DNA from: Spirochaetes bacterium GWB1_36_13
Lineage (GTDB): Bacteria; Spirochaetota; GWB1-36-13
Assembly: GCA_001829155.1 (NCBI GenBank)
Contig: MIAO01000095.1
Location: forward strand, 1-44,524
Reading direction: 5' to 3'
Length of the DNA stretch: 44,524 bases
The notes beneath the pieces were generated by a model. The model was not told the origin of the DNA. It saw only the letters and a program-made list of their open reading frames with translations, and ran no database searches. Shown here one piece after another: positions 1 through 44,524 of this stretch (position 1 is its first letter; every line of letters starts with the position of its first letter). The translations under genes and the position numbers were made by a program.

Positions 1-1
1 A

Positions 2-679
2 AAATCCCGTTTCCATATCAAAAAGCGGGAAGAGCTCCGGTTTATGCGCACCAAGGTTTTCAGCGTAGTCCGAAGCATTATCACCGCTATGGGCAAGCGC
101 TTTGAAAAAGACGGTCTGATCGCGCACCACCGGGATGTTTTTTACCTCACGGTCAATGAAGTGATTGAATTGATAGAAGGCAGATCATCAAGCCAGCTGA
201 TTGTGAAAGACATCATTGAACTGCGCAAAAAAGAGTTTGATGAATACAGAAAGCAGGAAAGTTTTGAGCGGATGTATTTTTACGGTGATATTTACAACAA
301 CAATCTGGTGGAAATTCTTTCCGATGAGGAAGTGGATATGGCGAAAGAAGAAGAAACCGGAGACCCGAATATTTTCAGGGGGACTCCATGCAGCCCCGGT
401 TTTATCAAAGGCAAAGCTAAAGTAGTGCTCACTACCGAAGACGCTGATTTAAACGGGGAAATCCTCGTTACCAAGCGGACCGACCCCGGATGGGTGCCTC
501 TTTTTCCATCCATCAGCGGGCTGGTAATCGAACGGGGTTCTGTCCTCTCTCACTCGGCCGTGGTTGCCCGTGAAATGGGAATCCCGACTATTGTAGGCCT
601 CCGCAAAATCACCGATAAAATCCAGACCGGCGACCTCCTCGAAGTGGACGGCTCTACAGGAGTGGTGAAAAAAGTGTGA
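2..679 (+). CDS. Phosphoenolpyruvate synthase-like protein, 3' end (truncated by window start)
   Basis: The frame is open from base 2 (…KSRFHIKKREELRFMRTKVFSVVRSI…), so the CDS starts outside the window. C-terminal PEP-utilising mobile domain: GTPCSPGFIKGKAKVV…LVTKRTDPGWVPLFPSISGLVIERGSVLSHSAVVAREMGIPTIVGL…GDLLEVDGSTGVV. Confidence 0.85.
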   Translation, partial: KSRFHIKKREELRFMRTKVFSVVRSIITAMGKRFEKDGLIAHHRDVFYLTVNEVIELIEGRSSSQLIVKDIIELRKKEFDEYRKQESFERMYFYGDIYNNNLVEILSDEEVDMAKEEETGDPNIFRGTPCSPGFIKGKAKVVLTTEDADLNGEILVTKRTDPGWVPLFPSISGLVIERGSVLSHSAVVAREMGIPTIVGLRKITDKIQTGDLLEVDGSTGVVKKV

Positions 680-745
680 AAAATGGTTTTTGGGAGATAG
701 AAAAGTGATATTTTTATAATTTAGCAGTTTAGTTTAATATACACA

Positions 746-904
746 ACTGAATATAAATTGCAAAATTTGTCATTCCGGTTTTTGATAGCAAAAGACCGGA
801 ATCTGTAACTTAAAATGATTATTTTCAATAGATTCCAGCCTTCGCAGGAATGACAAAGAGAATAAAAAAATGCTCAGATTTTTGCAATTTAAAATCATTT
901 CAGT
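746..904. repeat. Nested imperfect palindromic intergenic element (MITE/REP-like)
   Basis: Outer arms TAAATTGCAAAA (754-765) / TTTTGCAATTTA (880-891), extended imperfectly by ACTGAAT…/…ATTTCAGT. Inner arms GTCATTCC (769-776) / GGAATGAC (847-854). Confidence 0.55.
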
Positions 905-926
905 ATAGAATTATTTTTTAAACGAA

Positions 927-1475
927 TCATTTCTTTTGAAGTTCCAGATATTTTTTATATTCTTGATCTGCCAGATCAAAAAGTCCATTGCTTTTATAAA
1001 TAATCACTTTTAATAAGCTTCTCATTTCAGGATCATCTGTGCTTTCATCCACTTGTTTGATCTCTTTTTTAACTTCTTCGCTGAGTTTATCTTTATCTTT
1101 TGGTTTTTTTGAACTGCTGAAAACCATGGTGTCGTTGTCTGTTACGGATTTTTTCCCGTCTTTTATCATTTGGATAGACACAGCATTCATTCCTTCCAGT
1201 CCTTTTTCGGTCAGTTTGAAACGGGATTTTTTCTGGATTTGATATTTACTGCCGTCTTTTAAAATCAAAATAATTTCAGATTTTCCGCCAACTGAAATGA
1301 TAGTGCCGGATTCCAGTGATTTGAATTGAACAGGTTTAATTTTTTGTTTATCTTTGGTGATTTCAATAGAACCTTTAAAAGAATAAATCGCCGCAATTGT
1401 TTTTTCGGATGCGTCAATTTTTGTAAAAACTGAAAAAGTAATTAATAGTAATAAGATAAGTGTTTTTTTTAACAT
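927..1475 (-). CDS. Exported FecR-like domain protein
   Basis: Signal peptide MLKKTLILLLLITFSVFTKIDASEK. FecR-like stretch AAIYSFKGSIEITK…SLESGTIISVGGKSEIILILKDGSKYQIQKKSRF. Start moved to MLKK (SD GGGAG upstream) rather than track start 1508. Confidence 0.6.
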   Translation of the reverse strand: MLKKTLILLLLITFSVFTKIDASEKTIAAIYSFKGSIEITKDKQKIKPVQFKSLESGTIISVGGKSEIILILKDGSKYQIQKKSRFKLTEKGLEGMNAVSIQMIKDGKKSVTDNDTMVFSSSKKPKDKDKLSEEVKKEIKQVDESTDDPEMRSLLKVIIYKSNGLFDLADQEYKKYLELQKK

Positions 1476-1630
1476 ATTTTTCTCCCGTTTTTTTTGTAAA
1501 AAATACAATTCTTTTGATAATAATATATGCTAAAATTTGTATTTAACCAAAAAATTAATAAAAAATGGGTAAGGTTTTTTAATTGTTAAAATGAAAATAA
1601 GAAAGGATTGTCTTTTTTGAGTGTAAAAAG

Positions 1631-1703
<73 letters not shown>

Positions 1704-1893
1704 GCTTTTGACTATTTAAATATAGCAATTGAAATTCAAGAAAACAAAATTTTTTTAAAAAAATATAAGGGATTGAAAATAAATATATCCTATGAAATCT
1801 ACTCTATCGTAACAAAATCGGAAGATTTAAAAGTAAAGGTTGTAAAAGAAAAAGAAGAACAGGTAAAAAAGCGTAAAAAGGGGAATTAAAGAG

Positions 1894-2592
1894 TTACTTA
1901 ACCTCGTCCCACATCTGCTGGAGAACCGCGGTAAGCGTATCCTGCTCTTCATTTCTGAACTGCATGAGTTTGGGAATGTTTTTAAGAAAGTCTTTGACAA
2001 AAATCAGTTCATTTTCGCTTTTACGATAAAAATGCAAAGCTTGATAAGCTGTGGAAAGAAAATAACGGTATAAAATATTAAAAGGATATTTTTGAGTCAT
2101 TTTTCTGAAAATAAAAAGAGTTTTTATCTTTCTTCCTGTTTCCTGATAAATCAGACCTTTATAGAAAAGAGTCTTTTCTTCTCCTATGAAATTCCGGTAA
2201 AGCTTGACCAGACGGCGGGCAATGGTATATTTTTCAGATTTAATTAGAATATCAATTAATTCTTTTTTAAAATCAGGATCATAAGGGAAGCGGATGCTTC
2301 CAATCCTTGAAAAACGAAACGCAAGGCTTGTTTTTTTCTGTTTTTTGGACTCTTTAATCAAATTATTCAGGTTGTTTTTTAAAGGAAAGGCAACAGCGAT
2401 CCGTTGAAGGGTTTTCAATTTTTTTTCATTCAGGCGCAGAATGTCATAGCATTCAGCCAGAAGAGAAAGAATTCTCATGTCTTTTTCTCTGACTCTTTCA
2501 AGCATCAACACTGCTTCCTGAAATTTTCCCTGATTACAGTAATTCAAAGCCAAATCATGAGCAATATCGGGAGACTTTAAATCTAAAATCAT
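1894..2592 (-). CDS. TPR-like repeat protein
   Basis: Helical repeat pattern (DLALNYCNQGKFQEAVLMLERVREKD…LLAECYDILRLNEKKLKTLQRIAVAFP). Confidence 0.6.
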   Translation of the reverse strand: MILDLKSPDIAHDLALNYCNQGKFQEAVLMLERVREKDMRILSLLAECYDILRLNEKKLKTLQRIAVAFPLKNNLNNLIKESKKQKKTSLAFRFSRIGSIRFPYDPDFKKELIDILIKSEKYTIARRLVKLYRNFIGEEKTLFYKGLIYQETGRKIKTLFIFRKMTQKYPFNILYRYFLSTAYQALHFYRKSENELIFVKDFLKNIPKLMQFRNEEQDTLTAVLQQMWDEVK

Positions 2593-2667
2593 AACAAACC
2601 TGCTTTCTCTTTATCAGTGATAAATATCGATTTTTTTGGAATCAAAATTGAATGCTATTCAAAAATT

Positions 2668-5247
2668 TTATTGAAGAATCTGAATCCCGACAGCGGTCAA
2701 ATCATCTTGAAAAAAAGGCTTTCCGACAAAGTCTTTTAGAGACTCCCGAAGAGAATGAATAAAATTTTCAAGAGGAAGATAGGAATTATTTTGTATAAAC
2801 GATAAAAGCCCGGTGTCTCCAAATTCATCCCCCGTGGAGTTAAATTCTTCTGTCAGCCCGTCGGTATAAAAAAGGAGCCTGTCGTTTTTTTCAAAATTAA
2901 TATCATAATAGTGATAAACCGTTTTTTCAAGCATTCCGATCATTTTTGAATTTTTACCGAGTTTATGGATTTCATTCCCTCTCATAAGGTATTGGGGGGG
3001 ATGACCTGCCGAAGCGTAAAATATTTTTTTTTCATAAAAATCAATTTCTGCTGTAAAACAGCTGAAAAAAATACTCAAATTAAAATACTGTTTATAAAAA
3101 ACCTGATTGAGATGAGAGAGAATATCAGAAGGAGATGAAGAAGTATTTTTAATTTTCTCATATTCGCTTTTAATCAGCATAGTCGCTAAAGCCGCCTGAA
3201 TGCCGTGCCCAATTGCATCCGCTATAAAAACTCTGATAATGCCCTCTTCCATTTCAAAAATATCATAAATATCGCCGCCGATTTCATTATGCGGCTGATA
3301 AATGGTTTTGATTTGAAGGTTTTGAATGTGTGAAAAAGAAAAAGGCAGAAGATTTCCCTGAATCTGTCTTGCCAGCGCCATATCTTCGGATATCATCCGC
3401 TCTTTTTCCAGAAGCTTGTTTCTCGCTTCCTCTATTTCATCATAAAGTTTCGAGTTGCGCACAACAACGCTGATCTGAGCCACAAAACGGGTAATAGAGT
3501 CCAAATCTTCTTCTTTTAAAAAAATAGGCGTGGAATGAGAAAAAAGACTGAAAGCCCCAATCACTTCTTCTCCTACTAAAAGAGGAATGTTTAAAGCTGT
3601 TCTCAGTTCTAAATCCTCAGCCACTTTCCGGTTTAATGGATTTTCAATCAACTCCGGTCTGACATCCGGAAAATAGGACATCTTTTTTTCCAGAATAGTT
3701 TCTCCGATTCTTCCGCCTTTTTCAAAATTGAGCGGAAAATATTTTCCTTCCATTTTTTCCTGTTCATGCTTAAGCCGTTCTGGAAGACGGTATATTTCTA
3801 CTTTATAAGTTTTCAGGTCTTTTTGAACAAAACTCAAACCAAATCCTTCAAAAGAAAAAGTATTTTTAAGATATTCTATAATTTTATTAAAGACAGAAAC
3901 AAAGTCGAGGGACAATATCAGATCTTTTGTAATATCATTGAAAAGAGAAAGCTCATTTTTTTTTGCTTCTATTTCCTGATAGAGTTTTTTGTTTTTCAAA
4001 ATCACGCCGATCTGGGCGGTAAATTTCTGAATGGACTGAATATTTTCAGGGGTAATAGAGATGCTTCGGGAGCTTGCCGTCAGCGTAAAAGAACCGATGA
4101 CTTCATTTTCTACCGGTATCGGCATATGAAGGACACTTTTGATTTGATACTCTTCTACAATATCCTTGTCCATTGACTGAGGAAAGTAGGTGGTATCAAT
4201 ATCGGTAACAAATAAAGGTCTGTTGCTGAGAATTGTCACCGAAGCGATTCCTCCTTTCAAAGGATCTAAAGAAAACTTATCCCCTTTTCTGATTTCAATC
4301 CGGTTTAAAAACGATCTTTTCGGCATCTGCCAGATTTCAACAATATAATTCTGCCTGTTTTTATCCACCAGCCCCAGTCCCAGTCCTTCAAATCCGTAAG
4401 TGTTTTTAAGATAGTCTGCTATCTCTTTGATAATTTCATCAAAATTAAAAAAAGAACTGATTTTTCGGACAATTTCCCCAAAAGTTTCGAGTTCTTTATG
4501 AGAAGCCATCGCATCTTCATTCGATTTGATATTTCTTATGATCGGCAGTATCTGGGAAATAAAAAAATCCAGCGATTGAATTTCTTTTGGTTTAAGTGAA
4601 AGAGAAGCCGAATGTGTGGTCAAAGTAAGAAAGCCCACACAACTTTCTTTTGTTTTTAAGGGAATCTGTAAAAAACTTTTAATTTTAAGAAAAGATGTAA
4701 ATTTTTGATTTTCATTTGATTTTATTAATTTAGAAGAAAAATCAGAGATAAAATTCATCCTGTTTAAATTGTCAATTAAAACAAAAGGATAGGGTTTCCC
4801 GATTTTTTCTTTACAAACATCCTGAAACTCTGGAAGCATAGAAAAAGCAGAAACAATGGGATTTTCGCCTTTTCCCCTGTAAAGCGCCAGCATTGCTCCC
4901 TCAAACCCGAATTTAATAAAAAGAAAAGAACTGATTTTTTCAAATAATGTTTCAATATTTTTTAAACCCTGACATTCCTGAAGTACCTGACTCAACTGCA
5001 AAAGATCAAAAGAATGCGCTTCTGCCTGACGATAGGCTGTTTTAAACTGAGAAAGCGCTTTTGATATTATTTTAAAATAAAAATATGAAAAAACAAGGGA
5101 AATAATCAAGATTCCCGGCAGAAAAAACACAAGATTGTCAAATAGATGAGAAGAAAAAAAGCCTTGAATGAGAAATAAAATCGAAAACACAAACAATGTC
5201 AATCCAAATATCTTAAAAAAATATATCCGGTTCTGTTTTCTGCTCAT
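2668..5247 (-). CDS. Membrane-anchored PP2C/SpoIIE (RsbU-type) serine phosphatase with three tandem GAF domains
   Basis: Two N-terminal TM segments. Three repeated GAF-like blocks (FLQIPLKTKESCVGFLTLTT; LHMPIPVENEVIGSFTLTAS; LNIPLLVGEEVIGAFSLFSH). SpoIIE catalytic region EIGGDIYDIFEM…VFIADAIGHGIQAALATM…FYASAGHPPQYL…NDRLLFYTDGLTEEFN…QDDLTAVGIQI. Confidence 0.9.
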   Translation of the reverse strand: MSRKQNRIYFFKIFGLTLFVFSILFLIQGFFSSHLFDNLVFFLPGILIISLVFSYFYFKIISKALSQFKTAYRQAEAHSFDLLQLSQVLQECQGLKNIETLFEKISSFLFIKFGFEGAMLALYRGKGENPIVSAFSMLPEFQDVCKEKIGKPYPFVLIDNLNRMNFISDFSSKLIKSNENQKFTSFLKIKSFLQIPLKTKESCVGFLTLTTHSASLSLKPKEIQSLDFFISQILPIIRNIKSNEDAMASHKELETFGEIVRKISSFFNFDEIIKEIADYLKNTYGFEGLGLGLVDKNRQNYIVEIWQMPKRSFLNRIEIRKGDKFSLDPLKGGIASVTILSNRPLFVTDIDTTYFPQSMDKDIVEEYQIKSVLHMPIPVENEVIGSFTLTASSRSISITPENIQSIQKFTAQIGVILKNKKLYQEIEAKKNELSLFNDITKDLILSLDFVSVFNKIIEYLKNTFSFEGFGLSFVQKDLKTYKVEIYRLPERLKHEQEKMEGKYFPLNFEKGGRIGETILEKKMSYFPDVRPELIENPLNRKVAEDLELRTALNIPLLVGEEVIGAFSLFSHSTPIFLKEEDLDSITRFVAQISVVVRNSKLYDEIEEARNKLLEKERMISEDMALARQIQGNLLPFSFSHIQNLQIKTIYQPHNEIGGDIYDIFEMEEGIIRVFIADAIGHGIQAALATMLIKSEYEKIKNTSSSPSDILSHLNQVFYKQYFNLSIFFSCFTAEIDFYEKKIFYASAGHPPQYLMRGNEIHKLGKNSKMIGMLEKTVYHYYDINFEKNDRLLFYTDGLTEEFNSTGDEFGDTGLLSFIQNNSYLPLENFIHSLRESLKDFVGKPFFQDDLTAVGIQILQ

Positions 5248-5250
5248 TAA

Positions 5251-6225
5251 TTATTTCAGCTCAACAATCCCGCCGTCGAGCGCCAGAATAATTTCCAGTT
5301 TATTTTCCTTGCGGTAGTTTTTACAATAACTGTCCCGGTATTTTCGGGCGTTTATAAATTTTTCATAAATAGCCTGATCCCGGTTTGAGGGTTCGTGATG
5401 AAAAAGCGCCAGTTTCTTGACTCCTGCTTCAATAGCAAGTTCAACTCCAATATTGGCAGAAGAATGCCCCCAGTCCATTTTATGAAGCTCTGCTTCCTGA
5501 AAAGTGTACATCGCATCAAAAACCAAAAGGTCAGCATCTTTATAAAATCTCACATATTCTTGAATTTTCTGCTCGGAAAGCTCCCGGGAAGGATATTCTC
5601 CATCCGTTGCATAAACAAAAGATTTTCCATCAGGAAAATCAAAACGGTAAGAAAAAGAACCTCCCGGATGCCGCAGAGGAAGAATTCGTATTTTTACATT
5701 ATTCAGCTGGATAAAACCTTCAGGGCTCAATTGAAAAAAACTCTTGAAAGAAGCCATATCGGTCATTTCCACAGGAAAATGATGTTTTACCTGCTGATCC
5801 GCCAATTTTAATTCCGGATCCGAATGCCCCGAATAAACATTAATGCTGAAAGAAGGGTTGTAAGCCGGAACAAAAAAAGGAAAACCCATAATATGATCCC
5901 AATGAAAATGAGAAAGAAAAAGATGGACAATACTTTTCTTTTCCTGTCTTTTAATCAGATCTAATCCAAGTTCCCGGAGTCCGCTGCCGGCATCCAGAAT
6001 AAAATAATCATCCAATCCCTGAATTTCAACGCAGGGGCTGTTGCCTTTATAAGTATTTTTTACATAACTGGGAAGAGAATGGTAAATTTTCTCAGCATCT
6101 TCTTTGTTTTTAACAGGAGAGTCAATCGTTTCCATAAGAGCGGCAAGGAGTTTTTCCTTCAGAGCATTTTGCTGAAGCGGAGCAGGTATAGAACCGGTGG
6201 TCCCCCAAAACTTAATTTTAATCAT
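5251..6225 (-). CDS. Metallo-beta-lactamase-fold hydrolase
   Basis: IKFWGTTGSIPAP N-terminus, YFILDAGSGLRELG, HLFLSHFHWDHIMGFPFF (HxHxDH), FVYATDGEYP, DAMYT…GHSSANIGVELA…LFHHEPSN. Confidence 0.88.
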   Translation of the reverse strand: MIKIKFWGTTGSIPAPLQQNALKEKLLAALMETIDSPVKNKEDAEKIYHSLPSYVKNTYKGNSPCVEIQGLDDYFILDAGSGLRELGLDLIKRQEKKSIVHLFLSHFHWDHIMGFPFFVPAYNPSFSINVYSGHSDPELKLADQQVKHHFPVEMTDMASFKSFFQLSPEGFIQLNNVKIRILPLRHPGGSFSYRFDFPDGKSFVYATDGEYPSRELSEQKIQEYVRFYKDADLLVFDAMYTFQEAELHKMDWGHSSANIGVELAIEAGVKKLALFHHEPSNRDQAIYEKFINARKYRDSYCKNYRKENKLEIILALDGGIVELK

Positions 6226-6341
6226 TCTCAAGTCCTTTTGAAGTTACTATAAAAAAATAATAGTTTATAAAAAAAAATCAATTAAATTTTTAATACGCAA
6301 AGAATATTTTCGGAAAAAAGAATGAGTTTTTGGAGATTTAT

Positions 6342-7076
6342 ATGCCCCGTTTAGAAAGAAAAGCCAGAAAAAAATTCGGAGCCGCAATAGTCGCCCATAA
6401 AATGATCGAAGAAGGCGATACAGTGCTCATAGCGGTATCAGGAGGAAAAGACAGTCTTTTGATGGTAAAACTTTTTGCTGATTTTCAAAAAAAAGCGCCC
6501 ATTGATTTTAAAATAATCGCTTGCCATCTTAAAAATGAATTGACCGAACCTGCGCTCCGGGAAAAAACAGCTGCCTATGTCGAGCAGGTTTTTAAAGATT
6601 TAAATATTCCTTATATTATTAAAAACCTTCCTACAGTCAGTGAAAGCAAAAAAGACAAGCCCGTCAGCTGTTTCTGGTGCAGCTGGCTCAGACGGACCTA
6701 TCTTTTTAAAATAGCAAAAGATATGGGAATCAAAAAACTTGCTTTAGGGCACCATAAAGACGATATGATTGAGACTTTTCTTATGAATCTTTTTTATCAT
6801 GGCAAACTCTCTACTATGCCGATGAAACTTCAGCTTTTTAAAGGAGATTTGAGCATTATAAGACCCTTAGGGCTTCTTCTGGAAAAAGAAATTGCAATTG
6901 TATCCCAGGAGATGGGTTTTATTCCTGCTACCTGCCTTTGCGCTTTTGCCGGGAATACCAAAAGAAATTCGATGAAAGAAATGATCTCTGAAATTGAAAA
7001 AGAAGTGAAATCAGTCAAAACAAATCTATTTAATGCCTGTGATTTTTCAAATATCGAGAAAGAGTATCTGAATTGA
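6342..7076 (+). CDS. PP-loop ATPase, TtcA/TilS-like tRNA-thiolation family
   Basis: PP-loop VLIAVSGGKDSLLM; CFWCSWLRR CxxC; LALGHHKDDMIETFLMNLFYHGKLSTMPMKL; CLCAF. Start at 6342 with GGAG upstream; track start 6330 is TTG. Confidence 0.85.
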   Translation: MPRLERKARKKFGAAIVAHKMIEEGDTVLIAVSGGKDSLLMVKLFADFQKKAPIDFKIIACHLKNELTEPALREKTAAYVEQVFKDLNIPYIIKNLPTVSESKKDKPVSCFWCSWLRRTYLFKIAKDMGIKKLALGHHKDDMIETFLMNLFYHGKLSTMPMKLQLFKGDLSIIRPLGLLLEKEIAIVSQEMGFIPATCLCAFAGNTKRNSMKEMISEIEKEVKSVKTNLFNACDFSNIEKEYLN

Positions 7077-7163
7077 AAAAGTTTTTTATCTTTTCAGAAA
7101 AAGAGTTAAATTTTCATTCTGTATTTTTTTGATAATTATAAAATAATTTATATTGGATTTTAA

Positions 7164-8411
7164 ATGACTTCTTTGGAGCAATCTTCTTTTTCTTTAGACG
7201 AAATACTGAGGAATGAATTGATTGAAGCTCATTTCCAGCCTATTATTTCTATAAAGAGAAAATCCGTCTGCGGTCTGGAAGGTTTATGCAGAGGACAGTC
7301 TGTCACAGAAAAAAAATTGATCCCTCCTTTTGCGCTTTTTGAACGGGCTTTGATAGAGGATCGTGTTTTGGAACTGGATCGTTTGTGCCGGAAAAGAGTA
7401 TTGGAACAATTTCAGCCGATTTATGAAAAAAACAACACTGCCCTGCTTTTTTTAAACTTTGAAATATCCATTATTGATAAAGGAGTTGTCGGCTCCGGCA
7501 ATATTGTCAATACAGTTCGAAAACTCGGTATTAATCCTAAAAATATTGTTATTGAAATAATTGAGTCTAAAGTAAATGATACTGAAGCTTTAAAGGATTT
7601 TGTTGCCACTTACAAGGACTATGGTTTTTTGATCGCATTGGATGATTTCGGCGCCGGACATTCCAATTTGGACCGCATCGCCCATGTCAAACCGGATATT
7701 TTAAAAATAGACCGTTCAATTATCAGTAATATTGATAAAGAATATTATAAACAGGAAATTTTTAAATCTCTGGTCAGTCTTTCTCATAGAGTCGGCTCTC
7801 TTGTACTGGCAGAAGGAACGGAAACAGAAGAAGAAATTTTCACCTGTCTTGAACTCGGCGCTGATCTTTTTCAGGGATTTTATTTTAAGAAGCCCGAACC
7901 TGTTTCAAGCCATATTTTTCATATGCTTCAGGATAAAATTGAATACATTTCCTATCAATTCAGAAATACTGTACTTGAAAAAATAAATAGTCACAAATTT
8001 CATAAAATCAAATTAGATACGATCATGAATCATCTGATCGCCGGGTTGCTTTCCACTCCGCTGGATGATTTCGATGCCAGACTGAAAGAAATGATTTATG
8101 AGTACCCATCCATTGAATGCGCCTATATTTTAAACGAAATGGGCATTCAGACAACCGAGACTATTTTCAATACTTCAGACGCGCCCATCATAGAAAAGAA
8201 ACTTCTTTTTCATCCTGCTGTCAAAGGAAGCGGGCATTCATTGAAAGATTATTATTTTTTTATCCTTTCAGGACTGAATCAGTACATTACCGAACCTTAT
8301 ATTTCCATGGCAACCGGAAGACTTTGCATCACAGTTTCTTCTCTTTTCAGAAACATCCACTATCATGAAAAATTTATCCTGTGTATTGATTTAAATCCGG
8401 ATTTTATATAG
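7164..8411 (+). CDS. EAL-domain protein with C-terminal Cache/PDC-like domain (YkuI-like architecture)
   Basis: FQPIISIKRKSVCGLEGLCRG, LLFLNFEIS, NIVIEIIESK, ALDDFGAGHSNLDRI, PDILKIDRSII, VLAEGTETEEE, GADLFQGFYFKKP. C-terminal YISMATGRLCITVSSLF resembles PDC/Cache sensors. No TM segment seen. Confidence 0.85.
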   Translation: MTSLEQSSFSLDEILRNELIEAHFQPIISIKRKSVCGLEGLCRGQSVTEKKLIPPFALFERALIEDRVLELDRLCRKRVLEQFQPIYEKNNTALLFLNFEISIIDKGVVGSGNIVNTVRKLGINPKNIVIEIIESKVNDTEALKDFVATYKDYGFLIALDDFGAGHSNLDRIAHVKPDILKIDRSIISNIDKEYYKQEIFKSLVSLSHRVGSLVLAEGTETEEEIFTCLELGADLFQGFYFKKPEPVSSHIFHMLQDKIEYISYQFRNTVLEKINSHKFHKIKLDTIMNHLIAGLLSTPLDDFDARLKEMIYEYPSIECAYILNEMGIQTTETIFNTSDAPIIEKKLLFHPAVKGSGHSLKDYYFFILSGLNQYITEPYISMATGRLCITVSSLFRNIHYHEKFILCIDLNPDFI

Positions 8412-8601
8412 GGAAGTTCTGAGGCTCTTTCTCATTTCAAGTGGTAAATTGATTTTTAAATAATCTAGTTTTCCATAATAGAAGGAATTTTGAAATTAAT
8501 TTCTTTTTTTACCGTCAGGTAGTGTAAATAAATAGTTATTGAAAAACAATGTTTTAATTCCTAAAACTCCCCTTGTCTTCCTCTGGTCAGCGCCGATTAA
8601 A

Positions 8602-8645
8602 CCTCTCTCTTTCAAAAAAAACAACCGTTTCAATGAAAGAGAGGG
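8602..8645. terminator. Possible terminator hairpin between convergent EAL gene and lysS
   Basis: CTCTCTTTCA (8605-8614) / TGAAAGAGAG (8634-8643), extended by T·G and C-G pairs. Lies just 3' of lysS. No clean T-tract. Confidence 0.4.
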
Positions 8646-8658
8646 AAAGTTAAAAATT

Positions 8659-10125
8659 TTATTCTTCCACTGGTTTCATATGCGGGAAGATTAAGGTATC
8701 GCGGATGGAAGGAGCGTTTAAAATAATCATCATCAATCGGTCAATTCCGATTCCCAATCCTCCGGTAGGAGGCATTCCGTATTCAAGGCAATTGACAAAA
8801 TCAGAGTCAAAATACATGGCTTCGTCATCTCCGCTTTTCTTTTCAGAGACCTGCTCCATCAGTTTTTCTTTCTGAAGGATCGGGTCGTTTAACTCGCTGT
8901 AGGCATTGGCATGCTCTCTTCCGGCAATAAAAAGTTCAAACCGTTCCACAAAAAGAGGGTTGGAAGGGTCGTTTTTGGCTAAAGGAGTGGTTTTGGAAGG
9001 GTAGTGGGTGATAAAAACAGGTCCTTCCAGCATGGTTTCCACTTTTTCTTCAAAAAGCGTGTTAAAAAGTTTCCAGTATTCCATTCCTTTGATTTTATCC
9101 GCAGGAAGCCCGGCTTCCACCGCTTTCTTTTCCAGTTCATCCCGGTCTTTGACCTGATTGATGTCGATTCCTGAAAATTGTTTCACGGCTTCATCCATGC
9201 GCAGGCGTTTCCAAGGCACGGTAAAGTCAAGGGTTTTTCCCTGATATTCAATGACCGTACTTCCTTTTATATCTTTGATTACGCTGGCGATCATCTCTTC
9301 GGTCAGTTTCATCATGTCGTTGAAATCGGCATAGGCCTGGTAAAGCTCGATCATAGTAAACTCAGGGTTGTGGCGGGTGGAAATTCCTTCGTTTCTGAAT
9401 ACTCTGCCCATTTCGAAAATTTTCTCAATACCGCCGGTAATGATTCTTTTCAGATAAAGCTCAGGGGCGATTCTTAAGTAAAGATCCATGGAAAGCGCAT
9501 TGTGATGCGTAATAAAAGGCTTAGCATTTGCTCCGCCGGGAATCTGCTGAAGGATAGGGGTTTCTACCTCAATGAAATCTCTTTGGTAAAGATACTGGCG
9601 GATGGCTTGAATCACTTTCGCGCGGATCACAAAATTGTCTTTCACTTCAGGATTGACAATCATATCTACATACCGCTGACGGTATCTCGTTTCAACATCG
9701 GTCAGCCCGTGAAATTTTTCAGGAAGGGGATTAATAGCCTTGGATAAAAGAGTGACTTCAAACGCATTGACCGTGGTTTCTCCTTTATGGGTCTTGAAAA
9801 CTTCACCTTTGACTCCGATCATGTCGCCGATATCGATTTTTTTCTTTAAAAACTCATACTCGTCTTTCATCTGCTCGATATGCCCGAAAACCTGAATATC
9901 TCCTTTAGAATCCCGAAGCGTCATAAAAAGGGATTTGCCAAAGACTCTTTTTAAAATCACTCTTCCTGCCAGATTGACTTGAAAAGGGGTTTCGTTTTCC
10001 TGAAATTTCTTTAAAACATCAGCTGAATAGTCTGACGGGTAATAACGAGGAGGATAGGGATCTTTACCCATTTCCCTGATTTCCTGAATTTTTTGAATCC
10101 GAATTTCGCTTTCGCTGGATGACAT
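8659..10125 (-). CDS. lysS: Lysyl-tRNA synthetase (class II)
   Basis: Full-length class II LysRS: FMTLRDSKGDIQVF, RYRQRYVDMIVNPEVKDNFVIRAKVIQAIRQYL, FIEVETPILQQIPGGANAKPFITHHNAL, LRIAPELYLKRIITGGIEKIFEMGRVFRNEGISTRHNPEFTMIELYQAY, GLGIGIDRLMMIILNAPSIRDTLIFPHMKP. Confidence 0.98.
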   Translation of the reverse strand: MSSSESEIRIQKIQEIREMGKDPYPPRYYPSDYSADVLKKFQENETPFQVNLAGRVILKRVFGKSLFMTLRDSKGDIQVFGHIEQMKDEYEFLKKKIDIGDMIGVKGEVFKTHKGETTVNAFEVTLLSKAINPLPEKFHGLTDVETRYRQRYVDMIVNPEVKDNFVIRAKVIQAIRQYLYQRDFIEVETPILQQIPGGANAKPFITHHNALSMDLYLRIAPELYLKRIITGGIEKIFEMGRVFRNEGISTRHNPEFTMIELYQAYADFNDMMKLTEEMIASVIKDIKGSTVIEYQGKTLDFTVPWKRLRMDEAVKQFSGIDINQVKDRDELEKKAVEAGLPADKIKGMEYWKLFNTLFEEKVETMLEGPVFITHYPSKTTPLAKNDPSNPLFVERFELFIAGREHANAYSELNDPILQKEKLMEQVSEKKSGDDEAMYFDSDFVNCLEYGMPPTGGLGIGIDRLMMIILNAPSIRDTLIFPHMKPVEE

Positions 10126-10444
10126 AGGCGCCTCTTTCTCATTTTTTTATAAAATTCCGCTTTGTTGCAATGTCAGAGCCTTTTTTTTTTGCAGCAAAGC
10201 AATAAAATTCCATTAAAAAATAATAAAATTCAAAGCTTTTTTTAAGCCGAATCCAAAAAAATCAGAAACAAGTCAAAATAAAAAACAGAATAAATCAGCC
10301 ATAAAGGGGGAGGGATTTTTTTCTGTGGCAGTATTTTTCGGGTTATTTTATTTGCAAGTTTTTTTAACCTATCGTTTTCTCATTTCTCTTATTGATCCAT
10401 TTCTCGTTTTAATCGAATATTCCTTATTTCAGATTTTCCTGAGG

Positions 10445-10610
10445 GTGGCAAATCCAAACCCCCTAACCCCCTTATCCTTAAGTCTTTAAGGACAAGTCGG
10501 ACAGGAAAACCCTGCATCGTGCAGGGTTAAAGAAATGAAAATTTCCCGACCTTCGGCAGGCGGTCACTGAGCGGAGCCGAAGTGACACCTCGACTCCGCA
10601 TCCTTGCCAC
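10445..10610. repeat. Composite intergenic element with several hairpins, bounded by a 7-bp inverted repeat
   Basis: GTGGCAA (10445-10451) … TTGCCAC (10604-10610). Internal hairpins TCCTTAA-gtct-TTAAGGA, AACCCTGCA-tcg-TGCAGGGTT (10508-10528) and the imperfect palindrome GGTCACTGAGCGGAGCCGAAGTGACACC (10562-10589). Confidence 0.5.
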
Positions 10611-10708
10611 AAAAAAAATTGCTGCCGTAAAAAATGCTCAAAAACAAATTCTCTCAATAAAAATCAAAATCTGCCGTTTTTTTATGGTAAAAACGAAAGG
10701 ATAGAACC

Positions 10709-11584
10709 ATGCCCTGGGCTTATATTGATCAGACAGGAAAAATAAAAATAGATGCGTATTTCAAAGAAGCCGGAAAACACTCCGAAGGAATCGCAAAAAT
10801 CAAGATGAACGGAAAATGGGGGTTTATCGACCGGCTCGGCGGGATGCTCCTGCAGCCGAAATATGATGATGCAGGTAATTTTAATCATGGTTTGGCGCCT
10901 GTGGCTCTCAACGGAAAATGGGGATTTATCAATATCGAGGGCGAAACCATCATCCCTTTTGATTATGACTATGCATGGGATTTTCAGGAAGAACTAGCGG
11001 CGGTCAGTATCGACCGGAAATGGGGATTTATCAATCCGGAAGGCAAAACGGTTTTTAAACCCCAGCTGGATTTTGTCTGGAGCATGAGCGAGAATAAAAT
11101 CATCGCTTCGCTAAAGAATGTGTGGTACTGTTTCGGAAGAAACGGGAAGATTATCTATAAACCCAATTTTGATTTTGTCGGGTCATTTCATGACGGCATG
11201 GCAAAAGTCAATATTGGCGGGAAACGGATCGGACACAGGCTGATTCAGGGCGGAAAATGGGGCTTTATTGACCGGACAGGGAAGATTATTGTGAGACCCC
11301 AGTACGATTTTGTGTGGAATTTTTCAGAAAAAACAGCCGGAGTCTATCAAAAAGAAAACGACAGCTGGATTTTTATTGACCCAAATGGACAGACGGTTTT
11401 AAGCGTCAAGGCAGAGAGTCTGAAACCGTTTAACGAAGGGCTGGCGCCTGCGGAAATCAACGGGAAATGGGGATATATCAATTCATCTGGAAAAATGCAG
11501 ATCGAAACCCTTTTTCTGGATGCGGGAGATTTTTCAGAAGGACTCGCCCCTGTGAGGGTAGAAGATAAAAAAAATGACGGATAA
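10709..11584 (+). CDS. WG-repeat protein
   Basis: Tandem NGKWGFID/RKWGFINPEG/GGKWGFIDRTG/NGKWGYINSSG repeats along the length. No signal peptide. Confidence 0.88.
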   Translation: MPWAYIDQTGKIKIDAYFKEAGKHSEGIAKIKMNGKWGFIDRLGGMLLQPKYDDAGNFNHGLAPVALNGKWGFINIEGETIIPFDYDYAWDFQEELAAVSIDRKWGFINPEGKTVFKPQLDFVWSMSENKIIASLKNVWYCFGRNGKIIYKPNFDFVGSFHDGMAKVNIGGKRIGHRLIQGGKWGFIDRTGKIIVRPQYDFVWNFSEKTAGVYQKENDSWIFIDPNGQTVLSVKAESLKPFNEGLAPAEINGKWGYINSSGKMQIETLFLDAGDFSEGLAPVRVEDKKNDG

Positions 11585-12533
11585 AATGAATTTTTACGGA
11601 AAGAAAAAGATTCCGTTTTTTTTTCTCATTGATTTTGAAATGCAAAAACCTGAAGTCTGGACTTTGGATGAAATGAAAAAAAGCGGAATCTGTTTTGATT
11701 TTAATGGAATTAAAAATGATTTTGAATTATTGGATTTTCCCAGTCATCCTTTTTCCTTTCAAAAATATCCCATCCCATACGATCGCTACTTGAATTCTTT
11801 TCAGGAAGTTCAAAAAAGCCTTGCTATGGGTGAAAGCTATCTGGTGAACCTGACATTTAAAACCTTGATTGAAACTTCTTTATCGCTCAAAGAAATTTTT
11901 TATAGAAGCAGGGCAAAATATAAACTTTTTTATCCCGGGCGATTTCTTGTTTTTTCACCCGAAACTTTTGTGAGAATTGAAAAAGAAACGATTTTTACCT
12001 ACCCGATGAAAGGAACCATCGATGCCTCCCTTCCCGATGCTTATCAAATAATTATCAACGATCCCAAGGAAAAAGCCGAGCATGTCACAATTGTGGATCT
12101 TCTTCGAAACGACCTTGCGAAAGTTTCCGGCAATGTTTCTGTGGTCCGTTTCCGCTATATCGAAAAAATCAAAACCCATGAAAAAGAGATTCTTCAAGTC
12201 AGCTCGGAAATCAAAGGAACGCTTCGTCCCGGCTATCATGAAAGAATAGGCTCTCTCATTTATGACCTTCTCCCCGCAGGATCGGTGAGCGGGGCGCCGA
12301 AGCAGAAAACACTGGAAATCATCCGGGGGACGGAAGAAGATGAAAGAGGGTTTTATACAGGCATAGCCGGTTTTTTTGACGGGAATAATCTGGAAAGCGC
12401 TGTGCTTATCCGCTTTATTGAAGAAAATAACAAAAAGCTTTTTTTCAGAAGCGGCGGCGGAATCACATTGGACAGTGACCCGGAAAAAGAATATCAGGAA
12501 TTAAAGGATAAAGTCTATGTCCCGATTGCTTGA
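11574..12533 (+). CDS. pabB: Aminodeoxychorismate synthase component I (short PabB form)
   Basis: Chorismate-binding motifs: SYLVNLTFKT, FLVFSPETFVRIEK, TYPMKGTID, EHVTIVDLLRNDLAKVS, LLPAGSVSGAPKQKTLEIIRGTEEDERGFYTGIAG, FRSGGGITLDSDPEKEYQE. Confidence 0.92.
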   Translation: MTDKMNFYGKKKIPFFFLIDFEMQKPEVWTLDEMKKSGICFDFNGIKNDFELLDFPSHPFSFQKYPIPYDRYLNSFQEVQKSLAMGESYLVNLTFKTLIETSLSLKEIFYRSRAKYKLFYPGRFLVFSPETFVRIEKETIFTYPMKGTIDASLPDAYQIIINDPKEKAEHVTIVDLLRNDLAKVSGNVSVVRFRYIEKIKTHEKEILQVSSEIKGTLRPGYHERIGSLIYDLLPAGSVSGAPKQKTLEIIRGTEEDERGFYTGIAGFFDGNNLESAVLIRFIEENNKKLFFRSGGGITLDSDPEKEYQELKDKVYVPIA

Positions 12534-13119
12534 AACTATAAAATGTTTAAACGGACGGATCTACAATCTGGAATATCATCAAAAACGCTTTAACCGGGCG
12601 CGGAAAACACTTTTCAATCAAAACGATTTTCTTTCTCTTCAAGATGAAATCGCTCAAAATCAGATTCCTGAAAACGGGTTATACCGTCTTCGAATTCTTT
12701 ATCAAGAAAAAATCGAAAAAATCGAATGGATTGGTTATCAGAAAAAAATGATTCATTCTCTTCAATGCGTCATTGACGACAGACTTTCCTACAACTATAA
12801 ATGGGAAGACAGGAGGGATTTTGAAAAGCTCCTCCTGAAAAAAAACAATGCTGACGAGATTTTGATCATTCAAAATGGGAGACTGACGGATACCAGTTTT
12901 TCAAACATTGCCCTTTATGACGGGAAAAAATGGCTGACCCCTTCCAAGCCTCTTCTTGAAGGAACCAAAAGAGCCAAACTTCTGGATGAAGGATTGATTT
13001 TTGAAGAAGAAATCTTTTTGAAAGATTTAAAGCATTTTAAACGAATTTCCCTTATCAACGCCATGCTGGATTTAGAAGAAAGCATGATTCCTGCGGGTCG
13101 AATCTGTACTCAGATTTAA
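12517..13119 (+). CDS. pabC: Class IV aminotransferase, probable aminodeoxychorismate lyase
   Basis: SRLLETIKCLNGRIYNLEYHQKRFNRAR, SYNYKWEDRRDF (PLP-lysine region), DEILIIQNGRLTDTSFSNIALY, WLTPSKPLLEGTKRAKLL, ISLINAMLDLEE. Overlaps the 3' end of pabB. Confidence 0.88.
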   Translation: MSRLLETIKCLNGRIYNLEYHQKRFNRARKTLFNQNDFLSLQDEIAQNQIPENGLYRLRILYQEKIEKIEWIGYQKKMIHSLQCVIDDRLSYNYKWEDRRDFEKLLLKKNNADEILIIQNGRLTDTSFSNIALYDGKKWLTPSKPLLEGTKRAKLLDEGLIFEEEIFLKDLKHFKRISLINAMLDLEESMIPAGRICTQI

Positions 13120-13269
13120 AATCGGTAAAGGGAGGGGAAAATTGCTTCCAATTAAACTTAAGTATAGTTTTACAATGAAAAATTTGTTTTTATTACTTAA
13201 AGTACTTATTTTTAATCTTAAGAAGAAATTGAAATTTATTAGAAAAAAGAATTTAGAATAGAAGGTAGT

Positions 13270-13947
13270 GTGAAAATGAAATATTTATTTGTTTTATTTT
13301 TTTTCTTGTCGGCTCTCTTGATATCTGCTCAAAACAATTCTGTTCAATCCTCCCTTCAATCTCTCCAAAAAAAAGGAATTCAGGAAATGAATGACACGCT
13401 GGATACAATCAAAAAATTGGAAGAAGAAGTTACCAAAAACCCGAAAAATCCAATTTTGTGGAATAATCTGGGTTATTTCTATGAAAAAATCGGAAAACTC
13501 AATAAAGCGGTCGAATCTTATCAGGCAGCGCTCAGTCTGGATAAAAAATACCTGACTTCTCTCTATGCCCTCGGCAATATTTATTTAAAACAGGGAAATA
13601 CAGGCGAGGCGAAGGTTTATTATCAAAAAACCCTTGAAGTCAACCCGAAGCATTGGGAATCTCTTTACGGCATTGCAATGGCTTATCAGATTGAAAAATC
13701 TTATCTTGCCGCCGCTGATTATTTTGAGAAAGTCATCAAAATCAATCCCGCTCAAATCGATACTTATTATTTTACCGCGTTCTGTTATGAGCAGTTGAGG
13801 CTTTATCAGAAAGCGGTCAGGAAATACAAGGAATTTGTTGTCATGGCTTTTAAAATGAAAAAGATTAAACTCTATCTTTTGTTTTTGGAGCAGGCAAAGA
13901 AAAAAGTAGATGAATTGGAAAAGAAGATGAAGGAGGAGAAAATATGA
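13270..13947 (+). CDS. Exported TPR protein
   Basis: Signal peptide MKYLFVLFFFLSALLISAQ. TPRs NPILWNNLGYFYEKIGKLNKAVESYQAALSLD, YLTSLYALGNIYLKQGNTGEAKVYYQKTLEVNP, HWESLYGIAMAYQIEKSYLAAADYFEKVIKINP. GTG 13270 or ATG 13276 start. Confidence 0.85.
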   Translation: MKMKYLFVLFFFLSALLISAQNNSVQSSLQSLQKKGIQEMNDTLDTIKKLEEEVTKNPKNPILWNNLGYFYEKIGKLNKAVESYQAALSLDKKYLTSLYALGNIYLKQGNTGEAKVYYQKTLEVNPKHWESLYGIAMAYQIEKSYLAAADYFEKVIKINPAQIDTYYFTAFCYEQLRLYQKAVRKYKEFVVMAFKMKKIKLYLLFLEQAKKKVDELEKKMKEEKI

Positions 13948-14660
13948 AATTTTGCGAGAAAAAAATAGGCGGTATCAGCATTTATATGTATCTGATAGGG
14001 ATTCTTTTGATTGCGCTTAGTTTGCTTTTATTTGTTTTTCCGGGAAACCCAATCAGCAATTCAGGGCTTAAAAAATACCTTTTTAAAGACAGCGGAGCAT
14101 GGGTTTATGAAATTGAGGGAGTTGCGCAAAATGCCGAGAGCATGAAAAAAGAATTTGAAGTCTTTGTAAAATTAAATTATCCGACCCATGTACAGGAAGC
14201 GGTCAAAGCTTCCAAGGAAATCTGGAATGAATTTATTTCCAGAAGGGAAAAACAGGACGCGATTATCTATGAAGCGCTCAATGCAAAGTATCTGGAAGAC
14301 CCTGAATTTGTGTATTTCTTTAAACAGGGAATGAGAGAAGCTTTGGTGAAAGGATACCTTTATAAATCCATCCCTAATATTGACAAGATTAAAGATACCC
14401 AGTATTCGGATGACCGTGTTTTTATTGAAGAGCTTTATAAGAAAAATAAAGCGGTTTACGATGAGAAGAAAATCTCAAAAGACGATGCAATTAAATCGCT
14501 TCAGGAAGTTTATCTGAATAAAAAGAAAGCTGTTATTGATTATCTTTTAAAAGAAGAAGAAGATAAAGTCCTTGGTATGATTCAAAAGAAATTGAAAATC
14601 AAAGAAAATCAAGACTATTTTATTTCAAGCGAAGGGAAAAAAGATGAAACTAAAAAATAA
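13944..14660 (+). CDS. Membrane-anchored protein resembling SurA N-terminal-type chaperone domain, without a PPIase domain
   Basis: Single N-terminal TM (YMYLIGILLIALSLLLFVF). EKQDAIIYEALNAKYLEDPEFVYFFKQGMREALVKGYLYK resembles SurA_N helices. ATGA overlap with upstream TPR gene. Confidence 0.5.
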   Translation: MKFCEKKIGGISIYMYLIGILLIALSLLLFVFPGNPISNSGLKKYLFKDSGAWVYEIEGVAQNAESMKKEFEVFVKLNYPTHVQEAVKASKEIWNEFISRREKQDAIIYEALNAKYLEDPEFVYFFKQGMREALVKGYLYKSIPNIDKIKDTQYSDDRVFIEELYKKNKAVYDEKKISKDDAIKSLQEVYLNKKKAVIDYLLKEEEDKVLGMIQKKLKIKENQDYFISSEGKKDETKK

Positions 14661-15303
14661 AATCTTATTTTTTAGTTTCGCTTTTCTGCTTGTTTTTACG
14701 CTGGGATGTAAAAAAGATTATCGAAGTATTTCAGAATCTTCCAAAAAAACTTTTCTGGAAGCAAAATACGCTTTTGTGCAGGGAAATTTTCAGGCGAGCC
14801 TGAAGCTTCTGGAACAGGTGCTGGACGAAAACCGGTATTTTCTTGCCGGAAGAATCATGAAAATCAAATCTCTTTACTATTTAAACCAGCTTAAGGAAGC
14901 TCTGGAAGAAGTCAAGGTAGTGGAAGAATTTGTGGAAGATAATCAGACTGTGGATTTGTGGAAGTCAAAAATACTGGATGATTTGGGGCAAAAGGAAGAG
15001 AGCAAGGCGATCCTTCAGAAAATTGTGCAGGATGACCCTTATAATTTCAGGGCGCATTATGAACTGGCAAAAATGTATCAGAAAGAAAAAGATTTTAAAA
15101 ACGCTTTTTTAGAGTATAAGGAAGCTTTAAGCATTGAGCCGACTCTTTTTAATATCCGCTTGGAACTTTTAGCTATCTATAAGGAATTGAAGTTTGAGGA
15201 CAAGGTAAAAGCAATGGTTGAGGAAATGGGGAAGCCTTACCGTGAAATCGCAGCGGGAGAAATGGGTAAAGAAAAACTGAAGAAAATATTGGGGGAAAAG
15301 TAA
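14644..15303 (+). CDS. TPR lipoprotein
   Basis: Lipobox LLVFTLGCKKDYRS. TPRs KYAFVQGNFQASLKLLEQVLDEN; YNFRAHYELAKMYQKEKDFKNAFLEYKEALSIEP. Confidence 0.82.
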   Translation: MKLKNKILFFSFAFLLVFTLGCKKDYRSISESSKKTFLEAKYAFVQGNFQASLKLLEQVLDENRYFLAGRIMKIKSLYYLNQLKEALEEVKVVEEFVEDNQTVDLWKSKILDDLGQKEESKAILQKIVQDDPYNFRAHYELAKMYQKEKDFKNAFLEYKEALSIEPTLFNIRLELLAIYKELKFEDKVKAMVEEMGKPYREIAAGEMGKEKLKKILGEK

Positions 15304-15386
15304 AAAAATATTGACTTTTTAAAAAATATTTTTTTATTTGATTATAAAGACATTTGGTATAAAAGAAAAATTTGAGGGGTATGAAA

Positions 15387-18300
15387 ATGGGCAGCAAAAA
15401 AATTATCAGCTTATGGATTCTGGTGAGCTTCTTCTCATCAATGATCGCTCCGAATATCTTCGCAGCGTATGATTATCAAAAATACAATCAAAAAAAATTG
15501 ACAGAACTCTTTGACAGGGCAAAAACAGCCAAAGATGAAGGCGTTTATCAGCAGATTGTCAATACAGGGCTTTCTGTGATCGAAGCGGGATGGGAACAGG
15601 ACTTTGACGCTTATATCAAAGAGCAGGGAATCGACCCGCAGCAGGCGCTTCTGGAAAAACAGGAAGAGCAGAAAAAATTAAAACAGGAACTTGCCGATAA
15701 GGCGGCGCAAGAACAGAAAAACTGGAAAATCAAACAGGAAGCAAAAAAAATTATTGAAGAACAGAATGGTCAAATTCAGGAATTTCAAGCCGGAATAGAG
15801 ACAAAAGTAAAAGACTATATTCTTCAGTACTACGATGGCCGGGACGAAGGGATTAAAAATCTTTTTAATCAATATCTGGAAACTGAGGCAAATACCTCAA
15901 AAACCGAACTGTTAAATACTTTAAAAGAAAATCTTCAGACCAAACTGGCCAATCTGGAAGGCTATCATGACGGGATTGACCAGACTGTGGATGCGGTTTA
16001 TAAAGAATGGGATATTGATTTATCCAATATATTAATCCGGAATAATAATAAATTTAATACAGAAACCAGTATGGATATTTATTCTCTGAAAGCAAATGCT
16101 GAAAAAGAGGATGCGGAGCTGGTAGTGGGCAATGTATTGAATCAGACCCAGTCAGGACTCAAAACAGTTGAGAGCAATATCTTTGACATGATTCAGAATC
16201 AGGTCAATTTTCAGGAAGCAGGAAACGGAAGCTATGCTGAAAACATTTCTATCGAACTCCGGAAAGAGCTGGAGAAAGGGATTAATCTCTGGAACCAGGC
16301 AAGACAGGATCTGGTCAATCAATACGAGCAAAAACTTCTGGCTGGAAACCAGCTTCTGGAAACAGGAATTCAGGAATGGGAAAATGTATTTGAAAAACTC
16401 CTGAAAGAAAGAAATACCTGGATCGAGAAAACCCGAAGCCAGATTGAGCAGGGTTTTGCAGAATGGGAAAATAAAACCAATGAAATGAATGCTAATTTTA
16501 CAGATATTCAAAATAAATTAAGCGAATATTTAAGCGATAAACAGGAAAACTGGGAAACTTATGGTCAGCAGGTTTTCCAAAACCTTGCCTCTGCCAATTC
16601 CATGGTCAGCGATATTGAGAAACAATTGGTCTGGATGGATGAGACTGTGAAAGGAAGACAGGTTCAGATTGCGGATGAGCTGGCACAGAAAAACGCTCAG
16701 CTTACCTCAGTGGTGAATAACGGGCAGTATGTTTTTAAAAATAATGAAAATGCAGTGGTTGTAACCAGCCGTGATTTTACTGCGCAGGAAATTTATAGTT
16801 CGCCCTTAATGGTCAGAGTATTGGGATATAATCCAATGGACTATATTATGGCAGGTTTTTGCTGGGATATGGGGTGTGTTCCCGCTATTCCTCCCGCCTA
16901 TGCGAATTACAGTCTTCCGGGAAATACATGGGCGACTGGAAACGGGACAAAAACACAGTATTACTGTAATGGGTATCCGATTGCAGACCCGCAAAGTTGT
17001 TCTTACTCTGACTTTCCAGGAGTTTTAACTTCATCGGTTGTAGCCGATCCTACTGTCATGAATGCAAGTGTGAAACTGGCTTATCAAGAATTACTGGGAA
17101 TGAACTATGTCATGGTGAATGGGCAGCCTGTTTTACAAGTTCAGGTCAATGAAGCTTTTGGCAGCCGCTGGGTAAATACTGGAGGGGTTTGGAAGCTTTC
17201 TGCCGATGGAGTCAGTTATAAAAAAACTACTTACCAGATCAGTGTGGATCAGGCAAACCACCTAATGCTTCTATCCGGAGCTGTCAATAATGCGGGAATG
17301 ACCAGTGTTGCCAGATGGATGGAAGAAATTCAGGTATATCAAAACGAAAAAGTGAATGTAACGAATTTGAGAAACCAGCTTCTCACCAGTTTTGCTTCTA
17401 TGGAAGATATGTATCTGAATCAGGGATTAAATCCCTACAATCAGTCTGCAGCGGATGGGGTTTTATCCAGCGAGACAGCCAATAACAGCGATATGTATAT
17501 GATGAGCAATGCCGAGTTTGAGTTTGAGCAAAGTAAAAATGAATATGAATATTTCAGAAAAAGACTTCTGATTGCTCAGGCAGTTTATGAGTATGCGGCG
17601 GCAGACAGCAGTTTGAGAGATACTGCGGCTGAAACGCTTCAAAAAATGCAGAATGCACAGCAGGTTCTCCAGACAAAGAAAAACGAGTATAATAATCTGA
17701 CTACTCTTTTAGGCAGCTTTGAAAACGGACAGTATCAGACCGAGTATCAAAAACAAGTGATCACAACACTTCCAAATGGAGAAAAAGAAGTTTCCTATGT
17801 GACGGAAACCCTGACTTTAGAGGCGCTCCGGCAGCAGGTAGCGGCAACTCAAAGTGATATTCAGGCTATGATTACGGCGCTGGACGGAACCGATCAGACA
17901 GATGGATTAAAAGATCAATACAACAATCTTTTAAAACAGATGCTTCTGGCACAGAATGCAAGCGTGAAGGAAGGGTATAAAAAAGAAGGATTTACAGCCT
18001 ATTCTGATTATACAACATTGATTAATGATTATTTTGATGCAATCAGCAGAATTAATTTTAACAGGGGAAGTGAAGGGACTTCTTTTCTTCAGAGTGTTTT
18101 CGGGAAAGAATCAGCCTCTAATCAAAATCCAGATACCCTGACCCGGGAAAACGGGGTGATGGAATCTTATGTGTCATCCAAAAACCAGCTGGCTCAATTT
18201 ACTTCTTTTACCGGCTACAACAACGGGTTCTTAAAAACTGCTTTCAGCTATCTGGATTCAGCTTCAATAGATTATGAAAACCAAAGCAAGCTTTCCAATA

Positions 18301-21300
18301 TGCTGGGAGTCAGCGTAGAAAATCTGAAAACTTATTATGCCGGCGACTGGAATGCTTTGAATCAGCATCTTTATCAAAGTTACAACAGTTTAAAAGCCAA
18401 TTACAGCAATCTTGAGACCGGTGTTTCTTATATTTACGATAAGTATGTTTCCGGATCGGCTCAGGCGGTCAGCATCAGCCAGGCTGTGGTAGATTCAATT
18501 GCAGTTAAGGAAAATAATCTTACAACTTCTCTTCAAAATACTATCAGTCAGTCTGTTGTTGATATTTATAGTGAAATGGAAACCAATATTATTGCCGGAA
18601 TTGAGGCTACTCTCACCGGAAAAACAGGCACTGTTAAAACAAAACTAGAATCTTTAAAAGATAATTTTACTTTAGAAAAGAAATTTACTGCGGATGATTT
18701 AAAGGCTTACGCATTAAGTTTAGGTTTAAGCTCTTTAATATCGGACGAACTGGAAACAAACCTTTTAGCCAGCGGTCTTGTTTCAGATTATGACACATTA
18801 AAACAAAATATCAAAAATCAAGTCTCTGCAAATCCTGAAGATGCCTTGATGAATGGGTTTATTGCCGATCAAATTCAAACTTTTCTGGAAACAGGAAGCG
18901 GGGTCAATGAATCCGAACTGAAAACTAATTTTACTTATCTTTACAATGTTTTTGAAAATCAGTGGGATAATCTTCTGGATTCCGCGTTCTTAAGCCTGAT
19001 GAATGAATTTGAGCATAACGCGAAAAATTTCAATGCCCGGACTCTGGATCTGAATATGGAAGATGAAAATGGGGCGACGACTGAAAACAGCATTATCAAT
19101 TCCGCAAAAACTCTGGTAGAAAAAGTGGTTGCCGGCGAAATCCCTTTGACCTCCGATATCCAGTCTCTTTATGAAAATGCGGTTGAGAAAATGACTCTTT
19201 ATGTCCGTTCAGGTGGAACAGAACTTTCCGGCTGGAAATATTTGTCTGCGATATCTGATCCGGCAGGCAGAGCTCCTGAAATAGAGACTAAAATGCAGAT
19301 GTATTCTCTGCTATTAAACTACAATCCAGCCACAGTAACCAATAGTTTGGATTATTTTGCTTTTCAAGATCAGGCAGCTTTTGATAACTATCTTGCCAGT
19401 GACTTGTTTTTTCAGTCAACTTATACGGCTCTCCAAACTGCTGAAAAAAACAGTCTGCTGAATTTGAAAAAGGCGATTGCAGAGCAATTGGATCAACTGG
19501 ACGGAGAGTATTATCTGGTTCGGGCGGCTTCTCTCACTTCAGTTCCTTCGGTTTCTATGAAAGAGAGTATAGAAGTTTTAAAAACCTGGGATGCTTCTCA
19601 GGTTACGGTTCAGGGATATACGGCTTTGATTCAGAATGCTTCAAATGCGGTCGAAGAAACAAAAATCACCTCATTTTATCTTCTGGCAGAGTACCTCCAG
19701 AGAATAGAAACTATTGTCAATCAGGCAGGAGTAGAGTCTGCAAAACTGAAAGTCGGCAGCATTATCGGGTCGCTTGTATTCAAAAATGGAGACGGCTCTT
19801 TCAGTTATAAACAAAGTAATGTTCTCGGTCTTCAAATTGATGCAAATGGACAGGTTCAATCTGGTTTTTCTTTAAACACTTTTACACAAGACCAATTTCA
19901 GACAGAAATGAATCAGCTGAATCAGACTATTCAGGCAATGGATCATAAACTTCAGCTGGCTGACGAAGCATCCGGTAAAATCAAGAAAAGCATTCAGAAC
20001 TATCAGGCAGCTGTAGATTCCAATACTCAAGGGCTGGAAGAAATCCAGAATGCGATTGATGCAAAGTGGAAAGAAATCCAGGAAAAAGACGCGGCATTGA
20101 AACTGCTCAATGAAAAAATGGATAAAATGCAGGCAGGTCTGAATCAAACCCATGCGTATTATATTGATCTGATGAATCAGATTGATAATCAGAATAAACA
20201 GGTGGAAGATGCCAAGCTTCAATACGATATTGCCTATGAAGTCTATGAATATGCCAATACCCCTTATCTTCAGGCAGAAGGGGAAGAGTCTTCCAGAGTG
20301 GATGCGAAACAGGTTTATGAAGAAGCGCTGGCAAAATTCACAGACTCAGAAACCCGGTACAATCAGCTGAAAAATGAACTGGCGGTCGATTCTGATCCAA
20401 ACTGGCGGGCAAGATATGTGGAAGCTAAAATCAATGAGCTGAAAAATAATCCTGAATACATGAGCCGATGGACCACTTATGAAAATCAGGTAGATGCTTT
20501 GGTTTCCGCAAGCAATCTCTTGCAGGCAGTTGAGCAGAGAACCCAGTCTCTCCAAGCTTCTGTGGATGCGAAAAAAAGCGAAGTGGATACTTATGTCAGC
20601 CAGATGTTCGGCTATCTTTCAACCGACAAGATGATTGAAGCGCTGGGAGAAGACCTTTATGAAGAGTTTATCGGGAAAATGGGATCTTATAGTTTCAATA
20701 ACTATCTTTATGCAATGGACCGTTATTATCGAAACACTTTGGCTCAAGTGGATAAAAACGGAAATGTGGCAGAGCAGCTCCAGAGGATTTTTTCAGCAGG
20801 CGGGACAGGAGACCCCTATGGAATTATGGGAATGCTGCAGGAAGTTTCCGGCGGGGATATAGAAACATGGAACGGTGCTACTTACACTGTAACAAATTGT
20901 TATCCGAATTATAATGCTCAAGGGGAGTTTATAGGAGGAGAAACTTGTGTTAATACCGTATTGCCTGATAACAGAAAACAGCTTATTTACAATATGCTTT
21001 CTCAGAATGCAGCGACCAGCCATGTGCATCAGAGTCTGGGCGAGGGATATAACGATGATACCCTGACAGCAGTGTTTAGCAAACTCAGCAGTTATCAGGG
21101 ACAAAATCTGATGGGGCAGTTTGATTTTTATAAAAATTATTCAGACCTCTATCTTCAGTATTTGGGAATGATGAACCGCGGGGGAGCGGTCGGAAAAGAT
21201 TCTTCCGAGATTAACGGGTTTCTTGAAAAATATAAAGATGTTTTCGGGAATAATCTTTGGAGTCCCGGTTATTTTCATATGACTGGAACCAATTACAAAG

Positions 21301-24300
21301 CCAGAGAACACTGGTATCAGGCTAAAGCTCAGCCGTTTTACAAAGTATGGCTGGGTGAAGGGCATGTGATCCATAACTATGCGATGGCAAGATGGAGAGC
21401 CGATGTAGATTGGAATTATAGAGTGCCGAATTCCACCCGTGTGGCGAATGTTGAAAAATATACCCATAAAGAAAAACTGGCGTATCAGGATTTACACTCT
21501 CTTCGGACAGCCTTGGAATCTGAAAGCAAGTTTCAGCTGAACCTGGCTGATATCGATGTCAATGATCCGGCTGATTTAAACCAGCTTCGGGATAAACTGG
21601 CTGCCTGTCTGGGAGTTTATAACCAGCAGGGAGAATACACAAAAGCGATTCAAATCATCGGGGCTTTAAATGCGGACAATGATTTAGACAAACTCCTTCT
21701 TTCACAGACTTTTTCTGAAGTGACTCTCAGAGGAAAAAGCGGCTATGAAAACGGAAAAATTGACTTCAGTTATATGCTTTCATCCGCAGTGAAAATTCTT
21801 TCAGGGCTTAACAGCCGGTCTATTGGAGATATGAAAGGGTATATGAGAGAAAATAATCTGGATGAAACCCTCTTTTTAAGAGAAAGACTGGCTTTGATTT
21901 CTGATAAGGCATGGGGACCTTCAGAGAGTCAAAAAATATCGGTGGTACTCGGCAATGCTTCTAATTTAAGCGGAATCCCAAATACCAGCGGAAATCTGAC
22001 CACTACCATGAGTTTTTATCACAGACAGTCCAGTATTTACAATACACTGACTCAGGATATGATTTACGGAAAAAGCCAGGATTATGAAAACGGTTATGAA
22101 GAAGGAATCGGTCAGGAATCATTTCAGCTCATGATTTCTCAGCAGGTCCGGCTGAAACAGCAGGAATGGGGTATCAAGCAGTCTGAGTTTTATCAGGATC
22201 AAAATCAGTGGAAAGAAAAAGTCTATGAGATTTTTGACAGAGGGGTAGCAGCCTGGGATCAGGAACTGAATCGTTTTAAATCAGAATGGCAGACTTGGAT
22301 CGATACCACAAAAAACAAAATGACAAAACTTGAATCGGCTGCAAAAGTAGAGTTGGCTTCTTTTGATAAAAAAGCGGCTGACTGGGCATCCAAATCTTAT
22401 GAAAATGCGGCTAAGGGAATCGCGGTTGAGTTTTCTCAGGATCAAATCGATGCAGTGAAATCTAAAATGACGGAAGTGATTGAAAAAAGTGTTGATTTCG
22501 GAAGTAAAGAAGACCTGAAAACTCAAATCGATAAAATGAGTCAGGATGTGCTTTCCAAAACCAGCTCGCTGGGGATCCCTTCTTTTATGTTTGATAAGGC
22601 GAAAATGGCGGATACCAATTTTACATTCAGCATGATGAAAGACAACAATCTTTTAGGCGCAATGCAGAATCAGATGGGCGCAACCTTGAATCAGTATCAG
22701 GCGACTATTGCCAAAATGAATAACCTGAAAATCATGGAAAATATGGAAAAACTGGTGAAACAAAGCCGGGATTCCATCATTAAACAGGATCAGGAGTATT
22801 TTGACAAAGTAGTTCCGGGATTTATGAACCGTGAATTTGGCTACCAGTTTAACGGTTCCAGTTATTATCGGGAAGTAGTAGAAAGTGTTACTTTGATTGG
22901 AGTGGATTATAAGACTCAGTATATCGGGGCTTATCAGAAATATAAAGTACCGGATGTGACCATAGATATAAAAGTACTAAATAAAGATCGTGATGTGGTA
23001 CAGTTTAGCCCTTCTTCAGTAGTAGAACTTTCAGATATCGAAATGAATACAGTTTATGATATTGCTACTGCTCAAGTAAATTTGCAAATTGAAAAAATTG
23101 AAAAAGAATTCCAAGAAAATGTAGATAGACAAATTAGCTCTGATGAAGGAGCAAAGGGAATAATAATCCAAGCTGTAGAAGCTCAGGAAGAGGAAAGAAT
23201 CAAAGCGGAAGCGGGTTTTTCTGCAAGTTTTTGGGATATTCCAATTGCTCCTGGATTCCCTTTAAGTATTGGAAGCATTACCAAAATAGCGGCTTCTATT
23301 GTGTTGACTGCTACTGGTGCCGGTGCTTTATTGGCAGCTGGAATAATGGCGACCATGTCTTTTACCGAAAGTATAGCCAGAGGGAATAATTTCTGGTCTG
23401 CACTGGGCGGAGCTACGATGCAGTTTGCAACTTCTATGATACCGGGTGGAGATACTATATTGGGAAGTATTGCGAGTAATTTTGCCAAATCAACTTTGAA
23501 TAATGTAGGCGGGCGTCTGTTATCTGGTCAGGGATTCAGTAGCTGGAAAGATTTTGGAAATATGATGGCAGGAAGTGCTGTTCAAGGAATAGCAGGAGGT
23601 TTAACTTCTACTATAGGGAAAGGTGATTTTCTTGGAGGACGAGAAGGTGGTTTCTGGTCAAATTTAGGCTCTACTGTTATAAGAGACACAACAACAGGAG
23701 CACTGGGGGGAATCTCTAATCGGTTAGTTTCAGGTGAAGGTTTCGATGGTTGGAAAGATTTTGGAAATGTAGTGGGATTAGGTGCTGCAAAAGGAGCTAT
23801 TTCAGGAACAGCTAGAGGCTTGGCAACGGGTGTTGTAAATCAAATCAGAATTGCAGGTAATGGAAAAAGTCAATGGGATGTTGTCAATCAAACTAGAAAT
23901 TATCAAAAAGGGAGTGCCTGGAATACTTTTGCGGCAAATTTAACTGATAAGGCGATCAATGGAATTGGAAATGTTTTTACAAACGAAATAGACCGGGTAA
24001 GTTTAAAGTATGAGATGAAAAGAAAGAATCCAAAGATAAGTGATGCAGAAATTGAAAAGGCTTTAAACGATAAAGGGGACTGGAAAAAAGCAGTCATGAC
24101 TCAGACAAGTGAAATTATCGTTTCTGGAGTGAAAGATCTGACCATTATGGGAATTAATGGATTAGCAGATACAAAATGGAGCGAAAAAGACGGTAAATAT
24201 AAAACGGATGAGGGGAAAAGTAAATCAGAACAACAATATTATAATAATTCTCTACAAAGTTTTGCGGGGACTTTAGGAGAGGTCGGAGGAAGATTAGGGG

Positions 24301-25121
24301 CTAATCTTGTAATAAATGCTATTGCAAATAATGATAATTATAAACTAGATGTTTATAAATTTAAATTTTCTCATGTAACTGATACATTGGGCTTTCTGTG
24401 GGACGCGGGAGCAAAAAAAACAGTTGAAGAAGAAAAAAAAGCAGAGCAGGATGCAGCGAATAAAAAAACTGAAGAAGCAAATACTCAAACAAAAATCAAT
24501 GTCGATCAAAAAAATGAAGAAGTAAATGCTCAAACGCAAGCCAATGGAGGTCAAAATCTTAAAAAAGAAAAAACGGAGAACGGATTCTTATCTTCTGTAG
24601 GAAATTGGCTTGTTACAGCAGGAAAAAATGTAGGAAATTGGTTTGTTACAGCAGGAAAAAATCTCTGGGCTACAATTACGGGGGAAAAGAAAATGGAAGT
24701 TTGCAAGAATGGTTATGATTCATCTGGAAGATGTACCGATAAAGGAAGGGATCCATTTGATTCAACTAAAGACGGTAATGGAACTAGTGAAATGAACTTC
24801 TTTCAAGCATATCAATATTATAATGAAAAAAACAGGAATTTTACCCACAATTCACAAAAAAATCCATACGATATTTGGAGTACAATTAAGTCTTTTGCTT
24901 TTAAAGCAGATGATTTTGAAGCAGCAGTAGGTTGGGCTGCAAATGAATTTATAGAAGATAGATATTATTTTAAAGAAAAAAATATATCAGAATCTAGTCT
25001 CAGAACAAAAAAAGATAGTGAATTAAAGGCAAGTGAAGAGAGAATTAAAGAATTAACAAAGAAAGCTTTAGATAAAGATAAGTATGAACTGAAAAAAAAC
25101 ATCTATTCAAGAATTTACTAA
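15387..25121 (+). CDS. Giant (~3,240 aa) secreted coiled-coil protein; resembles my recollection of the Leptospira 'TIGR04388' large-protein family
   Basis: Uninterrupted 9.7-kb ORF. Start ATG 15387 with GAGGGG SD. Signal peptide GSKKIISLWILVSFFSSMIAPNIFA^AYDYQ. Long Gln/Asn/Glu-rich coiled-coil body with Trp-containing helical blocks. Gly/Ala-rich hydrophobic region, then AT-rich charged tail. Family assignment is from memory. Confidence 0.85.
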   Translation: MGSKKIISLWILVSFFSSMIAPNIFAAYDYQKYNQKKLTELFDRAKTAKDEGVYQQIVNTGLSVIEAGWEQDFDAYIKEQGIDPQQALLEKQEEQKKLKQELADKAAQEQKNWKIKQEAKKIIEEQNGQIQEFQAGIETKVKDYILQYYDGRDEGIKNLFNQYLETEANTSKTELLNTLKENLQTKLANLEGYHDGIDQTVDAVYKEWDIDLSNILIRNNNKFNTETSMDIYSLKANAEKEDAELVVGNVLNQTQSGLKTVESNIFDMIQNQVNFQEAGNGSYAENISIELRKELEKGINLWNQARQDLVNQYEQKLLAGNQLLETGIQEWENVFEKLLKERNTWIEKTRSQIEQGFAEWENKTNEMNANFTDIQNKLSEYLSDKQENWETYGQQVFQNLASANSMVSDIEKQLVWMDETVKGRQVQIADELAQKNAQLTSVVNNGQYVFKNNENAVVVTSRDFTAQEIYSSPLMVRVLGYNPMDYIMAGFCWDMGCVPAIPPAYANYSLPGNTWATGNGTKTQYYCNGYPIADPQSCSYSDFPGVLTSSVVADPTVMNASVKLAYQELLGMNYVMVNGQPVLQVQVNEAFGSRWVNTGGVWKLSADGVSYKKTTYQISVDQANHLMLLSGAVNNAGMTSVARWMEEIQVYQNEKVNVTNLRNQLLTSFASMEDMYLNQGLNPYNQSAADGVLSSETANNSDMYMMSNAEFEFEQSKNEYEYFRKRLLIAQAVYEYAAADSSLRDTAAETLQKMQNAQQVLQTKKNEYNNLTTLLGSFENGQYQTEYQKQVITTLPNGEKEVSYVTETLTLEALRQQVAATQSDIQAMITALDGTDQTDGLKDQYNNLLKQMLLAQNASVKEGYKKEGFTAYSDYTTLINDYFDAISRINFNRGSEGTSFLQSVFGKESASNQNPDTLTRENGVMESYVSSKNQLAQFTSFTGYNNGFLKTAFSYLDSASIDYENQSKLSNMLGVSVENLKTYYAGDWNALNQHLYQSYNSLKANYSNLETGVSYIYDKYVSGSAQAVSISQAVVDSIAVKENNLTTSLQNTISQSVVDIYSEMETNIIAGIEATLTGKTGTVKTKLESLKDNFTLEKKFTADDLKAYALSLGLSSLISDELETNLLASGLVSDYDTLKQNIKNQVSANPEDALMNGFIADQIQTFLETGSGVNESELKTNFTYLYNVFENQWDNLLDSAFLSLMNEFEHNAKNFNARTLDLNMEDENGATTENSIINSAKTLVEKVVAGEIPLTSDIQSLYENAVEKMTLYVRSGGTELSGWKYLSAISDPAGRAPEIETKMQMYSLLLNYNPATVTNSLDYFAFQDQAAFDNYLASDLFFQSTYTALQTAEKNSLLNLKKAIAEQLDQLDGEYYLVRAASLTSVPSVSMKESIEVLKTWDASQVTVQGYTALIQNASNAVEETKITSFYLLAEYLQRIETIVNQAGVESAKLKVGSIIGSLVFKNGDGSFSYKQSNVLGLQIDANGQVQSGFSLNTFTQDQFQTEMNQLNQTIQAMDHKLQLADEASGKIKKSIQNYQAAVDSNTQGLEEIQNAIDAKWKEIQEKDAALKLLNEKMDKMQAGLNQTHAYYIDLMNQIDNQNKQVEDAKLQYDIAYEVYEYANTPYLQAEGEESSRVDAKQVYEEALAKFTDSETRYNQLKNELAVDSDPNWRARYVEAKINELKNNPEYMSRWTTYENQVDALVSASNLLQAVEQRTQSLQASVDAKKSEVDTYVSQMFGYLSTDKMIEALGEDLYEEFIGKMGSYSFNNYLYAMDRYYRNTLAQVDKNGNVAEQLQRIFSAGGTGDPYGIMGMLQEVSGGDIETWNGATYTVTNCYPNYNAQGEFIGGETCVNTVLPDNRKQLIYNMLSQNAATSHVHQSLGEGYNDDTLTAVFSKLSSYQGQNLMGQFDFYKNYSDLYLQYLGMMNRGGAVGKDSSEINGFLEKYKDVFGNNLWSPGYFHMTGTNYKAREHWYQAKAQPFYKVWLGEGHVIHNYAMARWRADVDWNYRVPNSTRVANVEKYTHKEKLAYQDLHSLRTALESESKFQLNLADIDVNDPADLNQLRDKLAACLGVYNQQGEYTKAIQIIGALNADNDLDKLLLSQTFSEVTLRGKSGYENGKIDFSYMLSSAVKILSGLNSRSIGDMKGYMRENNLDETLFLRERLALISDKAWGPSESQKISVVLGNASNLSGIPNTSGNLTTTMSFYHRQSSIYNTLTQDMIYGKSQDYENGYEEGIGQESFQLMISQQVRLKQQEWGIKQSEFYQDQNQWKEKVYEIFDRGVAAWDQELNRFKSEWQTWIDTTKNKMTKLESAAKVELASFDKKAADWASKSYENAAKGIAVEFSQDQIDAVKSKMTEVIEKSVDFGSKEDLKTQIDKMSQDVLSKTSSLGIPSFMFDKAKMADTNFTFSMMKDNNLLGAMQNQMGATLNQYQATIAKMNNLKIMENMEKLVKQSRDSIIKQDQEYFDKVVPGFMNREFGYQFNGSSYYREVVESVTLIGVDYKTQYIGAYQKYKVPDVTIDIKVLNKDRDVVQFSPSSVVELSDIEMNTVYDIATAQVNLQIEKIEKEFQENVDRQISSDEGAKGIIIQAVEAQEEERIKAEAGFSASFWDIPIAPGFPLSIGSITKIAASIVLTATGAGALLAAGIMATMSFTESIARGNNFWSALGGATMQFATSMIPGGDTILGSIASNFAKSTLNNVGGRLLSGQGFSSWKDFGNMMAGSAVQGIAGGLTSTIGKGDFLGGREGGFWSNLGSTVIRDTTTGALGGISNRLVSGEGFDGWKDFGNVVGLGAAKGAISGTARGLATGVVNQIRIAGNGKSQWDVVNQTRNYQKGSAWNTFAANLTDKAINGIGNVFTNEIDRVSLKYEMKRKNPKISDAEIEKALNDKGDWKKAVMTQTSEIIVSGVKDLTIMGINGLADTKWSEKDGKYKTDEGKSKSEQQYYNNSLQSFAGTLGEVGGRLGANLVINAIANNDNYKLDVYKFKFSHVTDTLGFLWDAGAKKTVEEEKKAEQDAANKKTEEANTQTKINVDQKNEEVNAQTQANGGQNLKKEKTENGFLSSVGNWLVTAGKNVGNWFVTAGKNLWATITGEKKMEVCKNGYDSSGRCTDKGRDPFDSTKDGNGTSEMNFFQAYQYYNEKNRNFTHNSQKNPYDIWSTIKSFAFKADDFEAAVGWAANEFIEDRYYFKEKNISESSLRTKKDSELKASEERIKELTKKALDKDKYELKKNIYSRIY
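23460..23850 (+). repeat. Two ~68-69-aa imperfect tandem repeats inside the giant protein tail
   Basis: LGSIASNFAKSTLNNVGGRLLSGQGFSSWKDFGNMMAGSAVQGIAGG versus LGSTVIRDTTTGALGGISNRLVSGEGFDGWKDFGNVVGLGAAKGAISG. Identical 18-mer TGGAAAGATTTTGGAAAT at 23544 and 23751. Confidence 0.85.
24597..24662 (+). repeat. Near-perfect 33-bp tandem duplication in the giant gene
   Basis: GTAGGAAATTGGCTTGTTACAGCAGGAAAAAAT followed by GTAGGAAATTGGTTTGTTACAGCAGGAAAAAAT (1 mismatch); encodes VGNWLVTAGKN VGNWFVTAGKN. Confidence 0.95.
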
Positions 25122-25134
25122 AAAATTAATAAAC

Positions 25135-25167
25135 CTGCTTCTCCTTGAGGTATAGAAGGAGAAGCAG
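25135..25167. terminator. Perfect 12-bp stem hairpin between giant gene and downstream lipoprotein (terminator/attenuator candidate)
   Basis: CTGCTTCTCCTT (25135-25146) - GAGGTATAG - AAGGAGAAGCAG (25156-25167). No T-tract on + strand. Confidence 0.6.
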
Positions 25168-25189
25168 ACTTAAAAAAACGGAAATATGA

Positions 25190-26050
25190 ATGAATATAAA
25201 CAGGAAAATATTTTTTTTTATTTGTTTTTATCAATTATTTTTATCAGGATGCGGATCTTCTTATCCTATAAAAGTTTCAGAAATACTGACAGAAAATCCT
25301 GTTGTAGTGATTCTTTATAATGGGATTCCAATTATGTCTGAAAATGGAAAGGGATTAGATATCCTTTTAAAAGAAAAATTTTTAGAAAAATATCCCAGTT
25401 TAAGAATTAATATATTAGCTCAATTTGATGAAAATGGGAAGTTAAAATATTTCAAGTATCCTGGTTATGATTATTTATTTCTGGACAAACAGATTATTTC
25501 TTCTTCTCCAATATTTATTATTTTTATTGATTCTAAAATTGATGATTATATATATAATGATATAATAAAAGAAAAAGATTCTAATGGAAATGTCATAGAA
25601 AAAGAAGACCTGGATAATTATACAAAAGAAAAAAAGTTGACAATCAGTATAATTTATTATAATTTAAAAAACTCAAAAGAATTTAAATCATTAAAAAATT
25701 TTAAAAAATATGATGAACTGGTAAAAAAATATCCTTTGAATGAAAAAAGTTATCAGTTTGTAGATTTTTATTCTTCAGAGAATGCTTGTTTTTCTGGACA
25801 ATATGTATCTCAGATTTTAGAAAATGAAAGAACTGAATCTACTTTGGTATCTTCTTTATTGAATAAAAATAATTTATTGACCAATATATTAGATATTGTA
25901 TTTGTTTTATCCAATGCAGATCAGTCTGTAAAAAGATACCAGTATGCAATAAACAGCGAGAAAATTGTTGAAGAATTTACTGAGAAGATAAAAGAGGAAT
26001 TGTATTTAATTAAAAATAAAAAAAAATATTATGATTTTAAATGGTATTAA
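25190..26050 (+). CDS. AT-rich lipoprotein of unknown function, candidate partner of the giant protein tail
   Basis: Lipoprotein signal NRKIFFFICFYQLFLSGCGSSYP. No family recognised. Confidence 0.75.
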   Translation: MNINRKIFFFICFYQLFLSGCGSSYPIKVSEILTENPVVVILYNGIPIMSENGKGLDILLKEKFLEKYPSLRINILAQFDENGKLKYFKYPGYDYLFLDKQIISSSPIFIIFIDSKIDDYIYNDIIKEKDSNGNVIEKEDLDNYTKEKKLTISIIYYNLKNSKEFKSLKNFKKYDELVKKYPLNEKSYQFVDFYSSENACFSGQYVSQILENERTESTLVSSLLNKNNLLTNILDIVFVLSNADQSVKRYQYAINSEKIVEEFTEKIKEELYLIKNKKKYYDFKWY

Positions 26051-26165
26051 TTTTATTTATTTTGAAAAATATAAGTAAATTTTGAGGAGTTTATGAAAAA
26101 TGTTAAAAATTGGACAAGGATACTTGTTTTTAATAAATTTTATCTTAAAAAAGAGGGTTATATAA

Positions 26166-26747
26166 TTGTTGATAAATAATAAGAAAATTTTAATATTGCT
26201 TTTGGTTTTTTTATTTTCCTGTGAGGGAAAAATTGTCCGTTCGGATTTTCTGATAGAGGAAAAACAGATTGGCGCAAATGAAAAGATTCTGATCCTTCCG
26301 GTTACGGTTTTGAAAGGGATTGATCTGGGCACAGACGCTTTAAAAATTATGTTTGATACAATTATCAGCACAGAAATCAGAAAAGAAGGTTTTTCTATTA
26401 TTTCTCCTGAAGAAGTGAAAGTCTTTCTTTCCGGCTCCGGGATAGAAACCAAAAATCTGGATGAAACAGAGCTGAATAAAATTCAGCCTGATACAATGAA
26501 AATGATTATCGAACATTTTCAACCCGCATATATTTTAAAACCTGTTTTTATTCTTCATCAGAAAGAAGAAATCTTAAATATTTTAAATATTTTTATCTCT
26601 CTCAAGCTCTATCAGTCAAATGGGGATAAAATCAGGATCATCAGTGATCATTATGAGGGGGAAAACGGGTTGGAGTCGGTTGTGATTCAGAATGTTTTAA
26701 ATCAGTCTATTGAGAGGCTTTTGAATAAATTGATGAAGGAAGAGTAG
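26166..26747 (+). CDS. Small lipoprotein with TolB/LpoB-like N-terminal region (tentative)
   Basis: TTG start; lipobox LLLVFLFSCEGK. NEKILILPVTVLKGIDLGTDALKIMFDTIISTEIRKEGFSIISPEEV resembles periplasmic lipoproteins of the TolB-N/LpoB/CsgG type. Confidence 0.6.
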   Translation: MLINNKKILILLLVFLFSCEGKIVRSDFLIEEKQIGANEKILILPVTVLKGIDLGTDALKIMFDTIISTEIRKEGFSIISPEEVKVFLSGSGIETKNLDETELNKIQPDTMKMIIEHFQPAYILKPVFILHQKEEILNILNIFISLKLYQSNGDKIRIISDHYEGENGLESVVIQNVLNQSIERLLNKLMKEE

Positions 26748-26753
26748 AAGAGA

Positions 26754-28169
26754 ATGTTAAGACTTTTTAATTCTTTTGCGGTGTCCTTTTTCATTTTTCT
26801 TTTATTTCCAGCCGGCTTTATTTTTTCGGAAGAAAACACTTTGTTTCTGACGATTCAGGATGCGGTTCAAAGAGGGCTGGCGTCTAATTTTGAATATAAG
26901 AAAACAATTTTGAAAAATAAAATCTATGATGAACTGATCAAAGAATACTGGAGAGAGTATTATCCTAAGGTAGGTATCGGAATTTCCAAAGATGAGGAAA
27001 TTGTTTTAAAAGGTCAGGATACGCTTAAAAACACCATCAATTTCTCATTGGAACAGATGATTTATGACGGGGGAAAAATCAGTCAGGCAAAAGAACTGGC
27101 GCTGATCGAAAAAAAAATCAATCTCTATGACAACCGGGATATGGAAAATGTTATTAAACAGACGGTTGTAGATAGTTTTTTTAAGATTCTGGCGCTGTAT
27201 AAAAAAAAGACGCTTCAGGAAGAATTTCTTTTTAATATTCAGGAGCAGGTGAAAATAGCCAAAGAAGAGCTGAATTTGGGAGAAATTACCCGTTTAGACC
27301 TTTTGGAGATTGAAACCAAATGGGAAGAAGAAAAATATCAGCTCAAAAAAATAGAGCTGGATATTAAGATTGAAAAAAGCAATTTAAAAAAAATATTAAA
27401 AGTGGAAGCTCAAAAAGAAATTGCATTAAAAAGTCTATTTTTTGAAAAATTCTCAAAAATGAAGCATATAAAAGATTTCTATCGCTTTGAAGATCTTTTA
27501 GGAATCGCTTTTTCAAAAAAGAAAGAGTTTGCGAAAAATATATTGGAATATAAAAAAGCAAAGCAGGAATTTGAACTATTAGACCGTTCTTATATCCCGA
27601 CCATTTCGCTGGTGGGAAACTATTCCTTAACTGGAGAAAGTCTTCCCCGTGACAAATCTTACAGCATCGGGATCGTTTTCAACTTTACAATCGGGGGAAG
27701 CCCGATGAAGACGACTTATAATGAAGGCAGCAGTCAAAACGGGCGGGCTGGAGTATCGAATATGGGCGCAAATATCTCTATTCTGGAAAATATTTCTGTA
27801 TGGGGAAGCCAGTATCTGGAAAAGCAGTTGAAAATATCGGAAGTTTTATCCCAAAACGAAGATATGAAAAGACAGCTGGAAATAGAACTCAAAACTCTTT
27901 ACGAAAACATCGAAGATATTATTCAGTCTTACGAGATTCAGGAAAGAAAAATGGCGTTGATCGATGAAAGGCTGAAACTCTCGAAACTCAAACTGGAACT
28001 GGGAGAAATGAAAAGGCTGGATGTGGTGGATATCCAAATAGAAAAACTTAAAATCGGGTTGGAACTGGTGAATACTATTTTCACCTATGTTTCTTCCGCT
28101 ATTAAGCTGGAAGCGGGAATAGGGGTTCCAATCGGTTTTTTTAAAATGTATGATATGGATATTGAATAA
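26754..28169 (+). CDS. TolC-family outer-membrane efflux protein
   Basis: Signal peptide, LTIQDAVQRGLASNFEYKKTIL, long helices, LNLGEITRLDLLEIETKWEE and LELGEMKRLDVVDIQIEKLKIGLELVNTIF repeats typical of OEP halves. Confidence 0.88.
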   Translation: MLRLFNSFAVSFFIFLLFPAGFIFSEENTLFLTIQDAVQRGLASNFEYKKTILKNKIYDELIKEYWREYYPKVGIGISKDEEIVLKGQDTLKNTINFSLEQMIYDGGKISQAKELALIEKKINLYDNRDMENVIKQTVVDSFFKILALYKKKTLQEEFLFNIQEQVKIAKEELNLGEITRLDLLEIETKWEEEKYQLKKIELDIKIEKSNLKKILKVEAQKEIALKSLFFEKFSKMKHIKDFYRFEDLLGIAFSKKKEFAKNILEYKKAKQEFELLDRSYIPTISLVGNYSLTGESLPRDKSYSIGIVFNFTIGGSPMKTTYNEGSSQNGRAGVSNMGANISILENISVWGSQYLEKQLKISEVLSQNEDMKRQLEIELKTLYENIEDIIQSYEIQERKMALIDERLKLSKLKLELGEMKRLDVVDIQIEKLKIGLELVNTIFTYVSSAIKLEAGIGVPIGFFKMYDMDIE

Positions 28170-28189
28170 AAAATAAAGACGGAGAAAAA

Positions 28190-29554
28190 ATGCTTCGAAG
28201 ATGGGTTATGTTTTTTTTTGCAGCATTTCTGGTTGTTTCCTGTAGTCAAGAGGATAACAGTCAAGCTAAAAAAGAAGAAGTGAAGAAAATTGAAAAAGTA
28301 AAAGTAGGATATCCGAAATATTCTGAAATCGAAGATAAGCTTTATGTACTTGGAAATATTGTTCCTTTTAAGGAAGTGGCGGTGACAGCCGAAGTCCAGG
28401 GGAAGGTGAATTCGATTAAGGTTCAGGAAGGGAATATGATCCGGAAGAACAAGGTGTTATTGACAATTGATGAAGAACCTTTTGTTTTGGCGGTCAAGAA
28501 AGCGGAAACCGCTTTAAAACAATCGGAATCCAATCTGAATTACGCTGAGAACATGTATAAAGAAACTCTTCTTTCCATGGAGAAGAAGTTTTATGATATA
28601 GAAAAAATGAAGATCCAGATCCGCCAGACCGAACTGGAACTCAAAGAGAAAGAACGGGATTATAAAAACAAGGAAATTCTTCACGAAAAAGAAGGGATCA
28701 GTACCACTGTCCTCAAAAAACTGGAAGTCGAATACGAAGAAGTCAAATCAAAATATGAAATGGCAAAAAACAATCTGGATTCTGAGATGATCGGGTTTCG
28801 GGACGAAGATATTAAAAGGGAATTGGGATTCGTGCCTGAAAAAAAAGAAGATAAAATAGAAAAAATCAAAGAAATCAGGACAAGAACCGAGAAAGCCAAA
28901 CTCAATATCGCCAAAAGCGAACATCAGAAATATAAGATTGAACTGGAAGAAGCTCAAATTTTACTTGGAAAATGTGTGATTCAATCTCCGATAGACGGAG
29001 TGGTGGGAGTGAAAAAAATCAATGAAGGGGAAATGATCCAAAGAGACAACCCCGTACTGGTTTTATTTTCCACTCACAAAGTCTATGCCGAGTTTGAGAT
29101 TAATGAGGAAGATATTTACCGGATTAATTACGGGATTGATGTTTCTATGCAGGTGGACGCTTATCCCGGGAAAACTTTCAATGGAAAGGTCTCGGTGATC
29201 AGTCCTTTGATTAACCAGAAAACCAGGACCTCGGTTGTAAGAGTGGAAGTGGATAACCAGAAGATGGAGCTTAAGCCGGGGATGTTTGTCAGAGGAACTT
29301 TTTATCCTAAAAAGAAAAGAAAAGTCATGGTGATTCCTGAAAAAGCAATCTCTTCTTTTAAAGGCGATAAAGCGGATGTTTTTGTCTATAAAGATAATTA
29401 TGTTATTAAAAAAAGTGTTTTTCTGGAAACCGAGAAAAAAGATTCTTATTTCGTGGTTCGTGACGGACTGTATGAAAAAGATCTGATTGTTCTGGAAAAT
29501 TCGGGAAGTTTAAGCGAAGGGCTGAAAGTAGAAGCGGAAAAAATAGATTATTAG
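28190..29554 (+). CDS. RND/HlyD-type periplasmic adaptor lipoprotein (membrane fusion protein)
   Basis: Lipobox FLVVSCSQ. VAVTAEVQGKVNSIKVQEGNMIRKNKVLLTIDEEPFVLAVKKAETALKQSESN; long coiled-coil hairpin; VIQSPIDGVVGVKKINEGEMIQRDNPVLVLFS; MQVDAYPGKTFNGKVSVISPLINQKTRTSVVRVEVDN…LKPGMFVRGTF. Confidence 0.93.
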   Translation: MLRRWVMFFFAAFLVVSCSQEDNSQAKKEEVKKIEKVKVGYPKYSEIEDKLYVLGNIVPFKEVAVTAEVQGKVNSIKVQEGNMIRKNKVLLTIDEEPFVLAVKKAETALKQSESNLNYAENMYKETLLSMEKKFYDIEKMKIQIRQTELELKEKERDYKNKEILHEKEGISTTVLKKLEVEYEEVKSKYEMAKNNLDSEMIGFRDEDIKRELGFVPEKKEDKIEKIKEIRTRTEKAKLNIAKSEHQKYKIELEEAQILLGKCVIQSPIDGVVGVKKINEGEMIQRDNPVLVLFSTHKVYAEFEINEEDIYRINYGIDVSMQVDAYPGKTFNGKVSVISPLINQKTRTSVVRVEVDNQKMELKPGMFVRGTFYPKKKRKVMVIPEKAISSFKGDKADVFVYKDNYVIKKSVFLETEKKDSYFVVRDGLYEKDLIVLENSGSLSEGLKVEAEKIDY

Positions 29555-29562
29555 GGCAGAGG

Positions 29563-31806
29563 ATGAAAAAAAACTTATTTCTTCTATTTTTATTTTTTGT
29601 TTTATCGGCGTGCTCGGGAAAAAACATTCTTGATTTTAAGAACCCGGATGTCAAAGATTCTTATCCGCAAAATAACGCAATGGGAGTGGATAATAATGCG
29701 AAAGTTTGGGTTTTATTCACGGAAGATATGGATAAAAATCTTGTGGAGCAGTCTCTTTCTTTAAGCGAGGAAGATTCCGGAAGCAAAGTTGATTTCCAGA
29801 ATGTGTGGGAAGGGAGTAAAAAGATTATTCTCACCCCTGACCGTCCTTTGAAAACTTCAAGAAAATACAGGCTTTACCTGAAAGAAAGTGCGGCAGATGG
29901 AAACGGAAACAAACTGAGTGTTCCTTTTATTCTGGTTTTTACCGTCAATTCTGATAATACGCTTCCTGCAGTTTCTTCCCTTACGGTTCAAAATCTCACA
30001 GAGGGGACGGGGATCGTGGTGCCTTATATCACTCCTGCCAATATGAATAGCATGGACTGGAAGCCTTTGATTACGATTCAGTTTTCAGAAGCGATGGACA
30101 CGAATCTGGCAGTTGCCGGACTGATTCTTCAGGATATGCCGGCTGAATATGAATGGCAGAATTCTGATTCAACCCTTCTGATTCATCTGACCCGTAAACT
30201 CGAATACGGTAAAAAATATACTGTTATGATCAATCCGACCGTGACTGATAAAGCGGGGAACAATCTCAGGGAGCAGTTTACAAAAGAATTTTATATCGGG
30301 AATGATTTTACGCATCCGGAAGTTTTGTCCATGATCCTGAGAGATGGAGCAAATTCTCCGGTAGAAATGGTTTCAAACAGCGCTATAGCAGAAAATATCA
30401 GTAAAACAACTCCTGTTCAGTTTACTTTTTCCAAACTGATGGATAGGGCTTCTGTTCAGACTTCTCTTTCTCTCTCGCCTGATCTGAATTATACATTGAG
30501 CTGGAGTGAAAATGGGACCCAGGATGTCCTGACTCTGACTTTATTTGAAAACAATGAGTTTGATTTTGGAAAAACCTATACAATTACAATCGGAAAAGAT
30601 GCCAAAGACAGAGAAGGCAATACTTTTTTAGAAGATTTTAAAAAAGTGTTTCTGATTGGAACCGATTATCTTTCTTCAAAAATCACAGCTATATCGGTGG
30701 TGAATACTTCCGGAAGCGCTCAAAATATTCTGGAAGGGGATGTGGTGAAAAACATTCCTTTAAAACCGGTAATAACCCTTGTTTTTTCCAAACCGATGCA
30801 GGCTTCTTCCACCCAGACAGCCGTAAGTTTTACACCCTCGATTTCAAGTTCGCTGATTTATTATTCCTGGTCGTCTGATTTAAAAACCCTGACCGTTACA
30901 GTGGATGAAAAGCTGGATTATGGGGAGCTTTATCAGATTTCTGTCAGTTCCAATGCAAAGGACAGCACTGAAACGGTGACTCTGGATAAAACCTATAAAG
31001 GATTTTTTTATATCGGGGATCCGACTGATTTTCTTGCACTGGACACGGCTTCCCCTGTTGTAGATTTAAACGGGGGGACATGGCCCAATGCGGTTTCTCT
31101 GACACCCAGCCTGAAAATCACCTTTAATAAAACCATTTCCCCTGAGAGTGTGGTAGATAAAATAGAAATTTCCCCCAGTATCACGATTAAGCGGGAATCG
31201 GTGGAAGTCAGCGGGAATTATATTCTCCTTCATATTCCTCAAGATACTCCTTTATCTGCCGGCACAACCTATCAGCTGAAAATCCTGAAAGATATCTCAG
31301 CGGACAATGTATTGAAGACTCCGATGGCGGAAGATGAAATCCTTTATTTTACAACAGGCAGTTCTGAAGAATTTAAGATTATGAATCTCTGGCTGGATGT
31401 TGATAATAGTGGAACCAAGAATTCAGGGGATGTCGTTTTTATTAATAATGGAATAAAATCTTTTCCTGATACTTTTACCAGTAAAGTCAATGTCCAGACA
31501 GACGGGTCAAGCAATAAATACCTTTACCTCTATATTGAATTTTCAGGCGTAATAAATCCGGATACAGTTTTTAACTCGATTTCCCTGACCAAAGAATCGG
31601 GGAGCGGCAGTATTAATCCGATTCTGCAGAATCATGAATTTCTGCCTTCCATCCAGAATGCGGTCAAAGTCAAAGTACAGCTTTATAAACTGGATTCTCC
31701 CGGTTTTTATTACAGTGTCAAAATTTCAGGGTTGGAATCAGGGATTAAAAGCAGTACAGGAATCGCTTTGCCTGAAAATGCGGTAGTTGTTTTCGGAACC
31801 CAGTAA
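29563..31806 (+). CDS. Lipoprotein with multiple Big_5/SbsA-type Ig-like domains
   Basis: Lipobox LFFVLSACSGK. Repeated DSYPQNNAMGVDNNAKVWVLFTEDMD…, PLITIQFSEAMDTNL…YGKKYTVMINPTVTDKAGNNL, PVQFTFSKLMDRASV…FGKTYTITIGKDAKDREGN, PVITLVFSKPMQ…. Confidence 0.88.
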   Translation: MKKNLFLLFLFFVLSACSGKNILDFKNPDVKDSYPQNNAMGVDNNAKVWVLFTEDMDKNLVEQSLSLSEEDSGSKVDFQNVWEGSKKIILTPDRPLKTSRKYRLYLKESAADGNGNKLSVPFILVFTVNSDNTLPAVSSLTVQNLTEGTGIVVPYITPANMNSMDWKPLITIQFSEAMDTNLAVAGLILQDMPAEYEWQNSDSTLLIHLTRKLEYGKKYTVMINPTVTDKAGNNLREQFTKEFYIGNDFTHPEVLSMILRDGANSPVEMVSNSAIAENISKTTPVQFTFSKLMDRASVQTSLSLSPDLNYTLSWSENGTQDVLTLTLFENNEFDFGKTYTITIGKDAKDREGNTFLEDFKKVFLIGTDYLSSKITAISVVNTSGSAQNILEGDVVKNIPLKPVITLVFSKPMQASSTQTAVSFTPSISSSLIYYSWSSDLKTLTVTVDEKLDYGELYQISVSSNAKDSTETVTLDKTYKGFFYIGDPTDFLALDTASPVVDLNGGTWPNAVSLTPSLKITFNKTISPESVVDKIEISPSITIKRESVEVSGNYILLHIPQDTPLSAGTTYQLKILKDISADNVLKTPMAEDEILYFTTGSSEEFKIMNLWLDVDNSGTKNSGDVVFINNGIKSFPDTFTSKVNVQTDGSSNKYLYLYIEFSGVINPDTVFNSISLTKESGSGSINPILQNHEFLPSIQNAVKVKVQLYKLDSPGFYYSVKISGLESGIKSSTGIALPENAVVVFGTQ

Positions 31807-31823
31807 AGAAAGGAATACAGGTA

Positions 31824-34115
31824 ATGAAAAAGTACTTTTTATTTGTTTTTATTTTTATGTTTTTTTCCTGCAAGTCTTTTCTGTTTCAAGACAAAGAAAG
31901 ACCTGAAATTATTGCTTCCTATCCTTCTGTCAATCATGCGGTTGTTCCGAAAGACGGTACAATCTGGATCAAATTCAGCAAGGCGATGGATGTGAGTGTT
32001 TCTGAAATGGCTTTTTCTATTCAGGACGCTTCGGGTACAAGCGTGCCGGGGAGGATTGACTGGGAAGAAGGCGATACCAAACTGGTTTTTAAACCTCTAT
32101 CCTATTTGAGCGCAAACGCGAAATATACTTTCGGGATCAGTAAAACAGCAGAGGACACCAGCGGGAACGATTTAAAAAGCGAACTAGTCTTATCGTTCTA
32201 TGCTGTGGGAAAACAGGATGAAAGACCGAAATGGGTTCCTTCGCTTTCCTCTTTCTCGAAAATGGTTTCAGGGACTTCTCCTTTTGTCATTCCTGACAAT
32301 GCAATTGTCAAAGGAGTGGACAAAGACTCAAAGATAAGCCTTTGTTTTACCAAAGCGATCGACCCCGCGGCAATTTTAAGCGGAGTATCGATTTCTCCTT
32401 CTTTCGCTTATTCGCTTCTTATGACCAATTCAGACACGGTGATTGAGATTACTCCAAACAATCCTCTGAATTATGGAGAAACCTATACTATTACGATGAG
32501 TGAAGGATTGAAAGATACGGTGGGAAACAAGCTTTATGAAGAAAAAAAAGTGATTTTTACAGTAGGAAATGATTTCATTGTCCCTAAAATCTCTTCGTTT
32601 TACCTGATCAATTCAAACCATAGTCTGCAAAACAGAGAGCTTTATTTCTTTGATTATATCGCAGAAGGCATGAATCTGACACCTTCTTTTGTCATTACTT
32701 TTAACAAGGCAATGGATCAGGAAAAATTTGCCGCGCTGTTTTCATTTTCGGTTCCCTATCGTTTAACTTGGGATGCTTCGGGAATGGTATTGACAGTTAC
32801 CCTCCTTTCTTCTTTAAGTGAAGGTTCTACTTATAAAATTAATTTTGACACCAATATGAAAGACTCAGCAGGAAACACTCTGGACAAAGATTATGAATAC
32901 AGTTTCAGAATGGGAAGCACTGCTGTGCCTCTTTCTATCTCTTCACTGACGGTGGACAGCGCTGATTTATTTACTTTGAAGGAAACCACATTAAATAATC
33001 AGAAACCTTCTATTGTTATTACCTTCAATAATCCGGTTCTTCAAAGCAGTTTTGCCGAGAATTTTTCAATCAGCCCTTCAATTAATAATAAAGATTATCA
33101 ATGGAGCAATGGCGATGCGGTCAATGGCTATAAAACAGTCACGGTGGTTTTTTATGAAAATCTGGACTGGCATACCCGCTATACCCTGACTTTTTCCAAA
33201 GATATGACAGACAAAAGCCTGAATAAGATGGTTGAAGAAAAAGTCTATTACCTGAACATCGGGAATGACTATACCAAACCGTCTCTTACAAAAATCGAAA
33301 CAGTGAATGGAACAGAAAGTCCTTCTGTACTGCTTTCTCTCTCCCCTGTGATTTCGTCCAACTGCAATGCGGATCCGGCTTTTTGGGATGATTTCCGGCA
33401 CTGTATTGAGAGAAGCGATCAATTTCAGTTTGTTTTTTCAGAATCGATGGATATAAAAACTCTTCGGGATAATATCAAATTTATTTCCTATGATTCAGGG
33501 CAAAGTGTTTCTTTTTTAGTCACAGAGGTCAATTCCACTACTTATAAATTGATGCCTCAGGAACTTTTGACTTCAAGCGGCAGATATGAAATTGTTTTAA
33601 ATCAGGATTTAAAAGATATACAAGGGAACTCGCTTGCAGGCACTTCTCAGGGAACTTATCGTTTCCAGACAGATGCCAATAATTCAAGCTCTATCGAGGT
33701 AACCGAATACGACCAGACGGGCGGCGGCACAAAAAGCAAAATCTGGAAATATCCGAATGCAACCCATATCTGGGAAGTGTTTCCGAATTACGGATCTTTG
33801 GCTCTTTCATCCAATAAATCGGTGGACATCCTTGCTTTTCACTTAAATAAAGAACCCGATCCTTATACGGTAAGGCAGAATATCAGCATCACTTCAGTTT
33901 CCGGTACAGGCAGCGTCACTCTTTCATGGGATAAAATAAGGGTGGAGCAGAATGGAACAGGGAGCGACTGGATTATTTATATTGATGAGATTGACTTTGG
34001 AACAACTCATGACAGTTTTTATAAAATGACTCTTTTAGGAGGATCAAGCGGAGTGAAAGATAAATACGGAAATCAGATGAAAAACAACTATACTGTTTAT
34101 TTTCAGTTGCAGTAA
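31824..34115 (+). CDS. Paralogous multi-Big_5/SbsA Ig-like lipoprotein
   Basis: Lipobox FIFMFFSCKS. IIASYPSVNHAVVPKDGTIWIKFSKAMD, ISLCFTKAIDPAAILSGVSISPSF…YGETYTITMSEGLKDTVGNKL, FVITFNKAMDQEKF. Confidence 0.88.
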   Translation: MKKYFLFVFIFMFFSCKSFLFQDKERPEIIASYPSVNHAVVPKDGTIWIKFSKAMDVSVSEMAFSIQDASGTSVPGRIDWEEGDTKLVFKPLSYLSANAKYTFGISKTAEDTSGNDLKSELVLSFYAVGKQDERPKWVPSLSSFSKMVSGTSPFVIPDNAIVKGVDKDSKISLCFTKAIDPAAILSGVSISPSFAYSLLMTNSDTVIEITPNNPLNYGETYTITMSEGLKDTVGNKLYEEKKVIFTVGNDFIVPKISSFYLINSNHSLQNRELYFFDYIAEGMNLTPSFVITFNKAMDQEKFAALFSFSVPYRLTWDASGMVLTVTLLSSLSEGSTYKINFDTNMKDSAGNTLDKDYEYSFRMGSTAVPLSISSLTVDSADLFTLKETTLNNQKPSIVITFNNPVLQSSFAENFSISPSINNKDYQWSNGDAVNGYKTVTVVFYENLDWHTRYTLTFSKDMTDKSLNKMVEEKVYYLNIGNDYTKPSLTKIETVNGTESPSVLLSLSPVISSNCNADPAFWDDFRHCIERSDQFQFVFSESMDIKTLRDNIKFISYDSGQSVSFLVTEVNSTTYKLMPQELLTSSGRYEIVLNQDLKDIQGNSLAGTSQGTYRFQTDANNSSSIEVTEYDQTGGGTKSKIWKYPNATHIWEVFPNYGSLALSSNKSVDILAFHLNKEPDPYTVRQNISITSVSGTGSVTLSWDKIRVEQNGTGSDWIIYIDEIDFGTTHDSFYKMTLLGGSSGVKDKYGNQMKNNYTVYFQLQ

Positions 34116-34119
34116 TCGT

Positions 34120-37100
34120 ATGAAATTACCAGAATTTGCGATAAAATATAAAGTAACCACAACCATGATTTTTCTTGGGGTTGTGATTGTGGGGATGATT
34201 TCTCTTTCCAAACTCAATGTTTCTCTTCTTCCGGATATTGAATTTCCTAAAATTACCGTTTTAACCAGTTATAAAAACGCGTCTCCTTCCGAAATCAGGG
34301 ATTTGGTGTCCCGTCCGATGGAAGAGTCTTTATCCAGTGTGAGCGGAGTCAAAAAAATTGAGGCAAAATGCATTGAAGGGCTGAGCATTATTACTCTGAC
34401 TTTTGACTGGGGCGTTGACATGGATATGGCTTTGCTTTCTGTCAGTGAGAGCAGCGAAAGAATCCGTACCTTTTTACCTCAGGAAGTGGAAAAGCCTCTG
34501 ATTATTAAATTTGACCCGACAGCTATGCCGGTTTATATCCTGACCCTGACTCTGGAAAATATTTCCGACAGTTATAAAAAAATCTTTGTCAAAAAAGAAA
34601 TCAAAACCCGCCTGGAAAGAATAAAAGGAGTGGGGAGTATCAAAATTACGGGGGGGCAGGAAAGAATTATTGATATTGAAGTGGATTTAAACACTCTTTA
34701 TTCTTATAATGTCACATTAGATGAAATTTTGCAGGCGGTGAAAAGCTCAAATCTGGATTTTCCAGCCGGAAACATTCAGAAAGGGGATCTGGAATACCTG
34801 ATCCGAACCATGGGCACTTTTAAAACAATGCAGGAAATTGAAAAATTGATCATTAAAACGGATGAAAAACAGGGAACCCCGGTTTTTTTAAAGCAGGTGG
34901 CAAAAGTCAGGGACTCTATGAAAGAAACGGAAAGCGTGGCCTTGCTGGATGGAAAGGAAACAATTTCTCTTGAAATAAAAAAAGAAGCAGGGGCTAATAC
35001 TGTAGCCGTCTGCCGGAAAATAAAAGAAGCGCTGCGGGAAATAGGGGAAAAATATCAGGATCGTCTTTCCATTCATACAATTAAAGATGAGTCTGTTTTT
35101 ATCCAGTCTTCTATTAATAATGTTTTTAATGCTGCAATTGTAGGGGGGATTTTAGCGTTTTTTATCCTGATTTTTTTTCTGCATGAGGTGAAACCAGCGG
35201 TGATCATTGTATTAAGCATTCCTTTTTCAGTGATTACCACTTTTGTTTTTATGTATCTTTTTGGTGTATCGGTCAATATGATGTCTCTCGGGGGAATGGC
35301 GATCGGAATCGGGATGCTGGTGGACTGCAGTATCGTAGTGCTGGATAATATCAACCGTTATAAAAGCATGGGATATTCGACCCAAGAATCCTGCACGCTG
35401 GGAACTTCCACTGTTCAGACATCCATTATCAGCTCTACTCTCACCACAATTGTCGTTTTTCTCCCCCTGATTTTTGTCAAGGGGATTTTAGGAACGCTTT
35501 TTAAGGAAATGGCTTTTACCATTACTTTTTCACTGATAGCGGCGGTAGTGATTGCGATGCTTTTAGTACCGATGCTCGCCAGTCTTGAATTGAAAACAAA
35601 AAAAAGCGGGATCGGGCTTAAAAAAAAGAAAAAATTTCAAAAGACAGCAAAAGTATTTGAAAAAATCTATTCCGGTATCGACAGAAGTTTCGGACAAATA
35701 TTTTCTTTTTGTTTCAGGAAAAAAATCTATTTATTTACGATAACAGCTCTTTTATTTGTTATTTCTGTTTTTTTTATGTTTCGTCTGGATACAGAGCTCA
35801 TGCCGGCGGTGAAAAGTGATACAATTCAGCTTTTTCTGAAAATGCCGGAGGGAACGCCGATCGAGACTACCAAACAGCAAGCCGGCGCCATATCGGAGAA
35901 AATTAAATCCTATCCGTTTGTCGATAAAGTTTTTGCTACAATCGGATACGAAGAAGATAATTTGGTCTCAAAAATTGACGACAAAGTGGGACGAAATACG
36001 GCCAATTTCACTATTTTTCTGGATACTCAGAAAATCAAGGGCGATGAGGCTTACGGAATTTTTACAAAAGAAATCCGCTATGAAAGGGCGGATAAACTGA
36101 TTTTCTACCAGCCTCAGGATATTGTTTCCCAGCTGATTTCAGAAGACGATAAACCGATTGTGATTCATCTGGAAGGAAAAAATACCGAATCCCTGATTCA
36201 GACAGTTTCAGAGATGCTTCTTTCACTCGATGAACTTTCAGGGATTAAAAGTGTTGAGACTTCACTATCTGAGGGTAAGCCTGAAATTAAAATCACGGCC
36301 GACAGGGATAAACTGGCGGTTTTTGGAATCAGTATTGATGATATTTCTAAAGTTCTCAAGGTAGCATTAGACGGGGACAAAATTTCCAAGTTTCAGGAAG
36401 GCGATAACAATATTGATATCCGTGTCCGATTAAGACAGGAAGACCGGAATAGTTTAGATGCCCTGAAAAAGATTCTCCTGCCTGCAAGAGAAGGTTTTTA
36501 TATTAATCTGGATAAGATAGCGAAACTTTCTTTAGGAAACAGCCCTGACAAGATTTTAAGGGAAAATCAGACCGATATTGTGAAAATCAAAGCTGATTTT
36601 GACAGAACTGTTTTTTCTTCTTATGGAAAAGCTGCAAAAGAACTGGAAAAATTAATTCATAAAATTTTATCCGCCAACAAAAATCAGGATATGTATAATA
36701 TTGTCCTAAGCGGTGAAAATGAAAATTTTCAGGAATCTTTAAGCCAGCTGCTGTTTATGTTTCTTTTAAGCGTGGTATTTATTTATATGATTATCGCCTC
36801 TGTTTTTGAGTCCATTGTCAGCCCTCTGATCCTTCTTCTGAGTATTCCCCTGGGACTGATCGGGGTGATTTTATCTTTGTTTATCTCAGGGTTTTCCCTG
36901 AATATCATGTCCGGGATGGGACTCATCATGCTGGGCGGTTATACGATCAATGCGGCGATTATTCTTCTGGAATATATCAATCAGCAGCTCCATGAGGGTG
37001 TTCAGTTGAAAGAAGCTGTTTTTCAGGCTGGAAAAGTAAGGCTCCGCCCGATTCTGATGAGTGTTTTGACAAATGTACTGGGCTTAGTTCCTCTGGCGCT

Positions 37101-37248
37101 TGGGATCGGAAAAGGAGTGGAAATGCAGCAGCCTCTTGCTGTCAGCCAGATTGGAGGTTTAATTGTCTCTACCGTTTTGACGCTTCTTTTGATACCGATT
37201 TTGTTTTATCTTTATAAAAATTTTACACTAAGGAAGAAAAGAACATGA
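34120..37248 (+). CDS. RND efflux permease (AcrB/HAE1-like)
   Basis: KVTTTMIFLGVVIVGMISLSKLNVSLLPDIEFPKITVLTSYKNASPSEIRDLVSRPMEESLSSVSGVKKIEAKCIEG; GGMAIGIGMLVDCSIVVLDNI; LIFVKGILGTLFKEMAFTITFSLIAAVVIAMLLVPM; C-terminal TM bundle with PLAVSQIGGLIVSTVLTLLLIPILFYL. Confidence 0.97.
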   Translation: MKLPEFAIKYKVTTTMIFLGVVIVGMISLSKLNVSLLPDIEFPKITVLTSYKNASPSEIRDLVSRPMEESLSSVSGVKKIEAKCIEGLSIITLTFDWGVDMDMALLSVSESSERIRTFLPQEVEKPLIIKFDPTAMPVYILTLTLENISDSYKKIFVKKEIKTRLERIKGVGSIKITGGQERIIDIEVDLNTLYSYNVTLDEILQAVKSSNLDFPAGNIQKGDLEYLIRTMGTFKTMQEIEKLIIKTDEKQGTPVFLKQVAKVRDSMKETESVALLDGKETISLEIKKEAGANTVAVCRKIKEALREIGEKYQDRLSIHTIKDESVFIQSSINNVFNAAIVGGILAFFILIFFLHEVKPAVIIVLSIPFSVITTFVFMYLFGVSVNMMSLGGMAIGIGMLVDCSIVVLDNINRYKSMGYSTQESCTLGTSTVQTSIISSTLTTIVVFLPLIFVKGILGTLFKEMAFTITFSLIAAVVIAMLLVPMLASLELKTKKSGIGLKKKKKFQKTAKVFEKIYSGIDRSFGQIFSFCFRKKIYLFTITALLFVISVFFMFRLDTELMPAVKSDTIQLFLKMPEGTPIETTKQQAGAISEKIKSYPFVDKVFATIGYEEDNLVSKIDDKVGRNTANFTIFLDTQKIKGDEAYGIFTKEIRYERADKLIFYQPQDIVSQLISEDDKPIVIHLEGKNTESLIQTVSEMLLSLDELSGIKSVETSLSEGKPEIKITADRDKLAVFGISIDDISKVLKVALDGDKISKFQEGDNNIDIRVRLRQEDRNSLDALKKILLPAREGFYINLDKIAKLSLGNSPDKILRENQTDIVKIKADFDRTVFSSYGKAAKELEKLIHKILSANKNQDMYNIVLSGENENFQESLSQLLFMFLLSVVFIYMIIASVFESIVSPLILLLSIPLGLIGVILSLFISGFSLNIMSGMGLIMLGGYTINAAIILLEYINQQLHEGVQLKEAVFQAGKVRLRPILMSVLTNVLGLVPLALGIGKGVEMQQPLAVSQIGGLIVSTVLTLLLIPILFYLYKNFTLRKKRT

Positions 37249-37715
37249 AAAATAAAAAAAGGAAAAGTTTCTTTTATCTTTTGGAAAGCAAGTATATTCT
37301 GAAATACATTGTACCTTTATTTGTTATTTCTATTCTTATTCTCTTTTTTTTCTTTTTTCTGATTTTTTTTTCCAATGTCAATAAAAAAACGGATTTTTTC
37401 TTTTTGGAAGTCAGGGAGTATCTGGTCACCAATTTCTGGGCGCCATTTGTTTTTTTTATTGTCTGGGGTGTTTTAGTGGTCAGGGTTTCATATCTGATTG
37501 CGATTAAAAGGGTGACAGAGCCTTTTCGAAGGTTTCAGGATCACATGGCGCATATCTCGGTCAAAGTTCAAAAAACTCCCTATATTCACAGAGAATATGA
37601 TGATCATATGAAAGATATTTCCTATTCATTCAACGATATGATTGATTCGCTTTTCCAGGAGATTGAGAAGAGGGATCAGATTATTAGTGAGCTTCAGGAA
37701 AAAAAAGAAAAATAA
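37245..37715 (+). CDS. Small membrane protein with two TMs and a HAMP-like domain, no output domain
   Basis: Two hydrophobic segments, then IKRVTEPFRRFQDHMAHISVKVQ…REYDDHMKDISYSFNDMIDSLFQEIEKRDQIISELQEKKEK. ATGA overlap with the RND gene. Confidence 0.72.
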   Translation: MKNKKRKSFFYLLESKYILKYIVPLFVISILILFFFFFLIFFSNVNKKTDFFFLEVREYLVTNFWAPFVFFIVWGVLVVRVSYLIAIKRVTEPFRRFQDHMAHISVKVQKTPYIHREYDDHMKDISYSFNDMIDSLFQEIEKRDQIISELQEKKEK

Positions 37716-37717
37716 AA

Positions 37718-38350
37718 TCAGCTGGCGGAAACTTTCTTTTTTTGTATAAGCAGTTTTACCCCAAAATAAAAGAGAAAAAGAGCAATTGGGAGAGATGAGA
37801 AACGGATCAGGGATTCTGAAAAAATATTTCCGGCTGTCTGTCCCAGAAAAGAAACCAGAGTCAATGAACTGAGTGTGGAGAGAACTGCTCCGGATGAAAA
37901 GTAAAAAAGTTCTTTTTTCAGATAATTTTCCTGAGCTGCTTTGACAGAAAAAATTCCAGCCCAGAAAAGAATAGTGAGGGGAGAGGAAAGGGTTAAAATC
38001 AAACTACCCAGAAAAGAAGAAGAGAAAAATCCGGCATTTTGTATTCTGATGAAAGCGGGAGTGATTTGAATCCCAAATATCTGAAGAAAGGAACTCAGGG
38101 CGAAGAAAAAAATGAGGAGAGCACCCAATCGTTTAAACCAGATTTTTTTTCTTTCATTTTCAAGGAATTTGGATATTCCCAGAAGAGAGAGGAAAATATA
38201 GAGAGCATCTCCGAGGGCAGCGGCAAAAGAAGCCTTGACCCCTTCAAAAAATCCTGATTTTAATGACGAGTCAAAAACAAAAAGGCATACTGGACCAATA
38301 GAGACTTGGAGAAGCATTCCAAAAGAAAAACCCTTGATTAAAATTTTCAT
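37718..38350 (-). CDS. LysE/RhtB-family exporter
   Basis: KGFSFGMLLQVSIGPVCLFVFDSSLKSGFFEGVKASFAAALGDALYIFLSLLGISKFL; multiple TMs; LTLSSPLTILFWAGIFS. Confidence 0.82.
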   Translation of the reverse strand: MKILIKGFSFGMLLQVSIGPVCLFVFDSSLKSGFFEGVKASFAAALGDALYIFLSLLGISKFLENERKKIWFKRLGALLIFFFALSSFLQIFGIQITPAFIRIQNAGFFSSSFLGSLILTLSSPLTILFWAGIFSVKAAQENYLKKELFYFSSGAVLSTLSSLTLVSFLGQTAGNIFSESLIRFSSLPIALFLFYFGVKLLIQKKKVSAS

Positions 38351-38360
38351 GAAATAGAAT

Positions 38361-38395
38361 TTAACAAAAAAGAAAAGGGGATGCTATCCCCCTTT
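38361..38395 (-). terminator. Rho-independent terminator of the NHL-repeat gene
   Basis: Minus strand AAAGGGGGATAGCATCCCCTTTTCTTTTTTG: GGGGAT/ATCCCC stem with T-rich 3' tract, just after the NHL stop codon. Confidence 0.75.
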
Positions 38396-38404
38396 CTAAA
38401 AAAA

Positions 38405-40210
38405 TTACCAGATAACGGAAAACTGCTGAACAGTGTTGATCGCTGAGTTGGACACAAAGAATGTTCCCAATGGTCCGTCTGCAATATGAGCTGGAAAATG
38501 AAACTCATAGTTTTGAGCTCCAAGAGAGCCGAAAGTCTTTATAAAATTTCCTTCTGTATCAAAAACAGAGAGCCGTTGGTTTCCTGATTCTGAAACAAAA
38601 ACCCTGTTTTTGCTGTCAATGTAAATTCCGCTCGGAAGATAGAGTTTGCCGTCTGTATGCCCATAGCCTCCGAATTGAGAGATGAAAACTCCGTTTTTTG
38701 AAAATTTTTGTATTCTATGGTTGTAAAAATCAGTGATGTAAAGATTGTTGTCTTTATCAAAAGCGAGTCTGATGGGACCAAAAAATTGTCCTTCTCCATA
38801 GCCGAAACTTCCAAAGGTCTTGACAAACTGAAAGGCAGAATCAAATTTTTGGATTCGGTGATTGAGAAAATCGGTCACATAGAAAAATCCTTCATTGTCT
38901 TGGCGGATGTCATAAGGCTGGAAAAACTGCCCCGGTCCATACCCAAATCCTCCGTAATAGGTTAAAAAATTTCCGTTTGCATCAAATTTTTGGATCACAT
39001 TGGCATAACTATCGGCAATGTAAATAAACCCGTTTTGATCAATCTCGATGCCTTTCGGTCCATAAGGAGCATTTGCTCCGAATCCGCATTTAAATTGAGA
39101 AAGAAGACGGCCGAAACGGTCAAAAATCTGAACCCGGGTATTTAAATTGTCTAAGACATAAAGTTTGTTGTTCTTGAAAACCATTCCTGTAGGAGCGTTG
39201 AATTCACCCGGAGCGTTTCGAAGGCTTCCCGAATAGCCCAGAAAGACAAAATCAGCTGAAAAATATTTAATCAGATGGGTGCCTGTATCTGCCACAATAA
39301 TGGTTCCGTTTTGATTGACGGCTGCTTTGTTTGGAGTCAGAAGATAACCCGGCATGTCGATTTTTCCCAAAAGGTTGAAATCTTTATCCATTTTCAGGAT
39401 CCGGTTGTTTCCTGTATCGGCGATATAGAGATTTCCAGATTTGTCAAAAAAGAGTCCTCTCGGCTGCACTAATTGATTTAAAGCAGTCCCGAACGAGCCG
39501 TAAACCGTGATAAAATTTCCCTCTTTGTCAAAAACCTGAATCCGGCTGTTTTGAGTATCGGCAACATAGACCCTGTCCTGATAGACGGCAATACTGTTTG
39601 GAAACGAGAACTGCCCTGGGAGATAGCCTTCTTGCCCCCATGATCTGATCAGTTTCCCTTTTGCATCAAATTGAAATACCTGATTGGCAAACTCGTCCAG
39701 CGCAAAAATCATGCCTGTTTCATCAACAGCGACAGAACGGGGATGAGTGAGGACTTTTTTCCCGATCACTTTTAAAAGTTTTCCGTTTTTATTAAATTTC
39801 TGGATTCTGCCGTTTCCAATATCGGCTACGAAAACAAAATCGTTTTGATCGACATAAACCTCTCCAGTCAGGTCAAAACGCCCCGGAGTTTTTCCGAGTC
39901 CGCCCCATTGAGTCAGGAGAACGCCTGTGCTGGAGTATTTTTTAACCATGCTGTTGCCAAAGTCACTGATATAAAAATTATTTTCAGAGTCAACAGCCAC
40001 TCCCATTGGACTGTTAAATTTAGCCGTGTCCTGAAGACCGATTTTCTGGAGAAATAAAATCGCAAAGTTTTTATTGGATAAACTTCCCTTAGTGTCTGAG
40101 CTGACGGAACTTCCGTTTTCTCCCGGGATGTTGTTTGTTTTTGCACAGCCGGCCGAAAGGATAAAAAGAGAAAAAAGAAAAAGTAAAAGCTTGTTCTTCA
40201 ATATTTTCAT
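38405..40210 (-). CDS. NHL-repeat (beta-propeller) lipoprotein
   Basis: Lipobox LFILSAGCAKTN. Many NHL units (FNSPMGVAVDSENNFYISDFGNSMVKKYSSTGVLLTQWG; FSFPNSIAVYQDRVYVADTQNSRIQVFDKEGNFITVYGSFG). Start placed at MKILKNK (40210), SD AAGGAGA. Confidence 0.93.
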   Translation of the reverse strand: MKILKNKLLLFLFSLFILSAGCAKTNNIPGENGSSVSSDTKGSLSNKNFAILFLQKIGLQDTAKFNSPMGVAVDSENNFYISDFGNSMVKKYSSTGVLLTQWGGLGKTPGRFDLTGEVYVDQNDFVFVADIGNGRIQKFNKNGKLLKVIGKKVLTHPRSVAVDETGMIFALDEFANQVFQFDAKGKLIRSWGQEGYLPGQFSFPNSIAVYQDRVYVADTQNSRIQVFDKEGNFITVYGSFGTALNQLVQPRGLFFDKSGNLYIADTGNNRILKMDKDFNLLGKIDMPGYLLTPNKAAVNQNGTIIVADTGTHLIKYFSADFVFLGYSGSLRNAPGEFNAPTGMVFKNNKLYVLDNLNTRVQIFDRFGRLLSQFKCGFGANAPYGPKGIEIDQNGFIYIADSYANVIQKFDANGNFLTYYGGFGYGPGQFFQPYDIRQDNEGFFYVTDFLNHRIQKFDSAFQFVKTFGSFGYGEGQFFGPIRLAFDKDNNLYITDFYNHRIQKFSKNGVFISQFGGYGHTDGKLYLPSGIYIDSKNRVFVSESGNQRLSVFDTEGNFIKTFGSLGAQNYEFHFPAHIADGPLGTFFVSNSAINTVQQFSVIW

Positions 40211-40453
40211 AGAAGTCTCCTTCATTTGATTTTATTTGTATGCTATTATAGTAAACTTATTTAAAAATAAAAATCAAGACTTATTTTTAAAAATACAGAA
40301 GATTTTATAGAAGGAAAAAATAAAAATTTTTATTAATTGTAGATAAAATCTATAATAGTTTGTTCTGGTCACTCAGCAAAGCTGAACGGACACTGAGCGG
40401 AGTCGAAATGTACGGGCTAATTCATTTACTGTGTTTAATATAAGAATAGAAAC

Positions 40454-40855
40454 CTAATTTTTGGAAATGATTTTCGGAAGTTTGTGACTGCTTTTCTTTT
40501 CTACTTTTTTCAAAATAAAAAAACTCAGGGAGAAAAAAAGAGCGAAAAAAAGGAATGCAATAAAAGCATTGTCCTGAAAAAAAAGATGAAAACTTAATAA
40601 AGCTCCCGTGATGCCGATCAAAAGCGGGAAAAAAAAGACCATAAGAGCAAGAAAAGCCTCATTTTTTTCATCAATATCCACCCAGACTTCATCGCCTTCC
40701 TGAAAAGGTTTTTCCGAAAAAACAAGGATATTTTTTCCTGATCCGCAGCAATGGGACTGGTTGGAGCAGGATTTACAGGTATCGGCATCTTCCAGAATGC
40801 TGACTTCGTAAGTTTGAGAATCAATTATTTGAATAATCTGAGCTTTTTCTTTCAT
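40454..40855 (-). CDS. RseC/MucC-family membrane protein
   Basis: Cys cluster CKSCSNQSHCCGSG, then GDEVWVDIDEKNEAFLALMVFFFPLLIGITGALLSFHLF…FIAFLFFALFFSLSFFIL. ATGA overlap with the PilZ gene. Confidence 0.8.
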   Translation of the reverse strand: MKEKAQIIQIIDSQTYEVSILEDADTCKSCSNQSHCCGSGKNILVFSEKPFQEGDEVWVDIDEKNEAFLALMVFFFPLLIGITGALLSFHLFFQDNAFIAFLFFALFFSLSFFILKKVEKKSSHKLPKIISKN

Positions 40856-41229
40856 AAATCCCTCGGTCCAAATGTAGAATTGAGAAAATGCCAGTAAGCG
40901 GTTATTTTTTTAATAGCCTGGCTGTTGCCCGTCTTTAATTCTTCAAAATGGACGCCTAAAATAAGAAAATCATCCATTTCTTCTATCCACATCACTTTTC
41001 CTTTGATCGGGAAAAAATTGATATTTCCTTTTGAATCATAACCGGGAAGTTCAACTTTTAATTCAAGAATATCTTCTTTTGAAATAGTTCCTAAACGGTC
41101 TTTTTCATAAAAAACCTGACAGCCTTGTTCACTGACATCGGTAATATAGGATTTCTCACCTTTTAAATATGCCATAATAAAGCTTTTTTCCCGTCTTGCC
41201 TGTCGGGAATCTTTTGATTTTTTATCCAT
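40852..41229 (-). CDS. PilZ-domain protein
   Basis: SRQARREKSFIMAYLKGEKSYITDVSEQGCQVFYEKD…DILELKVELPGYDSKGNINFFPIKGKVMWIEEMDDFLILGVHFEEL. MDKK start at 41229. Confidence 0.75.
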   Translation of the reverse strand: MDKKSKDSRQARREKSFIMAYLKGEKSYITDVSEQGCQVFYEKDRLGTISKEDILELKVELPGYDSKGNINFFPIKGKVMWIEEMDDFLILGVHFEELKTGNSQAIKKITAYWHFLNSTFGPRDL

Positions 41230-41461
41230 AAGAGAGGCTCCCAAAATAGGAAAATATTTCCTGTTACATAAATAATATAAAAACTATAATTCAAAATAAA
41301 TCAAGTTTATTTTCCTGAATCGGATTTTAAATAGTGAAAATAATACTTAATTTCTATCCATTGGAAAGAATAAATTAACTAAAATTTGCTCTTAAAAGTA
41401 AAATTTATTAAAATTTATAGCATAAAATCATGTTTTCATTGAGAATATTATCATTTCATAA

Positions 41462-43171
<1,710 letters not shown>

Positions 43172-43189
43172 ACCGTTCTTCTTTTTAAA

Positions 43190-43222
43190 CTCTGCCGGAT
43201 TTCTTTCCGGCAGAGATTTTTC
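43190..43222 (+). terminator. Rho-independent terminator of groEL
   Basis: CTCTGCCGGA-TTTCTT-TCCGGCAGAG followed by ATTTTT. Confidence 0.92.
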
Positions 43223-43264
43223 TAAAAAAAAATTAGTTTTCTCAACAATTTCTCAAAGGTTCTT

Positions 43265-44038
43265 ATGATTAAAAAAAAACAGACGGTTTCAGCGAAGCTT
43301 ATTTCAGAAAATTCATTTTTCCCGTTTGCTGTAAGAAGAGCGAGGTTTTCCAAACTCTATGATTATGATCAGAATAAATTTTTTGATTTCTGTCTTTTTC
43401 ACGGGCAGGTTGTTTTAGGCTATAGTCATCATTCGATTCGGAGAGCTCTTAAAAATTCGTTGAGTCGCGGATTTACAAATGGATATGAAACTCATTTAAC
43501 CAGCAAAGTGAAAAAAATGCTCCAAACCCTTTTTCACTATCCTTTTGTGAATTTTTTTCATTCAAAAGAGAATTTAAGCGCTTATTTAAAGCTTCATCAT
43601 CGTTCAGATGAGATGCTTGATAAAATATCCAGTCTTCGAAACCCTTTAAGTTCTTCAGAAAAACCTCTTCTTCTGGATGCTTCTGTTTCAAACGCTTTTC
43701 CTGTTTTAGTTTTACTTTCTCATGAAAACCTTGCGCCTTTCCAAGATGATCCTGTTTCTGTTCTTGCGCTGGAGAGCATGAAAGTAGTGCTCGAAGAATA
43801 TCAAAAACCATTCTGGGAGAAAACATTTGACGGACTTTTAAAACCTTTTCAACGGGAATTGGAAAATCTGGGGGGCGGTCGTTTTCAATTAAAAAGCGGC
43901 ATAAAGGCAAAAGAAGTGAGTGAAAAACTTTTTGAAAATTGTATTTTCGTTCATCCTGAACAAGAAGTTTTTTATCTGGCTCAAAACACAGAGCCTCATC
44001 AGGTCAAATACCTTGTCAAAGTTTTATCAAAGATTTAA
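43265..44038 (+). CDS. Truncated HemL/class-III aminotransferase-like protein lacking PLP-site motifs (putative pseudoenzyme)
   Basis: FFPFAVRRARFSKLYDYDQNKFFDFCLFHGQVVLGYSHHSIRRALKNSLSRGFTNGYETHLTSKVKKML matches the GSA-aminotransferase N-terminal pattern. C-terminus LFENCIFVHPEQEVFYLAQNTEPHQVKYLVKVLSKI matches its C-terminal pattern. 257 aa only. Confidence 0.6.
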   Translation: MIKKKQTVSAKLISENSFFPFAVRRARFSKLYDYDQNKFFDFCLFHGQVVLGYSHHSIRRALKNSLSRGFTNGYETHLTSKVKKMLQTLFHYPFVNFFHSKENLSAYLKLHHRSDEMLDKISSLRNPLSSSEKPLLLDASVSNAFPVLVLLSHENLAPFQDDPVSVLALESMKVVLEEYQKPFWEKTFDGLLKPFQRELENLGGGRFQLKSGIKAKEVSEKLFENCIFVHPEQEVFYLAQNTEPHQVKYLVKVLSKI

Positions 44039-44090
44039 ATTTATTTTCTTTTCGGAAAGCATAGATATTGCTTTCGGATAGGAGGATAAA

Positions 44091-44432
44091 ATGCCGGTTC
44101 TTTTAAAAACAGCTTTTTTATTGGTTCTTTCCAATGTCTTTATGACTTTTGCATGGTATTCCCACCTCAAAAACCTCTCAGCCAAAAAATGGTATATTGC
44201 GGCTCTGGCAAGCTGGGGAATCGCTTTGTTTGAATATTTGATACAGGTTCCTGCAAACCGGATCGGCTACACACAATTCAATCTGGGACAGCTGAAAATC
44301 CTTCAGGAAGTGATTACTCTTGCTGTTTTCATTCCTTTTGCCGTTATTTATATGAAAGAACCTTTGAAGCTGAATTACCTCTGGGCAGGGCTTTGTCTGG
44401 TGGGGGCGGTTTATTTTGTATTTAAAGCATGA
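44091..44432 (+). CDS. DUF486/DMT-type small membrane protein
   Basis: TAFLLVLSNVFMTFAWYSHLKNLSAKKWYIAALASWGIALFEYLIQVPANRIGYTQFNLGQLKILQEVITLAVFIPFAVIYMKEPLKLNYLWAGLCLVGAVYFVF; SD AGGAGG upstream. Confidence 0.85.
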   Translation: MPVLLKTAFLLVLSNVFMTFAWYSHLKNLSAKKWYIAALASWGIALFEYLIQVPANRIGYTQFNLGQLKILQEVITLAVFIPFAVIYMKEPLKLNYLWAGLCLVGAVYFVFKA

Positions 44433-44524
44433 CCGGACAATCCATTGAATTGATTATCTTTCTTAATGGATTCCCCGGTCATACTTCGGCTTTGCTCAGC
44501 ACAAGCGCCGGGGAATGAAATGGT

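Follow-up and report, generated by a model that had tools for sequence, protein, structure and literature searches.

The window analysed here, a 44,524-nucleotide stretch of DNA from Spirochaetes bacterium GWB1_36_13 (contig MIAO01000095.1), carries near its end an intact open reading frame (ORF) of 257 codons on the forward strand (43265..44038), which starts with ATG and has the extent given in the first-pass annotation. Homology, alignment, phylogeny and fold prediction characterize its product as a dead, shortened class III aminotransferase, a pseudoenzyme probably derived from HemL. Upstream on the same strand lies groEL (41519..43171, named from its own sequence), and because the intrinsic terminator of groEL (43190..43215, forward strand; 10-bp stem, T tail, z = −3.2) stands between the two genes, groEL is regarded as an incidental neighbour. 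A link to the chaperonin through a groEL operon was considered and discarded, given this strong terminator and a neighbourhood that is not common even to the relative found in the same order. Downstream, a DUF486/DMT_6 membrane protein is encoded (44091..44432, forward strand; Pfam PF04342, E = 5.5e-46). Elsewhere, the window holds a very large Gln-/Asn-rich ORF of 3249 aa with helical-looking stretches (15372–25121), as well as two tandem lipoprotein-like ORFs of 747 and 763 aa with IxFSxxMD-type repeats (29563–34115), with ORFs resembling an efflux adaptor and an RND transporter on either side.

Both ends of the protein had initially been read as following the glutamate-1-semialdehyde (GSA) aminotransferase pattern. 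For the N-terminus this is borne out by the HemL profile comparison proposed at that stage: residues 19–87 (RRARFSKLYDYDQNKFFDFCLFHGQVVLGYSHHSIRRALKNSLSRG..., 43319..43525, forward strand) match positions 30–98 of TIGR00713, the profile of HemL (glutamate-1-semialdehyde 2,1-aminomutase), at E = 4e-10. The C-terminal small-domain block (LGGGRFQLKSGIKAKEVSEKLFENCIFVHPEQEVFYLAQNTEPHQVKYLVKVLSKI, 43865..44035, forward strand), on the other hand, is not detected by single-sequence profiles and emerges in family alignments and in the predicted fold. The window protein scores 38.9 bits against TIGR00713, short of the curated cut-off of 527.3 bits, and 15.5 bits (E = 0.0072) against PF00202 (Aminotran_3), short of 30.5 bits, and HemL chains in the PDB match it by sequence at an E of about 1e-5. 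The same genome (an assembly of 3.04 Mb in 151 contigs, 93% complete) does encode the full-length hemL (535 bits, above the cut-off) that the first-pass annotation suggested looking for, together with argD and bioA, all on other contigs. With the true enzymes located elsewhere, the window ORF represents an extra, shortened relative.

Alignment with the HemL of the same genome and with homologues reveals what has become of the catalytic motifs. SGTEA, the phosphate-binding motif, is absent from the window protein and HSKENLSA stands in its place, within the remnant FFHSKENLSAYLKL (43553..43594, forward strand); the correspondence originally drawn between SGTEA and HSKENLSAYLKL is right. The segment LLLDASVSNAF had been taken for the region of the PLP-ring Asp (DEV), an assignment that has to be dropped: it aligns with LGKIIGGG, the PLP-lysine segment of HemL. 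A bridging series that runs from HemL (LGKIIGGGLP) through the homologues L035 (FGTIIGGGFP), L036 (GGNSIANGLS) and L034 (LSPAIANGLE) to the window protein (LLDASVSNAFP) identifies it as a remnant of the lysine segment. That segment, previously thought to be missing, persists as KPLLLDASVSNAFPV (43661..43705, forward strand), with Ala139 at the position of the lysine of LGKxIGGG, and it is the whole DEVxTGFR (Asp) region that has been deleted. The window protein resembles HemL in its N-terminal block, its C-terminal block and its overall predicted fold, but it lacks the PLP lysine, the DEV Asp region and SGTEA and is about 170 residues shorter. A few N-terminal positions (Y32, D41, G52 and K63) show little or no variation. 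Judged by the lost motifs, the protein would be non-catalytic in practice, and no catalysis is expected of it.

The enzyme shape, as far as prediction goes, has outlasted the motifs. AlphaFold2, supplied with 56 aligned family members, gave a model of the window protein with a pLDDT of 87 and a pTM of 0.85, which Foldseek matched in the PDB to class III aminotransferases including HemL (best E = 1.3e-12, others to about 1e-11, TMq 0.62–0.76). The enzymes of PF00202 (ArgD, BioA and ornithine aminotransferase) share this predicted fold (Foldseek E = 1.3e-12), whereas the window protein falls below the Pfam cut-off and has none of the catalytic residues. A Borrelia-like homologue, modelled from its own alignment (pLDDT 85), also matched HemL (E = 1.3e-7). 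The models predict that the class III aminotransferase fold is kept, that the N- and C-terminal parts would pack in an enzyme-like manner, and that the large PLP-binding domain has lost much of its extent.

A retained shape might still serve a retained pocket. MocR regulators put a fold-type I scaffold to use as an effector-binding domain, and this precedent, along with the few near-invariant N-terminal positions, would suit a small-molecule pocket working as a ligand sensor or as a PLP-independent catalyst. We consider this unlikely, although worth bearing in mind, as the short forms have lost all three cofactor motifs together with much of the large domain that surrounded the pocket, and the remaining conserved residues sit in the structural N-terminal block, outside the former active-site motifs. 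The likeness to MocR lies in the non-metabolic use of a fold-type I aminotransferase domain; MocR regulators differ in possessing a DNA-binding domain, which is absent from the window protein, and their aminotransferase domains usually keep the PLP lysine.

Conserved orthologues of similar length, another of the checks first proposed, are found throughout the phylum. A Spirochaetota metagenome-assembled genome from another family of the same order (JAKPDD010000026.1) encodes a 280-aa relative with 35% identity to the window protein over its whole length, and it was the sole hit when named genomes were searched. Phylum-wide profile searches, combined with reading of the loci, yielded 77 Lys-less ORFs of 249–477 aa, a number that includes some genes retrieved more than once; the PLP lysine is replaced or missing in every one, and the short members lack the Lys, Asp and SGT motifs altogether. 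The pseudoenzyme family occurs in at least 25 of the 54 sampled Spirochaetota families (f1, f2, f3, f5, f8, f14–f17, f19, f23, f25, f28, f29, f33, f34, f36, f38, f41, f42, f44, f48, f49, f52 and f54 in our labelling). Maximum-likelihood analysis places all 60 Lys-less rows in a single clade adjoining the HemL rows (support 97/78, recovered in 96% of bootstrap trees), a unity that could be exaggerated by long-branch attraction, and the window protein pairs with its order relative at 100/99. HemL is the probable ancestor. The earliest branches of the clade are L120 and L122 (458–477 aa, Lys replaced by Glu or Gly) and L035 (359 aa, Lys replaced by Thr), beyond which lengths fall between 249 and 398 aa. 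The genes of L120 (6237–7613) and L122 (6097–7530) encode full-length HemL-like proteins in f17, with a response regulator gene close by, and they are the least degenerate dead forms found. Vertical descent is further supported by the gene order pseudoenzyme–membrane protein–uvrD–rimO, common to f29, a family left out of the maximum-likelihood tree, and several others.

Pairwise dN/dS, whose calculation had likewise been suggested, ranges from 0.065 to 0.38 among 16 Borrelia-like orthologues (f36), which indicates that the gene is constrained by purifying selection there; the values come from these relatives only, the window gene having none close enough. The window protein is far shorter than HemL, as a recently truncated or decaying hemL pseudogene would be. 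Against this stand its intact ORF, the 280-aa relative in another family of the order, the presence of short homologues in 25 or more families and the Borrelia-like dN/dS below 0.4, and since short orthologues are conserved across the phylum, a recent deletion is hardly credible. Full-length orthologues had been named in advance as the sign of such a deletion; what the family presents is a gradation of dead proteins, full-length at one end and short at the other, all without the lysine. The original proposal of a shrunken HemL-like pseudoenzyme kept by selection has thus stood up, with motifs lost, predicted fold kept, short orthologues phylum-wide and low Borrelia-like dN/dS. We conclude with high confidence that the product of the window ORF belongs to a family of pseudoenzymes found across the spirochaetes, which has the class III aminotransferase fold and descended from HemL; its members gave up first the PLP lysine and later much of the large domain, and selection has conserved them. 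No dedicated Pfam or NCBIfam model for the family was among the matches seen, and no study of it was found in the open-access literature under its gene names or under class III pseudoenzymes.

The Borrelia-like and Treponema pallidum-like genomes bear on function. In the former, the gene order is eno and then rpsI-rplM-pseudoenzyme-gatB-gatA-gatC-uvrD, an arrangement we take to be that of Borrelia, so that the pseudoenzyme would presumably be BB0340, a locus number inferred from gene order. In genome G055, mglB-2 lies near the pseudoenzyme gene; this genome presumably corresponds to T. pallidum, where gene counting would make the pseudoenzyme TP0678 and the neighbouring membrane protein TP0679 (both numbers inferred). 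The one literature match to ‘Tp0679’ calls that antigen TmpB and was not taken to describe this gene. In the tested genomes of both kinds, PF00202 detected either nothing or the pseudoenzyme alone below the cut-off, with 14 of 14 controls positive. The pseudoenzyme appears to outlive the active enzyme in these reduced genomes.

As an example of a non-catalytic role, the first-pass annotation had offered regulation of, or partnership with, true HemL. A pseudoenzyme that joins a true class III aminotransferase as regulatory partner or pseudo-subunit, comparable to the dead subunit of serine palmitoyltransferase, would accord with the closest homology of the family, which is to HemL, and with the presence of true HemL, ArgD and BioA in the window genome. 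As a general role it does not hold: the pseudoenzyme is retained in genomes resembling those of Borrelia and T. pallidum, where no other class III aminotransferase is detectable, which excludes such a role in those lineages, the gene was never beside hemL in the loci read, and its recurrent neighbour is a small membrane protein. The partner reading is therefore improbable for the family, and a HemL-related role is possible in the window's own genome alone.

BB0340 has been cited as a (methionine) sulphoxide reductase (PMC3147059; PMC5013056), and this antioxidant label is all that we found for it in the open-access literature. Taken at face value, these two reports would make the family reductases, a reading we give virtually no credence: a Borrelia-like orthologue has no MsrA or MsrB match in Pfam, only a weak one to Aminotran_3, and structure comparison of its model returned class III aminotransferases. 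Should the locus number belong to a different gene, the label would have no bearing here. In loci L079–L082, the gene between rplM and gatB is the likely BB0340, and neither Pfam nor the predicted fold lends support to the reductase label. The label of the likely Borrelia orthologue is thereby put in question.

A recurrent companion of the pseudoenzyme gene encodes a small membrane protein of about 97–126 aa, usually with three hydrophobic segments and probably a three-helix protein, which matched no Pfam model and has the consensus AFxAILLWSKxR...LY...LLxxxGI. Its gene lies directly downstream of the pseudoenzyme gene on the same strand in 24 distinct genomes, mostly overlapping it or separated by less than 65 bp, with wider gaps in L043, L047 and L098 (140–200 bp) and in L135 (1.4 kb). 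The two genes are neighbours in 13 families (f3, f5, f8, f16, f19, f23, f29, f38, f41, f42, f48, f52 and f54), and the membrane protein occurs as a single copy per genome in 75 of 296 genomes; examples of its gene are L083:8159–8452, L038:4978–5277 and L124:1937–2239, with others in about 70 more genomes. Of the loci read that contain it, most have it immediately after the pseudoenzyme gene. As a blind check, the membrane protein by itself was used to retrieve 20 loci, mostly from genomes in which no pseudoenzyme had been recognised or found adjacent, and 11 of them had a family member directly upstream (E of 1.1e-5 or better). Other genes stand upstream in f31, f50 and two f42 genomes, where no pseudoenzyme is adjacent. 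In f7 and f18, the upstream position is taken by proteins of 410–555 aa (L156:4171–5838, L158:4398–5660, L159:2800–4314 and L160:4273–5505), those of f18 with faint family signatures (FIKNYFSKGF and DIYLFGDNLSxGxGKN); they are possibly an expanded, more diverged branch of the family.

Searches did not find the membrane protein in the window genome, its order relative or the tested Borrelia-like, f15, f25, f33 and f34 genomes, although a short, diverged protein can escape such a search. No gene for it lies next to the window pseudoenzyme, and for this reason the partner, present in 13 families, is not taken as defining the family. The DUF486 protein of the window was tried in this place and rejected, as hhalign against the partner profile gave a probability of 0.1%.

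Housekeeping genes recur around the family as well. The helicase gene uvrD/pcrA occurs near the pseudoenzyme gene in 10 families, as a rule right beside it but about 1.5–3.5 kb off in f36 and f19; gatA/gatB lie close by in f36, f19 and f16, and farther off in f28, with gene overlaps in Borrelia-like genomes; and rny, named from sequence, directly adjoins the pseudoenzyme gene in f25 and f33 and, for the most part, in f34. All of these may reflect shared housekeeping operons. The pathway of the ancestral HemL begins at glutamyl-tRNA, which, together with uvrD in 10 families and gatA/gatB in four, could point to an accessory factor of GatCAB (the Glu-tRNA amidotransferase) or of the UvrD/PcrA helicase. 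Neither gatCAB nor uvrD is kept beside the gene in the window, the order relative, f5, f15, f25, f33 or f34, and because both are common housekeeping genes the linkage may be hitchhiking, so that such a role seems rather unlikely.

Retention across much of the spirochaete phylum despite the loss of the catalytic parts suggests that the ancestral enzyme shape has probably been put to a new, non-catalytic use. The best overall explanation, which we advance tentatively and at somewhat less than even odds, is that the HemL-derived pseudoenzyme acts as a non-catalytic cytoplasmic adaptor, linked to the membrane where the partner exists. The kept N-terminal hairpin and C-terminal small domain would form a cytoplasmic protein-binding scaffold, possibly dimeric since the parent enzymes are dimers, and this scaffold would be tied to the inner membrane through the small protein, probably of three helices, whose gene comes directly after that of the pseudoenzyme in many lineages. 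Where that partner is lacking, as in the window's order and the Borrelia-like genomes, the pseudoenzyme may act alone or with another partner. The mechanism itself, including binding to the membrane protein, is a slightly more doubtful proposition drawn from gene adjacency and predicted structure, and as uvrD and gatCAB are also nearby, the adjacency may in part reflect a shared housekeeping operon. More speculative, and on balance doubtful, is a vertically inherited two-part system throughout the phylum, in which the shrunken dead HemL adaptor and the three-helix membrane protein would serve a spirochaete-specific function in the envelope or in cell organisation, with the dead HemL surviving even where genomes are reduced, as in the Borrelia-like and T. 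pallidum-like organisms.

Dead relatives of PLP enzymes are a known kind. SPTLC1/LCB1 of serine palmitoyltransferase and antizyme inhibitor are such relatives, devoid of catalysis and conserved for protein binding, and in this the spirochaete pseudoenzyme resembles them. They pair with or mimic an active paralogue, however, whereas here several genomes have none that is detectable and the fold has been cut down. To our knowledge, pseudoenzymes among PLP-dependent aminotransferases are few and usually occur beside an active paralogue; the spirochaete family departs from that pattern by shrinking across a phylum and by lasting in genomes with no detectable active paralogue. The series of lengths, from 458–477 through 359–398 to about 250–340 aa, offers a natural record of how an enzyme shrinks after catalysis is lost. 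Furthermore, a set of uncharacterised but conserved spirochaete genes now becomes a defined family with a predicted fold and a candidate membrane partner.
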